Shown here one piece after another: positions 1 to 64,000 of a stretch of 64,000 bases of DNA. The stretch is from positions 93,555-157,554 of the forward strand of contig JAPPBY010000014.1 of NCBI GenBank assembly GCA_026702615.1, read 5' to 3'. Made by a program: the position numbers and the translations under genes. The notes under the pieces were generated by a model that was given only the letters and a program-made list of their open reading frames with translations, had not been told where the DNA came from and ran no database searches. The stretch's first letter is position 1, and every line of letters starts with the position of its first letter. This DNA comes from Chloroflexota bacterium. Lineage in GTDB: Bacteria; Chloroflexota; Dehalococcoidia; Tepidiformales; Tepidiformaceae.

Positions 1-44
1 GCGCGGTGAGCGCGCGGCGCGTCGAGTACGTGGCCCAAAGGTAA
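1..44 (+). CDS. possible 3' end of an upstream gene
   Basis: The frame that ends in TAA at 42-44 is open to the left edge and would encode a tail reading VSARRVEYVAQR. It stops 10 bases before the next gene. Fourteen codons are too few to identify a product, so this is only a possible gene end. Confidence 0.3.
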   Translation, partial: AVSARRVEYVAQR

Positions 45-54
45 GGAATTCTCG

Positions 55-606
55 ATGTTCGATTGGCCCGGCGGCTCCTGGCAGGACACCGTTCGGCTCG
101 TCCTCACGGTCCTCTCGATCTACGGCGCCGTCATCTGGGTCGCCCTCATCTTCTGGGTCTTCCGCGACATCCGGCAGCGCACCCGCGACCCCATCATGCA
201 GCTCATCTCGATCCTGCTCGTGCTTGCTTTCTTCCTGCCCGGACACTGGGTGTACCTCATCCTGCGCCCCCGCCAGACCCTCACCGAGCTCTACGAGCGC
301 TCCCTCGAGGAGGAGGCCATCCTCCAGGACCTCGACGACCAGAAGGCCTGCCCTGCCTGCCGCCGCCGCGTCCGCGATGACTACCTCGTCTGCCCGTTCT
401 GCCTGGTCGACCTCAAGGAACGCTGCGAAGCCTGCGACAAGCCCCTCGACTTCGGCTGGCTCGCGTGTCCCTACTGCGGCCACGAGAAGGCCCCCGCCGC
501 TGCCCCCGGTCCCGCCGCCAACCACATCGAAGAGGAACCCGGTCGCCGTCCCCTCGGCCGACTCGTCCGCCGCTCAACCTCGCTCGTCCGCCGCCGCGAC
601 GGCTAG
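55..606 (+). CDS. membrane-anchored double zinc-ribbon protein
   Basis: This 183-residue protein has two hydrophobic segments (about residues 12-36 and 46-68). A short acidic linker follows, then a pair of zinc ribbons: CPACRRR with CPFC at about 98-116, and CEACDKP with CPYCGHE at about 123-143. The tail is basic and low in complexity. The layout fits a membrane protein with a cytoplasmic zinc-binding head (double zinc-ribbon family). Its biochemical role is unknown. An AAGGTAAGGA-like ribosome site precedes the ATG. Its stop overlaps by three bases the stop of the convergent gene on the other strand. Confidence 0.7.
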   Translation: MFDWPGGSWQDTVRLVLTVLSIYGAVIWVALIFWVFRDIRQRTRDPIMQLISILLVLAFFLPGHWVYLILRPRQTLTELYERSLEEEAILQDLDDQKACPACRRRVRDDYLVCPFCLVDLKERCEACDKPLDFGWLACPYCGHEKAPAAAPGPAANHIEEEPGRRPLGRLVRRSTSLVRRRDG

Positions 607-1487
607 CCCAGCGCCGCCGCCACTCGCTCCGACAACCCCGCCGCCCCCAGCAACTCCGCCATCCGCTCCAGCTTTCGCTCCCCGTGGAAGCGCGTGCGAT
701 CAAAGATGCCTTCGAGCGCGATGACCGTGTTCTCCGTGTCCGTGCGCGAGAGCATGACGGGTACGCCCCGTGCGCTGGCGGCGTCGAACAGGTACTCACT
801 GGGACGCCGCCCCCCTGTGAGGATGAGACACGCGGGTTCCGTCGCGAGCGCCGCCAGGTGCTGGTCCGTCTTGTCGAACCGCACCACCACCGCTTTCGTC
901 TCGAAGCGCTCAAGGTACGGCTGACCCGAGTCCGACCCGATGGGCGCGATCACGAGGTGGTCACAGGTCGGGTCGAGCCCATCGCCCTCAACCAGCGTCT
1001 CCGCGCGCAGGGTCGCTTGCGCCTCCGACACGCTGAACCCGGCCAGCGTGCGGTCCTCCGCGACCGCGATCAGCGGCGCGCCTCCAACTTCGTCAGGCGC
1101 CTCCACCAGGGCCGAGGCGGCCACGTCGAGCGCGACGACAGCGGTTGGCGCGACTTCGGATACCCGCGCTTCGTCGGGAAGCCCGCGGGTCACGAGAATC
1201 GTGGCGTCCGATCGCTCGAGCGGCTCCTGGAGCTCCGCCACGACAATCTCGTCGCCGCTCGGCGGCGGGATCATGCTCGCCCCCACAGGCGTCGAGGCGC
1301 TTCCCGGTGCGAACTCGATGGTCGAGAACCAGTGCGCGTCCTCGGCGGCATTGCTTGCGTCGCCGGAGCCTTCGCCCCGCACCAGCCAGACCCGCTGGCC
1401 AGTGTAGGCGAGGTCGCGCGCTACCGCGGCGGCGACGCCGGTCTTGCCGGCGCCCGGTGTGTCGGAAATCACGCTGAGCAGGGGCAT
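603..1487 (-). CDS. P-loop/DRTGG-domain protein (Pta N-terminal-like)
   Basis: The 294-residue protein starts MPLLSVISDTPGAGKTG, a Walker A loop of the BioD/cobyrinate-synthase type. It continues into a DRTGG-like domain ending with ILTGGRRPSEYL and GVPVMLSRTDTENTV. This architecture is known from the N-terminal regulatory part of long phosphotransacetylases and from stand-alone paralogues; no phosphotransacetylase catalytic domain is present. A ligand-sensing or regulatory role is an inference. The reading frame is open upstream to 1652, but the ATG at 1487 puts the P-loop at the normal N-terminal position. It is divergent from the TPP enzyme. Confidence 0.7.
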   Translation of the reverse strand: MPLLSVISDTPGAGKTGVAAAVARDLAYTGQRVWLVRGEGSGDASNAAEDAHWFSTIEFAPGSASTPVGASMIPPPSGDEIVVAELQEPLERSDATILVTRGLPDEARVSEVAPTAVVALDVAASALVEAPDEVGGAPLIAVAEDRTLAGFSVSEAQATLRAETLVEGDGLDPTCDHLVIAPIGSDSGQPYLERFETKAVVVRFDKTDQHLAALATEPACLILTGGRRPSEYLFDAASARGVPVMLSRTDTENTVIALEGIFDRTRFHGERKLERMAELLGAAGLSERVAAALG

Positions 1488-1593
1488 CGCGCCGAATTGT
1501 GCGCGCCACCCGGCGCTTGCGGCAAGCGCGGCCGCCCGACCGGTAGACTGGCGCCGTCGCGAACACCCCGTCGCGGCATTCAAGGGGGATGCC

Positions 1594-3213
1594 ATGAAGG
1601 TCGCCGATGCCGTAGCCGAGATCCTGAAGCGCGAGGGCGTTGAGTTCCTCATCGCCTACCCTGTCAATCCCATCATCGAGGCGGCCGCCCGCGCCGACGT
1701 CCGCACGATCATCGTCCGCCAGGAACGCGTCGGCCTGCACATGGCCGACGCCTTCAGCCGCGTGAACTCGGGCGATCGCATCGGCGTCTTCGCCATGCAG
1801 CACGGCCCCGGCGCCGAGAACGCCTTCGGTGGCGTCGCCCAGGCCTACGGCGATTCCGTCCCCATCCTCGTGATGCCAGGCGGCTATGCCCGCCGCATCA
1901 CCAACACGGCCCCCAATTTCAATTCCTTCCTCAACTTCCAGCACGTCACCAAGTGGACCGAGCAGGTCACGCTCGGTTCGACCGTGCCCGACGTGATGCG
2001 CCGCGCCTTCACCCAGGTGCGCAACGGCCGCCCCCGCCCCGTCCTCATCGAGATTCCCGGTGACGTGTTCCAGGAGGACGTCGCCGACGACTTCGCCTAC
2101 GAGCCTGCTCCCGCCCTCCGCTCAGGCCCCGACCCCGAGGCCGTCAAGACTGTCGCCGAGGTGCTCCGCAACGCCGAGCGGCCCGTGATCTACGCCGGGC
2201 AGGGCGTGCACTACGCGAAGGCATGGGACGAGCTTCGTGAGCTCGCCGAGCGCCTCCAGATCCCCGTCACCACGAGCCTGCAGGGCAAGAGCGCCTTCCC
2301 CGAGAACCATCCCCTCTCCCTCGGCTCGGGAGGCCGCTCCATACCCCGCACCGTCCACGAGTTCCTCCAGGACGCCGACGTCATCTTCGGCATCGGCTGC
2401 AGCTTCGCGGCAACGGGGTTCGGGGTCGCGATGCCGAAGGGCAAGACGATCATTCACGCCACCCTCGATCCCGCCGACGTCAACAAGGATGTCGCCTCCG
2501 CCCACGCCCTCATCGGCGACGCCAAACTCACCCTCGACGCCCTCCTCTGCGAGCTCGACGGCGCAAGCGCGTCACGCGACGGCGTCACCGACCGAATCGC
2601 CACCATCAAGGCGGAGTGGCTGGAGCAGTGGAAGCCGAAGCTCACCGACGACTCCTCCCCTCTCTCTCCCTACCGCGTTATCTGGGACCTGCTGCATACC
2701 GTCGACGTCGACAACACGATCATCACGCACGACGCCGGCAGCCCCCGCGACCAGCTTTCCCCCTTCTGGGAGAGCCGCACGCCCCTCAGCTACATCGGCT
2801 GGGGCAAGACGACACAGCTCGGGACCGGACTCGGCTACGCCATGGGCGCAAAGCTCGCCCGGCCGGACCGCCTCTGCATCAACGTCTGGGGCGACGCCGC
2901 CATCGGCTTCACCGGCATGGACTTCGAAACGGCCGTGCGCGAGCGCATCCCCATCCTCTCCATCCTCCTCAACAACTTCTCCATGGCCATCGAGCTGCCC
3001 ATCATGCAGGCCGCCACCGAGAAGTACCGCAGCACCGATATCAGCGGGAACTACGCCGATATGGCCACGGCCTTCGGTGGCTACGGGGAGCGCGTCACCG
3101 ACGCCTCCGAGATCATCCCCGCCATCAAGCGCGGCATTGCCCAGACGGAGGCCGGCAACCCCGCCCTCCTGGAGTTCATCACCCAGAAAGAGATCGAGAT
3201 CTCGAAGTTCTAG
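1594..3213 (+). CDS. thiamine pyrophosphate-dependent enzyme (acetolactate synthase-like)
   Basis: The 539-residue protein has the three-domain plan of the acetolactate synthase/benzoylformate decarboxylase superfamily. The N-terminal pyrimidine-binding domain carries RQERVG with the cofactor-activating Glu, and the middle domain is Rossmann-like. The C-terminal PP domain has WGDAAIGF followed by LLNN, the GDG-x(n)-NN metal/diphosphate motif with GDA in place of GDG. The substrate cannot be read from sequence, and no ilvN-type small subunit is adjacent, so a true acetolactate synthase is not assured. The ATG at 1594 is preceded by AAGGGGG. A TAGACT hexamer at 1544-1549 may be its -10 box. The frame is open upstream, but those residues look non-coding. 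Confidence 0.8.
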   Translation: MKVADAVAEILKREGVEFLIAYPVNPIIEAAARADVRTIIVRQERVGLHMADAFSRVNSGDRIGVFAMQHGPGAENAFGGVAQAYGDSVPILVMPGGYARRITNTAPNFNSFLNFQHVTKWTEQVTLGSTVPDVMRRAFTQVRNGRPRPVLIEIPGDVFQEDVADDFAYEPAPALRSGPDPEAVKTVAEVLRNAERPVIYAGQGVHYAKAWDELRELAERLQIPVTTSLQGKSAFPENHPLSLGSGGRSIPRTVHEFLQDADVIFGIGCSFAATGFGVAMPKGKTIIHATLDPADVNKDVASAHALIGDAKLTLDALLCELDGASASRDGVTDRIATIKAEWLEQWKPKLTDDSSPLSPYRVIWDLLHTVDVDNTIITHDAGSPRDQLSPFWESRTPLSYIGWGKTTQLGTGLGYAMGAKLARPDRLCINVWGDAAIGFTGMDFETAVRERIPILSILLNNFSMAIELPIMQAATEKYRSTDISGNYADMATAFGGYGERVTDASEIIPAIKRGIAQTEAGNPALLEFITQKEIEISKF

Positions 3214-3237
3214 GGCAGGGACAGAGCTGCGGGGCTG

Positions 3238-3471
3238 CTACGTCACCAGGGCCGCGACTGCGACCGCGATGGTCGCAACCCCGACGTTGAGGGCCGCCAC
3301 GAAGCTGATGATTCTGAGCTGCGACTTGGCCAGCTCGGTCTGAAGGATGTCTTGCGTGACGAAAGGGCTCAGGATCTCTACGACCGCATTTGCGGCCGGT
3401 TCATCCATGCCGCCCTCGCGCAGCCTGTGATACGCCTCGCGCGAATCGAAGGTCGAAGCCGCCACGCTCAT
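3238..3471 (-). CDS. small coiled-coil membrane protein (DUF1640/CCDC90-like)
   Basis: This 77-residue protein has an N-terminal helical part (DSREAYHRLREGGM) and a middle segment resembling the coiled-coil DUF1640 proteins. It ends in one hydrophobic helix (about residues 52-75). It is probably a tail-anchored membrane protein of unknown role. The GGGAGG ribosome site touches the ATG at 3471 with no spacer. A GTG two codons later (3465) has a six-base spacer and may be the real start. Confidence 0.55.
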   Translation of the reverse strand: MSVAASTFDSREAYHRLREGGMDEPAANAVVEILSPFVTQDILQTELAKSQLRIISFVAALNVGVATIAVAVAALVT

Positions 3472-3530
3472 CCTCCCGGCACAGTTATGCTACAGGACAA
3501 GCATGGCCATGACAATCCTTGCATCTCTGT

Positions 3531-4007
3531 TCAGGGCGCTCCGCCATCCGTCCGCAAGTCACGTACCACCGCGATCTCCCGGCAGTCGGTGAAGAACGGG
3601 CAGCGCACGCACTCGTTCCAGACCTTCTGCGGAAAGTCCATCACGTTCGCCAGCACGAACCCCTGCCGCTCGAAGAAGCCGGGCTGGTAGGTGAGCGCGA
3701 ACACGCGCTCGATGCCCATCTCCCGGCCCTCTTCGACGCACTCCTCCACGATCATCGCGCCAACGCCCTTGCCGTGCTGGTCCTCGCGCACAGCGAGCGA
3801 ACGAATCTCCGCCAGGTCGCTCCCCATGATGTGAAGCGAGCCGCACCCCACCACCTCGTCCCCCTCGCGGGCGACCTTGAAGTCGCGGATGGCCTCGTGA
3901 ATTTCGCCGAGCGGGCGTTCGAGCATCTCGCCACGCTGCGCCCAGTCATCGATCAACGCATGGATGGCATCGGCATCGCTCAGGCGGGCCGGTTCGACAC
4001 AGACCAT
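3531..4007 (-). CDS. GNAT N-acetyltransferase, ArgA-type
   Basis: The 158 residues form one GNAT domain: LSDADAIHALIDDW at the start, EIRSLAVREDQHGKGVGAMI as the acetyl-CoA-binding motif A, and a C-terminal WNECVRCPFFTDC segment. That ending with two close cysteines is typical of the short ArgA-like acetyltransferases annotated as amino-acid (glutamate) N-acetyltransferases. A role in acetylating glutamate for arginine synthesis is plausible, but no arg genes are nearby. A start at 4007 agrees with the usual beginning of the fold. Confidence 0.75.
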   Translation of the reverse strand: MVCVEPARLSDADAIHALIDDWAQRGEMLERPLGEIHEAIRDFKVAREGDEVVGCGSLHIMGSDLAEIRSLAVREDQHGKGVGAMIVEECVEEGREMGIERVFALTYQPGFFERQGFVLANVMDFPQKVWNECVRCPFFTDCREIAVVRDLRTDGGAP

Positions 4008-4236
4008 TGGAAAACCTCCAGGTACGCGGGACGGAACGGCTAACGAGGCTCAGGCCCTTGGCCCGGCCCCGGCTCCGCCACGCGCCAGGGCGGCTTGAAC
4101 GCCGCCCTGAGGGGCTCCTTCGGATACTGGTCGCTGCAGCATCGTAGGGTGAGTGTAGGCCCCAATGGGGCTTACACGCTCGCCCTCCGTGCTGGTGTAG
4201 GCTCCCGCTGAGCCGACTGGGCCCGGGGAGGAACGC

Positions 4237-5154
4237 ATGCGCGTCTCGATCATCGGTCAGGCCGCCTTCGGGGAAGCTGTGCTGAAGCGCCTGATCGAGG
4301 ACGGCGTGGAGATCGTTGCCGCCTCTGCTCCCGAACCGCGCGAGGGTGCCCGCCCCGACCCCCTCTGGGTCGCCGCCGAGGAAGCCGGCCTTGCCCCCCT
4401 TGATACCGCCGCTCTCAAGGGCGAGGAGGGCCTTGCCGCCTGGCGGGCCGCCGGCGCCGAGCTCGGCGTGATGGCCTTCGTCACCGAGCTGCTGCCCGAG
4501 GAAGCCCTCACCGCCCCGGAACACGGCACGATCCAGTACCACCCCAGCCTCCTGCCCCTCCACCGCGGGTCTTCCGCCATGAACTGGCCCATAATCTTCG
4601 GCCGGACCGAGACCGGCCTCAGCATCTTCTGGCCCGACAAGGGCATGGATACGGGCCCCGTCCTCCTCCAGAAGACCTGCGAGATCGGCCCCGACGATAC
4701 CCTCGGCTCGCTGTACTTCGAGCGGCTCTTCCCCATGGGCGTCGACGCCATGGCCGAGGCCGTCGCCCTCGTCGACTCCGGCGAGGCGCCCCGCATCGAG
4801 CAGGACCACGCCCTCTCGACCTACGAGCCCCCCTGTGACGGGGAGCACGCCCGTATTCCCTGGCACCTCCCCGCCCAGCAGGTTTACGACCTCATCCGTG
4901 GCTGCAATCCGCAGCCCGGCGCCTGGACAACCCGCCGCGGTGAGCGGCTCGGCGTCTTCGATTGCCGCCTCTCCTTGCGCGACGAGCCCGGCATGCCCGG
5001 CGCCGTCCTCCGCATCGAGGAGGACGGCATCGACCTGCGCCTCAACGGAGGAGTCCTGCACGTCAAGCGCGTGCAGCCCCAGGGCGCCCGCAAGGTGAAC
5101 GCGGGCGAGTGGGCCGCCGAGGTCGGGCTGAAGGTGGGCGCCCGCTTCCGCTAG
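4237..5154 (+). CDS. formyltransferase-family protein, 10-formyl-THF hydrolase-like
   Basis: The 305-residue protein has a formyltransferase N-domain and a C-terminal Fmt-type domain. The core reads YHPSLLPLHRGSSAMNW and ETGLSIFWPDKGMDTGPVLL, with catalytic His and Asp conserved. The Asn of true Fmt (N-x-H) is replaced by Tyr, as in the hydrolase domain of 10-formyltetrahydrofolate dehydrogenase, and the spacing and flanking residues match that domain better than methionyl-tRNA formyltransferase. The likely activity is hydrolysis of, or formyl transfer from, 10-formyl-THF; the acceptor is unknown. A strong GGGGAGGA site precedes the ATG. A possible TAGGCT -10 lies about 40 bases upstream. Confidence 0.7.
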   Translation: MRVSIIGQAAFGEAVLKRLIEDGVEIVAASAPEPREGARPDPLWVAAEEAGLAPLDTAALKGEEGLAAWRAAGAELGVMAFVTELLPEEALTAPEHGTIQYHPSLLPLHRGSSAMNWPIIFGRTETGLSIFWPDKGMDTGPVLLQKTCEIGPDDTLGSLYFERLFPMGVDAMAEAVALVDSGEAPRIEQDHALSTYEPPCDGEHARIPWHLPAQQVYDLIRGCNPQPGAWTTRRGERLGVFDCRLSLRDEPGMPGAVLRIEEDGIDLRLNGGVLHVKRVQPQGARKVNAGEWAAEVGLKVGARFR

Positions 5155-5166
5155 GGCCTCTCGCCC

Positions 5167-8100
5167 CTACTGCTCCTCGGGCTCGTCCGGCTCTTCTGGC
5201 TCGTCCGGCTCACGCGGCTCCGGCGGTCCCTCGTCAAACGGGATGCTCGGCGATGTCGGGCTTGAGATCAGCGTCCTCAGGGGCGGCGTCGGCGGTCCGT
5301 CGTTCACGTTCACCTGGATCGTGGAACGCAGCGGCGCCAGCAGCCCCTGCCGAGCAGTGAGCCGCAACGTGTAGACCCGCGGTGCGAACTCCTCCAGCTC
5401 GATGATGCCCAGCAGCTCGCTCAACACGTTCTCCTCGCCCGAGGCGAGCACCACCCAGTCGTCCTCCCCGGGATTGGCCCCGGGACCGATCTCCAGCAGC
5501 CACTCGCTCAGGCGTCCAACATTCACGCTGCCCAGCACCTGCGTCCCCCGCCCAACGTCATCGCTGGGGAGCGGCCAGGCGATCTCGACGGCGCGCAATC
5601 CCGTGCTCTCCTCCTCCGGCATCAGGGGAATGAACACGTCCAGTTCTTCGGGGGGCTCCTCCACCAGCTTGATCGCGAGTTCTGGCTCCCAGCCCGGGAG
5701 CTTCACGAACTGCTGGACCTCGCGGTAGCGCAGCGGGGTCTTGCTCGAGGCGAGGAGCCCGTTGCGCGTGTCGATCACCGCCGGCACGCACGGCTCCTCG
5801 TATTCGACGTCCGTGCGCACCCACGCCTCCACCACCTGGTCGCAGCCTCCGTCAAGAATGCGGTCGGTCGCCGGCGTGACGAAGTCCTGAAGCTCGACGT
5901 TATCGGGCTGCAGCTCCTCGAAGTCGGCAATCGCCTCGATGCGGTCCTCCGCCAGCAGGTAGCTGTGGTAGTCCCCCATCCAGTTCTTGAACAGCCACAG
6001 CGTCGTCCGGGCCGAGGCGTATTCGCCGCTCCGCCCGTCGATCACGAGCTCGTTCGTGGCATTGCCGACCCACACCGCCGTGGCGGCGTGTCGCGAGTAG
6101 CCGTTCATCCACGTTTCCAGCGTGTCGTCGGCGTCCAGCGGCCCCTGCTGCGTCCCGGTCTTGATCCCGGCCGGAAGCTTCTCGCCGTTCACGAACGTAT
6201 CGAGCCGGATGTCCTCGTTGCTCTCTCCGCAGCTCCAGATGACGAAACGGGCCGTGCAGTCAGACATGACGCTGTGCAGCAGCCAGACGCTCCCCGCATC
6301 GACCGTGCGAATCCGCTGCGGCCCCTGGTGCTGGAAGATGACGCGGTTGTTGATGTCGCGCACCTCCAGCACCACCACCGGGTCGAGCGGCCGCGTCCCC
6401 GGCAGCCGCAGGTGCCCGCGCTGGAAGTCGAGCTTCTGCTGGAGCGCGTTCTCGTAGTCGACGCCCTCGTCGAAGGCGGTGTTGTTGAGTGTGTCGGGCG
6501 CGACCGTCGTGGCGTGGTGGGGCACCCCCACCATCACCCCCATGTTGGCGATCGTCGCGTTCATGTAGGCCATGTCGACGGCGCGGATGTTGGCGCCACC
6601 GGTCGCGATCGAGGCGCCGTAGTAGATGTCGAGGTGCGAGACGAAAGTCGGGTCGAACTGCTGATCGATCGTGGTGATCCCCAGCAGCTTCGCCATCGTG
6701 ATCACGTTCTCGATGCCCGCCTCCTGCGCCGCCCGGTAGGCGGCCACGTTCTGCGAGCCACCCAGTGCCGCCCGCGCCGAGATCAGCCCCTCCGTGCGAG
6801 GCTCCGTGCGCGGATTGATGATCTCGACCTCCTCGCCCTCAAGCTCCAGCGGATTGGTATCCCAGAGGATGCTCATGGGCGCCTTCTGCGCGTACTCGAA
6901 CCAGGCCAGGTACACCGCCGGCTTAAACGCCGACCCCGGCTGGTTGATCTCCACGAGCTGATCGACGTTGCCCGCCACCCTTGGGTCCGCTGTGACCGCT
7001 GGGTCGCGGTTGGGCGCGTAGACCAGCAGCTCACCCGTCTCCGGATCAATGGTCACGACTGCCGCGTTGTGGCACTCGCAGCCCGCCTCCAGCCCCCGCA
7101 CGATGGCCTCTCGCGCCATCGCCAGCGCATCCTGGGTTGCCGTCCAGTCGAGCGTCGTCCGAACCGTCCAGCCGGCGCTGTGCACGCTCGTGAGGCAGTC
7201 GTCGACGTTCTCCAGCCTGGGCAGGAGCCCCGCCTCGCACATGCGTACCAGCCGCGGCTCCACCTGGTTATCGATGAATGCGGACGCGTCCTGCGCCGCG
7301 GTTGTCGCGGCGGGATACACGTACAGCGTCTCCGCCTTCGCGTCCGAAGCCTCCGAGAACGTGATCCAGCCATGGGTCACCATCAGGTCGATGACGTCCT
7401 CCTGGCGGACCTTCGCCGGGCCGCCCACCGTCATCCGCCCGAGCGAGTCGAGCACGCAGTTGTCCTCGTCGTCCCGCAGACAGTTCAACCGCGGGTGGTA
7501 CAGCGTCGGGAACTGCGGGATGCCCGCCAGCATCGCCGACTCCGCCAGGGTCAGGTCGGCCGCATCCTTGCGGAAGTACCCCTGCGCCGCCGCCTGCACC
7601 CCGACGTAGCGGTCCGCATACGAGATCTGGTTCAGGTACCAGGTGAGGATCTGCACCTTCGTGTAGTCCTGCTCCAGCTCGATCGCATAGGCGATCTCGC
7701 GCAGCTTCCGATCGACCGTGCGTTCGGCCACACAGGGGTCATCGGGATCGGTGAAGCTTCCGCAGATGTAGACGTTCTTGATCAGCTGCTGCGTGATCGA
7801 GGAACCGCCCGTCCCTGTGCCGATGCCGCCGCCCACATAGTTTTCCCAGGCGGCGCGGGCGAGACCCCGGTAGTTCACCCCCGGATGCGTCCAGAAGGCG
7901 TTGTCCTCCGTCGAGACGGTGGCGTCGATCATGCTCTGCGAGATGTCTTCCAGCCCCACGGGGTGGAGGAGCTGTTGGGCGGGGTTGGTCAGCACCCCCA
8001 ACTCGATCTCGCCCGTGCGGTCGAAGATGCGCGTGATCCCCACCTGCCGCTCGATCAACAGGTCCTCGATCGGCACGTAGTCTCGCGCGTAGTGCTGGTA

Positions 8101-8253
8101 GACCGCGAAGACGCTGCCCGCTCCCGCCGCCAGCGTGGCCGAACCAATAAACCCCACCACCAGCACGAGGATTGCCCAGATTGGGAGCCCGCCCCGCTTC
8201 TGCTGGGCTCGGCGCGCTCGCAGCCGGCGGCGGATGACGACGCGGCTAGACAT
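5167..8253 (-). CDS. bifunctional penicillin-binding protein 1A (transglycosylase/transpeptidase)
   Basis: The 1028-residue class A PBP builds peptidoglycan outside the membrane. A short basic cytoplasmic tail and one transmembrane helix (about residues 23-52) are followed by the GT51 transglycosylase. That domain has STEDNAFWTHPGV (catalytic Glu near 116) and GGSSITQQLIKN. The transpeptidase has SAFK (nucleophile Ser near 441), SQN (near 500) and KTGT (near 698). A long C-terminal extension of about 150 residues carries a beta-rich region and ends in an acidic Pro/Glu tail; its role is unknown. The ATG at 8253 is preferred over an upstream TTG at 8283, although neither has a clear ribosome site. 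It is divergent from gatC. Confidence 0.9.
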   Translation of the reverse strand: MSSRVVIRRRLRARRAQQKRGGLPIWAILVLVVGFIGSATLAAGAGSVFAVYQHYARDYVPIEDLLIERQVGITRIFDRTGEIELGVLTNPAQQLLHPVGLEDISQSMIDATVSTEDNAFWTHPGVNYRGLARAAWENYVGGGIGTGTGGSSITQQLIKNVYICGSFTDPDDPCVAERTVDRKLREIAYAIELEQDYTKVQILTWYLNQISYADRYVGVQAAAQGYFRKDAADLTLAESAMLAGIPQFPTLYHPRLNCLRDDEDNCVLDSLGRMTVGGPAKVRQEDVIDLMVTHGWITFSEASDAKAETLYVYPAATTAAQDASAFIDNQVEPRLVRMCEAGLLPRLENVDDCLTSVHSAGWTVRTTLDWTATQDALAMAREAIVRGLEAGCECHNAAVVTIDPETGELLVYAPNRDPAVTADPRVAGNVDQLVEINQPGSAFKPAVYLAWFEYAQKAPMSILWDTNPLELEGEEVEIINPRTEPRTEGLISARAALGGSQNVAAYRAAQEAGIENVITMAKLLGITTIDQQFDPTFVSHLDIYYGASIATGGANIRAVDMAYMNATIANMGVMVGVPHHATTVAPDTLNNTAFDEGVDYENALQQKLDFQRGHLRLPGTRPLDPVVVLEVRDINNRVIFQHQGPQRIRTVDAGSVWLLHSVMSDCTARFVIWSCGESNEDIRLDTFVNGEKLPAGIKTGTQQGPLDADDTLETWMNGYSRHAATAVWVGNATNELVIDGRSGEYASARTTLWLFKNWMGDYHSYLLAEDRIEAIADFEELQPDNVELQDFVTPATDRILDGGCDQVVEAWVRTDVEYEEPCVPAVIDTRNGLLASSKTPLRYREVQQFVKLPGWEPELAIKLVEEPPEELDVFIPLMPEEESTGLRAVEIAWPLPSDDVGRGTQVLGSVNVGRLSEWLLEIGPGANPGEDDWVVLASGEENVLSELLGIIELEEFAPRVYTLRLTARQGLLAPLRSTIQVNVNDGPPTPPLRTLISSPTSPSIPFDEGPPEPREPDEPEEPDEPEEQ

Positions 8254-8374
8254 CGTCGGAAGCGCAGTCGGCCGGGGCAACAAGCGGGATCAAGAGCGAG
8301 GGATGGGCGGGGTGCCGCATCACCTTCGAGCCTAGCAAAACGGCCCCTTGCAGGCACGTCCGGGAGACCGTGTG

Positions 8375-8380
8375 TACGAT
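8375..8380 (+). promoter_or_regulatory. -10 box of gatC (leaderless start)
   Basis: TACGAT ends six bases before the gatC ATG at 8387, and no Shine-Dalgarno lies between. The transcript would begin at or next to the start codon. A TTGCAG at 8348-8353 is 21 bases upstream, too far for a canonical -35. Confidence 0.45.
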
Positions 8381-8386
8381 CGCGCT

Positions 8387-8674
8387 ATGCCCATCTCCCG
8401 CGACCAGGTGCTCCACATCGGCCGCCTTGCCCGCCTCGGCCTGAGCGACGCTGAGATCGATCGCCTTACCGTCCAGCTCTCCGACATCCTCGAACACTTC
8501 GAGGCGCTGGCGGCCGTCGATACCGGCGATGTCGAGCCGACCGCCCACCCTCTGCCCCTCCAGAACGTCATGCGCACCGACTCTGTCGCGCCTTCCCTCG
8601 CACGCGACGATGCGCTCAGCAACGCGCCCGAGGTCGAAGACGGCCTGATTCGCGTGCGCGCCGTCCTCGAATGA
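8387..8674 (+). CDS. gatC: aspartyl/glutamyl-tRNA amidotransferase subunit C
   Basis: The 95-residue protein matches the GatC family: ISRDQVLHIGRLARLGLSD at the N-terminus and a C-terminal RTDSVAPSL with a downstream NAPEVEDGLIRV. GatC stabilises the GatAB complex, which converts Glu-tRNA(Gln) or Asp-tRNA(Asn) to the amidated forms. The stop overlaps the gatA start by four bases (ATGA), so the two are co-translated. gatB is not in this window. Confidence 0.93.
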   Translation: MPISRDQVLHIGRLARLGLSDAEIDRLTVQLSDILEHFEALAAVDTGDVEPTAHPLPLQNVMRTDSVAPSLARDDALSNAPEVEDGLIRVRAVLE

Positions 8675-10128
8675 GCGAGCTCTGGGAGCTGACGGCGCAC
8701 GAGGCCCAGGACGGCCTCCGCACGAAGGAATTCTCCTCGGTCGAGCTGACGGAGTCGGTCCTCGCCCGCGTCGATGCCGTCGAGGACCGCGTCAACGCCT
8801 ACATCACGCGAACCGATGAGGTCGCACGCGAGCAGGCCCGCGAGGCCGACGCCCGCTTCGCCGCCGGCACAGCCACCCCCCTCACCGGCATCCCCTTCGC
8901 CGTCAAGGACCTCATCGTCACGAAGGGCGTCCGCACGACCGCCGGCTCGCGCATGCTCGGCGACTTCGTCCCGCCCTACGACAGCCACGTCTACGAGCAG
9001 CTGAAGCGCGCCGGCGCCGTCATGGTCGGCAAGGCGAACATGGACGAGTTCGCCATGGGCTCCAGCACCGAGCACTCCGCCTACGGCGCCACCCGCAACC
9101 CCTGGGACACCGACCGCGTGCCCGGAGGCAGCTCCGGTGGCTCCGCCGCCGCCGTAGCGGCGGGCGAGTGCATCGCCGCCCTCGGCAGCGATACAGGCGG
9201 CAGCATCCGCCAGCCCGCCGCCCTCTGCGGCGTCGTCGGCCTCGACCCCACCTACGGCCGCGTAAGCCGCTTCGGCATCATCGCCTTCGGTAGCTCCCTC
9301 GACCAGGTCGGTCCTATCGGCCGCGACGTGGAAGACGTCGCCACCATCCTCGACGGCATCAGCAGTCACGACCCCCGCGACTCCACCAGCGACCCTGCTC
9401 CCCGCCCCGACATGCGCCACTACCTCGGCCGCGACGTCGCCGGCAAGAAGATCGGCGTGCCCCGCGAGTACTTCATCGAGGGGATGGAGAACGGCGTGCG
9501 TACTCGCATCGACGAGGCGCTCCGCCACCTCGAGTCGCTCGGCTGCGAGATCGACACGGACCTCTCCCTCCCCATGACCGAGCACGCCCTCGCCGTCTAC
9601 TACCTCATCGCCCCCAGCGAGGCGAGCTCCAACCTGGCCCGCTACGACGGGGTCAAGTACGGCCTCAGTGAGCGCGGCGGCAGCATGTGGGAGAACATGG
9701 AGCAGACCCGCGAGCAAGGCTTCGGCGACGAGGTGAAGCGCCGCATCATGCTCGGCGTCTACGCCCTCAGCGCTGGCTACTACGACCAGTTCTACCTGAA
9801 GGCGCAGAAGGTCCGGACCCTGATCACCAACGAGTTTCGCGAGGCCTTCACCCGCTACGACGCCCTCGTGACCCCCACCACCCCCGGCGTCGCTTTCCCC
9901 GTCGGCGACAAGCTCGACGACCCCTACGCGATGTACCTGAACGACATCTACACGCTCCCCAGCGCCGTTGCCGGCCTCCCCGCCCTCAGCCTCCCCTGCG
10001 GCCTCAGCGAGGGCCTGCCCGTCGGCCTCCAAATCATCGGCGACGTGGGCGCCGAGGGCACGATCCTGCAGATCGGCCACGCGTTCGAGGGAGCCCTCGG
10101 CGAAGCCAACACGCTCGCTCCGCTCTAG
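8671..10128 (+). CDS. gatA: aspartyl/glutamyl-tRNA amidotransferase subunit A
   Basis: This 485-residue amidase-signature enzyme is the glutaminase subunit of GatCAB. It frees ammonia from glutamine and passes it to GatB. The Ser-cisSer-Lys triad is visible: Lys in FAVKDLI, Ser in GGSSGGSAAAVA and Ser in DTGGSIRQPAA. The C-terminal region with PTTPGVAFPVGD is also GatA-like. Length is normal for the family. It overlaps gatC by four bases. Confidence 0.95.
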   Translation: MSELWELTAHEAQDGLRTKEFSSVELTESVLARVDAVEDRVNAYITRTDEVAREQAREADARFAAGTATPLTGIPFAVKDLIVTKGVRTTAGSRMLGDFVPPYDSHVYEQLKRAGAVMVGKANMDEFAMGSSTEHSAYGATRNPWDTDRVPGGSSGGSAAAVAAGECIAALGSDTGGSIRQPAALCGVVGLDPTYGRVSRFGIIAFGSSLDQVGPIGRDVEDVATILDGISSHDPRDSTSDPAPRPDMRHYLGRDVAGKKIGVPREYFIEGMENGVRTRIDEALRHLESLGCEIDTDLSLPMTEHALAVYYLIAPSEASSNLARYDGVKYGLSERGGSMWENMEQTREQGFGDEVKRRIMLGVYALSAGYYDQFYLKAQKVRTLITNEFREAFTRYDALVTPTTPGVAFPVGDKLDDPYAMYLNDIYTLPSAVAGLPALSLPCGLSEGLPVGLQIIGDVGAEGTILQIGHAFEGALGEANTLAPL

Positions 10129-10347
10129 GCCTCTGGCCCTCCCAACCCTTGACCGTAATGCCCCCCATGCCCAGAGTCCGAATCGTGGACCGTCAGCTCA
10201 TTGCCACGTGTCTCCCCACTGCCGCTGCGGCGGCAGCGCAAGCGCGCAGGTAGCATGCGAGCGGTTCAACGACGCACAGGACACGAAGCCGCCCGCGGGG
10301 CGGCTGTTTCGTATCTGCCACCAGCGGGGGGCGGAAGGAACGGGGCC

Positions 10348-11529
10348 GTGGAGAACGACTCCCCCGGAGCCGAACGCTTCATCTCGCGGAGCCTCATCTC
10401 CGTGCCCGCCAGCGGCATCCGCAAGTTCTTTGACCTGCTCAGCACGATCGACGACGTCATCTCCCTCGGCGTCGGCGAACCCGATTATGTAACGCCGGAG
10501 CCGATCCGCCGCGCCGCCCTTGAGAGCATCGAGAAGGGCGAGACCCACTACACCTCGAACTACGGCCTGCTGGAGCTGCGCGAGGCCCTCAGCGAGGAGA
10601 TCGAGACCCTCTACGGCGTCTCCTACGACCCCGCCACCGAGATCGTCGTTACCAGCGGCTCCAGCGAGGCCTTCGACATCGCCCTCCGCTCCCTCCTGGA
10701 CGACGGAGACGAGGTGCTCTGCCCCGACCCCAGCTACGTCGCCTACGAGCCCGCCGTCATCATGGCGAAGGGCCGCTTCCGGCCAGTCCCCACCACGGCC
10801 GAGCACGAGTTCCGCCTCCTTGCCAGCGATGTCTCCGAACAGGTAACCGAGAACACCAAGGCGCTCCTCTTCGGTTATCCCGCCAACCCCACGGGCGCGA
10901 CCATGGACCGCGCTGGTCTCGAAGCCGTCGCCGAGGTGGCCGCCGCCAACGACCTCGCCGTCATCAGCGACGAGCTCTATGCCCGCCTTACCTACGAGGG
11001 CGAGCACACCTGCTTCTCCTCCATCGAAGGCATGCGGGACCGCACCATCCTCATCGGCGGTTTCAGCAAGACCTACGCCATGACCGGCTGGCGCATCGGC
11101 TGGCTGGCCGCCCCCGCCCCGCTCGCCGAAGCCGCCATGAAGGTCCACCAGTACGTCATGATGTCGGCCCCCACCGCCGCCCAGTACGCCGCTCTTGCCG
11201 CCCTCCAGCACGGCGAGAGCTTCGTCCAGGAGATGCTGGCAGAGTACGACCGCCGCCGCCGTCTTATGGTCGATGGTCTCCACGCCGTCGGCCTCCCCGC
11301 CTTCCGCCCCCGCGGGGCCTTCTACGCCTTCCCCGACATCCGCCCCACGGGCATGGACAGCACCACCTTCAGCGAGCGCCTTCTCGCCGAGGAGCGCGTC
11401 GCCGTCGTACCCGGCTCCGCCTTCGGCGCCTGTGGCGAGGGCTTCGTGCGCGCCTGCTACGCGAGCGGCTACGAGCAGATCGAGCGCGCCCTCGAGCGCA
11501 TCGGGCGCTTCGTCCAGCGCAACCGCTAG
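10348..11529 (+). CDS. PLP-dependent aminotransferase, class I/II
   Basis: The 393-residue fold-type I aminotransferase carries YPANPTGAT, SDELYARLTY and GGFSKTYAMTGWRIGW, whose Lys forms the internal aldimine with PLP. A C-terminal Arg in GFVRACYAS should bind the substrate carboxylate. It is close to aspartate/aromatic aminotransferases of the AspC/PatA type, but the substrate is not determined. The open frame reaches back to 10201. The GTG at 10348 is chosen because GGAAGGA sits eight bases upstream and the fold begins there (FISRSLISVPASGI). The pyrophosphatase-like gene follows after nine bases. Confidence 0.85.
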   Translation: MENDSPGAERFISRSLISVPASGIRKFFDLLSTIDDVISLGVGEPDYVTPEPIRRAALESIEKGETHYTSNYGLLELREALSEEIETLYGVSYDPATEIVVTSGSSEAFDIALRSLLDDGDEVLCPDPSYVAYEPAVIMAKGRFRPVPTTAEHEFRLLASDVSEQVTENTKALLFGYPANPTGATMDRAGLEAVAEVAAANDLAVISDELYARLTYEGEHTCFSSIEGMRDRTILIGGFSKTYAMTGWRIGWLAAPAPLAEAAMKVHQYVMMSAPTAAQYAALAALQHGESFVQEMLAEYDRRRRLMVDGLHAVGLPAFRPRGAFYAFPDIRPTGMDSTTFSERLLAEERVAVVPGSAFGACGEGFVRACYASGYEQIERALERIGRFVQRNR

Positions 11530-11538
11530 CGGCTCCCC

Positions 11539-11895
11539 ATGGACCCCAACCTCCACCTCGCCGACTGGCTCGGCCGGCGCCTGACCGTCGAGATCGACCG
11601 CCCCCTTGGCAGCCGCCACCCACGGGAGGACGACATCACCTACCCCATCAACTACGGCTTCGTCCCCGATACGGTCGCCCCCGACGGCCACCCCCTCGAC
11701 GTCTACGTGCTCGACGCCAACACGCCCCTCGAACACTGCGAGGCAACCGTCATCGCCATCGTGCGTCGCCGCGACGACGTGGAGGACAAGCTCGTGGCGG
11801 TTCTTGAAGACACAGGGGCGTGGGACGCAACCGGAATTCTTGCCGCCGTCGACTTCCAGGAGCGCTATTTCGACTCCTGGGTAGAGCTCGCCTGA
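11539..11895 (+). CDS. small inorganic pyrophosphatase-family protein
   Basis: This 118-residue protein aligns with the short family I pyrophosphatase relatives: DRPLGSRHP, YPINYGFVPDTVAPDGHPLD, AIVRRRDDVEDKLVAV and a final FQERYFDSW. Classical bacterial enzymes are about 175 residues. The usual DGDPLDV signature reads DGHPLDV here, so the Asp that acts as general base in E. coli enzyme (D67) is His. It may hydrolyse another diphosphate or be a weak pyrophosphatase. It follows the aminotransferase closely and is probably co-transcribed with it. Confidence 0.7.
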   Translation: MDPNLHLADWLGRRLTVEIDRPLGSRHPREDDITYPINYGFVPDTVAPDGHPLDVYVLDANTPLEHCEATVIAIVRRRDDVEDKLVAVLEDTGAWDATGILAAVDFQERYFDSWVELA

Positions 11896-11920
11896 CGCTC
11901 ACGAAGGCGCGTGCTAGACT
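11892..11920 (+). promoter_or_regulatory. sigma-A-type promoter of the acyl-CoA dehydrogenase gene
   Basis: CTGACG (11892-11897) and TAGACT (11915-11920) are separated by 17 bases. Transcription would start near 11927, giving a leader of about 70 bases before the ATG at 11996. Confidence 0.5.
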
Positions 11921-11931
11921 CGCGCGGCTAA

Positions 11932-11962
11932 CCCCCGCGAAGGGGGCGCGTTTACGTGCGCC
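11932..11962 (+). other. two small hairpins in the acyl-CoA dehydrogenase leader
   Basis: CCCCC-GCGAA-GGGGG (11932-11946) is followed by GGCGC...GCGCC (11945-11949 with 11958-11962) and then TGTTTT. The two stems share GG, so they are mutually exclusive. This could be the terminator of the upstream pyrophosphatase-like gene or an attenuator-like leader. Confidence 0.35.
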
Positions 11963-11995
11963 TGTTTTCGCGGCCCTGATGAAGGACGGAAAACG

Positions 11996-13105
11996 ATGGA
12001 TCTGAGCCTCAGCGAAGAGCAGACCCTGATCCGCGACTCGGCGCGCGACTTCCTCGAGAACGAGTGCCCCGAAGAGCACGTGCGGGCCATGGAAGAGGAC
12101 GAGGCCGGTTACAGCCCCGACCTCTGGAAGAAGATGGCCGAGCTCGGCTGGCAGGGCCTCATGGTTCCCGAGGAGCACGGCGGTTCCGGCTTCTCCTACC
12201 TCGACCTCTGCGTCCTCGTCGAGGAGTTCGGCCGCGCGCTCGTTCCCGGACCCTTCATCCCCAACGCCACCTGCGCCGCCTGGCTCGTCATCGCCGGCAG
12301 CGATGCGCAGAAGGCGAAGTACCTGCCCGGCATCGCCAGCGGCACGGCCATCCACACCTACGCCGTCACCGAGGAGACGGGCCGCTGGGATCGCGGCGGC
12401 TACACCCTCACCGCGGCCGCAGGCGGCGACGGGTACGTGCTCAATGGCACCAAGCTGTTCGTCCCCGACGCGAACGTGGCCGACTACCTGCACGTCATCG
12501 CGAATACGCCCGACGGCAGGCTCGCGAACTTCATCATCGCCCGCGACCAGGCAGGCGTGGAGGTCAACCTCCTCAAGACCATCGCCAGCGACAAGCAGGC
12601 CGAGGTCGTCCTGAACAACGTCAGCGTGAGCGCCGAGGACGTCATGCCCGTCGATAGCGAGACGAGCATGCGCGGCCGCAATATCGCCGTGAACCTTGAG
12701 AACGCCTACCTCGTCGGTCTTGCCCAGAAGGACTTCGAGATCGCGGTCAACTACGCCAAGGAGCGCGTCCAGTTCGGGCGCCCCATCGGCTCCTTCCAGG
12801 CGATCCAGCACAAGGCCGCCGACATGGTCACCGACGTCGACGGCATGCGCTTCATCACCTACAAGGCCGCATGGGCCACCAGCGAGAACGAGCCGTCCCA
12901 GCACATGGACACTTCCATGGCGAAGGCGTGGTGCAGCGAGGCAAGCCGGCGCGTGGTCGCCCACGGCCAGCAAATTCACGGCGGCATCGGCTTCACCAAG
13001 GATTACATCATCCAGCTCTACTTCCGCCGCCAGAAGCGCGCCGAGCTCTTCTGGGGCGACGCCGACTTCCACCGCGAGCAAGTCGCGGCCATGCTGGAGA
13101 TCTAG
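11996..13105 (+). CDS. acyl-CoA dehydrogenase family protein
   Basis: The 369 residues show the N-terminal helical domain (LSEEQTLIRDSARDFLENE), the middle beta domain and the C-terminal helical bundle. The bundle includes YAKERVQFGRPIGSFQAIQH and HGGIGFTKDY, both conserved in this FAD-dependent family. It would desaturate an acyl-CoA at the alpha-beta position; chain specificity is not evident. The middle domain's flavin-contact loop is shorter and more divergent than in the paralogue at 17.7-18.9 kb. The gene stands alone between its own promoter and a strong terminator hairpin. Confidence 0.85.
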   Translation: MDLSLSEEQTLIRDSARDFLENECPEEHVRAMEEDEAGYSPDLWKKMAELGWQGLMVPEEHGGSGFSYLDLCVLVEEFGRALVPGPFIPNATCAAWLVIAGSDAQKAKYLPGIASGTAIHTYAVTEETGRWDRGGYTLTAAAGGDGYVLNGTKLFVPDANVADYLHVIANTPDGRLANFIIARDQAGVEVNLLKTIASDKQAEVVLNNVSVSAEDVMPVDSETSMRGRNIAVNLENAYLVGLAQKDFEIAVNYAKERVQFGRPIGSFQAIQHKAADMVTDVDGMRFITYKAAWATSENEPSQHMDTSMAKAWCSEASRRVVAHGQQIHGGIGFTKDYIIQLYFRRQKRAELFWGDADFHREQVAAMLEI

Positions 13106-13130
13106 CCAGACGGCATCGGCAATCAGGCTC

Positions 13131-13156
13131 GAGGCCCCGCCATCTGGCGGGGCCTC
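13131..13156. terminator. strong hairpin terminator between convergent genes
   Basis: A perfect 11-bp stem (GAGGCCCCGCC with GGCGGGGCCTC) closes on the tetraloop ATCT. It lies between the acyl-CoA dehydrogenase stop and the stop of the opposing PIN toxin gene, so it can serve both strands. The following bases are only partly T-rich. Confidence 0.75.
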
Positions 13157-13162
13157 TTCGCG

Positions 13163-13597
13163 TCACTCGAGCGGGTCGATCACGGTCAGGAACGGGAACC
13201 GGTGGAAGTCCCGGTCGTTCGTGCAGATCTGGCTGACACCGTGTTCCCGCATCAAGACCGCCGTGTGTAGGTCATGCAGGACACCCCCACGCAGGTCGGG
13301 AAGCTCCGCCAGCGTCTGCGCAAGCACTGCCTCGTGTCGCGGAGTCGCGGTCAGCAGCGTGAACCCCGGAGAGGCAAGCAGCGCCTGAAGGAACTGCATC
13401 GCCGGCCCAACCTGCCACGGCCTCGGGAAGACGCGGGAGTGGGTAGCGTTCTTCAGGAACTCGTAGCACACATTCCACGTGAGAAAGGTCGGGGAGGGGT
13501 CCCGTCGCCACCGTTCCAATTGACTCCGGCAAGGCCCGTGGAACGGGGAGTCTGCATTGGCCGCGTAGATCAACACGTTCGTGTCGACGGCCAGCAC
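13163..13597 (-). CDS. PIN-domain toxin (VapC-type ribonuclease)
   Basis: The 144-residue protein begins LAVDTNVLIYAAN, with the first catalytic Asp of the PIN fold. It continues with a conserved Glu in NVCYEFLKN, an Asp in LHDLHTAVL and a final ICTNDRDFHRF with the last acidic pair. VapC toxins cut tRNA or rRNA when unrestrained. The GTG start immediately follows the antitoxin stop, so the pair is translationally linked. It faces the acyl-CoA dehydrogenase gene across a hairpin terminator. Confidence 0.85.
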   Translation of the reverse strand: MLAVDTNVLIYAANADSPFHGPCRSQLERWRRDPSPTFLTWNVCYEFLKNATHSRVFPRPWQVGPAMQFLQALLASPGFTLLTATPRHEAVLAQTLAELPDLRGGVLHDLHTAVLMREHGVSQICTNDRDFHRFPFLTVIDPLE

Positions 13598-13993
13598 CTA
13601 GGCCTTCCCCGTGTCTTCGCTCGTCCGCTCGGGCGTCTTCTCATCCGCGTCGTAATCCGCCATATCCTCGGCCACGGCTAGCATCTTCCGTGGTCGAACC
13701 CCGGGTGGTTGCTCCGGGCGGCTACCTGCCGGGGTCCCGTACAGGCCCTCATCCCGTTCCCGATCCAGTACTTCGTAGAGGGCTTCCCGATCCGCGATGT
13801 CCACGAGCGGTTCGCCCATGTTCGCGACCGGCAGCGGCGGCAGCTCGGCTACCGGCGCGGGCGTCTCACCCTCAGCAAGGATTCGCCGGATCCCGGCATC
13901 CACAAGCGCACCCATGGTGGTCTTCCGCCTGACGGCTTCTTCCTTCAGCCGGTCCATGAGGGCGTCTTCAATGTTGACGGTCGTCTTCTTCAT
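13598..13993 (-). CDS. antitoxin, ribbon-helix-helix type (VapB-like)
   Basis: The 131-residue protein begins MKKTTVNIEDALMDRLKEEA and VRRKTTMGALVDAGI, a short beta strand and two helices typical of ribbon-helix-helix DNA-binding antitoxins. An unusually long, acidic and proline-rich tail follows that probably wraps the toxin. It lies directly upstream of the PIN gene. The ATG at 13993 is chosen over a GTG/ATG four codons upstream because the RHH strand begins here. An inverted repeat TATGG-ACAA-CCATA (13993-14006) overlaps the start and may be its autoregulatory operator. Confidence 0.75.
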   Translation of the reverse strand: MKKTTVNIEDALMDRLKEEAVRRKTTMGALVDAGIRRILAEGETPAPVAELPPLPVANMGEPLVDIADREALYEVLDRERDEGLYGTPAGSRPEQPPGVRPRKMLAVAEDMADYDADEKTPERTSEDTGKA

Positions 13994-14047
13994 ATGGACA
14001 ACCATACACCATTGCTCAACATTTACAAGTTAAATACGCCAGCTGCC

Positions 14048-14353
14048 CTAGTGGGGATGGGGATGCCCATGCGAGTGCCCGCCGGGGCCATGGCTATGAC
14101 CGTGATGGGAGAGGTCGTCCGCTCCCCCGGCTTCGATGCCGCCTTCCCCGTCGCCGTCACCGCCATCCTCCCAGGGCGCCGGGCCATCGCCCACGCCCGC
14201 TTCCGCTCGCCCCAGGACCGCGAAATTGCCGATGACTTTCCTCGCCTGCGCCCCGCACTCGGGGCACGGCGCGAGCTGGAGGGCGTCGCCCATGGGCATG
14301 CGCTTCTCGAACCGCGCGCCACAGTCGGGACATTGGTATTCGTACAGAGCCAT
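14048..14353 (-). CDS. FmdB-family zinc-ribbon protein with His-rich tail
   Basis: The 101-residue protein starts MALYEYQCPDCGARFEKR and has a second CPECGAQARKVI, the CxxC...CxxC zinc ribbon of the FmdB family of small putative regulators. It ends in an acidic Gly/Asp-rich stretch and then a Gly/His tail (HHGHSHGPGGHSHGHPHPH). The tail is longer and richer in histidine than usual and could bind nickel, zinc or cobalt. Function is unknown beyond the fold. Confidence 0.75.
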   Translation of the reverse strand: MALYEYQCPDCGARFEKRMPMGDALQLAPCPECGAQARKVIGNFAVLGRAEAGVGDGPAPWEDGGDGDGEGGIEAGGADDLSHHGHSHGPGGHSHGHPHPH

Positions 14354-14470
14354 GTCGCGGATGGTGGAGAGGCTGGCTCGCTAGGTCAACCCGCCCGCAT
14401 TCTCCGCGTTCTAGCCCGGACGAAACGGGGACGGCTGGCCCGCGGCCACGCCCTCCGGCATGCTTGACCC

Positions 14471-15037
14471 ATGGTTCGCATCAACCGCGTTTACACCCGA
14501 GCCGGAGACGACGGCACAACCGCCCTTGCCGGAGGCCAGCGCGTCCCGAAGGAGAGCCTCCGCATCGAGGCCTACGGCACCGTCGACGAGCTCAACAGCG
14601 CCATCGGCATCGCCGTCGCCGCCGGGCTGGAGGCTCCACTCGCCGAGCCCTTCGGCGTCATCCAGCAGGTGCTCTTCAACCTCGGCGCCGAGCTGGCGAC
14701 CGCCCGCGAAGCCGGCGAAGAACCCACTGGCCCCCACGTCGAGAGTCGCCACGTCGACCAGCTCGAGTCCTGGATCGATGACTGGAACGACGATTTGGAG
14801 CCCCTCACCAGCTTCGTCCTTCCCGGCGGGAACCCTACTGCCGCCCACCTCCACCTCGCGCGGACGATCTGCCGCCGCGCCGAACGCCTCACCTTCGCCC
14901 TCAGCCGAGAGGAGCCAGTAGGCGAGTTCGTCTCCCCCTACCTCAACCGCCTCAGCGACCTGCTCTTCGTCGCCTCCCGCCTCCAGAACCAGCTCAGCGG
15001 CCACGGCGACGTGCTCTGGGACTCGCGCAAGTTCTAA
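14471..15037 (+). CDS. cob(I)yrinic acid a,c-diamide adenosyltransferase (PduO type)
   Basis: The 188-residue protein has the PduO/MMAB signature: VYTRAGDDGTTALAGG (ATP-binding N-terminus), EAYGTVDELNSAIG and FVLPGGNPTAAHLHLARTICRRAER. It transfers the adenosyl group of ATP to cob(I)alamin to make coenzyme B12. Methylmalonyl-CoA mutase would need this cofactor, which fits the carboxylase genes at 48.8-52.5 kb. There is no Shine-Dalgarno. A CATGCT hexamer six bases upstream could be the -10 of a leaderless transcript. Confidence 0.9.
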   Translation: MVRINRVYTRAGDDGTTALAGGQRVPKESLRIEAYGTVDELNSAIGIAVAAGLEAPLAEPFGVIQQVLFNLGAELATAREAGEEPTGPHVESRHVDQLESWIDDWNDDLEPLTSFVLPGGNPTAAHLHLARTICRRAERLTFALSREEPVGEFVSPYLNRLSDLLFVASRLQNQLSGHGDVLWDSRKF

Positions 15038-15040
15038 CCG

Positions 15041-15817
15041 CTACCGCCGCAGCCGCACGATGTGACCGTCGGCGAAGACCCCTCGCGTGCTGATCCCGAG
15101 CCGTTCGTAGGCGGCGCGCGGCACGCCGAGGTCCGCGGCGTACAGTTCACCGACATTCTTCTGGCAGACCGGCAGCACCTGCCCGGTCTTCGGCAGGTCG
15201 AACACCAGCGTGGTGGCCGCCGTCACTGCCGGACTGCTCACGACGCCCGTCTCCGCGTTCACGCCCGTCGGGATATCCAGAGCCAAAATAGGCCGCCGCG
15301 CGGCCGCCGCGATCTGCGTGACGGCCGCAGCGAGACCGGTCGGCGCCCCCTCGAGCCCGTACCCGACAAGCGCATCGACGACCAGGTCGGCGCGCTGCAG
15401 GTGGTCCTCGGCGGTGTGCTCGCTCGTATCGCTGTCGTGCGGCTCCGCGATCCCCGACTCCGCCAGGATGTGCAGGTGCCGCCGAGTCACGAAACTCATC
15501 TGCGACTCGACCTCACCGAGCAGCGGCTCCGCTTGCACGCCCCAGTTGTCGAGGTGCCGAACGGCCGCCAGCCCCGCTGCCCCCACGTGCCCGCCGCCGG
15601 CCAGCACCACCACCCGCTGCCCCTTCGCACTCCCGCCCAGCATCGCCAGCACCAGTTCCGCCGTCGCCAGACCGGCGTTCTCGACCGCCTGCAGGATGTC
15701 GAAGTGGAATACTTCCTGGGCGGCGCGCTGGATCTCGCGCATCTGCCCGGGCGTAACGGTCGGCGTGTCATTTAGCTTTCGCTGGGGAAAGCCACCAGGG
15801 TTCCCTTTCACCGCCAT
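15041..15817 (-). CDS. nnrE: NAD(P)H-hydrate epimerase (YjeF N-terminal domain)
   Basis: The 258 residues form a single YjeF_N domain: QMREIQRAAQEV at the start, GGGHVGAAGLAAVRHL as the nucleotide loop, DALVGYGLEGAPTG, and ILALDIPTGVNAETG with the catalytic Asp. The enzyme interconverts the R and S forms of damaged, hydrated NAD(P)H so the dehydratase can repair them. The NnrD dehydratase half that is often fused is missing here. The substrate loop GGGHVG differs from the common GxGNNGGDG, so a related epimerase activity is possible. Confidence 0.7.
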   Translation of the reverse strand: MAVKGNPGGFPQRKLNDTPTVTPGQMREIQRAAQEVFHFDILQAVENAGLATAELVLAMLGGSAKGQRVVVLAGGGHVGAAGLAAVRHLDNWGVQAEPLLGEVESQMSFVTRRHLHILAESGIAEPHDSDTSEHTAEDHLQRADLVVDALVGYGLEGAPTGLAAAVTQIAAAARRPILALDIPTGVNAETGVVSSPAVTAATTLVFDLPKTGQVLPVCQKNVGELYAADLGVPRAAYERLGISTRGVFADGHIVRLRR

Positions 15818-15831
15818 GAGCGCGCCCGATG

Positions 15832-16197
15832 CTACGCCTGCGGGTGCGTGGCGGTCACCCGCGCGGTGATGCCCCCGCGTGCGTGGAAGTCCCCGATGAC
15901 GGTCGCCCGTCGCGGCGCGATCGCGGCCACCACGTCATCGAGGATCACGTTCACCACGTCCTCGTAGAAGATGCCCCGCTCGCGGAACGACTGCAGGTAG
16001 AACTTGAAGCTGCGCAGCTCGATGCAGCGCGCCTCGGGGACATAGATGAGCGTGATCGTCCCGAAGTCCGGCTGGCCCGTCATCGGACAAACGCTCGTGA
16101 ACTCAGGCGCGTCGAAGCGGATTTCGTAGTCGCGCCCGGGGTGCTGGTTCTCGAATGAGTCGATCGTGCCGTCGGTGGCGAATTCGTTGGCGCCCAT
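15832..16197 (-). CDS. queF: NADPH-dependent 7-cyano-7-deazaguanine reductase
   Basis: The 121-residue unimodular QueF reduces preQ0 to preQ1 in queuosine synthesis. EFTSVCPMTGQPDFGTI carries the catalytic Cys and the Asp. Downstream are ELRSFKFYLQSFR (the QueF signature) and GIFYEDVVNVILDDV. The tail HARGGITARVTATHP is also typical. The ATG at 16197 gives the normal short-form length; the open frame beyond it reads into the neighbour. The queuosine-precursor transporter gene lies just upstream on the same strand. Confidence 0.93.
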   Translation of the reverse strand: MGANEFATDGTIDSFENQHPGRDYEIRFDAPEFTSVCPMTGQPDFGTITLIYVPEARCIELRSFKFYLQSFRERGIFYEDVVNVILDDVVAAIAPRRATVIGDFHARGGITARVTATHPQA

Positions 16198-16241
16198 CGA
16201 AGCCAGCGTGCGACTCGCCGGGCGAGCGCGCAAGCTTTCGG

Positions 16242-16991
16242 CTACCGGCCCCGACGGAGCGCGGAGAGTATCGGGATCGGGTTGAAGTCCGTGTCCGTGT
16301 CGTACACGTCCACGCCTTCGAGCCGCTTCATCGTGTTCACGACCAGGTAGGTGAGCGGCGTCGCAATCACCTCGTAAACGGTCTTGATGAGCCACGCCCG
16401 CCAGACGAACGCCCACAGCGCCTCGCCGTTCGGGATGGTAGTCGTTCCAAAGAACGCAATCGTCAGGAAGACCGCCGAGTCGATTCCCTGCCCCACGATC
16501 GTGGAGCCAATGGTGCGCGTCCACAGGAACCGCCCCTGCGTCACGCGTTTCAGGCGCGCCAGCACGTAGGAGTTCGCGAATTCGCCCACGAGGAACGCGA
16601 GGAAGCTGCCGCCCACAATCCTCCACGTCTGCCCCAGGATCGTCTCGTAGGCCTCCTGGTCCGCCCAGAACGGCGCCGACGGTATCTCCTGAGCGACGAA
16701 GATGGCGAGAACCACCAGCGCGTTGGCGAAGAACCCGGACCAGATCACGCGCCGCGCAACGGAGTAGCCGTACACCTCCGTCAGGATGTCGCCGATGATG
16801 TAGGAGACCGGGAAGATGATGATCGCAGCGGGCTGGAAGTAGTCGAACGCTCCCCCGACCAGTCCGGAGATGTCGACGATCTTGATGGCGATGATGTTCG
16901 AGACAATCAACGCCCCCGCGAACATGACGGCGACGGGCATCAGGTAGCGGAAGTGTCGCTCGCCCGACTCGGTCATCATCGTCTGGGTCAT
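16242..16991 (-). CDS. queuosine precursor transporter (YhhQ/DUF165, VUT family)
   Basis: The 249-residue protein has about six membrane segments. It carries family motifs SNIIAIKIVDI, FPVSYIIGDILTEVYGY, GEFANSYVLARLKRVTQGR and STIVGQGIDSAVF. YhhQ imports preQ0 or preQ1. The paired queF downstream (44 bases away) supports import of preQ0 followed by reduction to preQ1, which bypasses de novo synthesis. No queC, queD or queE is seen in this window. Confidence 0.88.
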   Translation of the reverse strand: MTQTMMTESGERHFRYLMPVAVMFAGALIVSNIIAIKIVDISGLVGGAFDYFQPAAIIIFPVSYIIGDILTEVYGYSVARRVIWSGFFANALVVLAIFVAQEIPSAPFWADQEAYETILGQTWRIVGGSFLAFLVGEFANSYVLARLKRVTQGRFLWTRTIGSTIVGQGIDSAVFLTIAFFGTTTIPNGEALWAFVWRAWLIKTVYEVIATPLTYLVVNTMKRLEGVDVYDTDTDFNPIPILSALRRGR

Positions 16992-17030
16992 GGGGCGCGG
17001 ATTTTAGCAGGCCGTTCCCCACGCCCCTGC

Positions 17031-17036
17031 TACCCT
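17031..17036 (+). promoter_or_regulatory. -10 box of the DUF402 gene (leaderless start)
   Basis: TACCCT ends six bases before the ATG at 17043, with no ribosome-binding purine run between. No clear -35 is seen. Confidence 0.35.
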
Positions 17037-17042
17037 GTCTCT

Positions 17043-17738
17043 ATGGCCACCCCCGAGGAGCCCGCTCGCTTCCAGTCGGGCGACGTGGTCATCCACCGCA
17101 TTCCCCTGGTTGCCGAGAACGGCGAGTACGCCCCCGTCATCGTCGACGTGAAGCCGATGGTCGTCGTGGAGGACACCGCCGAACTCGTCTCGCTCTGGCT
17201 GCCGTCGGGTACACCGACAAAGCTCGCGCTGCCCATCGTCCGCGACCAGCCCATCCCCTGGCTCGAAGGAGAGTGGGAGCTGGTCGATAGCGTCTGGGAG
17301 CGGTGGAACGCGCTCTTCCTCATGGTCCCGGGGCAGTGGCGCGCGACGTGGGTCTGGTGGACGCCTGAGTGGGAGTTCCTGGGCTGGTACGTCAACCTCC
17401 AGGAGCCCATTCGGCGCACCCCGCTCGGCTTCGATGCGCGCGACCTGTGGCTCGATGTCGTGGCGGACGCCGAGCGCCACTGGCGTTGGAAGGACGAGGA
17501 CCACCTGGAGCGGGTCCTGCACCGGGGCCTCATCTCCAAGCCCGTCGCCGAACGCGCCCGCGCCGAGGGGGAAGCCGCAATCGCCGACATCGAGCGCGGC
17601 GCCTGGCCCTTCAGCGACGACATGCGCGACTGGCGCCCCGACCCCGCCTGGCCCATCCCCACGTACGCGCACATCGCCGAGGACCAGCTGCTCGCCATCC
17701 ACGACGAGCCCCACTGGACCAATCCGACACGGCTCTAG
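17043..17738 (+). CDS. DUF402-domain protein
   Basis: This 231-residue protein is rich in Trp. Its middle section WYVNLQEPIRRTPLGFDARD followed by LWLDVVADAERHWRWKDEDH is the core of DUF402. That family includes nucleoside di/triphosphatases and the fosfomycin-pathway FomD, whose acidic residues bind two metal ions. A phosphatase acting on a nucleotide or nucleotidyl compound is plausible. The ATG at 17043 is used; the open frame extends upstream antisense to queF and the transporter, but that part is not coding. It converges on the acyl-CoA dehydrogenase with seven bases between the stops. Confidence 0.75.
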   Translation: MATPEEPARFQSGDVVIHRIPLVAENGEYAPVIVDVKPMVVVEDTAELVSLWLPSGTPTKLALPIVRDQPIPWLEGEWELVDSVWERWNALFLMVPGQWRATWVWWTPEWEFLGWYVNLQEPIRRTPLGFDARDLWLDVVADAERHWRWKDEDHLERVLHRGLISKPVAERARAEGEAAIADIERGAWPFSDDMRDWRPDPAWPIPTYAHIAEDQLLAIHDEPHWTNPTRL

Positions 17739-17745
17739 AACGCTC

Positions 17746-18918
17746 CTACGAGCGCGGCAGCCCCAGGCCCCGCGTCGCGATGATGTTGCGGTTCACTTCG
17801 CTCGTGCCGCCGGCGACCGTGTAGCTCGGGCCCGCCAGCGCCCACCGCTCGACGCGCCCCTGCAACGGGACGTAGGGGCTGCCCGGTTCGAGCTGCCCCT
17901 CCATGCCGAGCACGCGCATCCCCGTCTGGCCCATCTGCCGCTGGAGCTCAGTGCCGAACACCTTCGAGATCGAGGCCTCGTAGTTCGGGTTCTCCCCTTC
18001 GCTCTGCATCTGCGCGACCCGGTAGCAGAGCCAGCGCCCCAACTCGAAGTCGATAGCCCGCGAGGCCAGCTCGTGCCGGATGTGGTGCGACGTCGACCCG
18101 CCGTCGCGGTCGCGCACGTAGTCGATGAGCGCCTCCAGCGTCGAGCGCGTCATGACGATGCGGTTGATGGAGCTGCGCTCCTGGTCGAGCGTCGCCGCCG
18201 CGACGTACCAGCCCCGATTCTCCTCGCCGATGCGGTTATCGATGGGGATGCGCACGTCGTCGAAGAAGACCTCGTTGAAGTGGGCCGCGTCCATCATGTT
18301 CACCAGCGGCCGCACGCTCACACCCGGCGACTCGATGTCGAGGATGAAATAGCTGATGCCGCGGTGCTTGGGTGCGTCCGGGTCCGTGCGCGCCAGCAGG
18401 ATGCCCCACTTCGCTCCGGTCGCCCAGCTCGTCCAGATCTTCTGGCCGTTCAGGACGTACTCGTCGCCGTCGCGGATGGCGCTCGACTGCAACGAGGCGA
18501 GGTCCGAACCCGCGCCCGGCTCGGAAAAGAGCTGGCAGAAGCGGGAGGTGCCGTCGCGCAGGCCGGGCAGCCAGCGATCCTGCTGCTCCTTCGTGCCCTC
18601 GTGCATGAGCGCCGGGCCAGCCAGCCAGACGCCCTGGTCGTAGGCTCCGGGGGCTCCGCGCGAGCTCATCTCCTCCATGTAGACGGTCTGCGTGACGAAA
18701 TCCGCGCCGCCTCCGCCGTACTCCTTCGGCCAGCCCAGCGTCAGCCAGCCGCGGTCCGCCAGCTGCGCCCGGAACTGCTTGGCAAAGGCCGCCTCTTCCT
18801 CGTCCATCTCTTCGCGATCGCTGCGCATGTTCCACATGTCCGCAGGCAGCTCCGCGTCGAGAAACTCGCGGATCTCCGCGCGGAATGCGGCTTGCTCGGG
18901 CGAGTCGCGGAAGAGCAC
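17746..18918 (-). CDS. acyl-CoA dehydrogenase family protein
   Basis: The 390-residue protein has the full acyl-CoA dehydrogenase plan: LADRGWLTLGWPKEYGG in the N-domain, FSEPGAGSDLAS and VLNGQKIWTSWA in the flavin-binding beta domain, and a C-terminal bundle ending YTVAGGTSEVNRNIIATRGL. The GTSEVNRNIIA ending marks the subfamily that acts on branched, steroid-side-chain or unusual acyl-CoAs. The start is GTG. It lies six bases after the peroxiredoxin stop and below an enoyl-CoA hydratase, so all three likely form one operon. Confidence 0.88.
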   Translation of the reverse strand: MLFRDSPEQAAFRAEIREFLDAELPADMWNMRSDREEMDEEEAAFAKQFRAQLADRGWLTLGWPKEYGGGGADFVTQTVYMEEMSSRGAPGAYDQGVWLAGPALMHEGTKEQQDRWLPGLRDGTSRFCQLFSEPGAGSDLASLQSSAIRDGDEYVLNGQKIWTSWATGAKWGILLARTDPDAPKHRGISYFILDIESPGVSVRPLVNMMDAAHFNEVFFDDVRIPIDNRIGEENRGWYVAAATLDQERSSINRIVMTRSTLEALIDYVRDRDGGSTSHHIRHELASRAIDFELGRWLCYRVAQMQSEGENPNYEASISKVFGTELQRQMGQTGMRVLGMEGQLEPGSPYVPLQGRVERWALAGPSYTVAGGTSEVNRNIIATRGLGLPRS

Positions 18919-18924
18919 GGGGAC

Positions 18925-19386
18925 CTAGCCTTCGTTCAGCTCGCGCAGCGCTTCGAGCGCGTGCGGCGCGTGCGATTCGAAGTCGCGCGGCTCCAGGTAG
19001 ACATCACGCACGATGCCCGCGCTGTCGATCACGAAGGTCGCGCGGTTATGGAAACCGAAGTCCTCGTTGAAGATCTCGTAGTCGCGCCCCGCCTGGTTCT
19101 TCGGGAAGTCCGAGACAAGGGGGAACTCCAGCCCGAGCTTCTCCTGGAACTCGCCGACGGCGGCGAAGGAATCGACGCTCACGCCCAGAACCTGGGCGTT
19201 GGCCTCCGCGAACGCATCCGTGTGCGTGCGGAAGCCGATCATCTCGGATGTTCACCCACCGGTGAAGGCGAGCGGATAAAACGCCAGGACGATGTTCTTG
19301 CCGGGGAACGAGTCGAGCGTGACCTGTTCCCGGTCCTTGTTCATCAGCGTGAACGCCGGAGCGCGGTCACCGGGTGCTGGAGGCAT
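18925..19386 (-). CDS. selenocysteine-containing peroxiredoxin (UGA at residue 45)
   Basis: An AhpC/TSA-family thiol peroxidase reduces peroxides. Read from the ATG at 19386, preceded by AAGGAG, the frame encodes [20 protein letters not shown] and then [12 protein letters not shown] (19252-19254), [14 protein letters not shown] and a normal C-terminal half. The TGA falls exactly at the peroxidatic Cys of the FTxxCTSE motif. With it read as selenocysteine the product is 153 residues, the usual length. There is no other cysteine, so the enzyme would be one-Sec with no resolving thiol. Conservation on both sides of the TGA argues against a pseudogene. A 6-bp inverted repeat (19245-19250 with 19215-19220) just after the UGA may be part of a SECIS. 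sel genes must lie elsewhere. An ordinary gene caller would keep only the part after 19242. Confidence 0.82.
19215..19250 (-). promoter_or_regulatory. candidate bacterial SECIS hairpin
   Basis: One base after the UGA, CATCCG can pair with CGGATG 24 bases later, enclosing a smaller CGG-CTT-CCG stem-loop. An alternative hairpin is ACGCA-CACGGA-TGCGT, with a GG-containing loop about 30 bases from the UGA. Position within the first 40 bases after UGA suits a bacterial SECIS, but which fold forms is undecided. Confidence 0.4.
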
Positions 19387-19402
19387 GTTGTTCTCCTTGT
19401 CG

Positions 19403-20209
19403 CTAGTAGCCCTTGAAGTTGGGCTCGCGTTTCTCGGTGAAGGCGAGGGGGCCCTCCTTCGCGTCCTCGGTGGACTGCGCGAGGGTCATCGCCATCTGGG
19501 CGAAATCGAGGTGTTCGTCGAAGGTCAGGTTGGCGGAGCGGTAGACGAGCTTCTTTGCGAGCTGGATGGCCGTCGCCGGCCCCCGCGCGACTTTCTGGGC
19601 GAACTCGCGCGTGCGGTCCAGTAGCTCCTCGGGCGGGCAAACCTCGCTCACATAGCCGATGCGCAGCGCTTCCTGCGCATCCAACAGCTCACCGCTCCAG
19701 ATGAGCTCCAGCGCCTTGGCCGTGCCCACGATGCGGGGCAGCGTATAGGCGCCGCCGTCGCCCGGGATGAGGCCCATGCGCACATAGCCCATGCCGAAGC
19801 GCGCCCGCTCGCTGGCGAAGCGGATGTCGGCCATCGAGGCCATGTCCATCCCCGCGCCCACGGCTGCGCCGTTAACGGCGGCGATGTACGGCTTCTCGAG
19901 CTGCACCAGCGCCCGGGGGATGTGGTGGACGCTGTTGCGGAGGCTGTGTCGCCGCTCCGCGACGCTCTCCTCCGTGCGCAGCACGCCCTCGCCCGCGGTT
20001 TCGTGGGCGACATCCATGCCGCTGCAGAACCCGCGCCCGGCGCCGGTCAGGATGATGACCCGCACGTCGCCATCCGCATCCGAGCGCTCGATGGCGTCCC
20101 GCCACTCGCTCAGCATCAGGTTGTCGAAGGCGTTCAGCCGCTCCGGCCGGTTCAGGGTGATCGTCGCGATGCCGTCCGCCACGTCGTAGAGGATGTGTTG
20201 GTAGTCCAC
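19403..20209 (-). CDS. enoyl-CoA hydratase/isomerase family protein
   Basis: The 268-residue crotonase-fold protein has [29 protein letters not shown] (oxyanion-hole loop), [19 protein letters not shown] and [18 protein letters not shown]. It would hydrate enoyl-CoA esters or catalyse a related crotonase reaction. The start is GTG. It is the first gene of a likely three-gene operon with the selenocysteine peroxiredoxin and an acyl-CoA dehydrogenase, which suggests fatty acid or side-chain beta-oxidation with peroxide removal. Confidence 0.87.
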
Positions 20210-20293
20210 GGCGGCGATTGTACCGGCGGGGAGCGTTAGCTGGCTCGCGAGCGCACACGCCGTACGCTGATAGCCGCGGAGGCCTACGAGTCC

Positions 20294-21052
20294 ATGACGA
20301 CCAGCGGTGACTTGCAGCGGAGGCTCGAACCGTGGGGCGCCGTCGACGTCGAGGCGGAAGTGAGCGGCCTCCGCAACCGCGTCTGGACCATCCGGCTACG
20401 TGGTGAGCCCTGCGTCGCTCGCCAGAACGACCGCGCCGGCGAGGCTCTGGACTGGGAGCTCGACCTGCTTGGCGCCCTGCACGACGAGGGCTTCACCGTC
20501 CCCCTTCCAATCGCGACTGCGTCCGGGGAGCACCGCATCGGTGGCCTTGTCGTTCTGTCCTTCATCGAGGGAAGGGAGCCGGAGGGCAAGCGCGACGCAG
20601 AGCTCGTCGGCAACGAACTGCGGCGGCTCCATAGCCTCCTGCCGGCGCGGCCCCAACGCCCCGGCTTCCGCACCTGTCACGAGTTGACCACGACCGACAC
20701 TGGTGGCGATGTCGACCTGTCCCTCCTCCCGCCGGAGGACGCCGCCCTGTGCCGCTCCGCCTGGAGGGAGCTCCCCGAGCGAGAGCCGGCGGTGATCCAC
20801 GGCGACCCCTCGCCCACCAACATCCGTATCGACGGCGACCGGGTTGGCCTGCTGGACTGGGACGAAGCCCGCGTCGACTCCCCGCTCCTCGACCTCGGCG
20901 CCCTGCCGGATGCCGAGAGCGCTGGTCTGCCATCCGCAGACTTCGACCGCGCCCGCCTAGCATCGGTCGCCTGGGAAGTCGCGGTCTGCTGGCAACTGGA
21001 GTCCGACTACGCGCGGCGCAGACTGCGGGAGCTCCGGGATCTGAGCAGTTAG
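20294..21052 (+). CDS. aminoglycoside phosphotransferase-like kinase (APH family)
   Basis: The 252-residue protein has a kinase-like fold. VIHGDPSPTNIRID provides the catalytic Asp of the HGD-x-N loop, and VGLLDWDEARVDSPLLDLG the metal-binding Asp that replaces DFG. The N-lobe includes TIRLRGEPCVARQN with the likely nucleotide-binding Lys replaced by Arg. APH-family enzymes phosphorylate aminoglycosides, homoserine, choline or other small molecules. The substrate is unknown, and resistance should not be assumed. Confidence 0.75.
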   Translation: MTTSGDLQRRLEPWGAVDVEAEVSGLRNRVWTIRLRGEPCVARQNDRAGEALDWELDLLGALHDEGFTVPLPIATASGEHRIGGLVVLSFIEGREPEGKRDAELVGNELRRLHSLLPARPQRPGFRTCHELTTTDTGGDVDLSLLPPEDAALCRSAWRELPEREPAVIHGDPSPTNIRIDGDRVGLLDWDEARVDSPLLDLGALPDAESAGLPSADFDRARLASVAWEVAVCWQLESDYARRRLRELRDLSS

Positions 21053-21059
21053 CCCAAAG

Positions 21060-21094
21060 ATACGTATACGTGCTGTTACAATACGTATACGTAT
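21060..21094. promoter_or_regulatory. twin operator and promoter of the second toxin-antitoxin operon
   Basis: ATACGTATACGT occurs at 21060-21071 and again at 21081-21092, exactly 21 bp or two helical turns apart. With its flanks the second copy is the 14-bp palindrome ATACGTATACGTAT. A TACAAT -10-like hexamer (21077-21082) lies between them. This fits cooperative binding and autorepression by the ribbon-helix-helix antitoxin encoded from 21113. Confidence 0.7.
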
Positions 21095-21112
21095 CCCGTG
21101 AGGACCGCACCC

Positions 21113-21475
21113 ATGCAGACCAAGGCCAAGCTGACCGTCACCATCGACTCCGAGGTTCTTCCTAGGGCCAAGGACTACGCCCGCGCTCGCGGCGTCTCCC
21201 TCTCCTCTGTCATCGAACAAATCCTCCGCGATAAGCTGAAGGCGGACTCCCCGGCGGAAGGCACGTCCTGGGCGGCGGGGAAGACGCCCGAGGAGATCGC
21301 AGAGCATCTTCCCTTCGAGACCGAGGAGGAGCGCGCGGCTCGCTGGAATGACACGTCGCTCCCCTTCGGAACCCGCCTCTGGGGACAGGCCCAACCAGAG
21401 ACGCCGCTAACCGACCAGGATCTTGATGACCTCAGGTACCAACGCATGGTCAAGAAGTACGGACCCTTCGATTAG
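21113..21475 (+). CDS. antitoxin, ribbon-helix-helix type
   Basis: This 120-residue protein begins KAKLTVTIDSEVLPRAKDYA and then RARGVSLSSVIEQILRDKL, a ribbon-helix-helix DNA-binding domain (arc/CopG-like). An acidic tail of about 70 residues follows. It precedes a PIN toxin gene, with which it shares one base. The GTG five codons upstream (21098) lies just after the second operator copy; the ATG at 21113 is preferred because the strand begins just after it. The paired palindromes in front are its likely operator. Confidence 0.75.
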   Translation: MQTKAKLTVTIDSEVLPRAKDYARARGVSLSSVIEQILRDKLKADSPAEGTSWAAGKTPEEIAEHLPFETEEERAARWNDTSLPFGTRLWGQAQPETPLTDQDLDDLRYQRMVKKYGPFD

Positions 21476-21891
21476 TGGCCAGGTGGCTCGTTGACACCGA
21501 CGTCTTGATCGACGTAGCGCTGGGCCGGGAGAGCTTTGTCGGCCCCTCTCGCGAGGTCATCCAACTACTTCGCGAACGAGGAGAGACCCTTCTCGTGGCG
21601 TGGCACACCATCTCCAACTTCTACTACAACCTCGAGCGGCCACAGGACGCCGCCTTCGCCAAGGATGCCGTCGCCCAGCTCCTGGAGTTCACTGAGGTTG
21701 CGAATACAGGCACAGAGGATGCCCACTACGCCCTGACGTTGGCCATACCCGATTTCGAAGACGCGATGCAGGTTGCCGCCGCCCGCGCCTGCGACGCACA
21801 TTTCATCCTCACCCGCAACGTGCGCGACTACGTGGCCTCCCCCATCCCCGCCCTCACCCCCGCGGGCGCCATCGCCGAACTGTCCCCCTGA
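21475..21891 (+). CDS. PIN-domain toxin (VapC-like)
   Basis: The 138-residue PIN protein starts ARWLVDTDVLIDVALGR (first catalytic Asp). It has a mid-domain acidic site in AIPDFEDAMQVAAA and a late FILTRNVRDYVASP. The conserved mid Glu of classic VapC is replaced by Asn (TISNFYYNL), as in other PIN subfamilies. The GTG start shares its first base with the antitoxin TAG stop. Expected to be an RNase held inactive by the upstream antitoxin. Confidence 0.82.
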   Translation: MARWLVDTDVLIDVALGRESFVGPSREVIQLLRERGETLLVAWHTISNFYYNLERPQDAAFAKDAVAQLLEFTEVANTGTEDAHYALTLAIPDFEDAMQVAAARACDAHFILTRNVRDYVASPIPALTPAGAIAELSP

Positions 21892-21900
21892 GCCCCGCGC

Positions 21901-21906
21901 TACACT
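21901..21906 (+). promoter_or_regulatory. -10 box of uvrC (leaderless start)
   Basis: TACACT ends six bases before the GTG start of uvrC at 21913, with no Shine-Dalgarno. No good -35 is visible at the expected distance. Confidence 0.4.
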
Positions 21907-21912
21907 AGCCAC

Positions 21913-23781
21913 GTGGTCGCAACCGCCCTTCCCGACCAGCTCAAGAAGCAGATCGAGGCGCTCCCCGCGAGGCCCGGCGTCTACCTCATGCGCAACGAGA
22001 AGGGCGAGGTCATCTACGTCGGCAAGGCAGCGCGCCTGAAGGACCGCGTGCGCTCCTACTTCGGCTCGCCCCGCAGTCTCGAACCGAAGACGCGCGCGCT
22101 CCGCGCCGATATAGAGGACTTCGAGTACATCGTCTGCGCCAACGCGGGCGAGGCGCTCATCCTTGAGGCGACGCTGATCAAGCGGCACCAGCCCTTCTTC
22201 AACATTCGTCTGAAGGACGACAAGCGCTATCCCTACCTCAAGATCGACGTCCAGAACCCGTGGCCGCGCGTTTACATCACGCGCCGCATCGAGAAGGACG
22301 GCGCCCGCTACTTCGGCCCGTACGCCAGCGCCGGCTCCGTGCGCGCCACCCTCGACCTGCTCAAGAAGCTCTTCCCCTACCGCTCCTGCACCAAGGAGAT
22401 CACGGGCAAGGACCCGCGTCCCTGCCTCGACTACTACATCAAGCGCTGCATCGCCCCCTGCACGGCCTACTGCACGCCGGGGGAATACACCGAGGTCATC
22501 GACCAGATCATCCTCTTCCTCGAGGGGAAGGCGTCGGACGTGCTCGACCGCCTCGGGGACCAGATGGACACGGCCGCCGAGTCCCTCGACTACGAGCGCG
22601 CCGCCATGCTCCGCGACCAGATTCGCGCCATCGAGCGCACCGTCGAACGCCAGATGCTCTCGACCACGAAGAAGGAAGAGCTCGACGTCTACGGACTCGC
22701 CCGCGAGGGCGACCGCGCCTGCGTGCAGGTCTTCTTCGTCCGAGGCACGCAGATGACCGGTCGTGACCACTTCGTGATGGAGGGCGTCACCGGGGAGTCC
22801 GACGAGGCTGTGCTCGGAAGCCTGCTGCAGCAGTACTACGAGAGCGCGCAGTCGATCCCGAAGCTGGTCGTCGTGCCGATCGAGCCGGAAGGACGCGCCG
22901 ACCTGGAGGCAATGCTCACGGAGAAGCGTGGCGCCAACGTCGAGATTCGCGTGGCCCAGCGCGGCGAGAAGCGCCAGCTCCTCGAAATGGCCCGCGAGAA
23001 CGCGGCCGAGGCGCTCGACAACCTCAAGGTGCGCTGGCTCAGCGACCAGACCAAGACCGCCACCGCCCTCGACGAACTGCAGGAGGAACTCGCCCTGCCC
23101 GAAGCGCCCCACCGCATCGAGTGCTACGACAACTCGAACACCCAGGGCGCGAGCCCCGTCTCCAGCATGGTCGTGTTCCTCGATGGCCAGCCGGCCCCTC
23201 GGCAGTACCGCAAGTTCCGCATCAAGACGGTCGAGGGCCCGGATGACTTCGCCACCATGCAGGAGGTCCTGCGCCGCCGCTTCAAGCGAGCCGCCAAGCG
23301 CATCGAACAGCAGACCCTGGAAGGCGGCGACGCCGAGACAACCGACGATAGCTGGGACCTGCCCGACCTCGTCATCGTCGATGGGGGCAAGGGCCAGCTG
23401 AGCGCGGCCGTGGAGGTGATGCGCGAGCTTGGGGTGTACCACATTCCCGCGTTCGGGCTTGCGAAGCGCCACGAGGAGCTGTTCGCCCCGGACGAGGAGG
23501 CGCCCATCATCCTGCCGCGCGGCTCCGAGGCCCTCTACCTCGTGCAGCGCGTCCGCGACGAGGCCCACCGCTTCGCCATCACCTACCACCGCCAGGTGCG
23601 CCGCAAGGCCGCCACCGCCAGCGTCCTCGACTCCATTCCCGGCGTCGGCCCGAAGAAGAAGCGCGCGCTCCTGCGCAAGTTCGGCTCGCTCAAGGCCGTG
23701 CGAGAAGCCGGCGTCGAGGAAATCGCGAGCACGGCCGGCTACACCCGCTCGCTCGCGGAGAAGGTCAAGGAGTACGTCTAG
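21913..23781 (+). CDS. uvrC: excinuclease ABC subunit C
   Basis: The 622-residue protein makes both incisions in nucleotide excision repair. Domains in order: GIY-YIG nuclease (PGVYLMRNEKGEVIYVGKAA, about 19-40); a cysteine-rich segment with CLDYYIKRCIAPC that can hold a metal cluster; the UVR motif (SLDYERAAMLRDQI, near 220-235); the RNase H-like endonuclease with RIECYDNSNTQGA and VIVDGGKGQLSAA; and C-terminal helix-hairpin-helices (SIPGVGPKKKRALLRKFG). Length and order are standard. The start is GTG. It abuts hyuA. Confidence 0.96.
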   Translation: MVATALPDQLKKQIEALPARPGVYLMRNEKGEVIYVGKAARLKDRVRSYFGSPRSLEPKTRALRADIEDFEYIVCANAGEALILEATLIKRHQPFFNIRLKDDKRYPYLKIDVQNPWPRVYITRRIEKDGARYFGPYASAGSVRATLDLLKKLFPYRSCTKEITGKDPRPCLDYYIKRCIAPCTAYCTPGEYTEVIDQIILFLEGKASDVLDRLGDQMDTAAESLDYERAAMLRDQIRAIERTVERQMLSTTKKEELDVYGLAREGDRACVQVFFVRGTQMTGRDHFVMEGVTGESDEAVLGSLLQQYYESAQSIPKLVVVPIEPEGRADLEAMLTEKRGANVEIRVAQRGEKRQLLEMARENAAEALDNLKVRWLSDQTKTATALDELQEELALPEAPHRIECYDNSNTQGASPVSSMVVFLDGQPAPRQYRKFRIKTVEGPDDFATMQEVLRRRFKRAAKRIEQQTLEGGDAETTDDSWDLPDLVIVDGGKGQLSAAVEVMRELGVYHIPAFGLAKRHEELFAPDEEAPIILPRGSEALYLVQRVRDEAHRFAITYHRQVRRKAATASVLDSIPGVGPKKKRALLRKFGSLKAVREAGVEEIASTAGYTRSLAEKVKEYV

Positions 23782-23782
23782 G

Positions 23783-25726
23783 GTGGCTGAGGCGCTGGAC
23801 GGAGGCGTCCTCGGCGTGGACGTGGGCGGCACGTTCACCGACTTCGTCGCCATCGAAGAGACGGGCATCCGCACCTGGAAGCGTCTCTCGACGCCCTCCG
23901 CTCCCGAGGAAGCCGTGCTGGCCGGCGCCGGCGGCCTGACCGACCAGCGGCTGGCGCACGGAAGCACGGTCGCCACGAACGCCCTGCTCGAACGCCGCGG
24001 ACCCCGCACCGTGCTCGTCACGACCGAGGGCTTCCGCGACCTGCTCGTCATCCGGCGGCAGGAGCGCCCCGCCCTTTACGACCTCGAACCACGCCGAACG
24101 CCGCACGTCGTCGCGCGTGGCGATGTCATCACCGTGCGGGAGCGCATCGGCGCCGACGGCGAGGTCGTGACGCCCCTCAAAGAGCGCGAGGTCGCGCGGG
24201 TGGTCCAGGAGGCGCGGGCGTTGGGGGCGGAGGCGGTCGCGATCTGCCTGCTGTTCGCCTATCTGCGCCCCGAACACGAGGCCCGTCTTGCCGGCGCCTT
24301 GCGTGAAGCGGGGTTCGCCGTGAGCGCCTCCCACGAGACGCTTCCCGAGCACCGCGAGTACGAGCGCGCCAGCACGACCGCCATCAACGCCTTTCTCCAG
24401 CCAGCCGCCCGCCGCTACCTGAACGGCATCGACGAGCGCTTCCCCGGCCTGCGCGTGATGCACTCAGCCGGCGGCCTCACCGACGCAGCGACCAGCGGCG
24501 AGCGCCCCGTCTCGATGGTCACGAGCGGGCCCGCCGGCGGCGTGCTCGGCGCCCTTGCCGTCGCGAAGGCCGCGGGTCGTGAGCAGGTCATCACGTTCGA
24601 CATGGGCGGCACCAGCACCGACGTCTCGCTCTGCCCCGGCGAACCGCGCTACCGCTCCGCCACCGAAGTCGACGGCCTCGCTGTACACACGCCCATGGTC
24701 GACATCGTGACAGTGGGCGCGGGCGGCGGTTCGATCGCCCGGCTGGACTCGGGAGGGGCGCTGGCCGTGGGGCCGCAGAGCGCAGGCGCCGACCCCGGTC
24801 CGGCCTGCTACGGGCGCGGCGAACTCCCAACCGTCTCCGACGCCAATCTCGTGCTGGGACGCCTGCGTCCCGACGCACCGCTTGGCGGCTCCGTCATCCC
24901 CGACCTCGCGCGCGCCCTCGACGCCCTTGCCACCCTCGGCGACCCGGAAGCGTCGGCTGCCGCGGTGGTCGAGGTCGCAAACGCAACCATGGCGAGAGCC
25001 CTCCGGCGCGTGAGCCTGGAACGCGGGTACGACCCCGCCGGCTTCACACTCGTGGCCTTTGGCGGCGCCGGCCCGCTCCACGCCTGCGAGCTCGCGGCCG
25101 AGCTCGGCATCGGCCAGGTGCTCGTGCCCCGCCATGCCGGAGTTCTCTCGGCCGTCGGAATCGCCACCGCCCCGGAAATCATCGAGCGAGGCCAGGGGCT
25201 GCTGATCAGCCTGGGGCCGGAAGCGTCGGCCTCCATCCACAACACTGCGAACGCACTCGAGGGGCAGGCGAAGGCGGACCTGCAGGCTGCGGGCGGCACG
25301 CTCACGGAGCTGACCTGGGCCGCCGACGTGCGCTACCAGGGTCAGGCCCACGAGCTGCGCGTCTCCATCGACCTGCCCGCTCCCAACGTGATCGCCACCG
25401 CCTTCCATGCAGCCCACGAGCGCGAGTACGGCTTCTCGACTCCCGAGCGCGGCGTCGAGTTGGTCGCGCTGCGCTGCCGCGCGCAGGGGGCAACCCGGAC
25501 TCTCCCGGAACTGGCCGCCGAGACCAGCGAAGACTCCAGAGAGCCCGAAGCCATCACGCTGGCAGGAGACATCGCCGCGGTCCACGCTTCCCGGGCAGCG
25601 CTTGCTGTCGGCTCCACGCTCGGCGGACCTGCCGTCATCACCCAGCCGGACGCAACCACCTTCATTCCCGAGAGCTGGCAGGCAACCGTCGACGCCAGCG
25701 GGAACCTCCTGGTGACTCCGCGATGA
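23783..25726 (+). CDS. hyuA: hydantoinase/oxoprolinase subunit A
   Basis: The 647-residue protein has the ASKHA-like ATPase fold of HyuA: GVDVGGTFTDFVAIE at the N-terminus, RLAHGSTVATNALLERRG, VTSGPAGGVLGA and FDMGGTSTDVSL. The C-terminal region FGGAGPLHACELAAELG is also typical. With HyuB it forms ATP-dependent N-methylhydantoinase, 5-oxoprolinase or acetophenone-carboxylase-type enzymes; the substrate is not predictable. The GTG at 23783 follows the uvrC stop by one base; the open frame upstream is a shadow of uvrC. It overlaps hyuB by four bases. Confidence 0.9.
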   Translation: MAEALDGGVLGVDVGGTFTDFVAIEETGIRTWKRLSTPSAPEEAVLAGAGGLTDQRLAHGSTVATNALLERRGPRTVLVTTEGFRDLLVIRRQERPALYDLEPRRTPHVVARGDVITVRERIGADGEVVTPLKEREVARVVQEARALGAEAVAICLLFAYLRPEHEARLAGALREAGFAVSASHETLPEHREYERASTTAINAFLQPAARRYLNGIDERFPGLRVMHSAGGLTDAATSGERPVSMVTSGPAGGVLGALAVAKAAGREQVITFDMGGTSTDVSLCPGEPRYRSATEVDGLAVHTPMVDIVTVGAGGGSIARLDSGGALAVGPQSAGADPGPACYGRGELPTVSDANLVLGRLRPDAPLGGSVIPDLARALDALATLGDPEASAAAVVEVANATMARALRRVSLERGYDPAGFTLVAFGGAGPLHACELAAELGIGQVLVPRHAGVLSAVGIATAPEIIERGQGLLISLGPEASASIHNTANALEGQAKADLQAAGGTLTELTWAADVRYQGQAHELRVSIDLPAPNVIATAFHAAHEREYGFSTPERGVELVALRCRAQGATRTLPELAAETSEDSREPEAITLAGDIAAVHASRAALAVGSTLGGPAVITQPDATTFIPESWQATVDASGNLLVTPR

Positions 25727-27285
25727 CCGACGATCCCGCCCGCCTCGCTGTCTGGAACGCGCTCCTCGCTTCGGCAGCGGAAGAGATGGGGGTGACGCTG
25801 TGGCGCACAAGCCACTCTCCCAACATCCGCGAGCGCCGCGACTTCTCCTGCGCCGTCTTCGATGCGAACGGTGAGATGGTGGCGCAGGCCGCTCACATCC
25901 CCGTCCACCTGGGAGCGATGCCGGAGTCGATCGCCGCGGTCTCCACGCTTGCCCCCTGGAGCGAGGGAGACGTGGCCATCGTCAACGACCCATACCTTGG
26001 TGGCACCCACCTCCCCGACGTGACGCTGGTGGCGCCCGTGTTCTCCGGCGACGAGCTCATCGGTTTCGTCGCCAACCGCGCGCACCACGCCGACATCGGA
26101 GGCATGTCGGCAGGTTCGATGCCGGTCGCCACGGAGCTGTACCAGGAGGGCGTCATCATCCCGCCCCTCAAGCTGCGCGAGGCGGGACGGCTGAACGAGG
26201 CGCTTTTCGCGCTCATCCTGCGGAACGTCCGCACGCCCGCCGAACGTCGTGGCGACTTCGACGCCCAGCTCGGGGCGCTCAGTACCGGGGCCGCTCGCCT
26301 CCAGGCGCTTGCCACCCGCTACGGAAGCGACGAGCTCGCGCGCTGGATGGCCGCTCTCACCGACTACGCCGAGCGGCTCACGCGGGCGGCCCTCGCCGAG
26401 GTCCCGGAGGGCGATTACCCGGCCGAGGACGTGATGGAGGGCGCGGACGGAACGCTGCTCCCCATCTGTGCCCGGGTTTCCTTACGCGGGGACGAGGTCA
26501 CGGTCGACTTCAGCGGCTCGGCGGAGGAGCAGGCCGCCTCGATCAACGCCGTGGCGGCGGTCACGCGATCGGCGGTGGCCTACTGCGTGCGCTGCCTCCT
26601 GCCCCCGGATGCTCCCTCCAACGCGGGCGTCTTCCGGCCCATCGAGGTCGTCCTTCCCGAGGGCTCGATCGTGAACGCCCGGCCCCAGCGCGCCGTTTCC
26701 GCCGGCAACGTCGAGACCTCGCAGCGCGTGACCGATGTCGTGCTCGCCGCCTTTGCACAGGCGTTGCCGGAACGCATTCCAGCGGCCAGCGCGGGCACGA
26801 TGAGCAACTTCACGTTTGGCGGCGTGCGACCCGACGGTGAACCCTTCGCCTACTACGAGACGGTCCCGGGCGGGGCTGGTGCGGGCCCCGAAGGAGATGG
26901 CGAGAGCGGCGTACAGACGCACATGACCAACACCGCCAACACGCCCGCCGAGTCGATCGAGAACGCCTTTCCTGTACGCGTGTGGCGCTTCGAGCTGCGC
27001 GACGGGACCGGGGGCAACGGGCGGCACCGTGGGGGTGACGGGGTCGTGCGCGAGATCGAATTCCTGACGGACGCAGACGTCTCCCTTGTCGGCGACCGCA
27101 GGGCCGTCGGGCCACCGGGGACGCAGGGCGGAGAGGCCGCCCAACACGGCGAGAACACGCTGGTCCGCGCGAACGGGGAGCGCGAGCCCCTTGCCGGCCA
27201 GCAGCAGCTTCGGGTAGAGGCCGGCGACCGCGTGGAGGTCCGCACACCCGGTGGAGGAGGCTGGGGTAAGGACGCCCACGCCTGA
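25723..27285 (+). CDS. hyuB: hydantoinase B/oxoprolinase subunit B
   Basis: The 520-residue protein has family motifs RTSHSPNIRERRDFSCAVFD, IVNDPYLGGTHLPDVTLV, VANRAHHADIGGM and a glycine-rich end ELRDGTGGNGRHRGGDG with VRTPGGGGWG. It partners HyuA, whose stop overlaps its ATG (ATGA). Together they should open an amide ring or carboxylate a ketone at the expense of ATP. No third small subunit is present, which favours a hydantoinase or oxoprolinase over acetone carboxylase. Confidence 0.9.
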   Translation: MTDDPARLAVWNALLASAAEEMGVTLWRTSHSPNIRERRDFSCAVFDANGEMVAQAAHIPVHLGAMPESIAAVSTLAPWSEGDVAIVNDPYLGGTHLPDVTLVAPVFSGDELIGFVANRAHHADIGGMSAGSMPVATELYQEGVIIPPLKLREAGRLNEALFALILRNVRTPAERRGDFDAQLGALSTGAARLQALATRYGSDELARWMAALTDYAERLTRAALAEVPEGDYPAEDVMEGADGTLLPICARVSLRGDEVTVDFSGSAEEQAASINAVAAVTRSAVAYCVRCLLPPDAPSNAGVFRPIEVVLPEGSIVNARPQRAVSAGNVETSQRVTDVVLAAFAQALPERIPAASAGTMSNFTFGGVRPDGEPFAYYETVPGGAGAGPEGDGESGVQTHMTNTANTPAESIENAFPVRVWRFELRDGTGGNGRHRGGDGVVREIEFLTDADVSLVGDRRAVGPPGTQGGEAAQHGENTLVRANGEREPLAGQQQLRVEAGDRVEVRTPGGGGWGKDAHA

Positions 27286-27328
27286 CCATCGACGGCTGAC
27301 TCGCTGATCCCCTATCGTGGACAGTGCC

Positions 27329-27766
27329 ATGCCCGACCGCATCGATCGCGAGATCGAGGAGATCCTGGCCCGCCTCGGAGAGGAGCCTCCCAAGCCGGGC
27401 GAGGAGCCGATCTCGCTGGAAAGCCGGAGGCGGGAACGGGGCCAACCGTTCTCGTCCCGCATCGCGTCGGCGTTCGGTCTCAAGGTGAACGGTCCGACTC
27501 CCGCCTCGATGCTCTTCACGGGGGCCGGGGTGATGGTGGCGGGTCTCATCCTGGCCGCCATCTGGGCCGCACTGATCTGGATGGCCTTCATCGGCGTCGT
27601 GCTCTTCCTTGCCGCGTTCATCTGGTCGTTCGTGCGCCCGCGGCGCGCCGCTGTCTCTGCCCCGCCCGCCGCGAAGGGCGCTCATTGGCGGGGACGTTAC
27701 GTCGAGTACGAGCCCACCCCACCGGGCGTCCTGGCACGGATCAGGCGTGCGTTTCGCCGTCGCTAA
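27329..27766 (+). CDS. small membrane protein of unknown function
   Basis: The 145-residue protein begins with a charged helix (MPDRIDREIEEILARLGEE) of the kind seen in DUF3040-like or SpoIIIJ-linked membrane proteins. It has two close hydrophobic segments at about residues 60-100 and a basic C-terminus. No catalytic motif is seen. A TATCGT hexamer ten bases upstream may be its -10. Confidence 0.6.
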   Translation: MPDRIDREIEEILARLGEEPPKPGEEPISLESRRRERGQPFSSRIASAFGLKVNGPTPASMLFTGAGVMVAGLILAAIWAALIWMAFIGVVLFLAAFIWSFVRPRRAAVSAPPAAKGAHWRGRYVEYEPTPPGVLARIRRAFRRR

Positions 27767-27803
27767 GGGCGACAACCAACGCGTCGCCCCTCCCGGACTG
27801 CTC

Positions 27804-29141
27804 ATGACCACTCGATTCGTGATTGCCATCGTGCTGGCCACGGTGCTTGCGACGGCCTGCTCGAGTGGCGGTTCCGAGGACGCGTCCCCTACACCGGAGG
27901 GCCCCGCATCGACGACTACCGCAACGCCCACCGCTGCCGATGCCACACCGACCGAGACGGCAACCCCGTCCGCCGCACTCCCCGAAGTCGGCGAGCGCCT
28001 CGACCACAACCTGGACAACGCGATGGAGCACGTGCGTGTGCTCTCGGTAGCGATCGGCGAGAGGGTGTCCGGCTCGCAGGAGGCCAGGGAGACAGTTGCA
28101 TACATCGCCGAAGCGTTCCGGAGCTACGGCTACGCGGTCGAGGTGATGGAGTTCACGTATGAGACGCGCTTCCGGCAGGCGACCGTCACGGTCGGTGGAG
28201 AAACGATCGAAGGGGTTGCGCTGAATGGCGAGGCCACCTCGGCGAAGTCGGCCGAGGGGCGGGCGGTCGATGGTGGGCTCACCGGCAACGCTTCTTTTGG
28301 TGGCGCGATCCCGATTGGGAGCCGGAACACGTCCCGCCCGCAGGACGCCATGATGTACATGGCCGCCGCCAGGGACGGGGCATCGGGGCTCGTGATCGTG
28401 AACCACGAACCCTGGCGGCTGGCCGGGTTCCCGATTCCCGCCCGCGACGCCATACCCGTCGTCCTCGTGGCTCACACCGAGGCAGATCGCTTCTCGCGGG
28501 CGATCGCGGAGGGAGCCTCCATCATCATCGAAATCGGCCCCGCGCGTCCGGTGGCCATGAACGTCATCGCCCGCCCCGGCGAGGACGCTCGCTGCGACAT
28601 CCTCGCAGGAGGGCACCACGACACCGTGTCGGCATCGCCTGGGGCGGTCGACAACGCCAGCGGCGTCGCCATCGTCCTCGAGCTGGCTCGCGCCTTTGCC
28701 AGCGACGGGCTCGACGAGGGGCTCTGTTTCGCAACGTTCGGTGCGGAGGAATCGGGCTTGTTCGGGAGCAGGGCGCTGGCCCGGAGCCTGGCCGAGGACG
28801 GCCAACTCCCGAAGATCATGGTCAACTTCGACGTGACTGCGCGGGGCGACGCCATCGAGGTCATCGGTACGCGGGCGCTGGTGGACCGGACGGTCGCGCT
28901 CCTCGAGCGGGAGGGTTTGCCCGCCTATGCGTCGGACCTGCCGGAGGGGTACGGAAGCGACCACTCGAGCTTCGCTGATGTGGGAGTCCCCGTGCTCTTC
29001 TTCTCCGACGGTGACGTTTCGCTTATCCACACACCCGCCGATGTCATCGACCTCGTCGAGCCGGATGCCCTCGACCGGATTGGCGATGGCGCCGCCCTGA
29101 TGTTGAGCGTTCTGCTGGCCGAGATTGCCGGAGGCCCCTAG
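27804..29141 (+). CDS. M28-family zinc aminopeptidase, lipoprotein
   Basis: The 445-residue protein has a lipoprotein signal (lipobox LATAC, Cys near 18) and a Thr/Pro-rich linker. A protease-associated-like segment around GASGLVIVNHEP follows, then the M28 catalytic domain. The zinc and catalytic residues lie in GGHHDTVSASPGAVDNASG, FGAEESGLFGS, NFDVTARGD and YGSDHSSF. The final His is in SLIHTPADVIDLV. It probably cleaves peptides outside the cell, anchored to the membrane. The ATG at 27804 is selected because the signal peptide begins there; the open frame continues upstream. Confidence 0.87.
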   Translation: MTTRFVIAIVLATVLATACSSGGSEDASPTPEGPASTTTATPTAADATPTETATPSAALPEVGERLDHNLDNAMEHVRVLSVAIGERVSGSQEARETVAYIAEAFRSYGYAVEVMEFTYETRFRQATVTVGGETIEGVALNGEATSAKSAEGRAVDGGLTGNASFGGAIPIGSRNTSRPQDAMMYMAAARDGASGLVIVNHEPWRLAGFPIPARDAIPVVLVAHTEADRFSRAIAEGASIIIEIGPARPVAMNVIARPGEDARCDILAGGHHDTVSASPGAVDNASGVAIVLELARAFASDGLDEGLCFATFGAEESGLFGSRALARSLAEDGQLPKIMVNFDVTARGDAIEVIGTRALVDRTVALLEREGLPAYASDLPEGYGSDHSSFADVGVPVLFFSDGDVSLIHTPADVIDLVEPDALDRIGDGAALMLSVLLAEIAGGP

Positions 29142-29161
29142 CGAACCTAGCATGGCTCACG

Positions 29162-29743
29162 GTGCTCACCCGAACGTTCGCTGTGGCCTGTCTCCTCGCC
29201 GTGCTCGTCGCGGGCTGCGGGGACGACGACGATGTGGTTGAGCCGCAGGGGCGTCCCACGCTGAGCGACCCCGCAAGCGTTCCCACAGCCGTGCCCGACG
29301 AGGAACGCGACCCCTTCATCATCGATTCGGCACACGTGTACGCCCCCGGTCACACGCCGCCCGCCACCGTCGAGCCGGAGCCGCAACCGGCGCGCACCTA
29401 CGTCGTCCGGGAAGGGGACAACTGCGGCGCCATCGCCACGCAGCACAACATCACCATCGCGGAGTTGCTCGCGGCGAACCCCCGCATCAACGAGGACTGC
29501 ACGAACCTCCACGTCGACGAAACCCTCAACATTCCGCCGGCGGACCCGGACGTCGTGACGGAAGAGGAAGTCGAGGAGCGCCCGGGCGCGGGACGGACCT
29601 ACATCGTCGTGCCGGGCGATACGTGCGTTGCCATCGCCCAAGACCACGACATCTCCGTGCAGACGTTCATGGTCGCGAACGGGCTGGACGAGGAGTCCTG
29701 CCTCACGCTCCAGGTCGGGCAGGAAGTGACTATTCCGGAGTAA
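29162..29743 (+). CDS. LysM-domain lipoprotein
   Basis: The 193-residue protein has a signal sequence ending LVAGC (lipobox) and an acidic Pro-rich spacer. Two LysM modules follow: YVVREGDNCGAIATQHNIT and a second one starting YIVVPGDTCVAIAQDHDIS. Each has a pair of cysteines that can form a disulphide. LysM binds N-acetylglucosamine in peptidoglycan, so it is likely a wall-associated lipoprotein. The start is GTG. TAGCAT ends eight bases upstream. It overlaps the convergent CoA-transferase gene by 14 bases at the 3' end. Confidence 0.8.
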   Translation: MLTRTFAVACLLAVLVAGCGDDDDVVEPQGRPTLSDPASVPTAVPDEERDPFIIDSAHVYAPGHTPPATVEPEPQPARTYVVREGDNCGAIATQHNITIAELLAANPRINEDCTNLHVDETLNIPPADPDVVTEEEVEERPGAGRTYIVVPGDTCVAIAQDHDISVQTFMVANGLDEESCLTLQVGQEVTIPE

Positions 29744-30953
29744 GGCCGCGCAACTCCGCCAGCACCTCTTCGGTGTGTTCCCCCAGCTTCGGGGCGGGGC
29801 GGCGCAGCTCCCAGGGGCTCGCGGTGAGCACGTAGGGCGCGCCCGGCATCAGCGCCTCCCCATCCAACCCCTCGCCCGTCGTCGCGACGAAGTGGCCGCG
29901 GTCGTGCAGGTGGGGGTCGTCGACGGCCTCGTCGGGGGAGCGCACGGTGCCCCAGGGGAGGCCGCACGCCTGCGAGCCGCGGTACACCTCTTCGGCATCG
30001 AGGGTGCCGACGAAGCTTGAGACCTCCGCGAAGATCTCCTTCGCCTCGGGCGTGCCACGGGCGGCCATGCGGTTCATGGGGTCGTCGAAGCGCTCCTCGT
30101 CGAAGTTCGCGCCGAAGCCGTGCGACTGCATCCAGCGCTTCAGCTTCCCCCACGACTCGTTGCTGCGCCCGATGTTGAAGACGAGCACGTCCTTGCCGTC
30201 GCGGGCGCGGTGAATCCAGGGCTCGGTGCGGACGGTAGCCGCGTGCCGGCCGGTCTGGCGGATGATGTTCGTCTTCGTGTAGAGCCAGTGCGGGAGGCCG
30301 ACCTCGGTGGCGGAGGAGAGGGCCTCGTGCATGGAGCAGTCGATGTACTGGCCCTCGCCGCCGGCGTCGCGGCCCAGAAGGGCGGTGAGGATGCCCATGG
30401 CGGCGAAGTGGGCGCCGGTGTTGTAGGCCTGGTCGCCCTTGCCGTGGATGGGCGGGGCGCCGGGGGCGTCCTCGGGGTCGTAGCCGTTCATGTTCATGGG
30501 GCCGCCGGCGGCCAGCGCGACGAGGTCGGTGACGCGGTAGTGCGCCCAGGGGCCGTCCTGGCCGAAGGGGGTAAGGGCGCAGTGGATGAGGCGGGGATTG
30601 GCGGCGGCGAGCGTGTCGTAGCCGAGGCCGAGGGCGGCGGCGCGGCCGGGGGGCAGGGCCTCGAGGAAGACATCGGCGCGGGCGAGGAGGGCGCGGGCGG
30701 TCTCGCGGTCGGATTCGGAGCCCTCGAGGTCGAGGACGGCGGAGCGCTTGTTCGTGTTGTGGTACCAGAAGTTGAGCGAACGGTTGGGGCCGGGCTCGTC
30801 GTTGACGAAGGGGCCGACGCGACGCGCCTCCGAGCCTTCGGGGGGTTCGATCTTGACGACATCGGCGCCCATGTCGGCGAGGAGCTTGCCGGCGTATTGC
30901 CCCAGCTCGTCGGCGATCTCGACGACGCGCAGGCCGGCCACAGGACCGCTCAC
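29730..30953 (-). CDS. family III CoA-transferase (CaiB/BaiF)
   Basis: The 407-residue protein has GLRVVEIADELGQYAGKLLA, DMGADVVKIEPPEGSEARR and the catalytic-Asp region GKGDQAYNTGAHFAAMGI, followed by GGEGQYIDCSMHEAL. It transfers CoA between carboxylic acids through an enzyme-bound anhydride. The GTG start overlaps the stop of the preceding paralogue by four bases, so the two may form a heteromer. The substrate is unknown. Confidence 0.87.
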   Translation of the reverse strand: MSGPVAGLRVVEIADELGQYAGKLLADMGADVVKIEPPEGSEARRVGPFVNDEPGPNRSLNFWYHNTNKRSAVLDLEGSESDRETARALLARADVFLEALPPGRAAALGLGYDTLAAANPRLIHCALTPFGQDGPWAHYRVTDLVALAAGGPMNMNGYDPEDAPGAPPIHGKGDQAYNTGAHFAAMGILTALLGRDAGGEGQYIDCSMHEALSSATEVGLPHWLYTKTNIIRQTGRHAATVRTEPWIHRARDGKDVLVFNIGRSNESWGKLKRWMQSHGFGANFDEERFDDPMNRMAARGTPEAKEIFAEVSSFVGTLDAEEVYRGSQACGLPWGTVRSPDEAVDDPHLHDRGHFVATTGEGLDGEALMPGAPYVLTASPWELRRPAPKLGEHTEEVLAELRGLTPE

Positions 30954-32185
30954 ATGAACACCCCCGCTTCCGCGAACTCGCCGATCTCCGCCTCCGACAG
31001 GTCGAGCGCTTCGGACAGGATCTCTCGCGTGTGCTCGCCGATACGGGGGGCGGCGCGCTGCAGGACGCCGGGGGTAGAGGAGAGGCGGGGGGCGACGCCG
31101 TCGTGGGTGGTGTCGCCCATGTCGGGGTGGGGGAGGGTCTGCCACCAGCCGCGGGCGGCGAACTGGGGGTCGCTTTCGACGCGGTCCCCGGGCTTCTGGC
31201 AGACGGCGGCGCGCACCCCCGCGGCTTGCAGGAGGGCCATCAGGTCGTAGTCGTCGCGTTCGGCGGTCCAGGCGGCGATGTGCTCGTCGAGGGCGTCCTG
31301 GTTGGCACGACGGTCCGCGTTCGACCCGAAACGTGCGTCGCGGGACCATGCGGGTTCGCCCATGGCGCGGACGAGGGCTTCCCACTCGGCGTCGTTGGTG
31401 ACGGCCACGGCGATCCAGCGGTCCTCACCGGCGCAGGGGTAGGTGTTGTGGGGGGCGACGGCGGGCTCCCAGGCGCGGTTGCCGGGGGGCAGTCCCTCGC
31501 GACGCCAGCTGCGGCCGTTGACGGTGCGGTCGAGGACGGCGGGGCCGTTGAGCACGGTGGCGGCCTCGACCTGGGACATATCGATGTGCTGGCCCTCGCC
31601 GGTGCGGTGGCGGTGGTGGAGGGCCATGAGGATGGCGATAGCGGCGGAGTAGCCGGCGGTGTGGTCCATGAAGCTGTAGCCCCAGCCGGCGGGGGTGAGG
31701 CCGGGGAGGCCGGAGGTGAGGGTGAGGCCGCCGAGGGCCTGGGCGGTGGGTCCCCAGGTGGTGTGATCGCGGTCGCGGCCGGTGTGCCCGAAGCCCGAGA
31801 TGGAGCAGTAGATGATGCGTTCGTTGAGTTGGCGCATCTCGGGGTAGTCGAGCTCCCAGGAGGCGAGCGTTCCAGCGGAGAAGTTCTCGATGACGACATC
31901 GGAGACGGCGATGAGGCGCTTCAACAGGTCCATGCCGAAGGGGTGGCGGACGTTGAGGAGGATGCTGCGCTTGTTGCGGTTGACGTAGTTGAAGAAGCCG
32001 GAGTTGTTGAGGGTGGGGCTATCGCCGACGATGGGGCGTCCGAGGCGGATAGGGTCGACGGCCTGCTCGTGCTCGACCTTGATGACATCGGCGCCGAAAT
32101 CGGCGAGGTACCGGGTGGCGGTGGGTCCGGCGATGATCCAGGTGAGGTCGATGACGCGGATGCCGGAGAGGGGGAGGCCGGGCAT
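30950..32185 (-). CDS. family III CoA-transferase (CaiB/BaiF)
   Basis: The 411-residue protein carries IRVIDLTWIIAGPTATRYLA, DFGADVIKVEHE, NRNKRSILLNVR and FMDHTAGYSAAIAILMAL, whose Asp is the expected nucleophile. GEGQHIDMSQVEA follows. It is the first gene of a two-gene unit with the paralogue downstream. The spread of a fixed Asp in both proteins means either could be active. Upstream is a 327-base gap and then the lower-GC island on the other strand. Confidence 0.88.
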   Translation of the reverse strand: MPGLPLSGIRVIDLTWIIAGPTATRYLADFGADVIKVEHEQAVDPIRLGRPIVGDSPTLNNSGFFNYVNRNKRSILLNVRHPFGMDLLKRLIAVSDVVIENFSAGTLASWELDYPEMRQLNERIIYCSISGFGHTGRDRDHTTWGPTAQALGGLTLTSGLPGLTPAGWGYSFMDHTAGYSAAIAILMALHHRHRTGEGQHIDMSQVEAATVLNGPAVLDRTVNGRSWRREGLPPGNRAWEPAVAPHNTYPCAGEDRWIAVAVTNDAEWEALVRAMGEPAWSRDARFGSNADRRANQDALDEHIAAWTAERDDYDLMALLQAAGVRAAVCQKPGDRVESDPQFAARGWWQTLPHPDMGDTTHDGVAPRLSSTPGVLQRAAPRIGEHTREILSEALDLSEAEIGEFAEAGVFM

Positions 32186-32512
32186 GGGAGGGGATGATAC
32201 GCGGGCGTGTGGGGCCCCGGTCCCGGTCAGACGTTGGGCGCTGCGGTCCCACCCGGCCCGTTCGTGCTACGACTCGTCACCGTAGTCCAGACCCAGCGGC
32301 AGCCTTTGGCGGGAGGGTGGGGTCGGGGGACGGGAGGGGGAAGGGGTGGGTGGCACGGGGGGAAACAGACGCAAACGTCCGTTTCGGCTTGCAAGCCAAG
32401 CCTAACCACATGGCCCGGTCTCCCGTGCTAGCCTTGGGGTACACAGTCGTGTCCCGCGCCTGGCCCAAGCGGGCGGGGGAGACTCCCCAAGACTACGAAA
32501 GAGAGCCGAACT
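32186..32512. other. intergenic DNA with G-tracts and palindromes
   Basis: No gene is seen. From 32310 to 32362 the + strand carries at least seven runs of three to six G, a strong quadruplex-forming pattern. Right after it are AAACG-TC-CGTTT (32373-32384) and the perfect 12-bp palindrome GGCTTGCAAGCC (32386-32397). A TAGCCT hexamer (32429-32434) could be a -10 for the rightward genes. The region separates divergent transcription units and marks the left edge of the lower-GC block. Confidence 0.6.
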
Positions 32513-32710
32513 ATGGCCAAAGAAGAGAGTGTCTACGTGTTTCGCTTTGTGGATGGCAGCACGGTCGAAGTCGAAGCCCAAGGGGTGCGGAGTGCCAATG
32601 GGGCCTTCTTGTGCCACGTTGGCGAGCAGCGGGTTGCTGTGTTCACACACAAGGACGTTGCTGGCTGGTGGCAAAAGGATGCCTACGTGCGCTCAAGCAG
32701 CGCCAACTAG
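32513..32710 (+). CDS. small hypothetical protein upstream of the OLD-type nuclease
   Basis: The 65-residue protein reads as a compact beta-rich domain: YVFRFVDGSTVEVEAQGVRS, FLCHVGEQRVAVFTHKDVAG and WWQKDAYV. No known family is firmly recognised. It starts at ATG 32513 after a weak AAAGAGAG site and ends 17 bases before the nuclease gene, so the two are probably co-transcribed. Base composition is less GC-rich than the housekeeping genes. Confidence 0.55.
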   Translation: MAKEESVYVFRFVDGSTVEVEAQGVRSANGAFLCHVGEQRVAVFTHKDVAGWWQKDAYVRSSSAN

Positions 32711-32727
32711 CGCCCAAGCTGGCAGCA

Positions 32728-35115
32728 ATGATTCTTCGAACCGCATACGTCAGGTTCTATAGAGCCTTCAATTACGACTACCTGCGCAAGCGACACCCAG
32801 AGGCCAAGCCCGCACCTTGGGACTCGATGGAAGATGGGACTTTCTATCCCTATGTCAGCCTCGACATCGACCCCGAGCTTACCGCTGTGGTCGGGGCCAA
32901 CGAGTCCGGAAAGAGTCAACTCCTCCAAGCCATCGAGTGCGCTCTTGGAGAGGACCAACCTGAACCGGCCGACTTCTGCAGATATTCCGTCTACTTCACC
33001 GTGGCAGAGGCCATGCGGCTTCCCCACTTCGGCCTCCACTTTGACGACCTTACCGAGCATGAAGTAGAGGTCATATCAAGCGTGATCGGCAGTTCCGATC
33101 TTGCTAGTGGCGGCTCGTTTCGCCTCTTTCGCACGAAGCCCGACGCGGTGACCATCTACGTGGGGGAGCAGCCGTTTGAGATCAGTGATGCCTCAGCCCT
33201 TGAAGGCATCCTGCCTAACGTGTTTCGAATCGATGCAGCCCGCGCGATCCCCGATAGCGTCCCCATCGCCTTCATCATTGCCAGAGGTAAGACGGAGGAG
33301 CCCGATCCAGGACCACCGCGAAAAGACCGCTTGGCCTTCTTGGGCCCGATGGTCGAGCACGCATCGGACCTCTTTGGTACCCCTCACAACGCGGAATCCT
33401 TCGCTCAAACGCTCCAAAATATCCTCGGGGATACGAACTCTATTCTCGGAACGAACGGCACAACGAACAGCGCGTATCGTAGTCAGCTAAATCTGGCATT
33501 CGATCTTCTAGTCACAGTTGGCGGCATAAATCTCTCCGCATTTTCTGAACTAAGGAAGGCGTTAGATTGCGGAGATGAAGGACTAGTGAACGGCATTGTT
33601 TCTTCAATGAACGAGCAGTTAGCGATCTCCCTAAATCTCTCTAAGTGGTGGTCACAAGATGACCACTTCCGACTTGCTCTTACGGTCCGAGATTTCGACA
33701 TCTCGTTCACAATCAAGGACCGTACTGGAAGTGAGTACTCATTCGCTGAGCGCAGCAGTGGGCTCAAATACTTTCTCAGCTACCTTGTTCAGTTCTTGGC
33801 TCATATGAAAAGCCGCAACCAAGGGGAGATTCTCCTGATGGACGAGCCAGACGCGTATCTCTCGAATCAAGGTCAGCAGGACCTCCTACGGCTACTCCAG
33901 GAGTTCGCGCTTCCTAGCGAGTCGGGCCCGATTGGCCAAGTCCTGTACGTGACACACTCGCCGTTCTTGATCGACAAGAATCGGGCGGACCGTATCAGGG
34001 TGCTGGACAAGGGGTCCGGAGATGAGGGCGCTCGTGTTGTGCGAGATGTGGGCCGCAACCACTTCGAACCGCTCCGGACTGCGCTGGGGAGTTTTGTCGG
34101 GGAAACGGCATTCATCGGAAACTGCAACATAATGCTCGAGGGCGTAGCCGACCAGATCTACCTTGCGGGTATGTCTGACCTCCTCAAGAAGGAAGGCGCA
34201 GCCAGCACAGAATGCCTAGATTTGAACCGGGTTACGCTAGTCCCGGCAGGGTCAGCGAGTCACGTTCCGTATTTGACCTATCTCGCCCGCGGTAGAGACG
34301 CAAATCGACCGGCGATCATCGTGCTTCTCGATGGCGACAAGGGAGGGGACGATGCCGCAAAGCAACTGCAGCGCGGTGGGGCGCGCTACAAGCAACTCAT
34401 CCCCAAGGAGTATGTGACTCAACTCAAGCCCGGACTCAACCCCGCCATCAGCAGTGACCGCCCCGCAGGGCCCGTGGACCTAGAGGACCTAGTTCCGGTC
34501 GAAATCGGCATCGCAGCCGCGAGGGCCTACCTAGATGAACTTGATGCCGGTGAGGTCAATGTTCCATCCGCAGACGAGATTTGCTCCGCGCTAACGGCGA
34601 CCAACGGTGTCTTCCAAGCGATCCGCGACGGCGTCGCGCAAGCAGGGAGCGACGTTCACCTAGAGAAAGTCGGCTTTGCGCGGCACGCTGTTGTTGTTTG
34701 CGCAGAGAGTGACACCGAAGCTGCCAGCCAAATGCGTGCGCGATTCGCGGCACTCTTCTCCCACCTGACCGCCATGCAGCGGAAGGCAGAGCGAGAACGT
34801 GAACGTGAGTCCATCACAGCTCGTGTCGACCGTGAGGTAGCGATCTTCCTTAGGGACCGACTCTCGGCAGCTACGAAAGTAGATGTCGTGATGCTCATCG
34901 AACGGATTGAGGCTGTGATTGACGTCGACGCAGAAGGCGACCAACTCGTACGTGACCTCAGACGCCTGCGGCAAGACTTCGAACTCGACCGGAATCTGAG
35001 CGACGCGATCAGCGACATCCCCACGCTACAGGCCCGGCTCGAGAGCCTGAAGTACGCGGAGATTCTCGCTTCCCAGCCCAAAGCTCCGGAGGCGGAATCA
35101 CCAGTGTCAACCTGA
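32728..35115 (+). CDS. OLD-family ATPase-TOPRIM nuclease
   Basis: The 795-residue protein has an SMC/ABC-type ATPase: Walker A VVGANESGKSQLL near residue 55, signature-like ERSSGLKYFLSYLVQF, Walker B EILLMDEPDAYLS, and the switch His in YVTHSPFLIDKN. A C-terminal TOPRIM nuclease follows, with NIMLEGVADQIYL (Glu and Asp) and IIVLLDGDKGGDD (DxD). A charged helical tail follows it. OLD nucleases act in phage exclusion, Gabija (GajA) and related defence; here no UvrD-like helicase partner is adjacent. Codon use is clearly less GC-biased than its neighbours, suggesting transfer. The ATG at 32728 is chosen because the ATPase starts there; the open frame upstream to 32194 covers other DNA. Confidence 0.85.
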   Translation: MILRTAYVRFYRAFNYDYLRKRHPEAKPAPWDSMEDGTFYPYVSLDIDPELTAVVGANESGKSQLLQAIECALGEDQPEPADFCRYSVYFTVAEAMRLPHFGLHFDDLTEHEVEVISSVIGSSDLASGGSFRLFRTKPDAVTIYVGEQPFEISDASALEGILPNVFRIDAARAIPDSVPIAFIIARGKTEEPDPGPPRKDRLAFLGPMVEHASDLFGTPHNAESFAQTLQNILGDTNSILGTNGTTNSAYRSQLNLAFDLLVTVGGINLSAFSELRKALDCGDEGLVNGIVSSMNEQLAISLNLSKWWSQDDHFRLALTVRDFDISFTIKDRTGSEYSFAERSSGLKYFLSYLVQFLAHMKSRNQGEILLMDEPDAYLSNQGQQDLLRLLQEFALPSESGPIGQVLYVTHSPFLIDKNRADRIRVLDKGSGDEGARVVRDVGRNHFEPLRTALGSFVGETAFIGNCNIMLEGVADQIYLAGMSDLLKKEGAASTECLDLNRVTLVPAGSASHVPYLTYLARGRDANRPAIIVLLDGDKGGDDAAKQLQRGGARYKQLIPKEYVTQLKPGLNPAISSDRPAGPVDLEDLVPVEIGIAAARAYLDELDAGEVNVPSADEICSALTATNGVFQAIRDGVAQAGSDVHLEKVGFARHAVVVCAESDTEAASQMRARFAALFSHLTAMQRKAERERERESITARVDREVAIFLRDRLSAATKVDVVMLIERIEAVIDVDAEGDQLVRDLRRLRQDFELDRNLSDAISDIPTLQARLESLKYAEILASQPKAPEAESPVST

Positions 35116-35317
35116 ATCAGAGCCCACCCTGCTTCCCCTAGCTTTGGTGGGGGACGTGGACGTGCTCTCGCGGCAGCGTGATGGCCGACATCCACGTAGG
35201 AGACGTAGCCTCCCACTCCTGCAGGGTGCTGACTCGCAACTCCCGCACTGTCCCCTGTGGCGCGCCCATCGCCTACGCCGTACGATCGCGGCTCCAATTT
35301 CTAATGTGAGGCGTGAC
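35116..35317. other. intergenic DNA at the right edge of the lower-GC block
   Basis: No gene is seen in these 202 bases. ACGTGGA near 35153 is repeated inverted as TCCACGT near 35189, a possible stem beyond the nuclease stop. TACGAT at 35281-35286 is a -10-like hexamer before the peroxiredoxin ATG at 35318. Confidence 0.45.
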
Positions 35318-35788
35318 ATGTCTGAGACGGCGACTTTGAAGGTGGGCGATGCGGCCCCGGATTTCGAGCTTCCCCAGAGCCCCATGGGTGACCCGGGTCC
35401 GTTCAAGCTGAGCGACCATCGTGGGTCGACGGTGGTGATTAACTTCGTGCCGGCGGCGTTCTCGCCGGTGTGCAGCAACCAGCTCCCGATCATCGAGGAG
35501 CAGCTGGGGAGCCTCGAGGGGGCGGTCACGGTCGCGATCTCGACGGATAACACGTGGTCGCTGGCGGCGTGGGCGCAGCAGGCGGGGGTGAGCTACCCGG
35601 TCCTGAGCGACTTCAACCCGATCGGGGCGACGGCGGAGGCGTACGGCGTCCTGCTGCCGGGGATGAACATGGCGAACCGCGTTGTGGTGGTGGTCGACGG
35701 CGAGGGGAACGTGGCGCACATCGAGACGGCGCCGGCGGTCGTTGAGCTGCCGGACTATGGTCCGGTGCTCGCTTGCGTCTCCGGCTAG
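35318..35788 (+). CDS. peroxiredoxin (AhpE-like, cysteine form)
   Basis: The 156-residue AhpC/TSA protein has VGDAAPDFELPQSPMGDPG and the peroxidatic motif FVPAAFSPVCSNQLP, with Cys near 52. One further Cys lies near the C-terminus (VLACVSG), a possible resolving residue. It reduces hydroperoxides. It offers an in-window comparison for the selenocysteine paralogue at 18.9-19.4 kb: same fold, same active-site position, Cys instead of UGA. Upstream TACGAT at 35281 may be its -10. Confidence 0.88.
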   Translation: MSETATLKVGDAAPDFELPQSPMGDPGPFKLSDHRGSTVVINFVPAAFSPVCSNQLPIIEEQLGSLEGAVTVAISTDNTWSLAAWAQQAGVSYPVLSDFNPIGATAEAYGVLLPGMNMANRVVVVVDGEGNVAHIETAPAVVELPDYGPVLACVSG

Positions 35789-35812
35789 CCGGCGACGCTG
35801 CGCTCGCGGTGA

Positions 35813-35891
35813 ATAGTGACTAGCGGCTAGTGACTAGTGGTTGGTGAGCGAAGCGAGCCCACTAACCACCAGCCGCTAACCACTAGCCACT
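35813..35891. repeat. intergenic repeat with long imperfect hairpin
   Basis: Between convergent genes, TAGTGACTAG occurs twice (35814-35823 and 35828-35837). It is followed by GGTTGGTG, a GAAGC-like loop region and CACTAACC, which fold back on each other. More distant arms (AGCGGCTAGTG and inverse forms such as CACTAGCC and CAGCCGCTA) extend the pairing. It may be a bidirectional terminator or a copy of a dispersed repeat. A partly similar GGTGGTTGGTG string occurs near 48620. Confidence 0.55.
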
Positions 35892-35893
35892 CG

Positions 35894-36970
35894 TTAGTTG
35901 TCGAGGACGAGGACGCTGCGGTTGACCTCGCCGGCCTTGAGAGCGTCGTAGGCCTCGTTGATCTGGCCGAGCTCGTAGCGTCGGGAGATGAGCTCGTCGA
36001 TCTTGAGGCGTCCCTGGCGGTAGAGCTCCATGAGCCAGGCCATGTCGTAGGTCTGGCGGGTGGAGCCGTAGAAGCTGCCGATCATGCCCTTCTCGTTGAG
36101 GAAGGCGGCGCCGGGCAGGGTGACCTGTGAGTCGAAGGGGAGCATGCCGACGATGACGGCGCGTCCGCCGCGCTTGGCCATCTCGAAGCACTGCTCGGCG
36201 GTCTTGACGAGGCCGATGGCCTCGAAGGCGTAATCGACGCCGCCGCGGACGATTCCCTTGACGGCCTCGACGGGGTCGCCCTCGGAGGCGTCGACGATGT
36301 CGGTGGCGCCGAACTCCCTGGCGGCGGCGAGCTTGTTCTCGAGCATGTCGACGGCGATGACGCGGGAGGCGCCGGCGGCGACGGCTCCCTGGATGACGTT
36401 CAGGCCGACGCCCCCACAGCCGACGACGGCGACGGTCTGGCCGGCCTGCACGCGGGCGGTGTTGGTGGCAGCGCCGACGCCGGTCATGACGCTGCAGCCG
36501 ACGAGGGCGGCGGCCTCCATGGGAACGTCGTCGGGGACGTGGACGAGGGCGGTGGCGCTGACGAGCTGCTGCTCGGCGAAGGCGGACATGCCGGCGAACT
36601 GGGTGACGACCTGGCCGCCCATGCTGAGGCGGTCCTGGCGGCCGAGGCGGTTGGTCTGGAAGCAGAGGAAGGGGCGGCCCTGGACGCACTGGTCGCAGTG
36701 TCCGCAGGAGGCGACGAAGGCGACGACGACGCGGTCGCCGACCTGCACGTTCGTGACCTCGGCGCCGATCTTCTCGACGGTGCCGGCGGACTCGTGTCCG
36801 AGCACGGCGGGGCAGGCCATCGGGTACTTGCCCTCCATGAAGTGGAGGTCGGAGTGGCAGACGCCGGTGGCGCTGGTGCGAATGACGACTTCGTTGGCGC
36901 GGGGCTCGTCGATATCGACGTCCTCGATGACGAGGGGCTGGTCGACGCCGTACATGACTGCGGCCTTCAT
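35894..36970 (-). CDS. zinc-dependent alcohol dehydrogenase (MDR family)
   Basis: The 358-residue medium-chain dehydrogenase has the catalytic zinc ligands in GVCHSDLHFMEG and VLGHESAG. The structural zinc lobe CGHCDQCVQGRPFLC is present, as is the NAD-binding VVGCGGVGLNVIQGAVAAGA with Asp in IAVDMLENK. It resembles class III-type and mycothiol/NDMA-type alcohol dehydrogenases, so it may oxidise primary alcohols or reduce aldehydes. GGAGGT is six bases before the ATG. It converges on the peroxiredoxin gene across the hairpin repeat. Confidence 0.9.
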   Translation of the reverse strand: MKAAVMYGVDQPLVIEDVDIDEPRANEVVIRTSATGVCHSDLHFMEGKYPMACPAVLGHESAGTVEKIGAEVTNVQVGDRVVVAFVASCGHCDQCVQGRPFLCFQTNRLGRQDRLSMGGQVVTQFAGMSAFAEQQLVSATALVHVPDDVPMEAAALVGCSVMTGVGAATNTARVQAGQTVAVVGCGGVGLNVIQGAVAAGASRVIAVDMLENKLAAAREFGATDIVDASEGDPVEAVKGIVRGGVDYAFEAIGLVKTAEQCFEMAKRGGRAVIVGMLPFDSQVTLPGAAFLNEKGMIGSFYGSTRQTYDMAWLMELYRQGRLKIDELISRRYELGQINEAYDALKAGEVNRSVLVLDN

Positions 36971-37110
36971 GGGGACCTCCTGGAGTGCTCAGATTCGCCC
37001 CGGGAGCGGGTCCACGACCGGTGAGCCGAACCGGGGACGGGCCGCATTGTTTCGGGCTGGCGGGGCGGGTGTCAATGCTGTTCCAGGGCCGAGTGTGCTA
37101 GTCTCCACCG

Positions 37111-39036
37111 TTGTTGTCGCCAAAAGTGCTGGTGGCAGTGGTTGCGGCCGTGATCACGGCTGTCGTTGTGCTGGGCTGGAGCGGATCGGTACGCGGGGAG
37201 GAACGCGGGGAATGCGGGAGGGTCAGCGGTGCGGCGGCGGCCGGCGCGACTTACCGGGCGTCGGTGACGGTGCGGCCGGCGGAGGGGGCGCAGACAGCGA
37301 CACTGACGCTCGAGATCCTCGACGAGAACGCTCGCCCGATCGCCCCGGCAGTGGAACCGGCGAACCTGTACGGGAGTCCGGTGACACTCACGGCGAGCAT
37401 CGTCGCGCCGGAGGGGGCGGCGTTGTACATCGCGACGGTGCGGGTGGTGGGGCCGGCGGGGTGCGCTGGGACGAGCCTCGAGGGGCTGGGCGTCGTGCAG
37501 GTGACGGCGCCTCGTCCGGTCAGGGCACGCCCGACGCCAACGCCCACCCCCACACCGACTCCAACACCAACACCCACGCCGACGCCTCCTCCCATCGGTC
37601 CGGGTCTGTACAACGGCGGGTTCGAGGAAACGCGGGACGGGAGGCCGGTGGGCTGGCGGGGCCAGGGCGGGGGGATGGGGGCGGCCTCCCTGGCACGCAC
37701 GGGGGAGCGGGCGGCCTTTCTCACGTCGTCAACGACCTCAACGAAGTGGCTGTACCAGGCGGTCACGGTCGAGGGCGGGGGGTGGTACGAGGGGCAGGCA
37801 TGGGGACGGGTAGTGACGGGGCAGGGGCAGGCATTCCTGCGGATCGCCTGGTACGCGTCGGGGGACGGAAGCGGGCGGCAGCTGCGCACGGTGACGGGGG
37901 AGGGGTCGGGAAGCCGGTCGTGGTCGGCACTGTCGGTGGGACCGGCACAGGCGCCGGCGGGGGCGCGGTCGGCGGTGTTGCGGCTGATGTTCCAGCCGCG
38001 GTCGGAGAGCGGGGCGGTGGTGGTGTTCGACGACGCGTGGTTCGGGGTCGGGGAGGCGCCTACCCCTACCCCTACGCCAACTCCCACGCCTACACCGACA
38101 CCGACACCGACACCCACGCCTACATCAACACCAACACCGACCCCGACGGCCACACCCACACCTACTCCCACACCGGCTCCGACCGATACGCCGACCGCGA
38201 CCATAGCGCCGGCAGCTGCCTCAACACCGTCGTCCCCTGTCGCTGACACCACTCCGGAACAACGGGAGGAGGGGCCGCTCGCGCTGCGGATCTCAGAGGT
38301 GCTGGCGGATCCGGTCGAGCCGGGGGTGGACCGCGCCTACGAGTGGGTCGAGCTGGTGAACACGGCCTCGGTGGTCGTGAGCACGGCAGGGTGGGCGATC
38401 GGCGACGGGAGCTCTGTGGACGTGCTGCCGGGGGTGGAGGTGCCGCCGGGCGGGTACGTCGTGGTGGCGGCGGAGGCCGCGGTCCTGCCGGTGAACGTGC
38501 TCGTAATCCGGGCGCCGGACGGGACGATCGGGAACGGTCTGAACAACGCCGGGGACTCGATCCGGTTGCTGTCTCCGGCGGGAGAAGTCGTCGATGCGCT
38601 GTCGTTTGGCGACAATAGGGAGGTGTTTGACTCACCACCCACTGCTGCCGGGTCCGGCGCGACGCTTGGCGCGCGCTCCTACGAGGGTGTCGGGGGCCCG
38701 GAGCGCTGGGGCGTGACGCTCCAGCCATCGCCCGGCGGGACGAACGTGCTCGCGGCCTTGCCAGCGACGGCAACGCCAGCAGGGCGGCAGTCGCCGGTCG
38801 GGGCCGAGGCGGCGCCCACGCCCGCTCCGGTCGGGACGACGGCTGCCGTTCGCGATGCGACCCCCGAGGCCGCGCGGACACCGGTCGCGCTGCCGACGCG
38901 GTTCGAGCGGGAGCCGGGCGGTCCAACGCCCTGGATCGTGCTGGGGGCGGCGGCGGGGGCGAGTATCGTGCTGGTGCTGGTGGCCCTGCGGGGGGCATGG
39001 CAGGCAGGACGGGGGAGGTGGCGTCGTGGCAGTTGA
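37111..39036 (+). CDS. surface protein with Pro-Thr repeat linkers and a lamin-tail domain
   Basis: The 641-residue protein has an N-terminal signal segment ([18 protein letters not shown]) and a beta-rich domain. Then come a (PT)n linker at about 145-165, a second beta-sandwich-like domain, and a longer PT linker at about 315-365. A lamin-tail domain ([52 protein letters not shown]) and a C-terminal membrane helix with a basic tail follow. Lamin-tail domains occur in secreted bacterial nucleases and cell-surface proteins. The start is TTG, six bases after TAGTCT (37099-37104). Its last codons overlap the next gene by 11 bases. Confidence 0.75.
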
Positions 39037-40501
39037 GCGGCTGCAGAAGATCCTGTCGAACGCGGGGGTGGCGTCGCGGCGGGCGGCGGAGGCGATGATC
39101 GTGGAAGGACGCGTGGCCGTGAACGGCAAGACGCTCGACACGCTGGGGGCGCGGGCGGATCCGGACAAGGACGAGATCACGGTCGACGGAGTGCCCGTAA
39201 CGCGGGAGCGCTACCGGTATGTGGCGCTGCACAAGCCGACCGGGGTGCTCTCGGCGGTGCGCGACGACCGGGGACGCCCGACCGTCACGTCGCTGGTCGA
39301 CATCCCCGAGGCGACGCTCCGTCCGGTCGGCAGGCTGGACCTGGAGAGCGAGGGGCTGATCCTGCTCACGAACGACGGGGCGCTCACGGAGCTGCTGACG
39401 CACCCGCGGCACGAGGTCTCCAAGGAGTACCTGGTCGCGATCGACCAGCCACTGGGGAAGCGGGGGCGGGAGCGGCTGGTGCGGGGGGTCCGGCACGAGG
39501 GGGAGCGACTGAAAGCGGACTCGGTGAAGGTCGTGAGCCCGAGCGGCTCGGCCCAAAGCCCGGACGCACGATGGCTGCTGTTCAGGCTCCACGGGGGGCG
39601 CAAGCGGGAGATCCGGCGGATGCTCTCGGTCGTCGGGAGGCGGGTGGTGACGCTGCGGCGCATTCGCATCGGCCCGCTGGCGCTGGGAACGCTGGGTTCA
39701 GGCGAGAGCAGGGAGCTGACGACGGAGGAGGTCGAGGCGCTGTACGGCGCGGCGAAGCGAGCGGAGACGCGAGAGGGCGGTAGCATGGCGCCGGCCTCGA
39801 CGGCCGAACCCGAACCGCCGATGAAACCGCAGCCACCCCATCCGATCGCGATCGACGGGCCCGCCGCCTCGGGCAAGAGCACGCTGGCGCGCGCCCTCGT
39901 CGAGCTCTTCGGATACGTCCTGCTGGATACGGGGCTGATGTACCGAGCGATCGCGCTGGGAGCGCAGCGCGCGGGCGTTCCGGCGAGCGACGCCGACGCC
40001 TGCACGGAACTGGCGGGAAGCGGCGACCTGCGGCTCGCCATCAAGGGCACCGAGGCGCGCGTCCGCCTGCTCGACGAGGACGTGACCGACCTGCTGCGGG
40101 CGCCGGAGGTCGAGGGGGCAGTGAGCGACTATGCGGCAATCGCCGGGGTTCGCCGGGAGCTCGTCGCGCAGCAGCGCTTCTTCGCGGCCATGCAGCCGTC
40201 GCTGCTGGTGGGACGGGACATCGGGTCGGTGGTGCTGCCGGACGCGCCGGTGAAGTTCTACCTGGAGGCTTCGGAGGAGGTGCGGGCGCAGCGACGGGGC
40301 GAGCAGGCGGCGGAGTGGGGGGAGCGACAGAGCGCGAGCGACGCGGAACGCGACATCACCGGCCGTGACACGATCGACAGTACGCGCGCGGCCAGTCCCC
40401 TGGTGGTTCCGGAGGGGGCAATCGTGATAGACACCGGGGAACTGGACGCTGATGCGATGATTGCGGCAGCGATAGCTGCGATAGAGGAGCGGACGACGTG
40501 A
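39026..40501 (+). CDS. fusion of RluB/RsuA-type pseudouridine synthase and cytidylate kinase
   Basis: One uninterrupted 491-residue frame carries two enzymes. Residues 1 to about 245 are a 23S/16S rRNA pseudouridine synthase, with an S4 RNA-binding start ([20 protein letters not shown]) and [17 protein letters not shown] with the catalytic Asp. After a linker rich in Ala, Pro and Glu comes cytidylate kinase: [17 protein letters not shown] (P-loop), [11 protein letters not shown], and [23 protein letters not shown] kinase phosphorylates CMP and dCMP. An internal ATG at 39785, with GAGAGG nine bases upstream, could also start a separate kinase. The GTG start overlaps the previous gene; plsC overlaps the end. 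Confidence 0.88.
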
Positions 40502-41160
40502 AGGCAGTGGGGCGCTTCCTGTGGGCAATCTACGTTCCGTGTTTCTACTGGTGGTCTGTGTGGACCTCCTACAGCATTCTCGTGCTGATGGCGCGCTGGC
40601 GGGTGGTGGGACGCGAGAACATCCCGGGCGGGCCGCTGATCCTGACTTCCAGTCACCTGGGGAACGTGGACCCCATGATGGTGGCAATCGCCGTGGCGCC
40701 GCGGTGGCGCTACATCCGCTTCATGGCGAAGGAGCAGCTGTTCCGCTACGCTCTGACTCCGTTTGTCATCAGCTGGAACCCGATCCGGGTGTACCGGGGA
40801 AGCTTCGACCGGCTGGCCGTGCGGAGGGCAGAGGCAGAGGTGCGCAGCGGCGGCCTGCTGGGGATGTTCCCCGAAGGCATGCGCAGCCTGACCGGTGACC
40901 TCGGCCCGCTGCAGGGAGGGTCCGCCTTGATCGCGCTGCGCACGAACACGCCCATCCTGCCCTGCCGTCTGTTCAACACGAACCAACTGGGCAAGAAGGG
41001 GCACCTCTTCCCCCGCCCGACGCTGACGGTACGCTTCGGGAAACCGTTCCCGGTCGAGCGGGGAGAAGGGCCGCTTTCGCAGCAGGTGGAGGCGCTGACG
41101 GAGCGCATCCGGGAGGAGCTGGAAGCACTGCGGCTCGAACACGAGGCCGAGGCGGCGTGA
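40498..41160 (+). CDS. plsC: 1-acyl-sn-glycerol-3-phosphate acyltransferase
   Basis: The 220-residue protein has the HX4D catalytic motif in LTSSHLGNVDPMM and the glycerol-phosphate site FPEGMRSLTG. An N-terminal hydrophobic segment (about 8-32) follows the usual plan. It makes phosphatidate from lysophosphatidate. The GTG start overlaps the RluB-Cmk stop (GTGA), and its own stop overlaps the DUF512 gene in the same manner, so all three are translated together. Confidence 0.92.
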   Translation: MKAVGRFLWAIYVPCFYWWSVWTSYSILVLMARWRVVGRENIPGGPLILTSSHLGNVDPMMVAIAVAPRWRYIRFMAKEQLFRYALTPFVISWNPIRVYRGSFDRLAVRRAEAEVRSGGLLGMFPEGMRSLTGDLGPLQGGSALIALRTNTPILPCRLFNTNQLGKKGHLFPRPTLTVRFGKPFPVERGEGPLSQQVEALTERIREELEALRLEHEAEAA

Positions 41161-42587
41161 AGACGCCGGAGGGCGGCGTCGTCTCGTCCGTCGTCCACGG
41201 TTCCCTGGCTGAGGCGGCGGGCATCGTCCCCGGCGACGCGATCGTCGCCATCGACGGACGGACGCTGCGCGACGCGGTCGACTACCAGTTCTATGCAGCC
41301 GAGCCCGAGATCACGGCGCGCTTCCGCAAGGCGGATGGGAGCGAGGACCTCGTCGTCTTCGAGAAGGACCCGGACGAGGACCTGGGGATGGCGTTCGAGC
41401 GGGCGACGTGGGACGGCGTGCAGGTCTGCAACAACACGTGCTTCTTCTGCTTTCTCAAGGGGCTGCCGAAGGGGTTGCGCAAGCCGCTCTACCTGAAGGA
41501 CGACGACTACCGGCTGAGCTTCCTGCACGGCAACTTCGTGACGCTCACGAACCTGACAGAGGACGACTGGACGCGGCTCGAGGAGCAGCGCCTGAGCCCC
41601 CTGAACGTCTCGGTGCACGCGACCGACGTGGGGCTCAGGCGCAAGCTGCTGGGGAACGAGCGCGCGCCGGACGTGGTCGCGCAACTCAAACGGCTCCGAG
41701 ACCTGGGGCTGCTCGCGCACACGCAGATCGTGCTGACTCCGGGGGTGAACGACGGCGAGGCGCTGGAGCGCTCCCTGCGCGACCTGACGGGGCTGTATCC
41801 GACCGTGCAGACGGTCTCAGTGGTGCCGGTGGGGGCGAGTCCGCGGCTGGAGGAGTGGTCGCGGGATCGGGACGGGATCGAGCTGGTCGCGCCCGAGCGC
41901 GACTTCGCGCGCTCCCTGATCGCGACGATCCGGCGCTTCCAGCGCGCCTGCGAGGAGGCGTACGGCCGCAGCGTGGTGCAGTGCGCGGACGAGTACTACC
42001 TGGCGGCGGGTCGCCCGGTTCCGGCAGCAGGCCGCTACGACGGATTCCCCCAGTACGAGAACGGCATCGGCATGGTGCGAACCCTGCTCGACGACTGGTC
42101 GCGGCTGAGGCGGAGGCTGCGGGCAACGCCCGTGACCGAGCTCGCGGGGAAGCGGGTCGCGATCGCATGCGGGACGCTGATCGGGCCGACGCTGACGCGT
42201 CTGACCGAGGCGTTCGGCGCCGAGACGGGAGTCATCGGGAGCGTCCACCCCGTGACCAACACCCTGTTCGGGGAACGGGTGAACGTGAGCGGGCTGCTGA
42301 GCGGAGGCGACTACGTGCGCACCCTGGCCGGGATCGAGGCGGACCTCGTACTGCTGCCGCGTACGAGCCTCGACTACTTCGGGGAGCGCTTCCTCGACAG
42401 CATGACGGTGGCGGAGGTGGCGGAGGGAATCGGGGCGCCGGTCGCGTTCGCGACGTCGATGAGCGAGGCGTTCGAGGCCATCCAGGCGGGTCCGCACGAC
42501 CCGGAGCCGGCGGCGGCGCCGAACGGAGCGTTTTGGAGTGACACCGCCATCGACGTGCCGGTGGAAGGCGTCTGGGTCCAGGGGTAG
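41157..42587 (+). CDS. DUF512 family protein with PDZ and radical-SAM-like Cys motif
   Basis: The 476-residue protein begins with a PDZ-like domain (VVSSVVHGSLAEAAGIVPGD). A segment with CNNTCFFCFL, a CxxxCxxC pattern like the iron-sulphur site of radical SAM enzymes, follows. DUF512 follows, with FVTLTNLTEDDW, VSVHATDVGLRRKLLGN and PGVNDGEALERSLRDL. The family is widespread in Firmicutes and Chloroflexota next to the GTPase Der or lipid genes; its function is not established. The GTG start overlaps plsC. Confidence 0.85.
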   Translation: MKTPEGGVVSSVVHGSLAEAAGIVPGDAIVAIDGRTLRDAVDYQFYAAEPEITARFRKADGSEDLVVFEKDPDEDLGMAFERATWDGVQVCNNTCFFCFLKGLPKGLRKPLYLKDDDYRLSFLHGNFVTLTNLTEDDWTRLEEQRLSPLNVSVHATDVGLRRKLLGNERAPDVVAQLKRLRDLGLLAHTQIVLTPGVNDGEALERSLRDLTGLYPTVQTVSVVPVGASPRLEEWSRDRDGIELVAPERDFARSLIATIRRFQRACEEAYGRSVVQCADEYYLAAGRPVPAAGRYDGFPQYENGIGMVRTLLDDWSRLRRRLRATPVTELAGKRVAIACGTLIGPTLTRLTEAFGAETGVIGSVHPVTNTLFGERVNVSGLLSGGDYVRTLAGIEADLVLLPRTSLDYFGERFLDSMTVAEVAEGIGAPVAFATSMSEAFEAIQAGPHDPEPAAAPNGAFWSDTAIDVPVEGVWVQG

Positions 42588-42593
42588 TAAGCT
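42588..42593 (+). promoter_or_regulatory. -10 box of the ferredoxin gene (leaderless start)
   Basis: TAAGCT ends six bases before the ATG at 42600 and directly follows the DUF512 stop. There is no Shine-Dalgarno. Confidence 0.35.
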
Positions 42594-42599
42594 GGGCCC

Positions 42600-42911
42600 A
42601 TGCCGCGCGTTCGTGTTGAGCCACTGGGAATCGAAGTCGAGGCGCCGTACGGCGAGACGGTGATGGACGCCGTCTGCGCGGAGGGCTACTTCTGGCCGAT
42701 CGGGTGCGACAAGATCGGGGAGTGCACGAACTGCGCGATGGAAGTCATCTCGGGGGTGGGGCGGCTGAGCACGATGGGCCGGTACGAACGCGAGAATCTG
42801 ATCCGTCAGCGGGGGGTGCGTTCGATCGAGGATCCGCGGTTGCGGCTGGCGTGCCAGGCGCACGTCGAGGGGGATGTGGTGGTGGAGAAGCGGGGCGTCC
42901 AGCCGATCTAG
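42600..42911 (+). CDS. 2Fe-2S ferredoxin
   Basis: The 103-residue beta-grasp protein has GCDKIGECTNCAMEV, with Cys spacing C-x5-C-x2-C, and a distant fourth Cys in RLRLACQAHVEGD. Those are the ligands of a plant/adrenodoxin-type [2Fe-2S] cluster. It should be a small soluble electron carrier; no dedicated reductase is next to it. Confidence 0.87.
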   Translation: MPRVRVEPLGIEVEAPYGETVMDAVCAEGYFWPIGCDKIGECTNCAMEVISGVGRLSTMGRYERENLIRQRGVRSIEDPRLRLACQAHVEGDVVVEKRGVQPI

Positions 42912-42932
42912 GGAGCTGGTTCGGAAATTCGT

Positions 42933-43163
42933 CTACACCGTGAACAGGCTGGCAGTGGCTTGCGGCTCGGGTACGGGGTCGCCACTCTCGCGAAGCAGCT
43001 CAAGGTGGTAGGTAACCGCCTCCCGGATCAGCGCTTCGGTCTCTTCCCGCGTATCGCCAGCTGCGACACAGCCGGGAAGATCGGGCACGTAGGCGGAGAA
43101 GCCGTTGCCGGTCTCTTCGATGATGGCGGTGTAAGTCCTGCGAACCTCTGGCATGGCCGCCAT
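42933..43163 (-). CDS. HicB-like protein without HicA partner
   Basis: The 76-residue protein matches the HicB antitoxin fold: RRTYTAIIEETGNGFSAYVP, DLPGCVAAGDTREETEALI and REAVTYHLELLRESG. There is no C-terminal DNA-binding domain and no hicA gene beside it. Orphan HicB-like proteins of this size are common and often not toxin partners. The ATG at 43163 is preceded by GGGAG at ten bases. An ATG three codons later (43154) is the alternative start. Confidence 0.7.
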   Translation of the reverse strand: MAAMPEVRRTYTAIIEETGNGFSAYVPDLPGCVAAGDTREETEALIREAVTYHLELLRESGDPVPEPQATASLFTV

Positions 43164-43238
43164 TATGCAGCCGCTCCCGCACAAGCACTCTTCCGTTGTG
43201 GTCCGGATTGAGTATTCGCCCGAACCGCGCGTCGCGCC

Positions 43239-43244
43239 TAGACT
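43239..43244 (+). promoter_or_regulatory. -10 box upstream of the nucleotidyltransferase gene
   Basis: TAGACT is 27 bases before the ATG at 43272, and AAAGGGG lies between as a ribosome site. TTCGCC 18 bases upstream is a poor -35. Confidence 0.35.
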
Positions 43245-43271
43245 GCGGGCACGTAAAGGGGCGCGATTAGC

Positions 43272-43862
43272 ATGATCTCCAGCATCCTCCTCGCGGCGGG
43301 CATGTCGACCCGCATGGGGCAGCCGAAGGCGCTCCTCGACTGGGGCGGGGAGCCGTTGATCTGCTACCAGATCCGGCAGCTGCAGGAGGCGGGAGTGGAT
43401 GAGGTGGTAGTGGTGCTCGGGTATCGCGCCGACGACATCCACCGGAAGCTGCACGGCCTCACCTACCGGAGCGTCCTGAATCCCGTCTACCAGCTGGGGC
43501 GGGCGGGCTCGCTGCGGGCGGGAGCGAAGGCGGTTAGCCCGGAGGCTTCGGCGATCGTGCTGCTGAACGTCGATCAGCCGCGCCCGGCCGACCTGATCCG
43601 GTCTGTCATCGAGGGGCACACGTCGGCGGACAGCGCGACGCGTCCGGTACACGGCGACCGCCACGGCCATCCAGTCGTGGTGGCGGGGCGGCTGCGGGGC
43701 GAGCTGCTGGCCGCCACGGAGGACGAGCGCGGCCTGCGGGGGGTGATGGAGGCGCACGTGAACGAGATCGTCGACGTGCCGAGCGACGAGCGCTGCCTCC
43801 TCGACCTGAACACCCCGGACGAATACGAGGCCGCCCTCGCCGCGCTCGCCGGCGATTCGTAA
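43272..43862 (+). CDS. MobA/MocA-like nucleotidyltransferase
   Basis: The 196-residue protein begins ISSILLAAGMSTRMGQPKAL, the NTP-binding loop of MobA-like transferases. It has VLGYRADDIHRKLHG and LLNVDQPRPADLI, where the Asp binds metal. A late HGHPVVVAGRL is typical for molybdopterin cytidylyl/guanylyltransferases. It would attach CMP or GMP to the molybdenum cofactor or activate another small molecule. No other mo- genes are visible. Confidence 0.75.
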   Translation: MISSILLAAGMSTRMGQPKALLDWGGEPLICYQIRQLQEAGVDEVVVVLGYRADDIHRKLHGLTYRSVLNPVYQLGRAGSLRAGAKAVSPEASAIVLLNVDQPRPADLIRSVIEGHTSADSATRPVHGDRHGHPVVVAGRLRGELLAATEDERGLRGVMEAHVNEIVDVPSDERCLLDLNTPDEYEAALAALAGDS

Positions 43863-43868
43863 GCGCCC

Positions 43869-44564
43869 GTGACCTCGGGGCGCACGTTCGAGCCCGCCTA
43901 CCGGGCGGTCATCTTCGATCTCGACGAGACGCTCATCGATAGCCGGCCTGCCTGGCGCTACACGCTCGAGGAGACGCTGATGAGCGTCGCCAACCGCCGC
44001 ATCGATGCGCGCCCGCTCGTGGAGGAGTACCACCGCCGCCCCTGGCGCGACAGCCTCGCGATCGTGCTCCTCGATCCGGAGGAGCGGCGGCGGGCGGAGG
44101 AGCTGTGCGAGCGCATCGAGGGGCGCAGCGCGATGAAACGCCTGCTCGTTTTCGACGGGACCGGCATGGCGCTCGACGACGTTCGGGCGGCGCGCATCGA
44201 AATCGGGGCGATCTCGCGGCTGCCGCACCCGATCGCGCTGAAGCAGACGCAGGCGACCGGCGTGGACCGCTTCCTGACAGTGCTCTCGGCAACACCGGAG
44301 GGGGAGGAGTGGGCGGTGGGGACACGGGCATCGGAGTGCCTCTCGTACTTCGGGCGGGAGGCGGAGGGGTGCGTGTTCGTGGGGGCGGATGAGGGGGACA
44401 TGGAGGCGGCGCGGGAGATGGGGCTGGTGGGGCTGCGGGCGGGGTGGTCGCCACGGGCGGAAGGGGACGGTGGCGGGGAGCTGGCGGCGCCGGCTGAGGC
44501 GGCGAAAGTGCTCCTGTGGGGGCTCCGGGCGGTCGGGCTATCGCCTGCGCCGAACGGGGGCTAG
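43869..44564 (+). CDS. HAD-superfamily hydrolase
   Basis: The 231-residue protein starts AVIFDLDETLIDSRPAWR, motif I of HAD phosphatases with the nucleophile Asp. GCVFVGADEGDMEAAREMG is a motif IV-like stretch. Motif II Ser/Thr is probably LLVFDGTGM or LTVLSATP. It should be a phosphatase of unknown substrate. Start is GTG, six bases after the nucleotidyltransferase stop, so they are likely co-transcribed. Confidence 0.75.
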   Translation: MTSGRTFEPAYRAVIFDLDETLIDSRPAWRYTLEETLMSVANRRIDARPLVEEYHRRPWRDSLAIVLLDPEERRRAEELCERIEGRSAMKRLLVFDGTGMALDDVRAARIEIGAISRLPHPIALKQTQATGVDRFLTVLSATPEGEEWAVGTRASECLSYFGREAEGCVFVGADEGDMEAAREMGLVGLRAGWSPRAEGDGGGELAAPAEAAKVLLWGLRAVGLSPAPNGG

Positions 44565-44601
44565 GCTTCACCCACCTACTCACAACACAACGGGGTACAC
44601 G

Positions 44602-45618
44602 GTGGCGACCAAGATTGGAATCAACGGCTTCGGACGGATCGGCAGGCAGGTCTTCAAGGCGATCAGCGAGCGGCACGGCGACACGCTCGAGGTGGTCGCG
44701 ATCAACGACCTGGTGGACGTCGAGACGAACGCGAACCTGCTGAAGTACGACAGCAACTACGGTCCCTGGGACCGCGACGTGCGGGCGACCGACGACGGCA
44801 TCGCCGTGGACGGGCGGCTGGTGAGAGTCTTCAGCGAGCGCGATCCGGGGCAGATTCCGTGGGGCTCCGCGGGCGTCGAAATCGTGATCGAGTCCACCGG
44901 CTTCTTCACCGACGCGACGAAGGCGGCGGCGCACCGGCGGGACAGCGTGAAGAAGGTCGTCATCAGCGCGCCGGCTCGGAACGAGGACCTTACGGTCGTG
45001 CTCGGCGTGAACGACGAGCGCTACGACCCCTCGGCGCACCACGTCATCTCAAACGCGAGCTGCACGACCAACGGTCTGGCGCCGGTAGTGAAGGTGCTGG
45101 TCGATAACTTCGGGCTGGTGAAGGGCCAGATGACGACGGTCCACAGTTACACGAGCTCGCAGAAGATCCTCGACCAGGCGGGCGGGGGCGATCCGCGCGA
45201 GATGCGTTCGGGACCGCTCAACATCGTGCCGACTTCGACCGGGGCGGCGCGGGCGCTGCGGCTCGTGATTCCCGAGGTCGAGGGCAAGCTCGACGGGCTC
45301 GCCTACCGCGTGCCGACGCCGACCGTCTCGATCGTCGAGATCGTGGCCCTGACGGAGAAGGAGACTTCGAAGGAAGAGGTGAACGCGATCGTCGCGGAGA
45401 CGGCGGGCGAGCAGATGAAGGGAATCCTCGGCATCACCGACGACCCGGTCGTCTCGATGGACCTGAAGGGCGACGAGCGGTCAAGCGTCGTGGACGGGCG
45501 GTCGACGAACGTGGTCGGCGGGAACCTCGTGAAGGTTGCGGCCTGGTACGACAACGAGTGGGGCTACGCCTGCCGCCTGAGCGACCTGAGCGCCATGCTC
45601 GTGGAGCGCGGCCTCTAG
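44602..45618 (+). CDS. gap: glyceraldehyde-3-phosphate dehydrogenase, type I
   Basis: The 338-residue glycolytic enzyme starts GINGFGRIGRQVFKAI (NAD-binding), with INDLVDVETNANLLKYDS. The catalytic SNASCTTNGLAP holds the active Cys. PTSTGAARALRLVIPE and WYDNEWGYACR complete the family motifs. The start is GTG at 44602, chosen because the Rossmann fold begins immediately; the open frame continues upstream through the HAD gene. pgk and tpi are not adjacent. Confidence 0.95.
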   Translation: MATKIGINGFGRIGRQVFKAISERHGDTLEVVAINDLVDVETNANLLKYDSNYGPWDRDVRATDDGIAVDGRLVRVFSERDPGQIPWGSAGVEIVIESTGFFTDATKAAAHRRDSVKKVVISAPARNEDLTVVLGVNDERYDPSAHHVISNASCTTNGLAPVVKVLVDNFGLVKGQMTTVHSYTSSQKILDQAGGGDPREMRSGPLNIVPTSTGAARALRLVIPEVEGKLDGLAYRVPTPTVSIVEIVALTEKETSKEEVNAIVAETAGEQMKGILGITDDPVVSMDLKGDERSSVVDGRSTNVVGGNLVKVAAWYDNEWGYACRLSDLSAMLVERGL

Positions 45619-45635
45619 TCCTCGGCCCGCAGGCG

Positions 45636-45641
45636 TACACT
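45636..45641 (+). promoter_or_regulatory. -10 box of ffh (near-leaderless start)
   Basis: TACACT ends seven bases before the ffh ATG at 45649, and only TCGGAGC lies between. Confidence 0.4.
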
Positions 45642-45648
45642 CGGAGCC

Positions 45649-46974
45649 ATGTTCGAAGCGCTCACCGACAAGCTGCAGGGCGCGTTCCAGCGGTTCGGGA
45701 GTCGCGGCACCGTGACCGAGGAGGACCTCGACAGGGTTCTCCGGGACGTGCGGCTGGCGATGCTCGAAGCGGACGTGAACTTCCGCGTGGTGCGGCAGTT
45801 CACGTCGAGCGTGCGGGAGCAGGCGCTGGGCGCGGACGTGCTCAAGAGCCTGACGCCCGCCCAGCAGGTCATCGACATCGTCAACCGGGAGCTGACCACA
45901 ATCCTGGGCGGCGAGGCGGCCGGGCTGGCGAACGCCCCGCAGCCGCCGTCGGTGATCCTGATGGTCGGCCTGCAGGGGTCGGGCAAGACGACGACGGCGG
46001 CGAAGCTCGCAGCGCGCCTGAAGGCGGACGGGAAGCGTCCGTTCCTCGTCGCGTGCGACATCTACCGGCCGGCGGCGGTCGAGCAGCTGGTGGCGCTCGC
46101 GAAGAGCATCGACGTTCCCTACTACGAGGAGGGGACGAGCGCGAAGCCGGGGGAGATCGCGGAACGGGGAATGGCGCAGGCGCAGCGGACGGCGGTCACG
46201 CACGTGCTGGTCGACACGGCCGGCCGGCTGCACGTGGACGAGACGATGATGGCGGAGGTCGCGGACCTCCGGAAGCAGCTCGACCCGGCCGAGGTGCTGT
46301 TCGTGGCGGACGCGATGGCGGGGCAGGACGCGGTGACGGCGGCGAAGGAGTTCCACGAACAGGTCGAAATCACGGGGGTGGTCCTGACCAAGCTGGACGG
46401 GGACGCGAGGGGCGGGGCGGCGCTCAGCATCCGCTCGGTGCTGGGGGTGCCGGTCAAGTTCATCGGCGTGGGGGAGCGCACGGACGCGCTCGAACCGTTC
46501 CACCCGGACCGGCTGGCGGGCCGCATCCTCGGCATGGGCGACATGCTCAGCCTGATCGACCGGGCGAAGGAGACGATGGGGGAGGAGGACACCGAGCGCT
46601 TCAACGAGAAGATGCGCAAGGGCTCGTTCGACCTGCAGGACTTTATCGACCAGCTGCGTCAGGTGCGGGAGATGGGGCCGATCGGGCAGCTGGTGCAGAT
46701 GCTGCCGGGGTTCAACTCGATCAAGTCGCAGTTGAACGTGGACTCGCTGGACGAATCGTACTTCGGACACGCGGAGGCGATCGTGCTCTCGATGACGCCG
46801 TGGGAGCGGCGCCACCCCGACCGCATCGACGGGAAGCGGCGGCGGCGGATCGCGGCGGGAAGCGGGACGGTGCCGGCGGACGTGAACCGTCTGCTGAAGC
46901 AGTTCTTCGAGGCGCGCAAGCTGGCGCGTCAGATCAGCACGGGCAAGATGCCGGCGATCCCGGGGCTGCAATAG
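45649..46974 (+). CDS. ffh: signal recognition particle protein
   Basis: The 441-residue SRP GTPase has an N helical domain, then the G domain: LQGSGKTTTAAKLA (G1), DTAGRLHVD (G3) and TKLDGDARGGAALS (G4-G5). A C-terminal M domain rich in Met binds 4.5S RNA and signal peptides. It delivers nascent membrane proteins with FtsY. The downstream rpsP-khpA-rimM run is a conserved neighbourhood of ffh. Confidence 0.96.
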   Translation: MFEALTDKLQGAFQRFGSRGTVTEEDLDRVLRDVRLAMLEADVNFRVVRQFTSSVREQALGADVLKSLTPAQQVIDIVNRELTTILGGEAAGLANAPQPPSVILMVGLQGSGKTTTAAKLAARLKADGKRPFLVACDIYRPAAVEQLVALAKSIDVPYYEEGTSAKPGEIAERGMAQAQRTAVTHVLVDTAGRLHVDETMMAEVADLRKQLDPAEVLFVADAMAGQDAVTAAKEFHEQVEITGVVLTKLDGDARGGAALSIRSVLGVPVKFIGVGERTDALEPFHPDRLAGRILGMGDMLSLIDRAKETMGEEDTERFNEKMRKGSFDLQDFIDQLRQVREMGPIGQLVQMLPGFNSIKSQLNVDSLDESYFGHAEAIVLSMTPWERRHPDRIDGKRRRRIAAGSGTVPADVNRLLKQFFEARKLARQISTGKMPAIPGLQ

Positions 46975-47034
46975 CGGGCGCGTAGCGGGGAGCTGGGTTA
47001 GCATCCCGGACAGCGAAACGAGAGGGAACGGCGA

Positions 47035-47478
47035 GTGCTGCGTATCCGGTTGCGACGTGTAGGAAAGAGGGGCCAGGCGTACTACCGCGTGGTGGTGGCC
47101 GATCAGCGGTTTCCGCGGGACGGCAGATTCCTCGAGTCGCTGGGCGCGTACGACCCGCATGCCACCCCTCCGGCATCGAACCTGGACGCCGACCGGGCCC
47201 GCCACTGGCTCTCGAAGGGCGCGCAGCCCTCGGAGGCGGCGGAGAAGATCCTGCGACGGGCCGGCATCCTGAACGGCGCAGCCGTGGCGGACGCTCCCGC
47301 AGCCGCGGAAGCGGAGGCGGAGACCGAAGCAGCCGCGCCGCCCGAGGCCGAGGCGGAGGCCGCAGAAGAACCGTCTACCGAGACCGAGACCGAAGCCCAA
47401 GCCACGGATGAGGCCCCGGCCGAGGAGAGCGAAGCGGGAGCCGAGCCCGCCCTCGCGAGCGAAGGCACGGAGAGCTAA
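47035..47478 (+). CDS. rpsP: 30S ribosomal protein S16 with long acidic tail
   Basis: Residues 1-82 are S16: LRIRLRRVGKRGQAYYRVVV, DGRFLESLGAYDP and DADRARHWLSKGAQPSEA. The next 65 residues are an unusual Ala/Glu/Thr/Pro extension, strongly acidic and low in complexity. Standard S16 proteins end soon after residue 80-90, though longer acidic tails occur in some actinobacteria. The GTG start has GAGAGGG nine bases upstream. khpA follows after two bases. Confidence 0.95.
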   Translation: MLRIRLRRVGKRGQAYYRVVVADQRFPRDGRFLESLGAYDPHATPPASNLDADRARHWLSKGAQPSEAAEKILRRAGILNGAAVADAPAAAEAEAETEAAAPPEAEAEAAEEPSTETETEAQATDEAPAEESEAGAEPALASEGTES

Positions 47479-47480
47479 CC

Positions 47481-47723
47481 ATGGCCTCGATGATGTCGAA
47501 CCTGATCGAATACATCGCCAAGTCGCTCGTGGACGAGCCGGACGAGGTGCACGTGACCGAGCACGACGACCACGGCCGCATCATCGTCCACCTGGATGTG
47601 GCCGAGGACGACATCGGCCGGGTGATCGGCCGCGACGGGCGGATCGCGACGGCGATGCGCTCGCTGATCAAGGTGGCGGCCATCCGCGAGGATGTGCGCG
47701 TCGGCCTTGAGATCGGGGACTGA
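47481..47723 (+). CDS. khpA: KH-domain RNA-binding protein
   Basis: The 80-residue single KH-domain protein has VAEDDIGRVIGRDGRIATAM, the GxxG loop (GRDG) that contacts RNA, and a short VGLEIGD end. KhpA partners KhpB in RNA binding and cell-length control in Gram-positives. It sits between rpsP and rimM, as is typical. Its stop TGA overlaps the proposed CTG start of rimM. Confidence 0.92.
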   Translation: MASMMSNLIEYIAKSLVDEPDEVHVTEHDDHGRIIVHLDVAEDDIGRVIGRDGRIATAMRSLIKVAAIREDVRVGLEIGD

Positions 47724-48277
47724 CCGCGAGCGCGGCGACCCCTCCCCCTTCCCATCCCGGCGGTCCCACCGAGCCCCGCGAGGGCTTCGTTGCGGTCGGG
47801 CGCGTCCTGCGTCCGCACGGAAACACGGGCGAGATTCGGGTCGCGCCCTTCAATCCGCAGATTCCAAACCTGCAACCGGAGGGGGAGGTCTGGCTACTCG
47901 GCCACAGGCGCCGGATAGAGCGGGTGCGCTGGGACCGGGGACGCGTCCTCCTGCGGCTGGAGGGGCTGGGGCGGCGCAGCGACGTCAATGACGCACGCGG
48001 GGAGCTGCTGGAGGTAGCGGAGGAGGAGCTGATGCTGGAAGCGGACGCGTACCTCGTGTCCGACATCGTGGGGCTGGAGGTGGTGCGGGAGGACGGGAAG
48101 CGGCTGGGGGAGGTGAGCGAGGTGCTGAGCACGGGGGCGAACGACGTTTATGTCGTGCAGGGTCCATCTGGGGAGACACTGGTGCCGGCGATCGAGTCGG
48201 TCGTGCAAGCGGTAGATGTCGCGAATGGCGTGCTTTTCATCACAAACGAGCTATCACTTGGCGACGAATCGTCATAA
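47720..48277 (+). CDS. rimM: ribosome maturation factor RimM, apparent CTG start
   Basis: The 185-residue protein has the RimM N-domain EGFVAVGRVLRPHGNTGEIR and the PRC-barrel C-domain DIVGLEVVREDGKRLGEVSE with VPAIESVVQAVD. It helps 16S processing and 30S assembly near S19. In this frame the first stop upstream is TGA 47708-47710, and no ATG, GTG or TTG occurs before codon 69, well inside the N-domain. The CTG at 47720 forms CTGA with the khpA stop, the same arrangement as the ATGA/GTGA overlaps elsewhere in the window. It is therefore the most likely start, made by translational coupling. A caller without CTG would miss the first 68 residues. Confidence 0.85.
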   Translation: MTASAATPPPSHPGGPTEPREGFVAVGRVLRPHGNTGEIRVAPFNPQIPNLQPEGEVWLLGHRRRIERVRWDRGRVLLRLEGLGRRSDVNDARGELLEVAEEELMLEADAYLVSDIVGLEVVREDGKRLGEVSEVLSTGANDVYVVQGPSGETLVPAIESVVQAVDVANGVLFITNELSLGDESS

Positions 48278-48282
48278 GAACG

Positions 48283-48311
48283 TTGAAAGGCATCTTTACG
48301 CCCGCTAGACT
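48283..48311 (+). promoter_or_regulatory. promoter of the small zinc-ribbon gene
   Basis: TTGAAA (48283-48288) and TAGACT (48306-48311) are 17 bases apart, close to the sigma-70 consensus. It lies right after the rimM stop, so the next gene has its own promoter and a leader of about 75 bases. Confidence 0.7.
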
Positions 48312-48394
48312 CGATGCGTCTTTGAGGCAAGCGGCCGACGGGCGGGGTGTTTCCCGGAAGTTGCGCGCTGATACCCAGTCGAGGGGGAATGGCG

Positions 48395-48565
48395 ATGGCG
48401 AAGGCCGAGTCGCTTCAAGTCGTAGGAAGCTGTGTCCACCACTGGATTCTGGACCCACCAAGAGGCGAGTTGACCTTCGGTCGCTGCAAGAAGTGCGGCG
48501 AAGAGCGCCAGTTCACCGGCGAGACGAGCTACCGCATCGGGCGAGGCTCCTCCCGGCGACGCTAG
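48395..48565 (+). CDS. small zinc-ribbon-like protein
   Basis: The 56-residue protein reads SCVHHWILDPPRGELTFGRC followed by KKCGEERQF, giving Cys/His and CxxC pairs that could bind one zinc. The end is basic. Short proteins of this kind are frequent in Chloroflexota and Actinobacteria, with no known role. GAGGGGG is seven bases before this ATG; the ATG at 48389 would leave no spacer. Confidence 0.75.
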   Translation: MAKAESLQVVGSCVHHWILDPPRGELTFGRCKKCGEERQFTGETSYRIGRGSSRRR

Positions 48566-48636
48566 GTTCCCCCACCCTTCCCTCCCTGCTCCCCGTGACC
48601 GGTCGTCGGTGATCGGTGGTTGGTGTGTGCGGGCAT

Positions 48637-48666
48637 TTGACGCCTTCGAAGGGGCGTCCCTACGAT
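48637..48666 (+). promoter_or_regulatory. promoter of tRNA-Ala
   Basis: TTGACG (48637-48642) and TACGAT (48661-48666) are 18 bases apart. The -10 ends 13 bases before the mature tRNA 5' end, in keeping with a short precursor leader. Confidence 0.65.
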
Positions 48667-48679
48667 CGCGGCAGGCCGT

Positions 48680-48755
48680 GGGGACATAGCTCAGTTGGGA
48701 GAGCGCAGCGTTCGCAATGCTGAGGTCGGGGGTTCGACTCCCCCTGTCTCCACCA
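48680..48755 (+). tRNA. tRNA-Ala (anticodon CGC)
   Basis: A full cloverleaf is present. The acceptor stem GGGGACA pairs with TGTCTCC and includes the G3:U70 pair that marks alanine tRNAs. Discriminator A and an encoded CCA end (48753-48755) follow. The D arm (GCTC...GAGC) is present, the anticodon loop reads TTCGCAA with CGC in the middle, and the T arm contains GGTTCGACTCC. It reads GCG codons. Confidence 0.96.
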
Positions 48756-48842
48756 ACCACACACCGATGACGCGCGCGACCGCCCCGCACCACGGGCGAG
48801 GAACGCCACGATTCCGTGGGCGACGGCCCTGAGGAGAGAACC

Positions 48843-50378
48843 ATGACGAAGACCGTGCAGGAGCGGCTGGCGGAGCTGAACGAACGGAAGGACGAAGCGC
48901 GCGCCGGGGGCGGCGAGCGACGCGTCGAGGCCCAGCACGGACGGGGCAAGCTGACGGCGCGCGAACGCATCGAGCTGCTGCTGGACGAGGACACCTTCGA
49001 GGAGATCGACGCGCTCGTGCGGCCGCGGGGGGCGGACCGGGGACCGGAGGCGGTGGTGACGGGCTGGGGCCGCATCGACGGCCGCCCGGTGTACCTCTTC
49101 TCCTACGACTTCACGGTGTCGGGCGGCTCGCTGAGCGAGACCGTGGGCGAAAAGATCCTGAAGGTGATGGACCTCGCGCTGATGACGGGGGCGCCCATCA
49201 TCGGCATCCAGGACTCGGGCGGGGCGCGCATCCAGGACGGCCCCGAGAGCCTGCGCGGCTTCGGTGAGATGTTCGCGATGAACACGCTCGCGAGCGGGGT
49301 GGTGCCCCAGATCAGCGTGATCATGGGGCCCTGCGCGGGCGGCGCGGTCTACAGCCCGGCGATCACGGACTTCATCTTCATGACCTCGGGGACGGGGCAG
49401 ATGTACATCACCGGTCCGGACGTGATCCGGAACGTGACGGGCGAGGAGATCGACCACGAGACGCTGGGCGGGGCGACCATCCACGCGACTCGCTCGGGCG
49501 TGGCCCACTTCGCCATCGAGGGGGAGGAGGAGACGCTCTCAGAGGTCCGGCGGCTGCTTTCGTACCTGCCTTCGAACAACGCCGAGGACCCGCCCTTCTT
49601 CCCGACGGAGCACCCGACGCACGCGCCGGAGGAGGAACTCCTGACGATCGTGCCGGACGAGCCGAACCGGCCGTACGACGTGCGCGACATCATCTACCGG
49701 ATCGTGGACGACGCCGACTTCTTCGAGGTACACGAGACCTTCGCGCAGAACGTGGTCGTGGGGTTCGCGCGGATGGGCGGGCAGACGGTCGGGTTCGTGG
49801 GGAACCAGCCGATGCACCTTGCGGGCGTGCTCGACATCGAGGCGAGCCGCAAGGCGGCGCGGTTCGTGCGCACGTGCGACTGCTTCAACATCCCGATCAT
49901 CACGCTGGTCGACATCCCCGGGTACCTGCCGGGGTCGTCGCAGGAGTACGGCGGCATCATCACGCACGGGGCGAAGCTGCTGTTCGCCTACAGCGAGGCG
50001 ACGGTGCCGAAGATCGCGGTCGTGCTGCGGAAGGCGTATGGCGGGGCGTATCTCGTCATGTCGAGCAAGCACCTTCGGGGGGACATGAACTTCGCGTGGC
50101 CGGCGGCGGAGGTGGCGGTGATGGGTCCGGAGCAGGCTGTGGGCATCATCAACCGCCGCGAGATCGCGGAGGCGGACGACCCGGAGGCGAAGCGCGACGA
50201 GCTTGCGGAAGACTTCAGCGCGCGCTTTGGGAACCCGTATATCCCGGCGGGCCGCGGCTTCGTGGACGACGTGATCGACCCGCGGGAGACGCGGGGCAAG
50301 ATCATTACGTCGCTGGAGATGCTGCGGAACAAGGCGGACCGGAACCCGCCGAAGAAGCACGGCAACATCCCGCTGTAG
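48843..50378 (+). CDS. acyl-CoA carboxyltransferase (transcarboxylase 12S / MmdA / PccB type)
   Basis: The 511-residue crotonase-fold carboxyltransferase starts VQERLAELNERKDEARAGGG. It has GAPIIGIQDSGGARIQ and MGPCAGGAVYSPAITDFIFM in the N-half, and FVDIPGYLPGS-type and AYGGAYLVMSSKHLRGD residues in the C-half. It moves a carboxyl group between biotin and propionyl-CoA/methylmalonyl-CoA. The start has AGGAGAG in front. A 5S-like and a biotin carrier gene follow, without a biotin carboxylase, which fits a transcarboxylase. Confidence 0.9.
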   Translation: MTKTVQERLAELNERKDEARAGGGERRVEAQHGRGKLTARERIELLLDEDTFEEIDALVRPRGADRGPEAVVTGWGRIDGRPVYLFSYDFTVSGGSLSETVGEKILKVMDLALMTGAPIIGIQDSGGARIQDGPESLRGFGEMFAMNTLASGVVPQISVIMGPCAGGAVYSPAITDFIFMTSGTGQMYITGPDVIRNVTGEEIDHETLGGATIHATRSGVAHFAIEGEEETLSEVRRLLSYLPSNNAEDPPFFPTEHPTHAPEEELLTIVPDEPNRPYDVRDIIYRIVDDADFFEVHETFAQNVVVGFARMGGQTVGFVGNQPMHLAGVLDIEASRKAARFVRTCDCFNIPIITLVDIPGYLPGSSQEYGGIITHGAKLLFAYSEATVPKIAVVLRKAYGGAYLVMSSKHLRGDMNFAWPAAEVAVMGPEQAVGIINRREIAEADDPEAKRDELAEDFSARFGNPYIPAGRGFVDDVIDPRETRGKIITSLEMLRNKADRNPPKKHGNIPL

Positions 50379-50424
50379 GAAGCACGCCGGAACGGCCTTT
50401 GCGCGCTGGCCGTAAAGGGCGCTT

Positions 50425-50486
50425 GTGATAGTGTTCACGCAGAGCCGCAAAGTCGCCGATCCAGGCGGCAGGGGACTTCGCCGAGC
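50425..50486 (+). promoter_or_regulatory. possible structured RNA leader before the 5S-like gene
   Basis: CACGCAGAGCCGCAAAGTCG (50434-50453), then GGCGGCAGGGG and CTTCGCCGAG, resembles the conserved blocks of the GEMM (c-di-GMP-I) riboswitch: a CGCAAAGC-like strand and a GGxAGxGGG-GCCGA-like 3' strand. It is shorter than the roughly 80-base family, and AAGTC...GACTT can pair. The ATG comes directly after, at 50487. Similarity is partial and by eye. Confidence 0.25.
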
Positions 50487-51983
50487 ATGGGCCAGGTACG
50501 CATAACCGAGACCGCCATCCGCGACGGGCATCAGTCGCTGCTGGCCACGCGGATGCGCACCGAGGACATGCTTCCCGCCCTCGAGCGGATGGACGCCATC
50601 GGCTACGGCAGCATCGAGTGCTGGGGCGGCGCCACCTTCGACACGGCCATGCGCTTCCTGCTGGAAGACCCCTGGGAGCGCCTTCGCGAGGTCAAGAGCC
50701 GGCTGAAGAACACGCCGACGCAGATGCTCCTTCGCGGGCAGAACGCGGTTGGCTACCGGCACTACGCCGACGATGTCGTGCTCGAGTTCTGCGAGCGCGC
50801 CGTCGAGAACGGCATGGATATCTTCCGCATCTTCGATGCGTTGAATGACACCCGGAACCTGGAGACGGCGTTCGAAGGCGTGAGGCGCGCGGGCGGGCAC
50901 GTGCAGGGCACGCTCTGCTACACGACGAGCCCCGTACACACCGTCGAGAGCTTCGGGACGCTCGCCGACCGGCTGGTCGAGATGGGCGCCGATTCGCTCT
51001 GCATCAAGGACATGGCGGGGCTGCTGAGTCCGGTCATGGCCGAGCGTCTCGTGACGCGGATCAAAGGCGACCACCCCGACGTTCCGCTGCAGCTGCACTG
51101 CCACGACACCTCCGGCTACTCGGAAATGGCGTACCTGCTGGCCGTTCGCGCCGGCGCGGACGCGATCGATACGGCCATCAGCCCGCTCGCGGGGGGCACC
51201 TCACAGCCAGCCACTGAGACGCTCGTGGCGGCGCTGGGCGAGGACGAGGACAACGGCACGGGCATCGCGCTCGACGACCTCGTGGAGACGGCCGACTACT
51301 TCGGCGGGGTGCGCAAGAAGTACTGGAAGCACGAGAGCAACCTGCTCGGGGTCGATGCGGGCGTGCTGAGGCACCAGGTTCCGGGCGGCATGATCTCGAA
51401 CCTCGTGGGTCAGCTGCGGGACCAGGGGCAGGAGGCGAAGCTGGGCGAGGTGCTGGAGGAGAACGCGCGTGTGCGCGCGGACCTCGGCTACCCACCGCTG
51501 GTGACGCCCAGCTCCCAGATCGTGGGCTCGCAGGCCGTCCTGAACGTGCTGACCGGGAAGCGCTACGGCGTCGTAACGAAGGAGACGCGCAACCTCGCGC
51601 AGGGCCTGTACGGCGCGACGGCCGAGCCGATCACAAAGGAAGTGCTGGACCTGGTCCTGGGCGACGTGCCCCAGATCGACCACCGTCCGGCGGACGACCT
51701 CGAGCCGGAGCTGGAGAGCGCGAAGGAGGAGATCGGCGACCTCGCCGAGACTCCCGAGGACGTGCTCTCGTACGTGATGTTCCCGCAGCCGGCGAAGAAG
51801 TTCCTGGAGTGGCGGCGGGAGGGCGGCGGTCCCGAGCGCGAGCTTGTGGCCGCGGTGGTGGGCGCGATGGCGATCAAGGACCGGCCGCAGGCCGCGGCTC
51901 GCGCTGTCGCGGCTCCTTCGGAGAACGGCGCGGCGCCAGGCGCGGCGTGGCGGCAGTTCGGGCGCATGAGGCAGATGCGGTAG
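50487..51983 (+). CDS. pyruvate/oxaloacetate carboxyltransferase (transcarboxylase 5S / OadA type)
   Basis: The 498-residue protein is a TIM-barrel carboxyltransferase: ITETAIRDGHQSLLATRMRT (metal-binding start), IFDALNDTRNLE, IKDMAGLLSPVMAE, HCHDTSGYSEM with the metal His pair, and a conserved-carboxyltransferase C-domain with GGMISNLVGQL. The biotin-binding domain that ends OadA is missing and is instead encoded by the next gene, as in the 5S subunit of transcarboxylase. It takes or gives the carboxyl group of oxaloacetate/pyruvate. Confidence 0.9.
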   Translation: MGQVRITETAIRDGHQSLLATRMRTEDMLPALERMDAIGYGSIECWGGATFDTAMRFLLEDPWERLREVKSRLKNTPTQMLLRGQNAVGYRHYADDVVLEFCERAVENGMDIFRIFDALNDTRNLETAFEGVRRAGGHVQGTLCYTTSPVHTVESFGTLADRLVEMGADSLCIKDMAGLLSPVMAERLVTRIKGDHPDVPLQLHCHDTSGYSEMAYLLAVRAGADAIDTAISPLAGGTSQPATETLVAALGEDEDNGTGIALDDLVETADYFGGVRKKYWKHESNLLGVDAGVLRHQVPGGMISNLVGQLRDQGQEAKLGEVLEENARVRADLGYPPLVTPSSQIVGSQAVLNVLTGKRYGVVTKETRNLAQGLYGATAEPITKEVLDLVLGDVPQIDHRPADDLEPELESAKEEIGDLAETPEDVLSYVMFPQPAKKFLEWRREGGGPERELVAAVVGAMAIKDRPQAAARAVAAPSENGAAPGAAWRQFGRMRQMR

Positions 51984-51985
51984 CG

Positions 51986-52510
51986 ATGGCGACGGTCACG
52001 ATCGGCGGACGCACCTACGAGGTCGAAGTACGCGGCGACACGGTTGTCGTCGACGGCGAGGAGTTCCCCGTCACGATCGCGCGCGGCGACGCGTACGACA
52101 CGGTAACGGCGGGAGCGGTGAGCTACCGCGTGGCGCTTCCCGACGAAGACGCGCGAGAGTCGGGCATGGCGATCGAGGTCGACCACCGGCCGTTCACGCT
52201 CGAGTACGAGGGGCGGCTGGGTGGCGGCCCGGCGCGGCCCACGCCCCGGGCATCGAGCGCGGCGGCGGGCGGCGGCGCTCCGGCGGTCTCGAACGTGCCG
52301 GGAGGCGTGGCGGCGCAGCTATCGGGTAAGGTGCTCCGGATCGAGGTGCAGGCGGGCGACGCCGTGGAAGCGGGTCAACTGCTGCTCGTCCTCGAAGCGA
52401 TGAAGATGGAGAACGAAATCAACGCGCCCAAGGCCGGAACCGTGAAAGAGGTGACGGTGAGCGAGGGCGCACAGGTGTCCGAGGGCGAGACCCTCGTGAT
52501 CCTGGAGTAG
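51986..52510 (+). CDS. biotin carboxyl carrier protein (transcarboxylase 1.3S type)
   Basis: The 174-residue protein ends with a biotinyl domain: VLEAMKMENEINAPKAGTV, whose Lys receives biotin. The N-part (VTIGGRTYEVEVRGDTVVVD) is another beta domain, and an Ala/Gly/Pro linker joins the two. It carries the carboxyl group between the 12S-like and 5S-like subunits. The ATG at 51986 is two bases after the previous stop; the open frame upstream is out of frame with the 5S-like gene. Confidence 0.92.
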   Translation: MATVTIGGRTYEVEVRGDTVVVDGEEFPVTIARGDAYDTVTAGAVSYRVALPDEDARESGMAIEVDHRPFTLEYEGRLGGGPARPTPRASSAAAGGGAPAVSNVPGGVAAQLSGKVLRIEVQAGDAVEAGQLLLVLEAMKMENEINAPKAGTVKEVTVSEGAQVSEGETLVILE

Positions 52511-52527
52511 GGAAGGGAGTCCGCCCG

Positions 52528-52950
52528 ATGCCGGTCAAGGAGCTGCGAGATCAGCGTCACAGGGGCACGGTCGCGGAGATCGCTGAGACGCGCTTCCCCT
52601 ACCCGAGCGAGGACCACCCCCAGCTGGAGACGCTCCTGAACGACCCCGAGCCGGCCATGTCGGTGGGGGAGTGGGAGGGTGAGCCGCTCTACCCGGACAT
52701 CGTAGTCGTGCGGCGGCCGGGGCAGTGGCTGGAGTTCATGGCGCAGGTCGAGACGGCGGACACGATGACGGACGAGCAGGCCGAAAAGAAGTGGCTGCCG
52801 TTCTCGAAGATGGGCGAGCTCCTGCTGTACGTGCCCTCGGGCCAGGTGCAGCAGGCGAAGCGCCTCTGCCGGAAGCACGGCATCAACTACAAGGGCATCC
52901 GCACGTGGCGCTACCGGCCGGTGTGGGGCCTGACGATCGCCGAGGCATAG
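52528..52950 (+). CDS. conserved hypothetical protein, nuclease-like fold
   Basis: The 140-residue protein contains YPDIVVVRRPGQWLEFMAQV followed by ETADTMTDEQAEKKW. This has the order Asp, Glu and Gln-x-Glu of restriction-endonuclease-like folds, with a strongly conserved-looking Trp. No function is established. A ribosome site GGAAGGGAG precedes the ATG. It follows the biotin carrier by 17 bases, so it may be in that operon. Confidence 0.55.
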   Translation: MPVKELRDQRHRGTVAEIAETRFPYPSEDHPQLETLLNDPEPAMSVGEWEGEPLYPDIVVVRRPGQWLEFMAQVETADTMTDEQAEKKWLPFSKMGELLLYVPSGQVQQAKRLCRKHGINYKGIRTWRYRPVWGLTIAEA

Positions 52951-52960
52951 CGCCCACCCG

Positions 52961-53350
52961 ATGACCGAAGCGACCCGTCCCCTGAACGTCTACTTCGACG
53001 TGGACCACACGCTGGTCTACACGACGAAGGACATGAGCTCGCTGCGTCCGGGGGCGCACGAGGCGATGGAGCGGATCAAGGGCGCGGGGCACAGCATCTA
53101 CGTGTGGTCGGCGGGGGGGCAGCTGTACAGCGAACGCACGGTGGAGCGGCACGGGCTCTCGGAGTGGGTCGACGGGTGTTTCGACAAGCATCCGCGGGTG
53201 GATCCGACGCCGGACGTGATCATCGACGACGACTGGTACCTGGTGGAGAAGTACGGGGGATACTGCGTCTCGCAGTACAAGGAAGTGGACGAGAGCGACC
53301 GGGAGCTGCTGGAGATCGTGGAGAAGCTGGCGGAGCGCGGGGACCTGTAG
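52961..53350 (+). CDS. small HAD-like phosphatase domain protein
   Basis: The 129-residue protein begins LNVYFDVDHTLVYTTKDMSS, HAD motif I with DxD. It has HSIYVWSAGG (motif II Ser) and PDVIIDDDWYLVEKYGG, an acidic motif IV. It is shorter than typical HAD enzymes with no cap domain. Substrate unknown. It starts ten bases after the preceding gene. Confidence 0.7.
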   Translation: MTEATRPLNVYFDVDHTLVYTTKDMSSLRPGAHEAMERIKGAGHSIYVWSAGGQLYSERTVERHGLSEWVDGCFDKHPRVDPTPDVIIDDDWYLVEKYGGYCVSQYKEVDESDRELLEIVEKLAERGDL

Positions 53351-53410
53351 GGCGGCCAAGCAGGACATGCGGGGTTGACTTCCACGGGACAACAATGGCA
53401 CAGTGTTGCT

Positions 53411-53689
53411 ATGACAGATGATCAGTTCCAGACACTGAATCGTGCGGTCGGGAACCTGGCGGTCGTGGTTGGCGAAATGCACACCGACCTTTCCGGTCTT
53501 AAGACGACTGTTGCCGATCTCAAGGCGACGGTTCACGAGGAAGTCCTGCCCTTCCTGCGCCGCATCGACGACCGGCTTGCGGTGGTCGAGGGCCGGTGGT
53601 CCAACATCGAGGGGCGGCTCGCCACCTCGGAAATGCGGTATGCCGCCCTGGAACAGATCGTCTACAAGCGGGACGACCCCAGCCCCTGA
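53411..53689 (+). CDS. small coiled-coil protein
   Basis: The 92-residue protein is mostly helical with heptad-like spacing (NLAVVVGEMHTDLSGLKTTV and EEVLPFLRRIDDRLAVVEGR). It has no membrane segment and no catalytic motif, so function is unknown. The region between it and the HAD gene is about 60 bases with TTGCT-type AT-rich patches. The ATG at 53411 is preferred over a GTG/ATG further upstream (53375) because the helix begins here. Confidence 0.55.
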   Translation: MTDDQFQTLNRAVGNLAVVVGEMHTDLSGLKTTVADLKATVHEEVLPFLRRIDDRLAVVEGRWSNIEGRLATSEMRYAALEQIVYKRDDPSP

Positions 53690-53746
53690 TCCCGGCGTAT
53701 CACCTCAGGTGTGTCCTTTGAGCGCGTCCCCGCGGGGCGCCTAGGT

Positions 53747-53752
53747 TAGCCT
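53747..53752 (+). promoter_or_regulatory. -10 box of the QTMAN-like gene (leaderless start)
   Basis: TAGCCT ends seven bases before the ATG at 53760 and has no Shine-Dalgarno after it. TTGAGC at 53718-53723 is 23 bases upstream, too far for a good -35. Confidence 0.35.
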
Positions 53753-53759
53753 TTCGCCC

Positions 53760-54863
53760 ATGGCGCGTGGGTTGTTCGTGGAGCCGTTCTTCGGGGGGAG
53801 CCACCGTGCGTTCGCGGAGGGGCTGGTGGCACATGGGGGGCACGAGCTTGAGCTGCTGACGCTTCCGGGGCGGGAGTGGCGGCGGCGGATGCGGCTGGGG
53901 GCGCAGGTGCTGGCGGGGAAGGCCGCGGAGGTGGAGGGGGCGTTCGACTTCCTGCTGGTCAGCGACATGCTGGACCTGCCAGCGTTCCTGGCGCTGACGC
54001 GGCCGCGGTTCGAGCGCATCCCGGTGCTGCTGTTCATGCACGAAAACCAGCTGACGTACCCGCGGCTGCGGGGGACGAAGCTGAACTCGTGGTTCGGGCA
54101 GATCAACTACCTGTCGGCGCTGGCGGCAGACCGCGTGGCGTTCAACTCGGAGTACCACCGGGCCGACTTCCTCGGGGCGCTGGAGCAGCTCGAACGGCAG
54201 CCGAATAACTGGCTGACGGTGGACGGGATCGAGGCGATCCGGGGGAAGAGCGCGGTGCTGCCGGTGGGGGTGGACCTGGGGTCGCTGGGGGAGGCGCCGG
54301 AGGAGGCGGGGTCGGGGGGGAGCCCGCTGATCCTGTGGAATCACCGCTGGGAGTTCGACAAGTCGCCGGAAGCGTTCGTGCGGACGGTATCGACGCTGGC
54401 GGAGGAGGGGCACGACTTCCGCGTGGCGGTGGCGGGGGAGCGGGGCGACAACCCGAGCGCGGCGATGGAGGAGCTGCCGGAACGGCTGGGGGAACGGCTC
54501 GTGCAGTTCGGGCCGGTGGAGGGGCGCCGGGGGTACGCGCGGCTGCTGTGGGAGGCGGACATCAGCATCAGCAGCACGCGTCACGAGTTCTTCGGCATCT
54601 CGACGGTCGAGGCGATGTGGTGCGAGTGCGTGCCGATCGCGCCGCGTCGCTACAACTACCCGGCGCTCGTGCCGGAGGCGCTGCAGGAGCGGTGCCTCTA
54701 CGAGAAGGAGGCGGAGCTGCTGGCGCTCACGCGGCAGGCGATCGCGTCGCCACCGGGCGACGCAGTTCGGGCGGCGGTGCGGGCGGCGGCGGGGCGGTTC
54801 GGGTGGGAGCGGGTGGGGCCGTGCTGGGCGGAGGCGCTGGAGGACCTCAGCGGGGGAGCCTGA
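53760..54863 (+). CDS. tRNA-queuosine alpha-mannosyltransferase-like glycosyltransferase (DUF3524)
   Basis: The 367-residue protein begins GLFVEPFFGGSHRAFAEG, the signature of the DUF3524/GTDC1 family. FMHENQLTYP and a GT4-type donor site (HEFFGISTVEAMWCECVPI) follow. In animals the homologue QTMAN mannosylates queuosine in tRNA(Asp). The bacterial relatives are presumed to glycosylate queuosine or a related base. QueF and a queuosine-precursor transporter are encoded 37 kb to the left, so the organism should have queuosine. It overlaps the convergent propeller gene by 17 bases. Confidence 0.8.
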   Translation: MARGLFVEPFFGGSHRAFAEGLVAHGGHELELLTLPGREWRRRMRLGAQVLAGKAAEVEGAFDFLLVSDMLDLPAFLALTRPRFERIPVLLFMHENQLTYPRLRGTKLNSWFGQINYLSALAADRVAFNSEYHRADFLGALEQLERQPNNWLTVDGIEAIRGKSAVLPVGVDLGSLGEAPEEAGSGGSPLILWNHRWEFDKSPEAFVRTVSTLAEEGHDFRVAVAGERGDNPSAAMEELPERLGERLVQFGPVEGRRGYARLLWEADISISSTRHEFFGISTVEAMWCECVPIAPRRYNYPALVPEALQERCLYEKEAELLALTRQAIASPPGDAVRAAVRAAAGRFGWERVGPCWAEALEDLSGGA

Positions 54864-56448
54864 GGGCGAGGAGGAAGCCGGGATCGCCGAAGCCGACGGG
54901 CACGAGAAGCGTGTCGCCAGCGACGGCGGGCCAGCCGTTGATGCCGCCGGCAGCCTGGTGTCCCCAGACGATCTCGCCGGTGGCGCGGTCGAGGGCGAGG
55001 ATGACGCCGGTGATGACGGAGGTGAAGACGAGGTCGTTCACGACCGTGGCGCCGCCGAAGGCATCGCCGGGGAGGTCGGTTTTCCAGATGACCTCGCCGT
55101 CGCGGGCGTCGATGGCGACCATCTGGCTGGGGTGGACGTTGAGGCTGGTGCCCACGCCTTCGGGGACGTCGGGCCTGTACTTCGTGGGGGCGTTCACGAC
55201 GACGAGGTAGACAACCCCCTCAGCGATGGCGATAGGGGTCACGACGCCGCCGGCGTTGCCAGGCATGACCTCGATCTCGCCCTCGAACTCGGTGACGTCG
55301 TCGTTCTTGTGGATGCCGACAGGCGTCTCCCAGAGGACGGTCCCGTCGGGGTCGAGGCCGAAGACGCGGCCGAGCTTGCCGGTGCTGATGATGACCTCGG
55401 CGCCATCGTCGAGGGTGGCGATGCCGGTGAGGACGGCGTCGCGGTCAAAGATGTCGTGCGGAATGTGCTGGACGCCCCAGCGCAGCTCGCCGGTGGCGAT
55501 GTCGACGGCGAGGATGGAGTTGGTCCAGCGGTTGTCGCCGGGGCGGCTCGCGCCGAGGGGGTAGCCCTCGACGCCAGGGTAGGGGTAGGGGTTGGATGTA
55601 CCCCAGTAGGAGACGCCCGCCTCGAGGTCAAGGGCGGGCGGGTACCAGGCGCCGCCGCCGCTGTTGATCTCCGGGTTCCCCCAGACGTCCTCGGAGAGGA
55701 TCGTGTTGAAGGACCAGCGGATGTCGCCGGTGGAGGGGTCGAGGGCGTAGAGGGCGCCGCGGGCGGCGGGCTGGGAGAGGGAGCTGGTGGCGGCGAATAC
55801 CGTCCCGCCGGCGACGAGGGGCTGGAAGTTCACGGCCCCGCCATCGGCGAGGATGTTGGTACTCCAGAGGCGTTCGCCGTCGATGGCGCGGTAGGCGACG
55901 ATCGAGTGGCCGCCAAGGTTGGCGAAGACGCAGCCGCCACTGACGGCGACCCCGCTCGGGCCGTAGGTCCACTGCTCGACGTCGACCATCCAACGGCGGT
56001 TGCCGGACTCGAAGTCGATAGCGTGGACGTTGGTCTGGAGGTCGCCCACGTAAACGACGCCCCCCGAGACGATGGGGGTGGTGGCGATGATGCCGAAGGC
56101 GCCGCCGCTGGGCAGCTCGTAGCTCCAGGCGACTTCGAGGCTCTTGACGTTGTCGGAGGTGATAGCGGAGGTGAAGGTGGCGCGGCTGCCGCCGGCGTCG
56201 TAGTTGGGGTGGGGCCAGTCGGGGGCATCGGCGAGGGGCGGCTCGGGGCCGGTGCAGGGGGCGGGCGGGCCGGCGCGGGGGGTGGGCGTCGGAGTTGCGG
56301 GGCTAGGCGTGGCGGTTTCGGGGGATGGGGTGGTGGCGTCGGGGACCGGGGTGTCGGCGGGGGTTTCGGGCGTGGGGACGGCGTCCTCGCCACCGCCGCA
56401 GGCGGCGAGGGCCAGGAGGGTGGCAAGGAGCAGGAGTGGGCGCTTCAC
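54847..56448 (-). CDS. PQQ-binding-like beta-propeller lipoprotein
   Basis: The 533-residue protein has a lipoprotein signal (LLALAACGGG, Cys near 17) and a Pro/Thr linker. An eight-bladed propeller made of VYVGDLQTNVHAIDFESGN-like repeats follows. It belongs to the PQQ-dependent alcohol dehydrogenase superfamily, with AVDIATGELRWGVQHIPHDI and VVYLVVVNAPTKYRP. The catalytic metal and PQQ ligands of true enzymes are not clearly recognisable, so it may be a structural or substrate-binding propeller. The ATG at 56448 is fixed by the signal peptide. It is divergent from sufR. Confidence 0.82.
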   Translation of the reverse strand: MKRPLLLLATLLALAACGGGEDAVPTPETPADTPVPDATTPSPETATPSPATPTPTPRAGPPAPCTGPEPPLADAPDWPHPNYDAGGSRATFTSAITSDNVKSLEVAWSYELPSGGAFGIIATTPIVSGGVVYVGDLQTNVHAIDFESGNRRWMVDVEQWTYGPSGVAVSGGCVFANLGGHSIVAYRAIDGERLWSTNILADGGAVNFQPLVAGGTVFAATSSLSQPAARGALYALDPSTGDIRWSFNTILSEDVWGNPEINSGGGAWYPPALDLEAGVSYWGTSNPYPYPGVEGYPLGASRPGDNRWTNSILAVDIATGELRWGVQHIPHDIFDRDAVLTGIATLDDGAEVIISTGKLGRVFGLDPDGTVLWETPVGIHKNDDVTEFEGEIEVMPGNAGGVVTPIAIAEGVVYLVVVNAPTKYRPDVPEGVGTSLNVHPSQMVAIDARDGEVIWKTDLPGDAFGGATVVNDLVFTSVITGVILALDRATGEIVWGHQAAGGINGWPAVAGDTLLVPVGFGDPGFLLALRLPR

Positions 56449-56522
56449 GGCGACCGCGAGTCTACCGTCTGTAAGGACCGCCTCCGGGAGGGAACTTTCG
56501 CTACAAAATGATCGAAAAACCC

Positions 56523-56551
56523 TTGCCTGTGAGAGCCCTCCCTTCTACGAT
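56523..56551 (+). promoter_or_regulatory. promoter of the suf operon (leaderless sufR)
   Basis: TTGCCT (56523-56528) and TACGAT (56546-56551) are 17 bases apart. The ATG of sufR follows six bases after the -10, so the transcript would start at the initiation codon. SufR may bind here, but no clear palindrome is seen. Confidence 0.6.
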
Positions 56552-56557
56552 CGATGC

Positions 56558-57229
56558 ATGGAACCGCACCTGCACGGGACCCGCGAGCGCGTGTTCGATT
56601 ATGTCGTCGAGCACCACGGCGCTCGCGTGGAGGAAGTGGCGGATGCGCTGGGCGTGAAGCCCGCGGCGATCCGGCGCCACCTCGACCATCTGCGCGCCGA
56701 CGAGCTCATCGAGTCGCGCCCTGTGAAGCAGGCGACGGGCCGGCCCTACCTGAGCTGGTACCCCACGGCCAAGGGGGCAGGGGAGGCCCCGCCCGCGTAC
56801 GCGGACCTTTTCGCGCGCGTGCTGGGGTGGCTTGGCAAGGAGCACATCGATGAGGCGGTGGCGACGGGCGTCGCGGCCTCCCTCGCCGAGCGGCACCGGG
56901 ACGAAGTGGCCGGGTCCGAAGACGGCGAGGACCTCATCGAGCACGTGACTGAGAGTCTTCGTCGCGAGGGCATCCTGGAGACGTGGCGGGCCGAAGAAGA
57001 CGGCTTCCACCTCGTCAACTCGTGCTGCCCGTATCCGCAGGCGGCGGAGCTTTCGCGGCTGCCCTGCGAGGCCGACCGGCAGGCGATCAGCCTGCTGATC
57101 GGCAAGGACGTGGAACAGATCGAACGCATCGTGGACGGCTCGCTCTGCTGCGAGTACCGCGTGCAGCTAAACACCGAACCCGAACACGAAGGCGCCGCCG
57201 TGAGCGACGCCACCGAAGGAAACGCATGA
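56558..57229 (+). CDS. sufR: SufR-type iron-sulphur transcriptional regulator
   Basis: The 223-residue protein has an N-terminal winged helix (RVFDYVVEHHGARVEEVADA and LGVKPAAIRRHLDHL). The C-terminal Cys-rich end has NSCCPYPQAAEL, SRLPCEAD and GSLCCEYRV, providing ligands for an iron-sulphur cluster. SufR represses the suf genes when clusters are plentiful. It leads the operon and overlaps sufC (ATGA). Confidence 0.9.
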   Translation: MEPHLHGTRERVFDYVVEHHGARVEEVADALGVKPAAIRRHLDHLRADELIESRPVKQATGRPYLSWYPTAKGAGEAPPAYADLFARVLGWLGKEHIDEAVATGVAASLAERHRDEVAGSEDGEDLIEHVTESLRREGILETWRAEEDGFHLVNSCCPYPQAAELSRLPCEADRQAISLLIGKDVEQIERIVDGSLCCEYRVQLNTEPEHEGAAVSDATEGNA

Positions 57230-57984
57230 CCGAAGCACCGCTTCTCGAAATCGACGCGCTGCGCGCCAACGTGGCGGGCAACGAGATCCTCACCGGGCTC
57301 AACCTGACGATCCGCCCGGGCGAGGTGCACGCCATCATGGGACCGAACGGCTCCGGCAAGAGCACCCTCGCGAACACGCTCATGGGCAACCCCCGCTACG
57401 AGGTGACGGGCGGCGAGGTCCGCTTCCTGGGGCAGCCGCTCGACGGGATGGCCCCGGACGAGCGGGCGCGGCGGGGCCTCTTCCTTGCCTTCCAGTACCC
57501 CGTGGCGGTCCCGGGCGTGACGGTCGTGAACTTCCTGCGGCAGGCGGTGAACGCGGTCCGCGGCGAGGACGTTCCCGTGCGGGAGTTCCGCCAGGAGCTG
57601 TTCCAGAAGATGGAGCTGCTGAAGGTGGACCGCGACTTTGCCCGACGCTACCTGAACGACGGGTTCAGCGGGGGCGAGAAGAAGCGCGCGGAGATGCTGC
57701 AGCTGGCGATGCTGCAGCCGCGCATGGCGGTGCTGGACGAGACGGACTCGGGGCTCGACATCGACGCCCTGCGGACCGTCGCGGACGGCGTGAACGCCCT
57801 GATGCACGAGAACATGGGCCTGCTGCTGATCACGCACTATCAGCGGCTGCTCAACTACATCAAGCCACAGTTCGTACACGTGCTGATCGACGGGCGCATC
57901 GTGCGCTCCGGCGGTCCCGAGCTCGCCGAAGAGCTCGAGGAGAGCGGGTACGACACCATCGAAGCGGCCGCATCGCCGGCCTGA
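57226..57984 (+). CDS. sufC: Fe-S cluster assembly ATPase SufC
   Basis: The 252-residue ABC ATPase has IMGPNGSGKSTLANTLMG (Walker A), FSGGEKKRAEMLQLAML (signature), AVLDETDSGLD (Walker B with D-loop) and LLITHYQRLL. SufC powers the SufBCD scaffold. It overlaps sufR and is followed by sufB after 12 bases. Confidence 0.96.
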   Translation: MTEAPLLEIDALRANVAGNEILTGLNLTIRPGEVHAIMGPNGSGKSTLANTLMGNPRYEVTGGEVRFLGQPLDGMAPDERARRGLFLAFQYPVAVPGVTVVNFLRQAVNAVRGEDVPVREFRQELFQKMELLKVDRDFARRYLNDGFSGGEKKRAEMLQLAMLQPRMAVLDETDSGLDIDALRTVADGVNALMHENMGLLLITHYQRLLNYIKPQFVHVLIDGRIVRSGGPELAEELEESGYDTIEAAASPA

Positions 57985-57996
57985 GGGAGACGAGCC

Positions 57997-59406
<1,410 letters not shown>

Positions 59407-59490
59407 GCCGGCACGCGAACAGCGCCGCGCGAGGCGGAGCCGGAGACGGCGATCGCCTGCGCACCGCGCCTCAAGAGGAGTGCGAACCGC

Positions 59491-60774
59491 ATGACATCAG
59501 CCCCGAGCACTGCCGCCTCGTTCCTGACGACCGAGGCGAGCCGCGCCCTCGGCGAGGCGCTCGGCGACGGCGAGGCCGTCGCGAGGCTTCGCGCGAGCGG
59601 GGCCTCGGCGCTCGACACCCTCCCCATGCCGTCGCCGGCACTCGACCGGCCGTGGAAGTACGTCGATCCGGCTGCGCTCGACCTCGACGGCTTTTCGCCT
59701 CCAGGCACGGCGTCAGAAGCCTGGGACGAAGCTCTCCCCGCGGGAGCGCTGCTCCTGCGCGACGGCGCCACCGCCGGTCGCGGGCCATCGATCGATGGGC
59801 TCGCGCTTGCGGACTTCGCTGAGACCCCTGACGGAGCACTCGACCGGCTGGGCGAGGCCGTTGCGTTCGATGGCGACCAGCTGACGGCGTTGCACTACGC
59901 CTTCCTGCGGGGTGGCGTGCTCATCCAGACACAGGCGAACGCGGAGATCGCGGAGCCGGTACGGCTCACGCGGGAGTACTCCGAAGCGGGGACGCTGGCC
60001 ACGCCGCACACGCTGATCGTGGCGGGCGTGAACAGCCGCCTGACGGTCATCGAGGAGTATCGGTCGGGGGACGAGCCGCTCGCGGTCCTGCCGGCGGTCG
60101 AGCTGCTCATCGGGCCGGGGGCGGTCGTGAACTACACGTCGCTGCACCGCTGGGGCGCACGGACGCGCGTCTTCGGCGAGCAGCGGGCGATCACGGAGCG
60201 GGACGCGGACGTCCGCAGCCTGAGCCTCGTGACCGGCGGGCGGCTGGTGAAGAGCCACATCACGTCGTCGCTGGAGGGACGCGGGTCCAGCAGCGAGATG
60301 TACGGCATCGCGGTGGGGGCGGGTCAGGAGCACGTCGACTTCTACACGCTCCAGGACCACATAGCGGAGGACACACGCAGCGACCTGCTGTTCAAGTCGG
60401 CGCTGGGCGAGCAGTCGCGGGCGGTGTACTACGGGCTCACGAAGGTGGGGTTGGGGGCGCGCCGGGCGGACGCGAACCAGGAGAATCGCAACCTGCTCCT
60501 GAGCCGGGCGGCCAAGGCGGACAGCGACCCCGTGCTCGAAATCCTCACGAACGACGTGACGCGCGTCAGCCACGGCGCGACGGCGGGGCCGGTGGACGAG
60601 GAGGAGCTGTTTTACATCCAGTCGCGGGGGCTAACGCGGGAGGGGGCGGTGGGGCTGCTGGTGCGAGGCTTCCTGGGCGAGCCGCTCGACCGCAGCGCGC
60701 TCCGTGAGGGCGTGCGCGAGGAGCTGAGCGGGCTGGTCGAGGCCAAGCTGACCGCCCTGGGATCGGGCACATGA
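59491..60774 (+). CDS. sufD: Fe-S cluster assembly protein SufD
   Basis: The 427-residue protein is a SufD: RPWKYVDPAALDLDGF at the N-terminus, then the beta-helix with VVNYTSLHRWGARTR, SLEGRGSSSEMYGIAVG and QENRNLLLS. SHGATAGPVDEEELFYIQSR is the typical C-terminal block. It pairs with SufB in the scaffold and may help iron entry. AGAGGAG precedes the ATG after an 84-base gap, the largest in the operon. It overlaps sufS (ATGA). Confidence 0.94.
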   Translation: MTSAPSTAASFLTTEASRALGEALGDGEAVARLRASGASALDTLPMPSPALDRPWKYVDPAALDLDGFSPPGTASEAWDEALPAGALLLRDGATAGRGPSIDGLALADFAETPDGALDRLGEAVAFDGDQLTALHYAFLRGGVLIQTQANAEIAEPVRLTREYSEAGTLATPHTLIVAGVNSRLTVIEEYRSGDEPLAVLPAVELLIGPGAVVNYTSLHRWGARTRVFGEQRAITERDADVRSLSLVTGGRLVKSHITSSLEGRGSSSEMYGIAVGAGQEHVDFYTLQDHIAEDTRSDLLFKSALGEQSRAVYYGLTKVGLGARRADANQENRNLLLSRAAKADSDPVLEILTNDVTRVSHGATAGPVDEEELFYIQSRGLTREGAVGLLVRGFLGEPLDRSALREGVREELSGLVEAKLTALGSGT

Positions 60775-62021
60775 GTATCGATACCGCTCGGCTGCGGGAA
60801 GACTTCCCCATCCTGAGCCGCGAGGTGAACGGGCGTCCGCTCGTCTACCTCGACAACGCCGCGACGACGCAGAAGCCGCGCGCGGTCATCGATGCACTCA
60901 CGCATTACTACGAGACGCAGAACGCCAACATCCACCGCGGCATCCACACGCTCGCGGTCGAGGCGACGGACGCGTACGAGGGCGTGCGGGCGAAGGCCGC
61001 CGGGCACATCGGCGCGGGGAACGCGGAGGACATCGTCTTCACGCGGAACACGACCGAGTCGATCAACCTCATGGCGCGCGCCTGGGGCGACGCCAACCTG
61101 CGCGAAGGCGACGAGATCGTGCTCACGTTGATGGAGCACCACTCGAACATCGTGCCGTGGCAGCTACTGGCGGCGCGCACAGGCGCGCAGCTTCGCTACG
61201 CGGGCATCGACGCCGACGGACGGCTCGACCTCGACGAGCTGCGCTCGCTCATCGGAGAGCGCACGAAGCTCGTGAGCGTCACGCACATGTCGAACGTGCT
61301 GGGCACGATCAACCCGATCGCGGAGATTGCGGAGATGGCGCGCGAGGCGGGCGCACTCCTGCTCGTCGACGGGGCGCAGAGCGCTCCGCACCTGCCGGTG
61401 GACGTCGAGGCGCTGGGGTGCGACGTGTTCGCCTTCTCAGCGCACAAGATGCTGGGTCCGACGGGCGTGGGCGTCCTCTGGGCGCGAGCGGGACTGCTCG
61501 CGGAGATGGAGCCGTTCCTGGGCGGCGGCGAGATGATTTCGATCGTGAAGCCGGAAGGGTCGACGTGGGCGGAGGGGCCGCACAAGTTCGAAGCAGGCAC
61601 CCCCAACATCGCCGACGTGATCGCCTTCGGGGCGGCGCTCGATTACCTGGACGCGCTCGGCATGGACGCCGTGCGCGAGCACGAGAAGCGCATCACCGCC
61701 TACGCGATCGAGGCGCTGGAGGGGTCGGGCGGCATTACCGTGCACGGTCCGCACGACGTGGAAGTACGGGGCGGGGCGGTCAGCTTCGAGGTGGACGGCG
61801 TGCATCCCCACGACATCAGCACGATCGTCGATGCGTACGGCGTCGCGATCCGGGCGGGGCATCACTGCGCACAGCTGCTGATGCGCCACCTGAGCGTTCC
61901 GGCGACGAACCGGGCGAGTTTCTACCTCTACAACGAAGAACGCGAGGTCGATGCGCTCATCGAGGCGCTCGACGAGGCGAAACGGGTATTTGGACGTGTC
62001 GAGAGCCGAACCGCAGTTTGA
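60771..62021 (+). CDS. sufS: cysteine desulfurase SufS
   Basis: The 416-residue PLP enzyme draws sulphur from cysteine. VYLDNAATTQKPRAVIDAL opens it, FSAHKMLGPTGVGVLW has the PLP Lys, and RAGHHCAQLLMRHL has the persulphide Cys. ASFYLYNEEREVDALIEAL ends it. It is a class II (SufS-type) desulfurase. sufU overlaps its 3' end by 26 bases. Confidence 0.96.
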   Translation: MSIDTARLREDFPILSREVNGRPLVYLDNAATTQKPRAVIDALTHYYETQNANIHRGIHTLAVEATDAYEGVRAKAAGHIGAGNAEDIVFTRNTTESINLMARAWGDANLREGDEIVLTLMEHHSNIVPWQLLAARTGAQLRYAGIDADGRLDLDELRSLIGERTKLVSVTHMSNVLGTINPIAEIAEMAREAGALLLVDGAQSAPHLPVDVEALGCDVFAFSAHKMLGPTGVGVLWARAGLLAEMEPFLGGGEMISIVKPEGSTWAEGPHKFEAGTPNIADVIAFGAALDYLDALGMDAVREHEKRITAYAIEALEGSGGITVHGPHDVEVRGGAVSFEVDGVHPHDISTIVDAYGVAIRAGHHCAQLLMRHLSVPATNRASFYLYNEEREVDALIEALDEAKRVFGRVESRTAV

Positions 62022-62454
62022 CGAGCTGTATCGCGAGGTAATTCTCGACCACTACCGGCGTCCGCGGAACGCGGGTTCGCTGGCGGCGCCCACGCACCAG
62101 GCGGAGGGCGCGAACCCCGTCTGCGGCGACGAGATCGAGCTCGACGTCACGGTCGAGGGGGACGTCATCTGCGAGATGGCGTTCCGGGGACAGGGTTGCT
62201 CGATCAGCCAGTCCAGCGCCTCGATGATGACGGAGCGCATCTGTGGCGGGACGATCAGCGAAGCACGGAAGGTCATGCAGCTCTTCGAGGCGCAACTCGT
62301 GGACGCGGCCGAGCCCGATCCCGAGCTAGGCGATCTCGAGGCCTTGCAGGGTGTGGCACAGTTCCCGGTACGGGTGAAGTGCGCCCTCCTCTGCTGGAAA
62401 GTGCTGCGCGAAGCCCTGAACATAGACGAACGCGAAGCGACGACGACCCCCTAA
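61996..62454 (+). CDS. sufU: sulphur-transfer protein SufU
   Basis: The 152-residue SufU has NPVCGDEIELDVTVEGD, GQGCSISQSSASMMTERI and VRVKCALLCWKVLREAL, which supply the three Cys and the Asp that bind zinc. It takes the persulphide from SufS. The GTG at 61996 is preferred over a TTG two codons upstream. The overlap with sufS makes translational coupling likely. Confidence 0.93.
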   Translation: MSRAEPQFDELYREVILDHYRRPRNAGSLAAPTHQAEGANPVCGDEIELDVTVEGDVICEMAFRGQGCSISQSSASMMTERICGGTISEARKVMQLFEAQLVDAAEPDPELGDLEALQGVAQFPVRVKCALLCWKVLREALNIDEREATTTP

Positions 62455-62464
62455 GGAGGGCGAC

Positions 62465-62791
62465 ATGGCCGAAGCCGAGACGAAGACCCGACCGACGGAC
62501 GAGGAGTTGCGCGAGCGCATTCGCGAGGTGAAGGACCCCGAGATCGACATGAGCATCGTCGACCTGGGGCTCGTCTACGAGATCGAGTGGGACGAGGGCA
62601 CGGTGAACGTGAAGATGACGCTCACGAGCCCGGGCTGCCCGCTCGGCCCGATCATCCGGGGCGCCGTCTACGCGAAGGTGAAGGACCTGCCGGGCGTCGA
62701 GGACGTGGACGTCGAGATCGTCTGGAACCCGCCGTGGGACCCGCGCACGATGGCGAGCGAAGACGTGAAGATGGCGCTCGGTATCTGGTAG
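62465..62791 (+). CDS. sufT: SufT-like metal-sulphur cluster assembly factor (MIP18/DUF59)
   Basis: The 108-residue protein has VKDPEIDMSIVDLGLVYEIE, VKMTLTSPGCPLGPIIRGAV with a conserved Cys, and VEIVWNPPWDPRTMASED, all DUF59 motifs. It helps mature Fe-S proteins. A strong AGGAGG site stands before the ATG. It is the last gene of the suf operon. Confidence 0.92.
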   Translation: MAEAETKTRPTDEELRERIREVKDPEIDMSIVDLGLVYEIEWDEGTVNVKMTLTSPGCPLGPIIRGAVYAKVKDLPGVEDVDVEIVWNPPWDPRTMASEDVKMALGIW

Positions 62792-62847
62792 GCCACACCA
62801 GGCAGGATCCCCTCCGTCAGCGTCCCGGGGCCGTTTGGGAGCGGCTG

Positions 62848-62853
62848 TAGACT
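62848..62853 (+). promoter_or_regulatory. -10 box of the Fur-family gene
   Basis: TAGACT lies 11 bases before the ATG at 62865, leaving only a very short leader. No matching -35 is visible at 16-18 bases. Confidence 0.4.
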
Positions 62854-62864
62854 AGGCGTGTCCG

Positions 62865-63299
62865 ATGGCGTGCGAACAGGAGACCGCAAACACCCTGCGG
62901 GAGGCGGGCTTCCGCGTAACCCCGCAGCGGCTGCTCGTCGCGTCGGCGCTGCGGCACGCGGGACGCCATCTGAGCGCCTCTGAAATCGCCGACGAGGTTC
63001 GCACGGTCTACCCGATGGTGGACCTGAGCACGGTCTACCGCACGGTGGAGATGCTGAAGCGCCTCCAACTCGCGACGGTGACGGACATGGGCGGCGACGA
63101 CCTCCTCTTCGAGTGGTCGGCGGGCGAGGCGCACCACCACCTGATCTGTTCGACCTGCCGCAGAATGCAGGTGCTCGACCACCGATACCTGGAACGGCTC
63201 GCGGAGGAGGTCGGACGCGACTTCGGCTTCCAGGCCGACCTCCAGCACTTCGCCATCTTCGGCGTCTGCCAGGAGTGCCGGGAGGGGGCTAAACCGTGA
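62865..63299 (+). CDS. Fur-family metal-dependent repressor
   Basis: The 144-residue Fur/PerR-type protein has the winged helix (RVTPQRLLVASALRHAGRHL and VDLSTVYRTVEMLKRL). A His-rich metal site (GEAHHHLICSTCRRMQ) and a second CxxC (GVCQECREG) form the structural zinc. It responds to iron, zinc, or peroxide; the exact metal is not clear. Its position next to the suf genes suggests iron or redox control. The next gene overlaps it by four bases. Confidence 0.9.
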   Translation: MACEQETANTLREAGFRVTPQRLLVASALRHAGRHLSASEIADEVRTVYPMVDLSTVYRTVEMLKRLQLATVTDMGGDDLLFEWSAGEAHHHLICSTCRRMQVLDHRYLERLAEEVGRDFGFQADLQHFAIFGVCQECREGAKP

Positions 63300-64000
63300 G
63301 CGCCGAGCTGCTGCAGGCGCTGCGCGACGTGGTCGGGCGGGAGCACGTGCTGCACAAGCCCGAGGACCTGCTCGTCTACGAGCTCGACGGCACGATCGAC
63401 CGGTCGCTGCCGGACGCGGTCGTGTTCCCCGGGAACACCGAGGAGGTGCAGGGCGTCGTGCGCGCCTGCAACGCCCTCGACGTTCCCGTGACGCCGCGAG
63501 GGGCGGGCACGGGACTGAGCGGCGGGGCCGTACCCACGCGCCAGGGCGTCGTGCTGGCGACGGCGCGCATGCGCCGCATCCTCGATGTCGACCCGGTCGA
63601 GCGGACGGCGACGGTCGAGCCGGGCGTCGCCAACATCCGCCTTTCCGAGATCGCCGCGGAACACGGGCTCTTCTACGCACCCGACCCGAGCAGCCAGAAG
63701 GCCTGCACCATCGGTGGGAACGTGGCCGAGAACGCGGGCGGACCACACTGCCTCGCGCTCGGGGTCACGACGAACCACGTCATCGGGATGGAGGTCGTGA
63801 CAGCGAGCGGGGAAGTCGAGTGGCTGGGGAGCCACGGGCCCGAGCCCACCGGCTACGACCTGCGGGGGCTCTTCATCGGCTCGGAGGGGACGCTGGGCAT
63901 CGCGACGAAGGTGGTCGTGCGGCTCGTGCCGGTGCCGGAGACGGTCGTGACGCTGCTCGCGATCTTCGACGACGTGGAAAGCGCGAGCGAGACAGTCTCG
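63296..64000 (+). CDS. FAD-linked oxidase (GlcD-like), cut by the window end
   Basis: The first 235 codons start GTG at 63296, overlapping the Fur stop. The frame has the FAD-binding PRGAGTGLSGGAVPTRQG and DPSSQKACTIGGNVAENAGG, typical of glycolate or D-lactate oxidase subunit GlcD. It oxidises a 2-hydroxy acid, passing electrons to FAD. The C-terminal part lies outside the window. Confidence 0.9.
   Translation, partial: MSAELLQALRDVVGREHVLHKPEDLLVYELDGTIDRSLPDAVVFPGNTEEVQGVVRACNALDVPVTPRGAGTGLSGGAVPTRQGVVLATARMRRILDVDPVERTATVEPGVANIRLSEIAAEHGLFYAPDPSSQKACTIGGNVAENAGGPHCLALGVTTNHVIGMEVVTASGEVEWLGSHGPEPTGYDLRGLFIGSEGTLGIATKVVVRLVPVPETVVTLLAIFDDVESASETVS

Follow-up and report, generated by a model that had tools for sequence, protein, structure and literature searches.

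Within a window of 64,000 nucleotides from a Chloroflexota genome (the whole stretch of DNA that was analyzed), a gene for a peroxiredoxin of the AhpC/TSA type carries an in-frame TGA at the codon where the catalytic cysteine would be specified. The locus raises two questions: whether this UGA is read as selenocysteine (Sec) and, if so, which element of the mRNA would direct the decoding. From comparison of gene and genome sequences, we predict with high confidence that the gene encodes an AhpE-like peroxiredoxin whose catalytic-cysteine UGA is read as Sec, directed by two conserved hairpins (termed A and B here), the second of which is the likely SelB-binding one.

The gene occupies positions 18925 to 19386 on the minus strand and comprises 153 codons including the UGA. 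It begins with an ATG (19386-19384) and ends with a TAG stop (18927-18925); the initial annotation, which gave no strand, had reported a good ribosome site, and AGGAG is found at 19393-19397 (minus strand), six bases before the ATG. The TGA is codon 45 (19252-19254, minus strand), lies at the peroxidatic position of the PxxxTxxC/U motif, and is the predicted Sec codon. When TGA is read as U, the product is 153 amino acids long, contains FTGG-U-TSEM with U as residue 45, and has zero cysteines. The Pfam AhpC-TSA match (122.6 bits) spans both halves of this product, from residue 5 to residue 128. As such, three earlier claims hold for the translated protein: that the N- and C-halves of the AhpC/TSA domain are intact, that the TGA falls exactly at the active-site position, and that no other cysteine is present. 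The cysteine paralogue that had been placed 16 kb away corresponds to a frame on the plus strand (35144-35788, ∼16 kb away) for a Cys-containing redoxin relative (PAAFSPVC), which has Cys at the aligned site and is 24% identical (E 4e-12).

Among characterized groups, the product scores 56.9 bits with the NCBIfam PrxU model (NF040737), for which the curated cut-off is 270, and 82 versus 140 bits with PRK09437. Its best sequence match among solved structures is AhpE (Mycobacterium tuberculosis Rv2238c; 83 bits), which it further resembles in the absence of a resolving cysteine and in the aligned Thr and Arg: Thr42, Sec45, and Arg115 all align with AhpE positions, and R116A is a named AhpE mutant. 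The protein differs from AhpE in the Sec codon that replaces the Cys codon, in an identity of only ∼35%, and in the outcome of a fold search. For this search, an AlphaFold2 model with Cys in place of Sec was used (mean pLDDT 91.7, from a 20-sequence alignment); Bcp-type peroxiredoxins were returned first, with Bcp1 of Sulfolobus at the top and AhpE from rank 25. Typical PrxQ/BCP enzymes possess a resolving Cys five residues past the peroxidatic Cys, and the present gene, unlike these, encodes no Cys at +5. In the predicted catalytic cycle, the selenolate of Sec45 would attack hydroperoxides with the assistance of Thr42 and Arg115. Since the chain contains no resolving or second Cys, reduction of the selenenic acid is expected to depend on an external partner, either a thiol or a redoxin. 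Such a step would parallel that of mycobacterial AhpE, a one-Cys peroxiredoxin for which mycoredoxin or mycothiol has been described as the reductant of the sulfenic acid (PMC4360819).

The source assembly (2.87 Mb in 38 contigs, 95% complete) contains the Sec-decoding genes that the initial annotation had proposed to look for. A tRNA-Sec was detected at 71.1 bits, over the cut-off, and ARAGORN likewise calls a tRNA-Sec, with anticodon tca. The selA, selB, and selD genes were retrieved at 515.9, 298.7, and 347.4 bits, respectively, and the selD gene carries a TGA of its own. All three are present in 9/9 genomes of the genus, the present one included. In a set comprising this genome and 59 relatives, a UGA homologue of the peroxiredoxin was counted in 29 of 60 genomes, a count that omits weaker matches (e.g., a one-TGA match of 36% identity in genome G053). 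In all 29 of these genomes, selA or selB scores above the cut-off (selB in 28 and selA in 26), while 14 of the 31 genomes without a counted UGA homologue have neither (Fisher p 2e-5). No selB over the cut-off was found in genome G011. At a threshold of E 1e-65, selB was found in 36/40 genomes with a Sec-peroxiredoxin versus 0/3 genomes with a Cys orthologue (p 0.003); the four UGA-peroxiredoxin genomes that gave no selB at this threshold are G171, G277, G080, and G129. Co-occurrence of SelA and SelB has also been described for the majority of sponge symbiont bins, in the accessible part of that report (PMC5649159).

Orthologues (E 1e-25 or better) were retrieved from 25 of the 38 genomes of the family. 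Each contains one TGA, which is at the aligned codon in 25/25, with an uninterrupted reading frame to either side of it in the 25 family loci; locus L035 additionally contains a TAA near the gene end. A class-wide search of 393 genomes gave a similar picture, in that the best 46 among the matches listed all have an in-frame TGA and rank ahead of the first Cys match. A total of 109 loci were parsed for comparison, with the aligned site being TGA in 69 (Sec loci) and TGC or TGT in 40 (Cys loci). The Sec loci were drawn from the best UGA matches and are a subset of the UGA rows listed; all loci are mutually related, and counts made on them are not independent. Conservation of TxxU, an earlier proposed check, is borne out by a Thr or Ser at position -3 from U in 69/69 Sec loci, and a Pro is found at -7 in 39/69, including the present gene. 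Most of these proteins are free of cysteine (23/25 in the family set and 53/69 overall), and a Cys at +5 occurs in 1/69 Sec loci versus 34/40 Cys loci. Given the sel genes in the genome, the retention of the UGA in orthologues, and the pattern of selB in Sec versus Cys genomes, there is hardly any doubt that this UGA specifies selenocysteine.

In the published model of the bacterial SECIS element, the loop has 3 to 9 nt with a G in the first two positions, the stem has 4 to 16 bp, the MFE is ≤-7.5, and the apical loop is 16 to 37 nt past the UGA, although not every bacterial SECIS conforms to it (PMC13188914). The initial annotation had suggested folding the 50 bases after the UGA. Conserved hairpins were indeed found downstream, but the predicted SECIS is not an ordinary stem-loop confined to that interval. 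Hairpin A (19201-19236, minus strand) covers nucleotides 16 to 51 past the UGA, has its loop at 29 nt, and is predicted to be a folded spacer of the SECIS. Hairpin B (19181-19199, minus strand), with the sequence ACGCCCAG-GUU-CUGGGCGU, has its loop 60 nt past the UGA and is predicted to be the SelB-binding part. A long-range stem that encloses both hairpins is a further possibility (19163-19251, minus strand, formed by 19238-19251 with 19163-19176). This stem is weak and is best developed in the family: its pairing is 81% for the 25 loci of the family set, 63% when the full set of 69 Sec loci is taken, and 52% for the 40 Cys loci.

Hairpin B is visible in the codon usage of the family. Across 24 family genes, synonymous variation is low from approximately codon -4 to codon +23 around the UGA, and hairpin B, GCCCAG-GUN-CUGGGC, is built from codons 19 to 23. 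Ala19 (GCC), Gln20 (CAG), and Gly23 (GGC) are invariant and Leu22 is nearly so, while the wobble base of Val21, the codon that forms the loop, is free. Just outside these codons, the wobble base of codon 18 faces the first of codon 24, as C-G in 14 of the 24 family rows (L020-L043) and as U-A in the other 10; this outer pair is non-standard in 22/69 Sec loci. Hairpin B shows covariation: when all 69 Sec loci are considered, 90% of the cells of hairpin B are paired versus 21 to 45% upon sliding, and 35 two-sided changes were counted versus 11.8 after shuffling. At least 6 of the 8 pairs are formed in 61/69 Sec loci versus 6/40 Cys loci. Fewer are formed in eight Sec loci (L046, L047, L049, L159, L163, and L172-L174); for L046, L047, and L163, an alternative register permits a hairpin, and the remaining ones appear to be without B. 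Other lineages keep the hairpin with different amino acids (e.g., GCCCGC-GUG-GUGGGC). The apex is G-U in 64/69 Sec loci but also in 32/40 Cys loci; the GU of the loop is uninformative by itself because it belongs to a conserved Val codon common to the Cys loci.

Hairpin A is strong in single folds, but its register shifts between lineages, such that 67% of its cells are paired in one register. Folding energies were used to compare both hairpins with controls. The mean energies for the 69 Sec loci are -20.3 kcal/mol for A and -13.0 kcal/mol for B, versus -9.3 and -6.6 kcal/mol for the 40 Cys loci. When the Sec proteins were encoded by random synonymous codons, means of -12.7 (A) and -7.9 (B) were obtained, and the natural sequences are stronger (p about 1e-12). 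Cys loci gave no such excess over their codon-randomized versions (p 0.57 for A and 0.55 for B). At the level of single loci, the 5% mark of codon randomization was passed by A in 43/69 and by B in 37/69 Sec loci, versus 2/40 and 3/40 Cys loci (z-scores for the hairpins were based on 100 shuffles each). The codon-randomized and Cys-locus controls thus show that the hairpins are not a by-product of base composition or of the encoded protein. RNAalifold recovered hairpin B and part of A from the 24 family sequences and returned zero pairs for all 69 Sec sequences, for which the evidence consists of single folds and of counting a named structure. Rfam searches around the peroxiredoxin gene gave nothing relevant (a single match, E 1.7, to an unrelated family), and those at the selD locus of the same genome gave three matches (E 0.98 to 4.3) far under the gathering scores.

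The selD genes of the class provide a point of reference for the role of each hairpin. For this set, 30 class loci were fetched, 29 of which have a UGA, with positions assigned by BLAST mapping. The sequence CAGGUNCUG is found 31 to 39 nt past the UGA in 19/29 UGA selD genes, and local folds of 16/29, including that of the present genome, contain a GU-first loop 33 nt past the UGA. In the selD of the present genome (L018, G000:C8:40194-41129), itself a UGA gene, the hairpin reads GGCG-CAG-GUU-CUG-U-CGCC. The selD hairpins resemble B in their CAG-GUN-CUG core and in their location within the coding region, downstream of the UGA; they differ from it in that the loop is at 33 nt instead of 60 nt. 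Relative to the consensus bacterial SECIS, hairpin B has the expected features of a 3-nt loop starting with G-U, an 8-bp stem, and an energy below -7.5 kcal/mol. What sets it apart is the loop at 60 nt in place of 16 to 37 nt and the second conserved hairpin that lies between it and the UGA.

The position of hairpin A suggests another assignment, in which Sec decoding is unchanged but SelB binds A as the SECIS, leaving B with an accessory role, for instance that of setting ribosome pausing or recoding efficiency. With its loop at 29 nt, A is inside the published 16- to 37-nt range, and it is the stronger of the two hairpins and is under synonymous constraint. However, its loop in the present gene starts with AC and offers no G, and when the 54 nt that follow the UGA were folded, the best structure had a loop within the range and a G at its first or second position in 13/69 Sec loci, which is no commoner than the 11/40 seen in Cys controls. 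Moreover, the register of A shifts by lineage, whereas B is kept in one register in 61/69 loci and resembles a hairpin of 16 to 19 of 29 selD genes. We therefore regard A as an unlikely SelB-binding site, while giving this assignment considerably more weight than either of the alternatives discussed below.

SelB contacts the G and U bases of the SECIS loop. Since B fits the published model in all but spacing and resembles the selD hairpins, and since in-range G loops are no commoner in Sec than in Cys loci, we infer that hairpin B is likely the SelB anchor and hairpin A the folded spacer. In this model, SelB would dock at the GU loop of B, at a distance of 60 nt from the UGA, while folding of A would take up the RNA in between and thereby place B near the mRNA entrance of the ribosome. 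Whether this arrangement applies to the class in general, with Dehalococcoidia using a bipartite long-range SECIS that consists of a GU-loop SelB hairpin 60 nt away and an obligatory second hairpin that folds out the RNA between, is a proposal that we hold at even credence. If it is true, bacterial Sec insertion would tolerate, or would measure, folded rather than linear distance. The UGA peroxiredoxin loci L159 and L170-L174, from other Dehalococcoidia families, have weak A and B hairpins at the tested places and may use another SECIS. Searching the present genome for the pattern CNCAGGTNCTGNG gave 14 places, versus 6 for the reversed pattern. Besides the peroxiredoxin, two of these places (L199 and L203) had an upstream TGA in a frame that passed a length filter; both were considered as selenoproteins and set aside, as their translations were unconvincing by eye. 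The exact B motif was thus recognized in no further selenoprotein of this genome.

A more trivial origin of the TGA would be a sequencing error, a pseudogene, or a truncated protein that restarts at Met49. Databases do carry 105-aa entries whose first residue is Met49 or its counterpart, four codons past the UGA (P0008, unnamed; P0019, redoxin; and P0043, hypothetical). A protein produced by such a restart would be without the active site, and the TGA is kept in 25/25 family orthologues that come from separate genomes. Purifying selection acts on both halves of the gene, with a median dN/dS of 0.14 for the N-half and 0.27 for the C-half (8 loci; 23 and 22 of 28 pairs, respectively, were left after saturated pairs were dropped), and the codons around the UGA are under synonymous constraint. 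According to the initial annotation, a genome devoid of sel genes, or relatives with TGC at this position and surrounding frameshifts, would point to an error or a decayed gene; instead, the sel genes are present, all 25 family frames are open, and the Cys relatives are intact genes. Error, decay, or restart is thus very improbable. Reassignment of the UGA to another amino acid in this lineage, or its suppression by an ordinary tRNA, has nothing in its favor except the in-frame TGA itself and is even less credible, given the tRNA-Sec with anticodon tca, the use of TGA as the terminating codon in 13/69 of the Sec-peroxiredoxin genes, the presence of Cys, not Trp, at the site in 16 full-length database relatives (55 to 67% identical), and a hairpin strength in excess with UGA but not with Cys codons.

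The peroxiredoxin gene is directly preceded by an enoyl-CoA hydratase (ECH) family gene (19403-20209, minus strand) and directly followed by an acyl-CoA dehydrogenase (ACAD) gene (17746-18918, minus strand). Based on the listed open reading frames, the three share a strand, with ECH ending 16 nt upstream and ACAD starting 6 nt downstream of the peroxiredoxin frame. From this placement, a tie to a peroxide-generating operon had been proposed. The neighborhood itself stands and recurs in 9/9 loci of the genus (L041-L044 among them), but its retention is limited: in the family set, both genes are within the fetched stretch in just 13/25 loci, one of the two in 7, and neither in 5, several stretches being short. 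No ACAD match was found in the fetched stretches of the 44 loci outside the family, 10 of which have ECH matches downstream that are weaker and more distant (34 to 47% identity). ACADs normally hand electrons to ETF, and the link to peroxide production is therefore a weak one, offered as a guess.

Sec-containing peroxiredoxins are not new in themselves, one being known from Eubacterium acidaminophilum. Those with TxxU have long been listed, as far as the available portions of the relevant papers extend (PMC1088965, PMC1794560, PMC9312934, and PMC13188914). Compared with the enzymes described there, the present one is alike in its AhpC/TSA fold, in a Sec codon at the peroxidatic place of T/SxxU, and in the Sec genes of its genome. 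It is unlike them in a score far under the PrxU cut-off, in the lack of Cys in 23/25 family members, in the two-hairpin layout, and in its Dehalococcoidia lineage. A literature search, the coverage of which left out most subscription journals and included some papers in part, returned no report of a Dehalococcoidia Sec-peroxiredoxin lineage or of the two-hairpin layout. Within that coverage, the enzyme is of a known type, for which it represents a new lineage, and the novelty lies in the layout of the SECIS. The analysis brings to light a group of predicted Sec enzymes that is widespread in Dehalococcoidia and appears in databases as 105-aa fragments. In addition, the spacing required by the published bacterial SECIS model does not hold for this hairpin layout, and the maximum distance between SECIS and UGA in bacteria becomes a directly testable question. 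For this purpose, the 69 Sec and 40 Cys genes offer a ready comparison set, together with natural Sec/Cys switches, of which three occur in genomes that yielded no selB.

These switches were placed on a tree of 125 rows, in which Cys orthologues fall inside the Sec clade. The Sec/Cys label takes 10 changes on this tree, at least 6 of which are forced by supported branches, and a single clade for the 19 Cys orthologues was rejected by the AU test (p-AU 1e-61); both results pertain to short rows, with long branches flagged and AhpE rows not included. For the Cys-orthologue loci L176-L178, selB, the only gene sought, was not found in the respective genomes (96%, 75%, and 67% complete). Hairpin B is absent from these three, the Cys orthologues within the Sec clade whose DNA was checked. 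In one of them, L178 (G346:C12), hairpin A nonetheless still folds strongly (-21.3, z -4.8) and is possibly a remnant of a SECIS.
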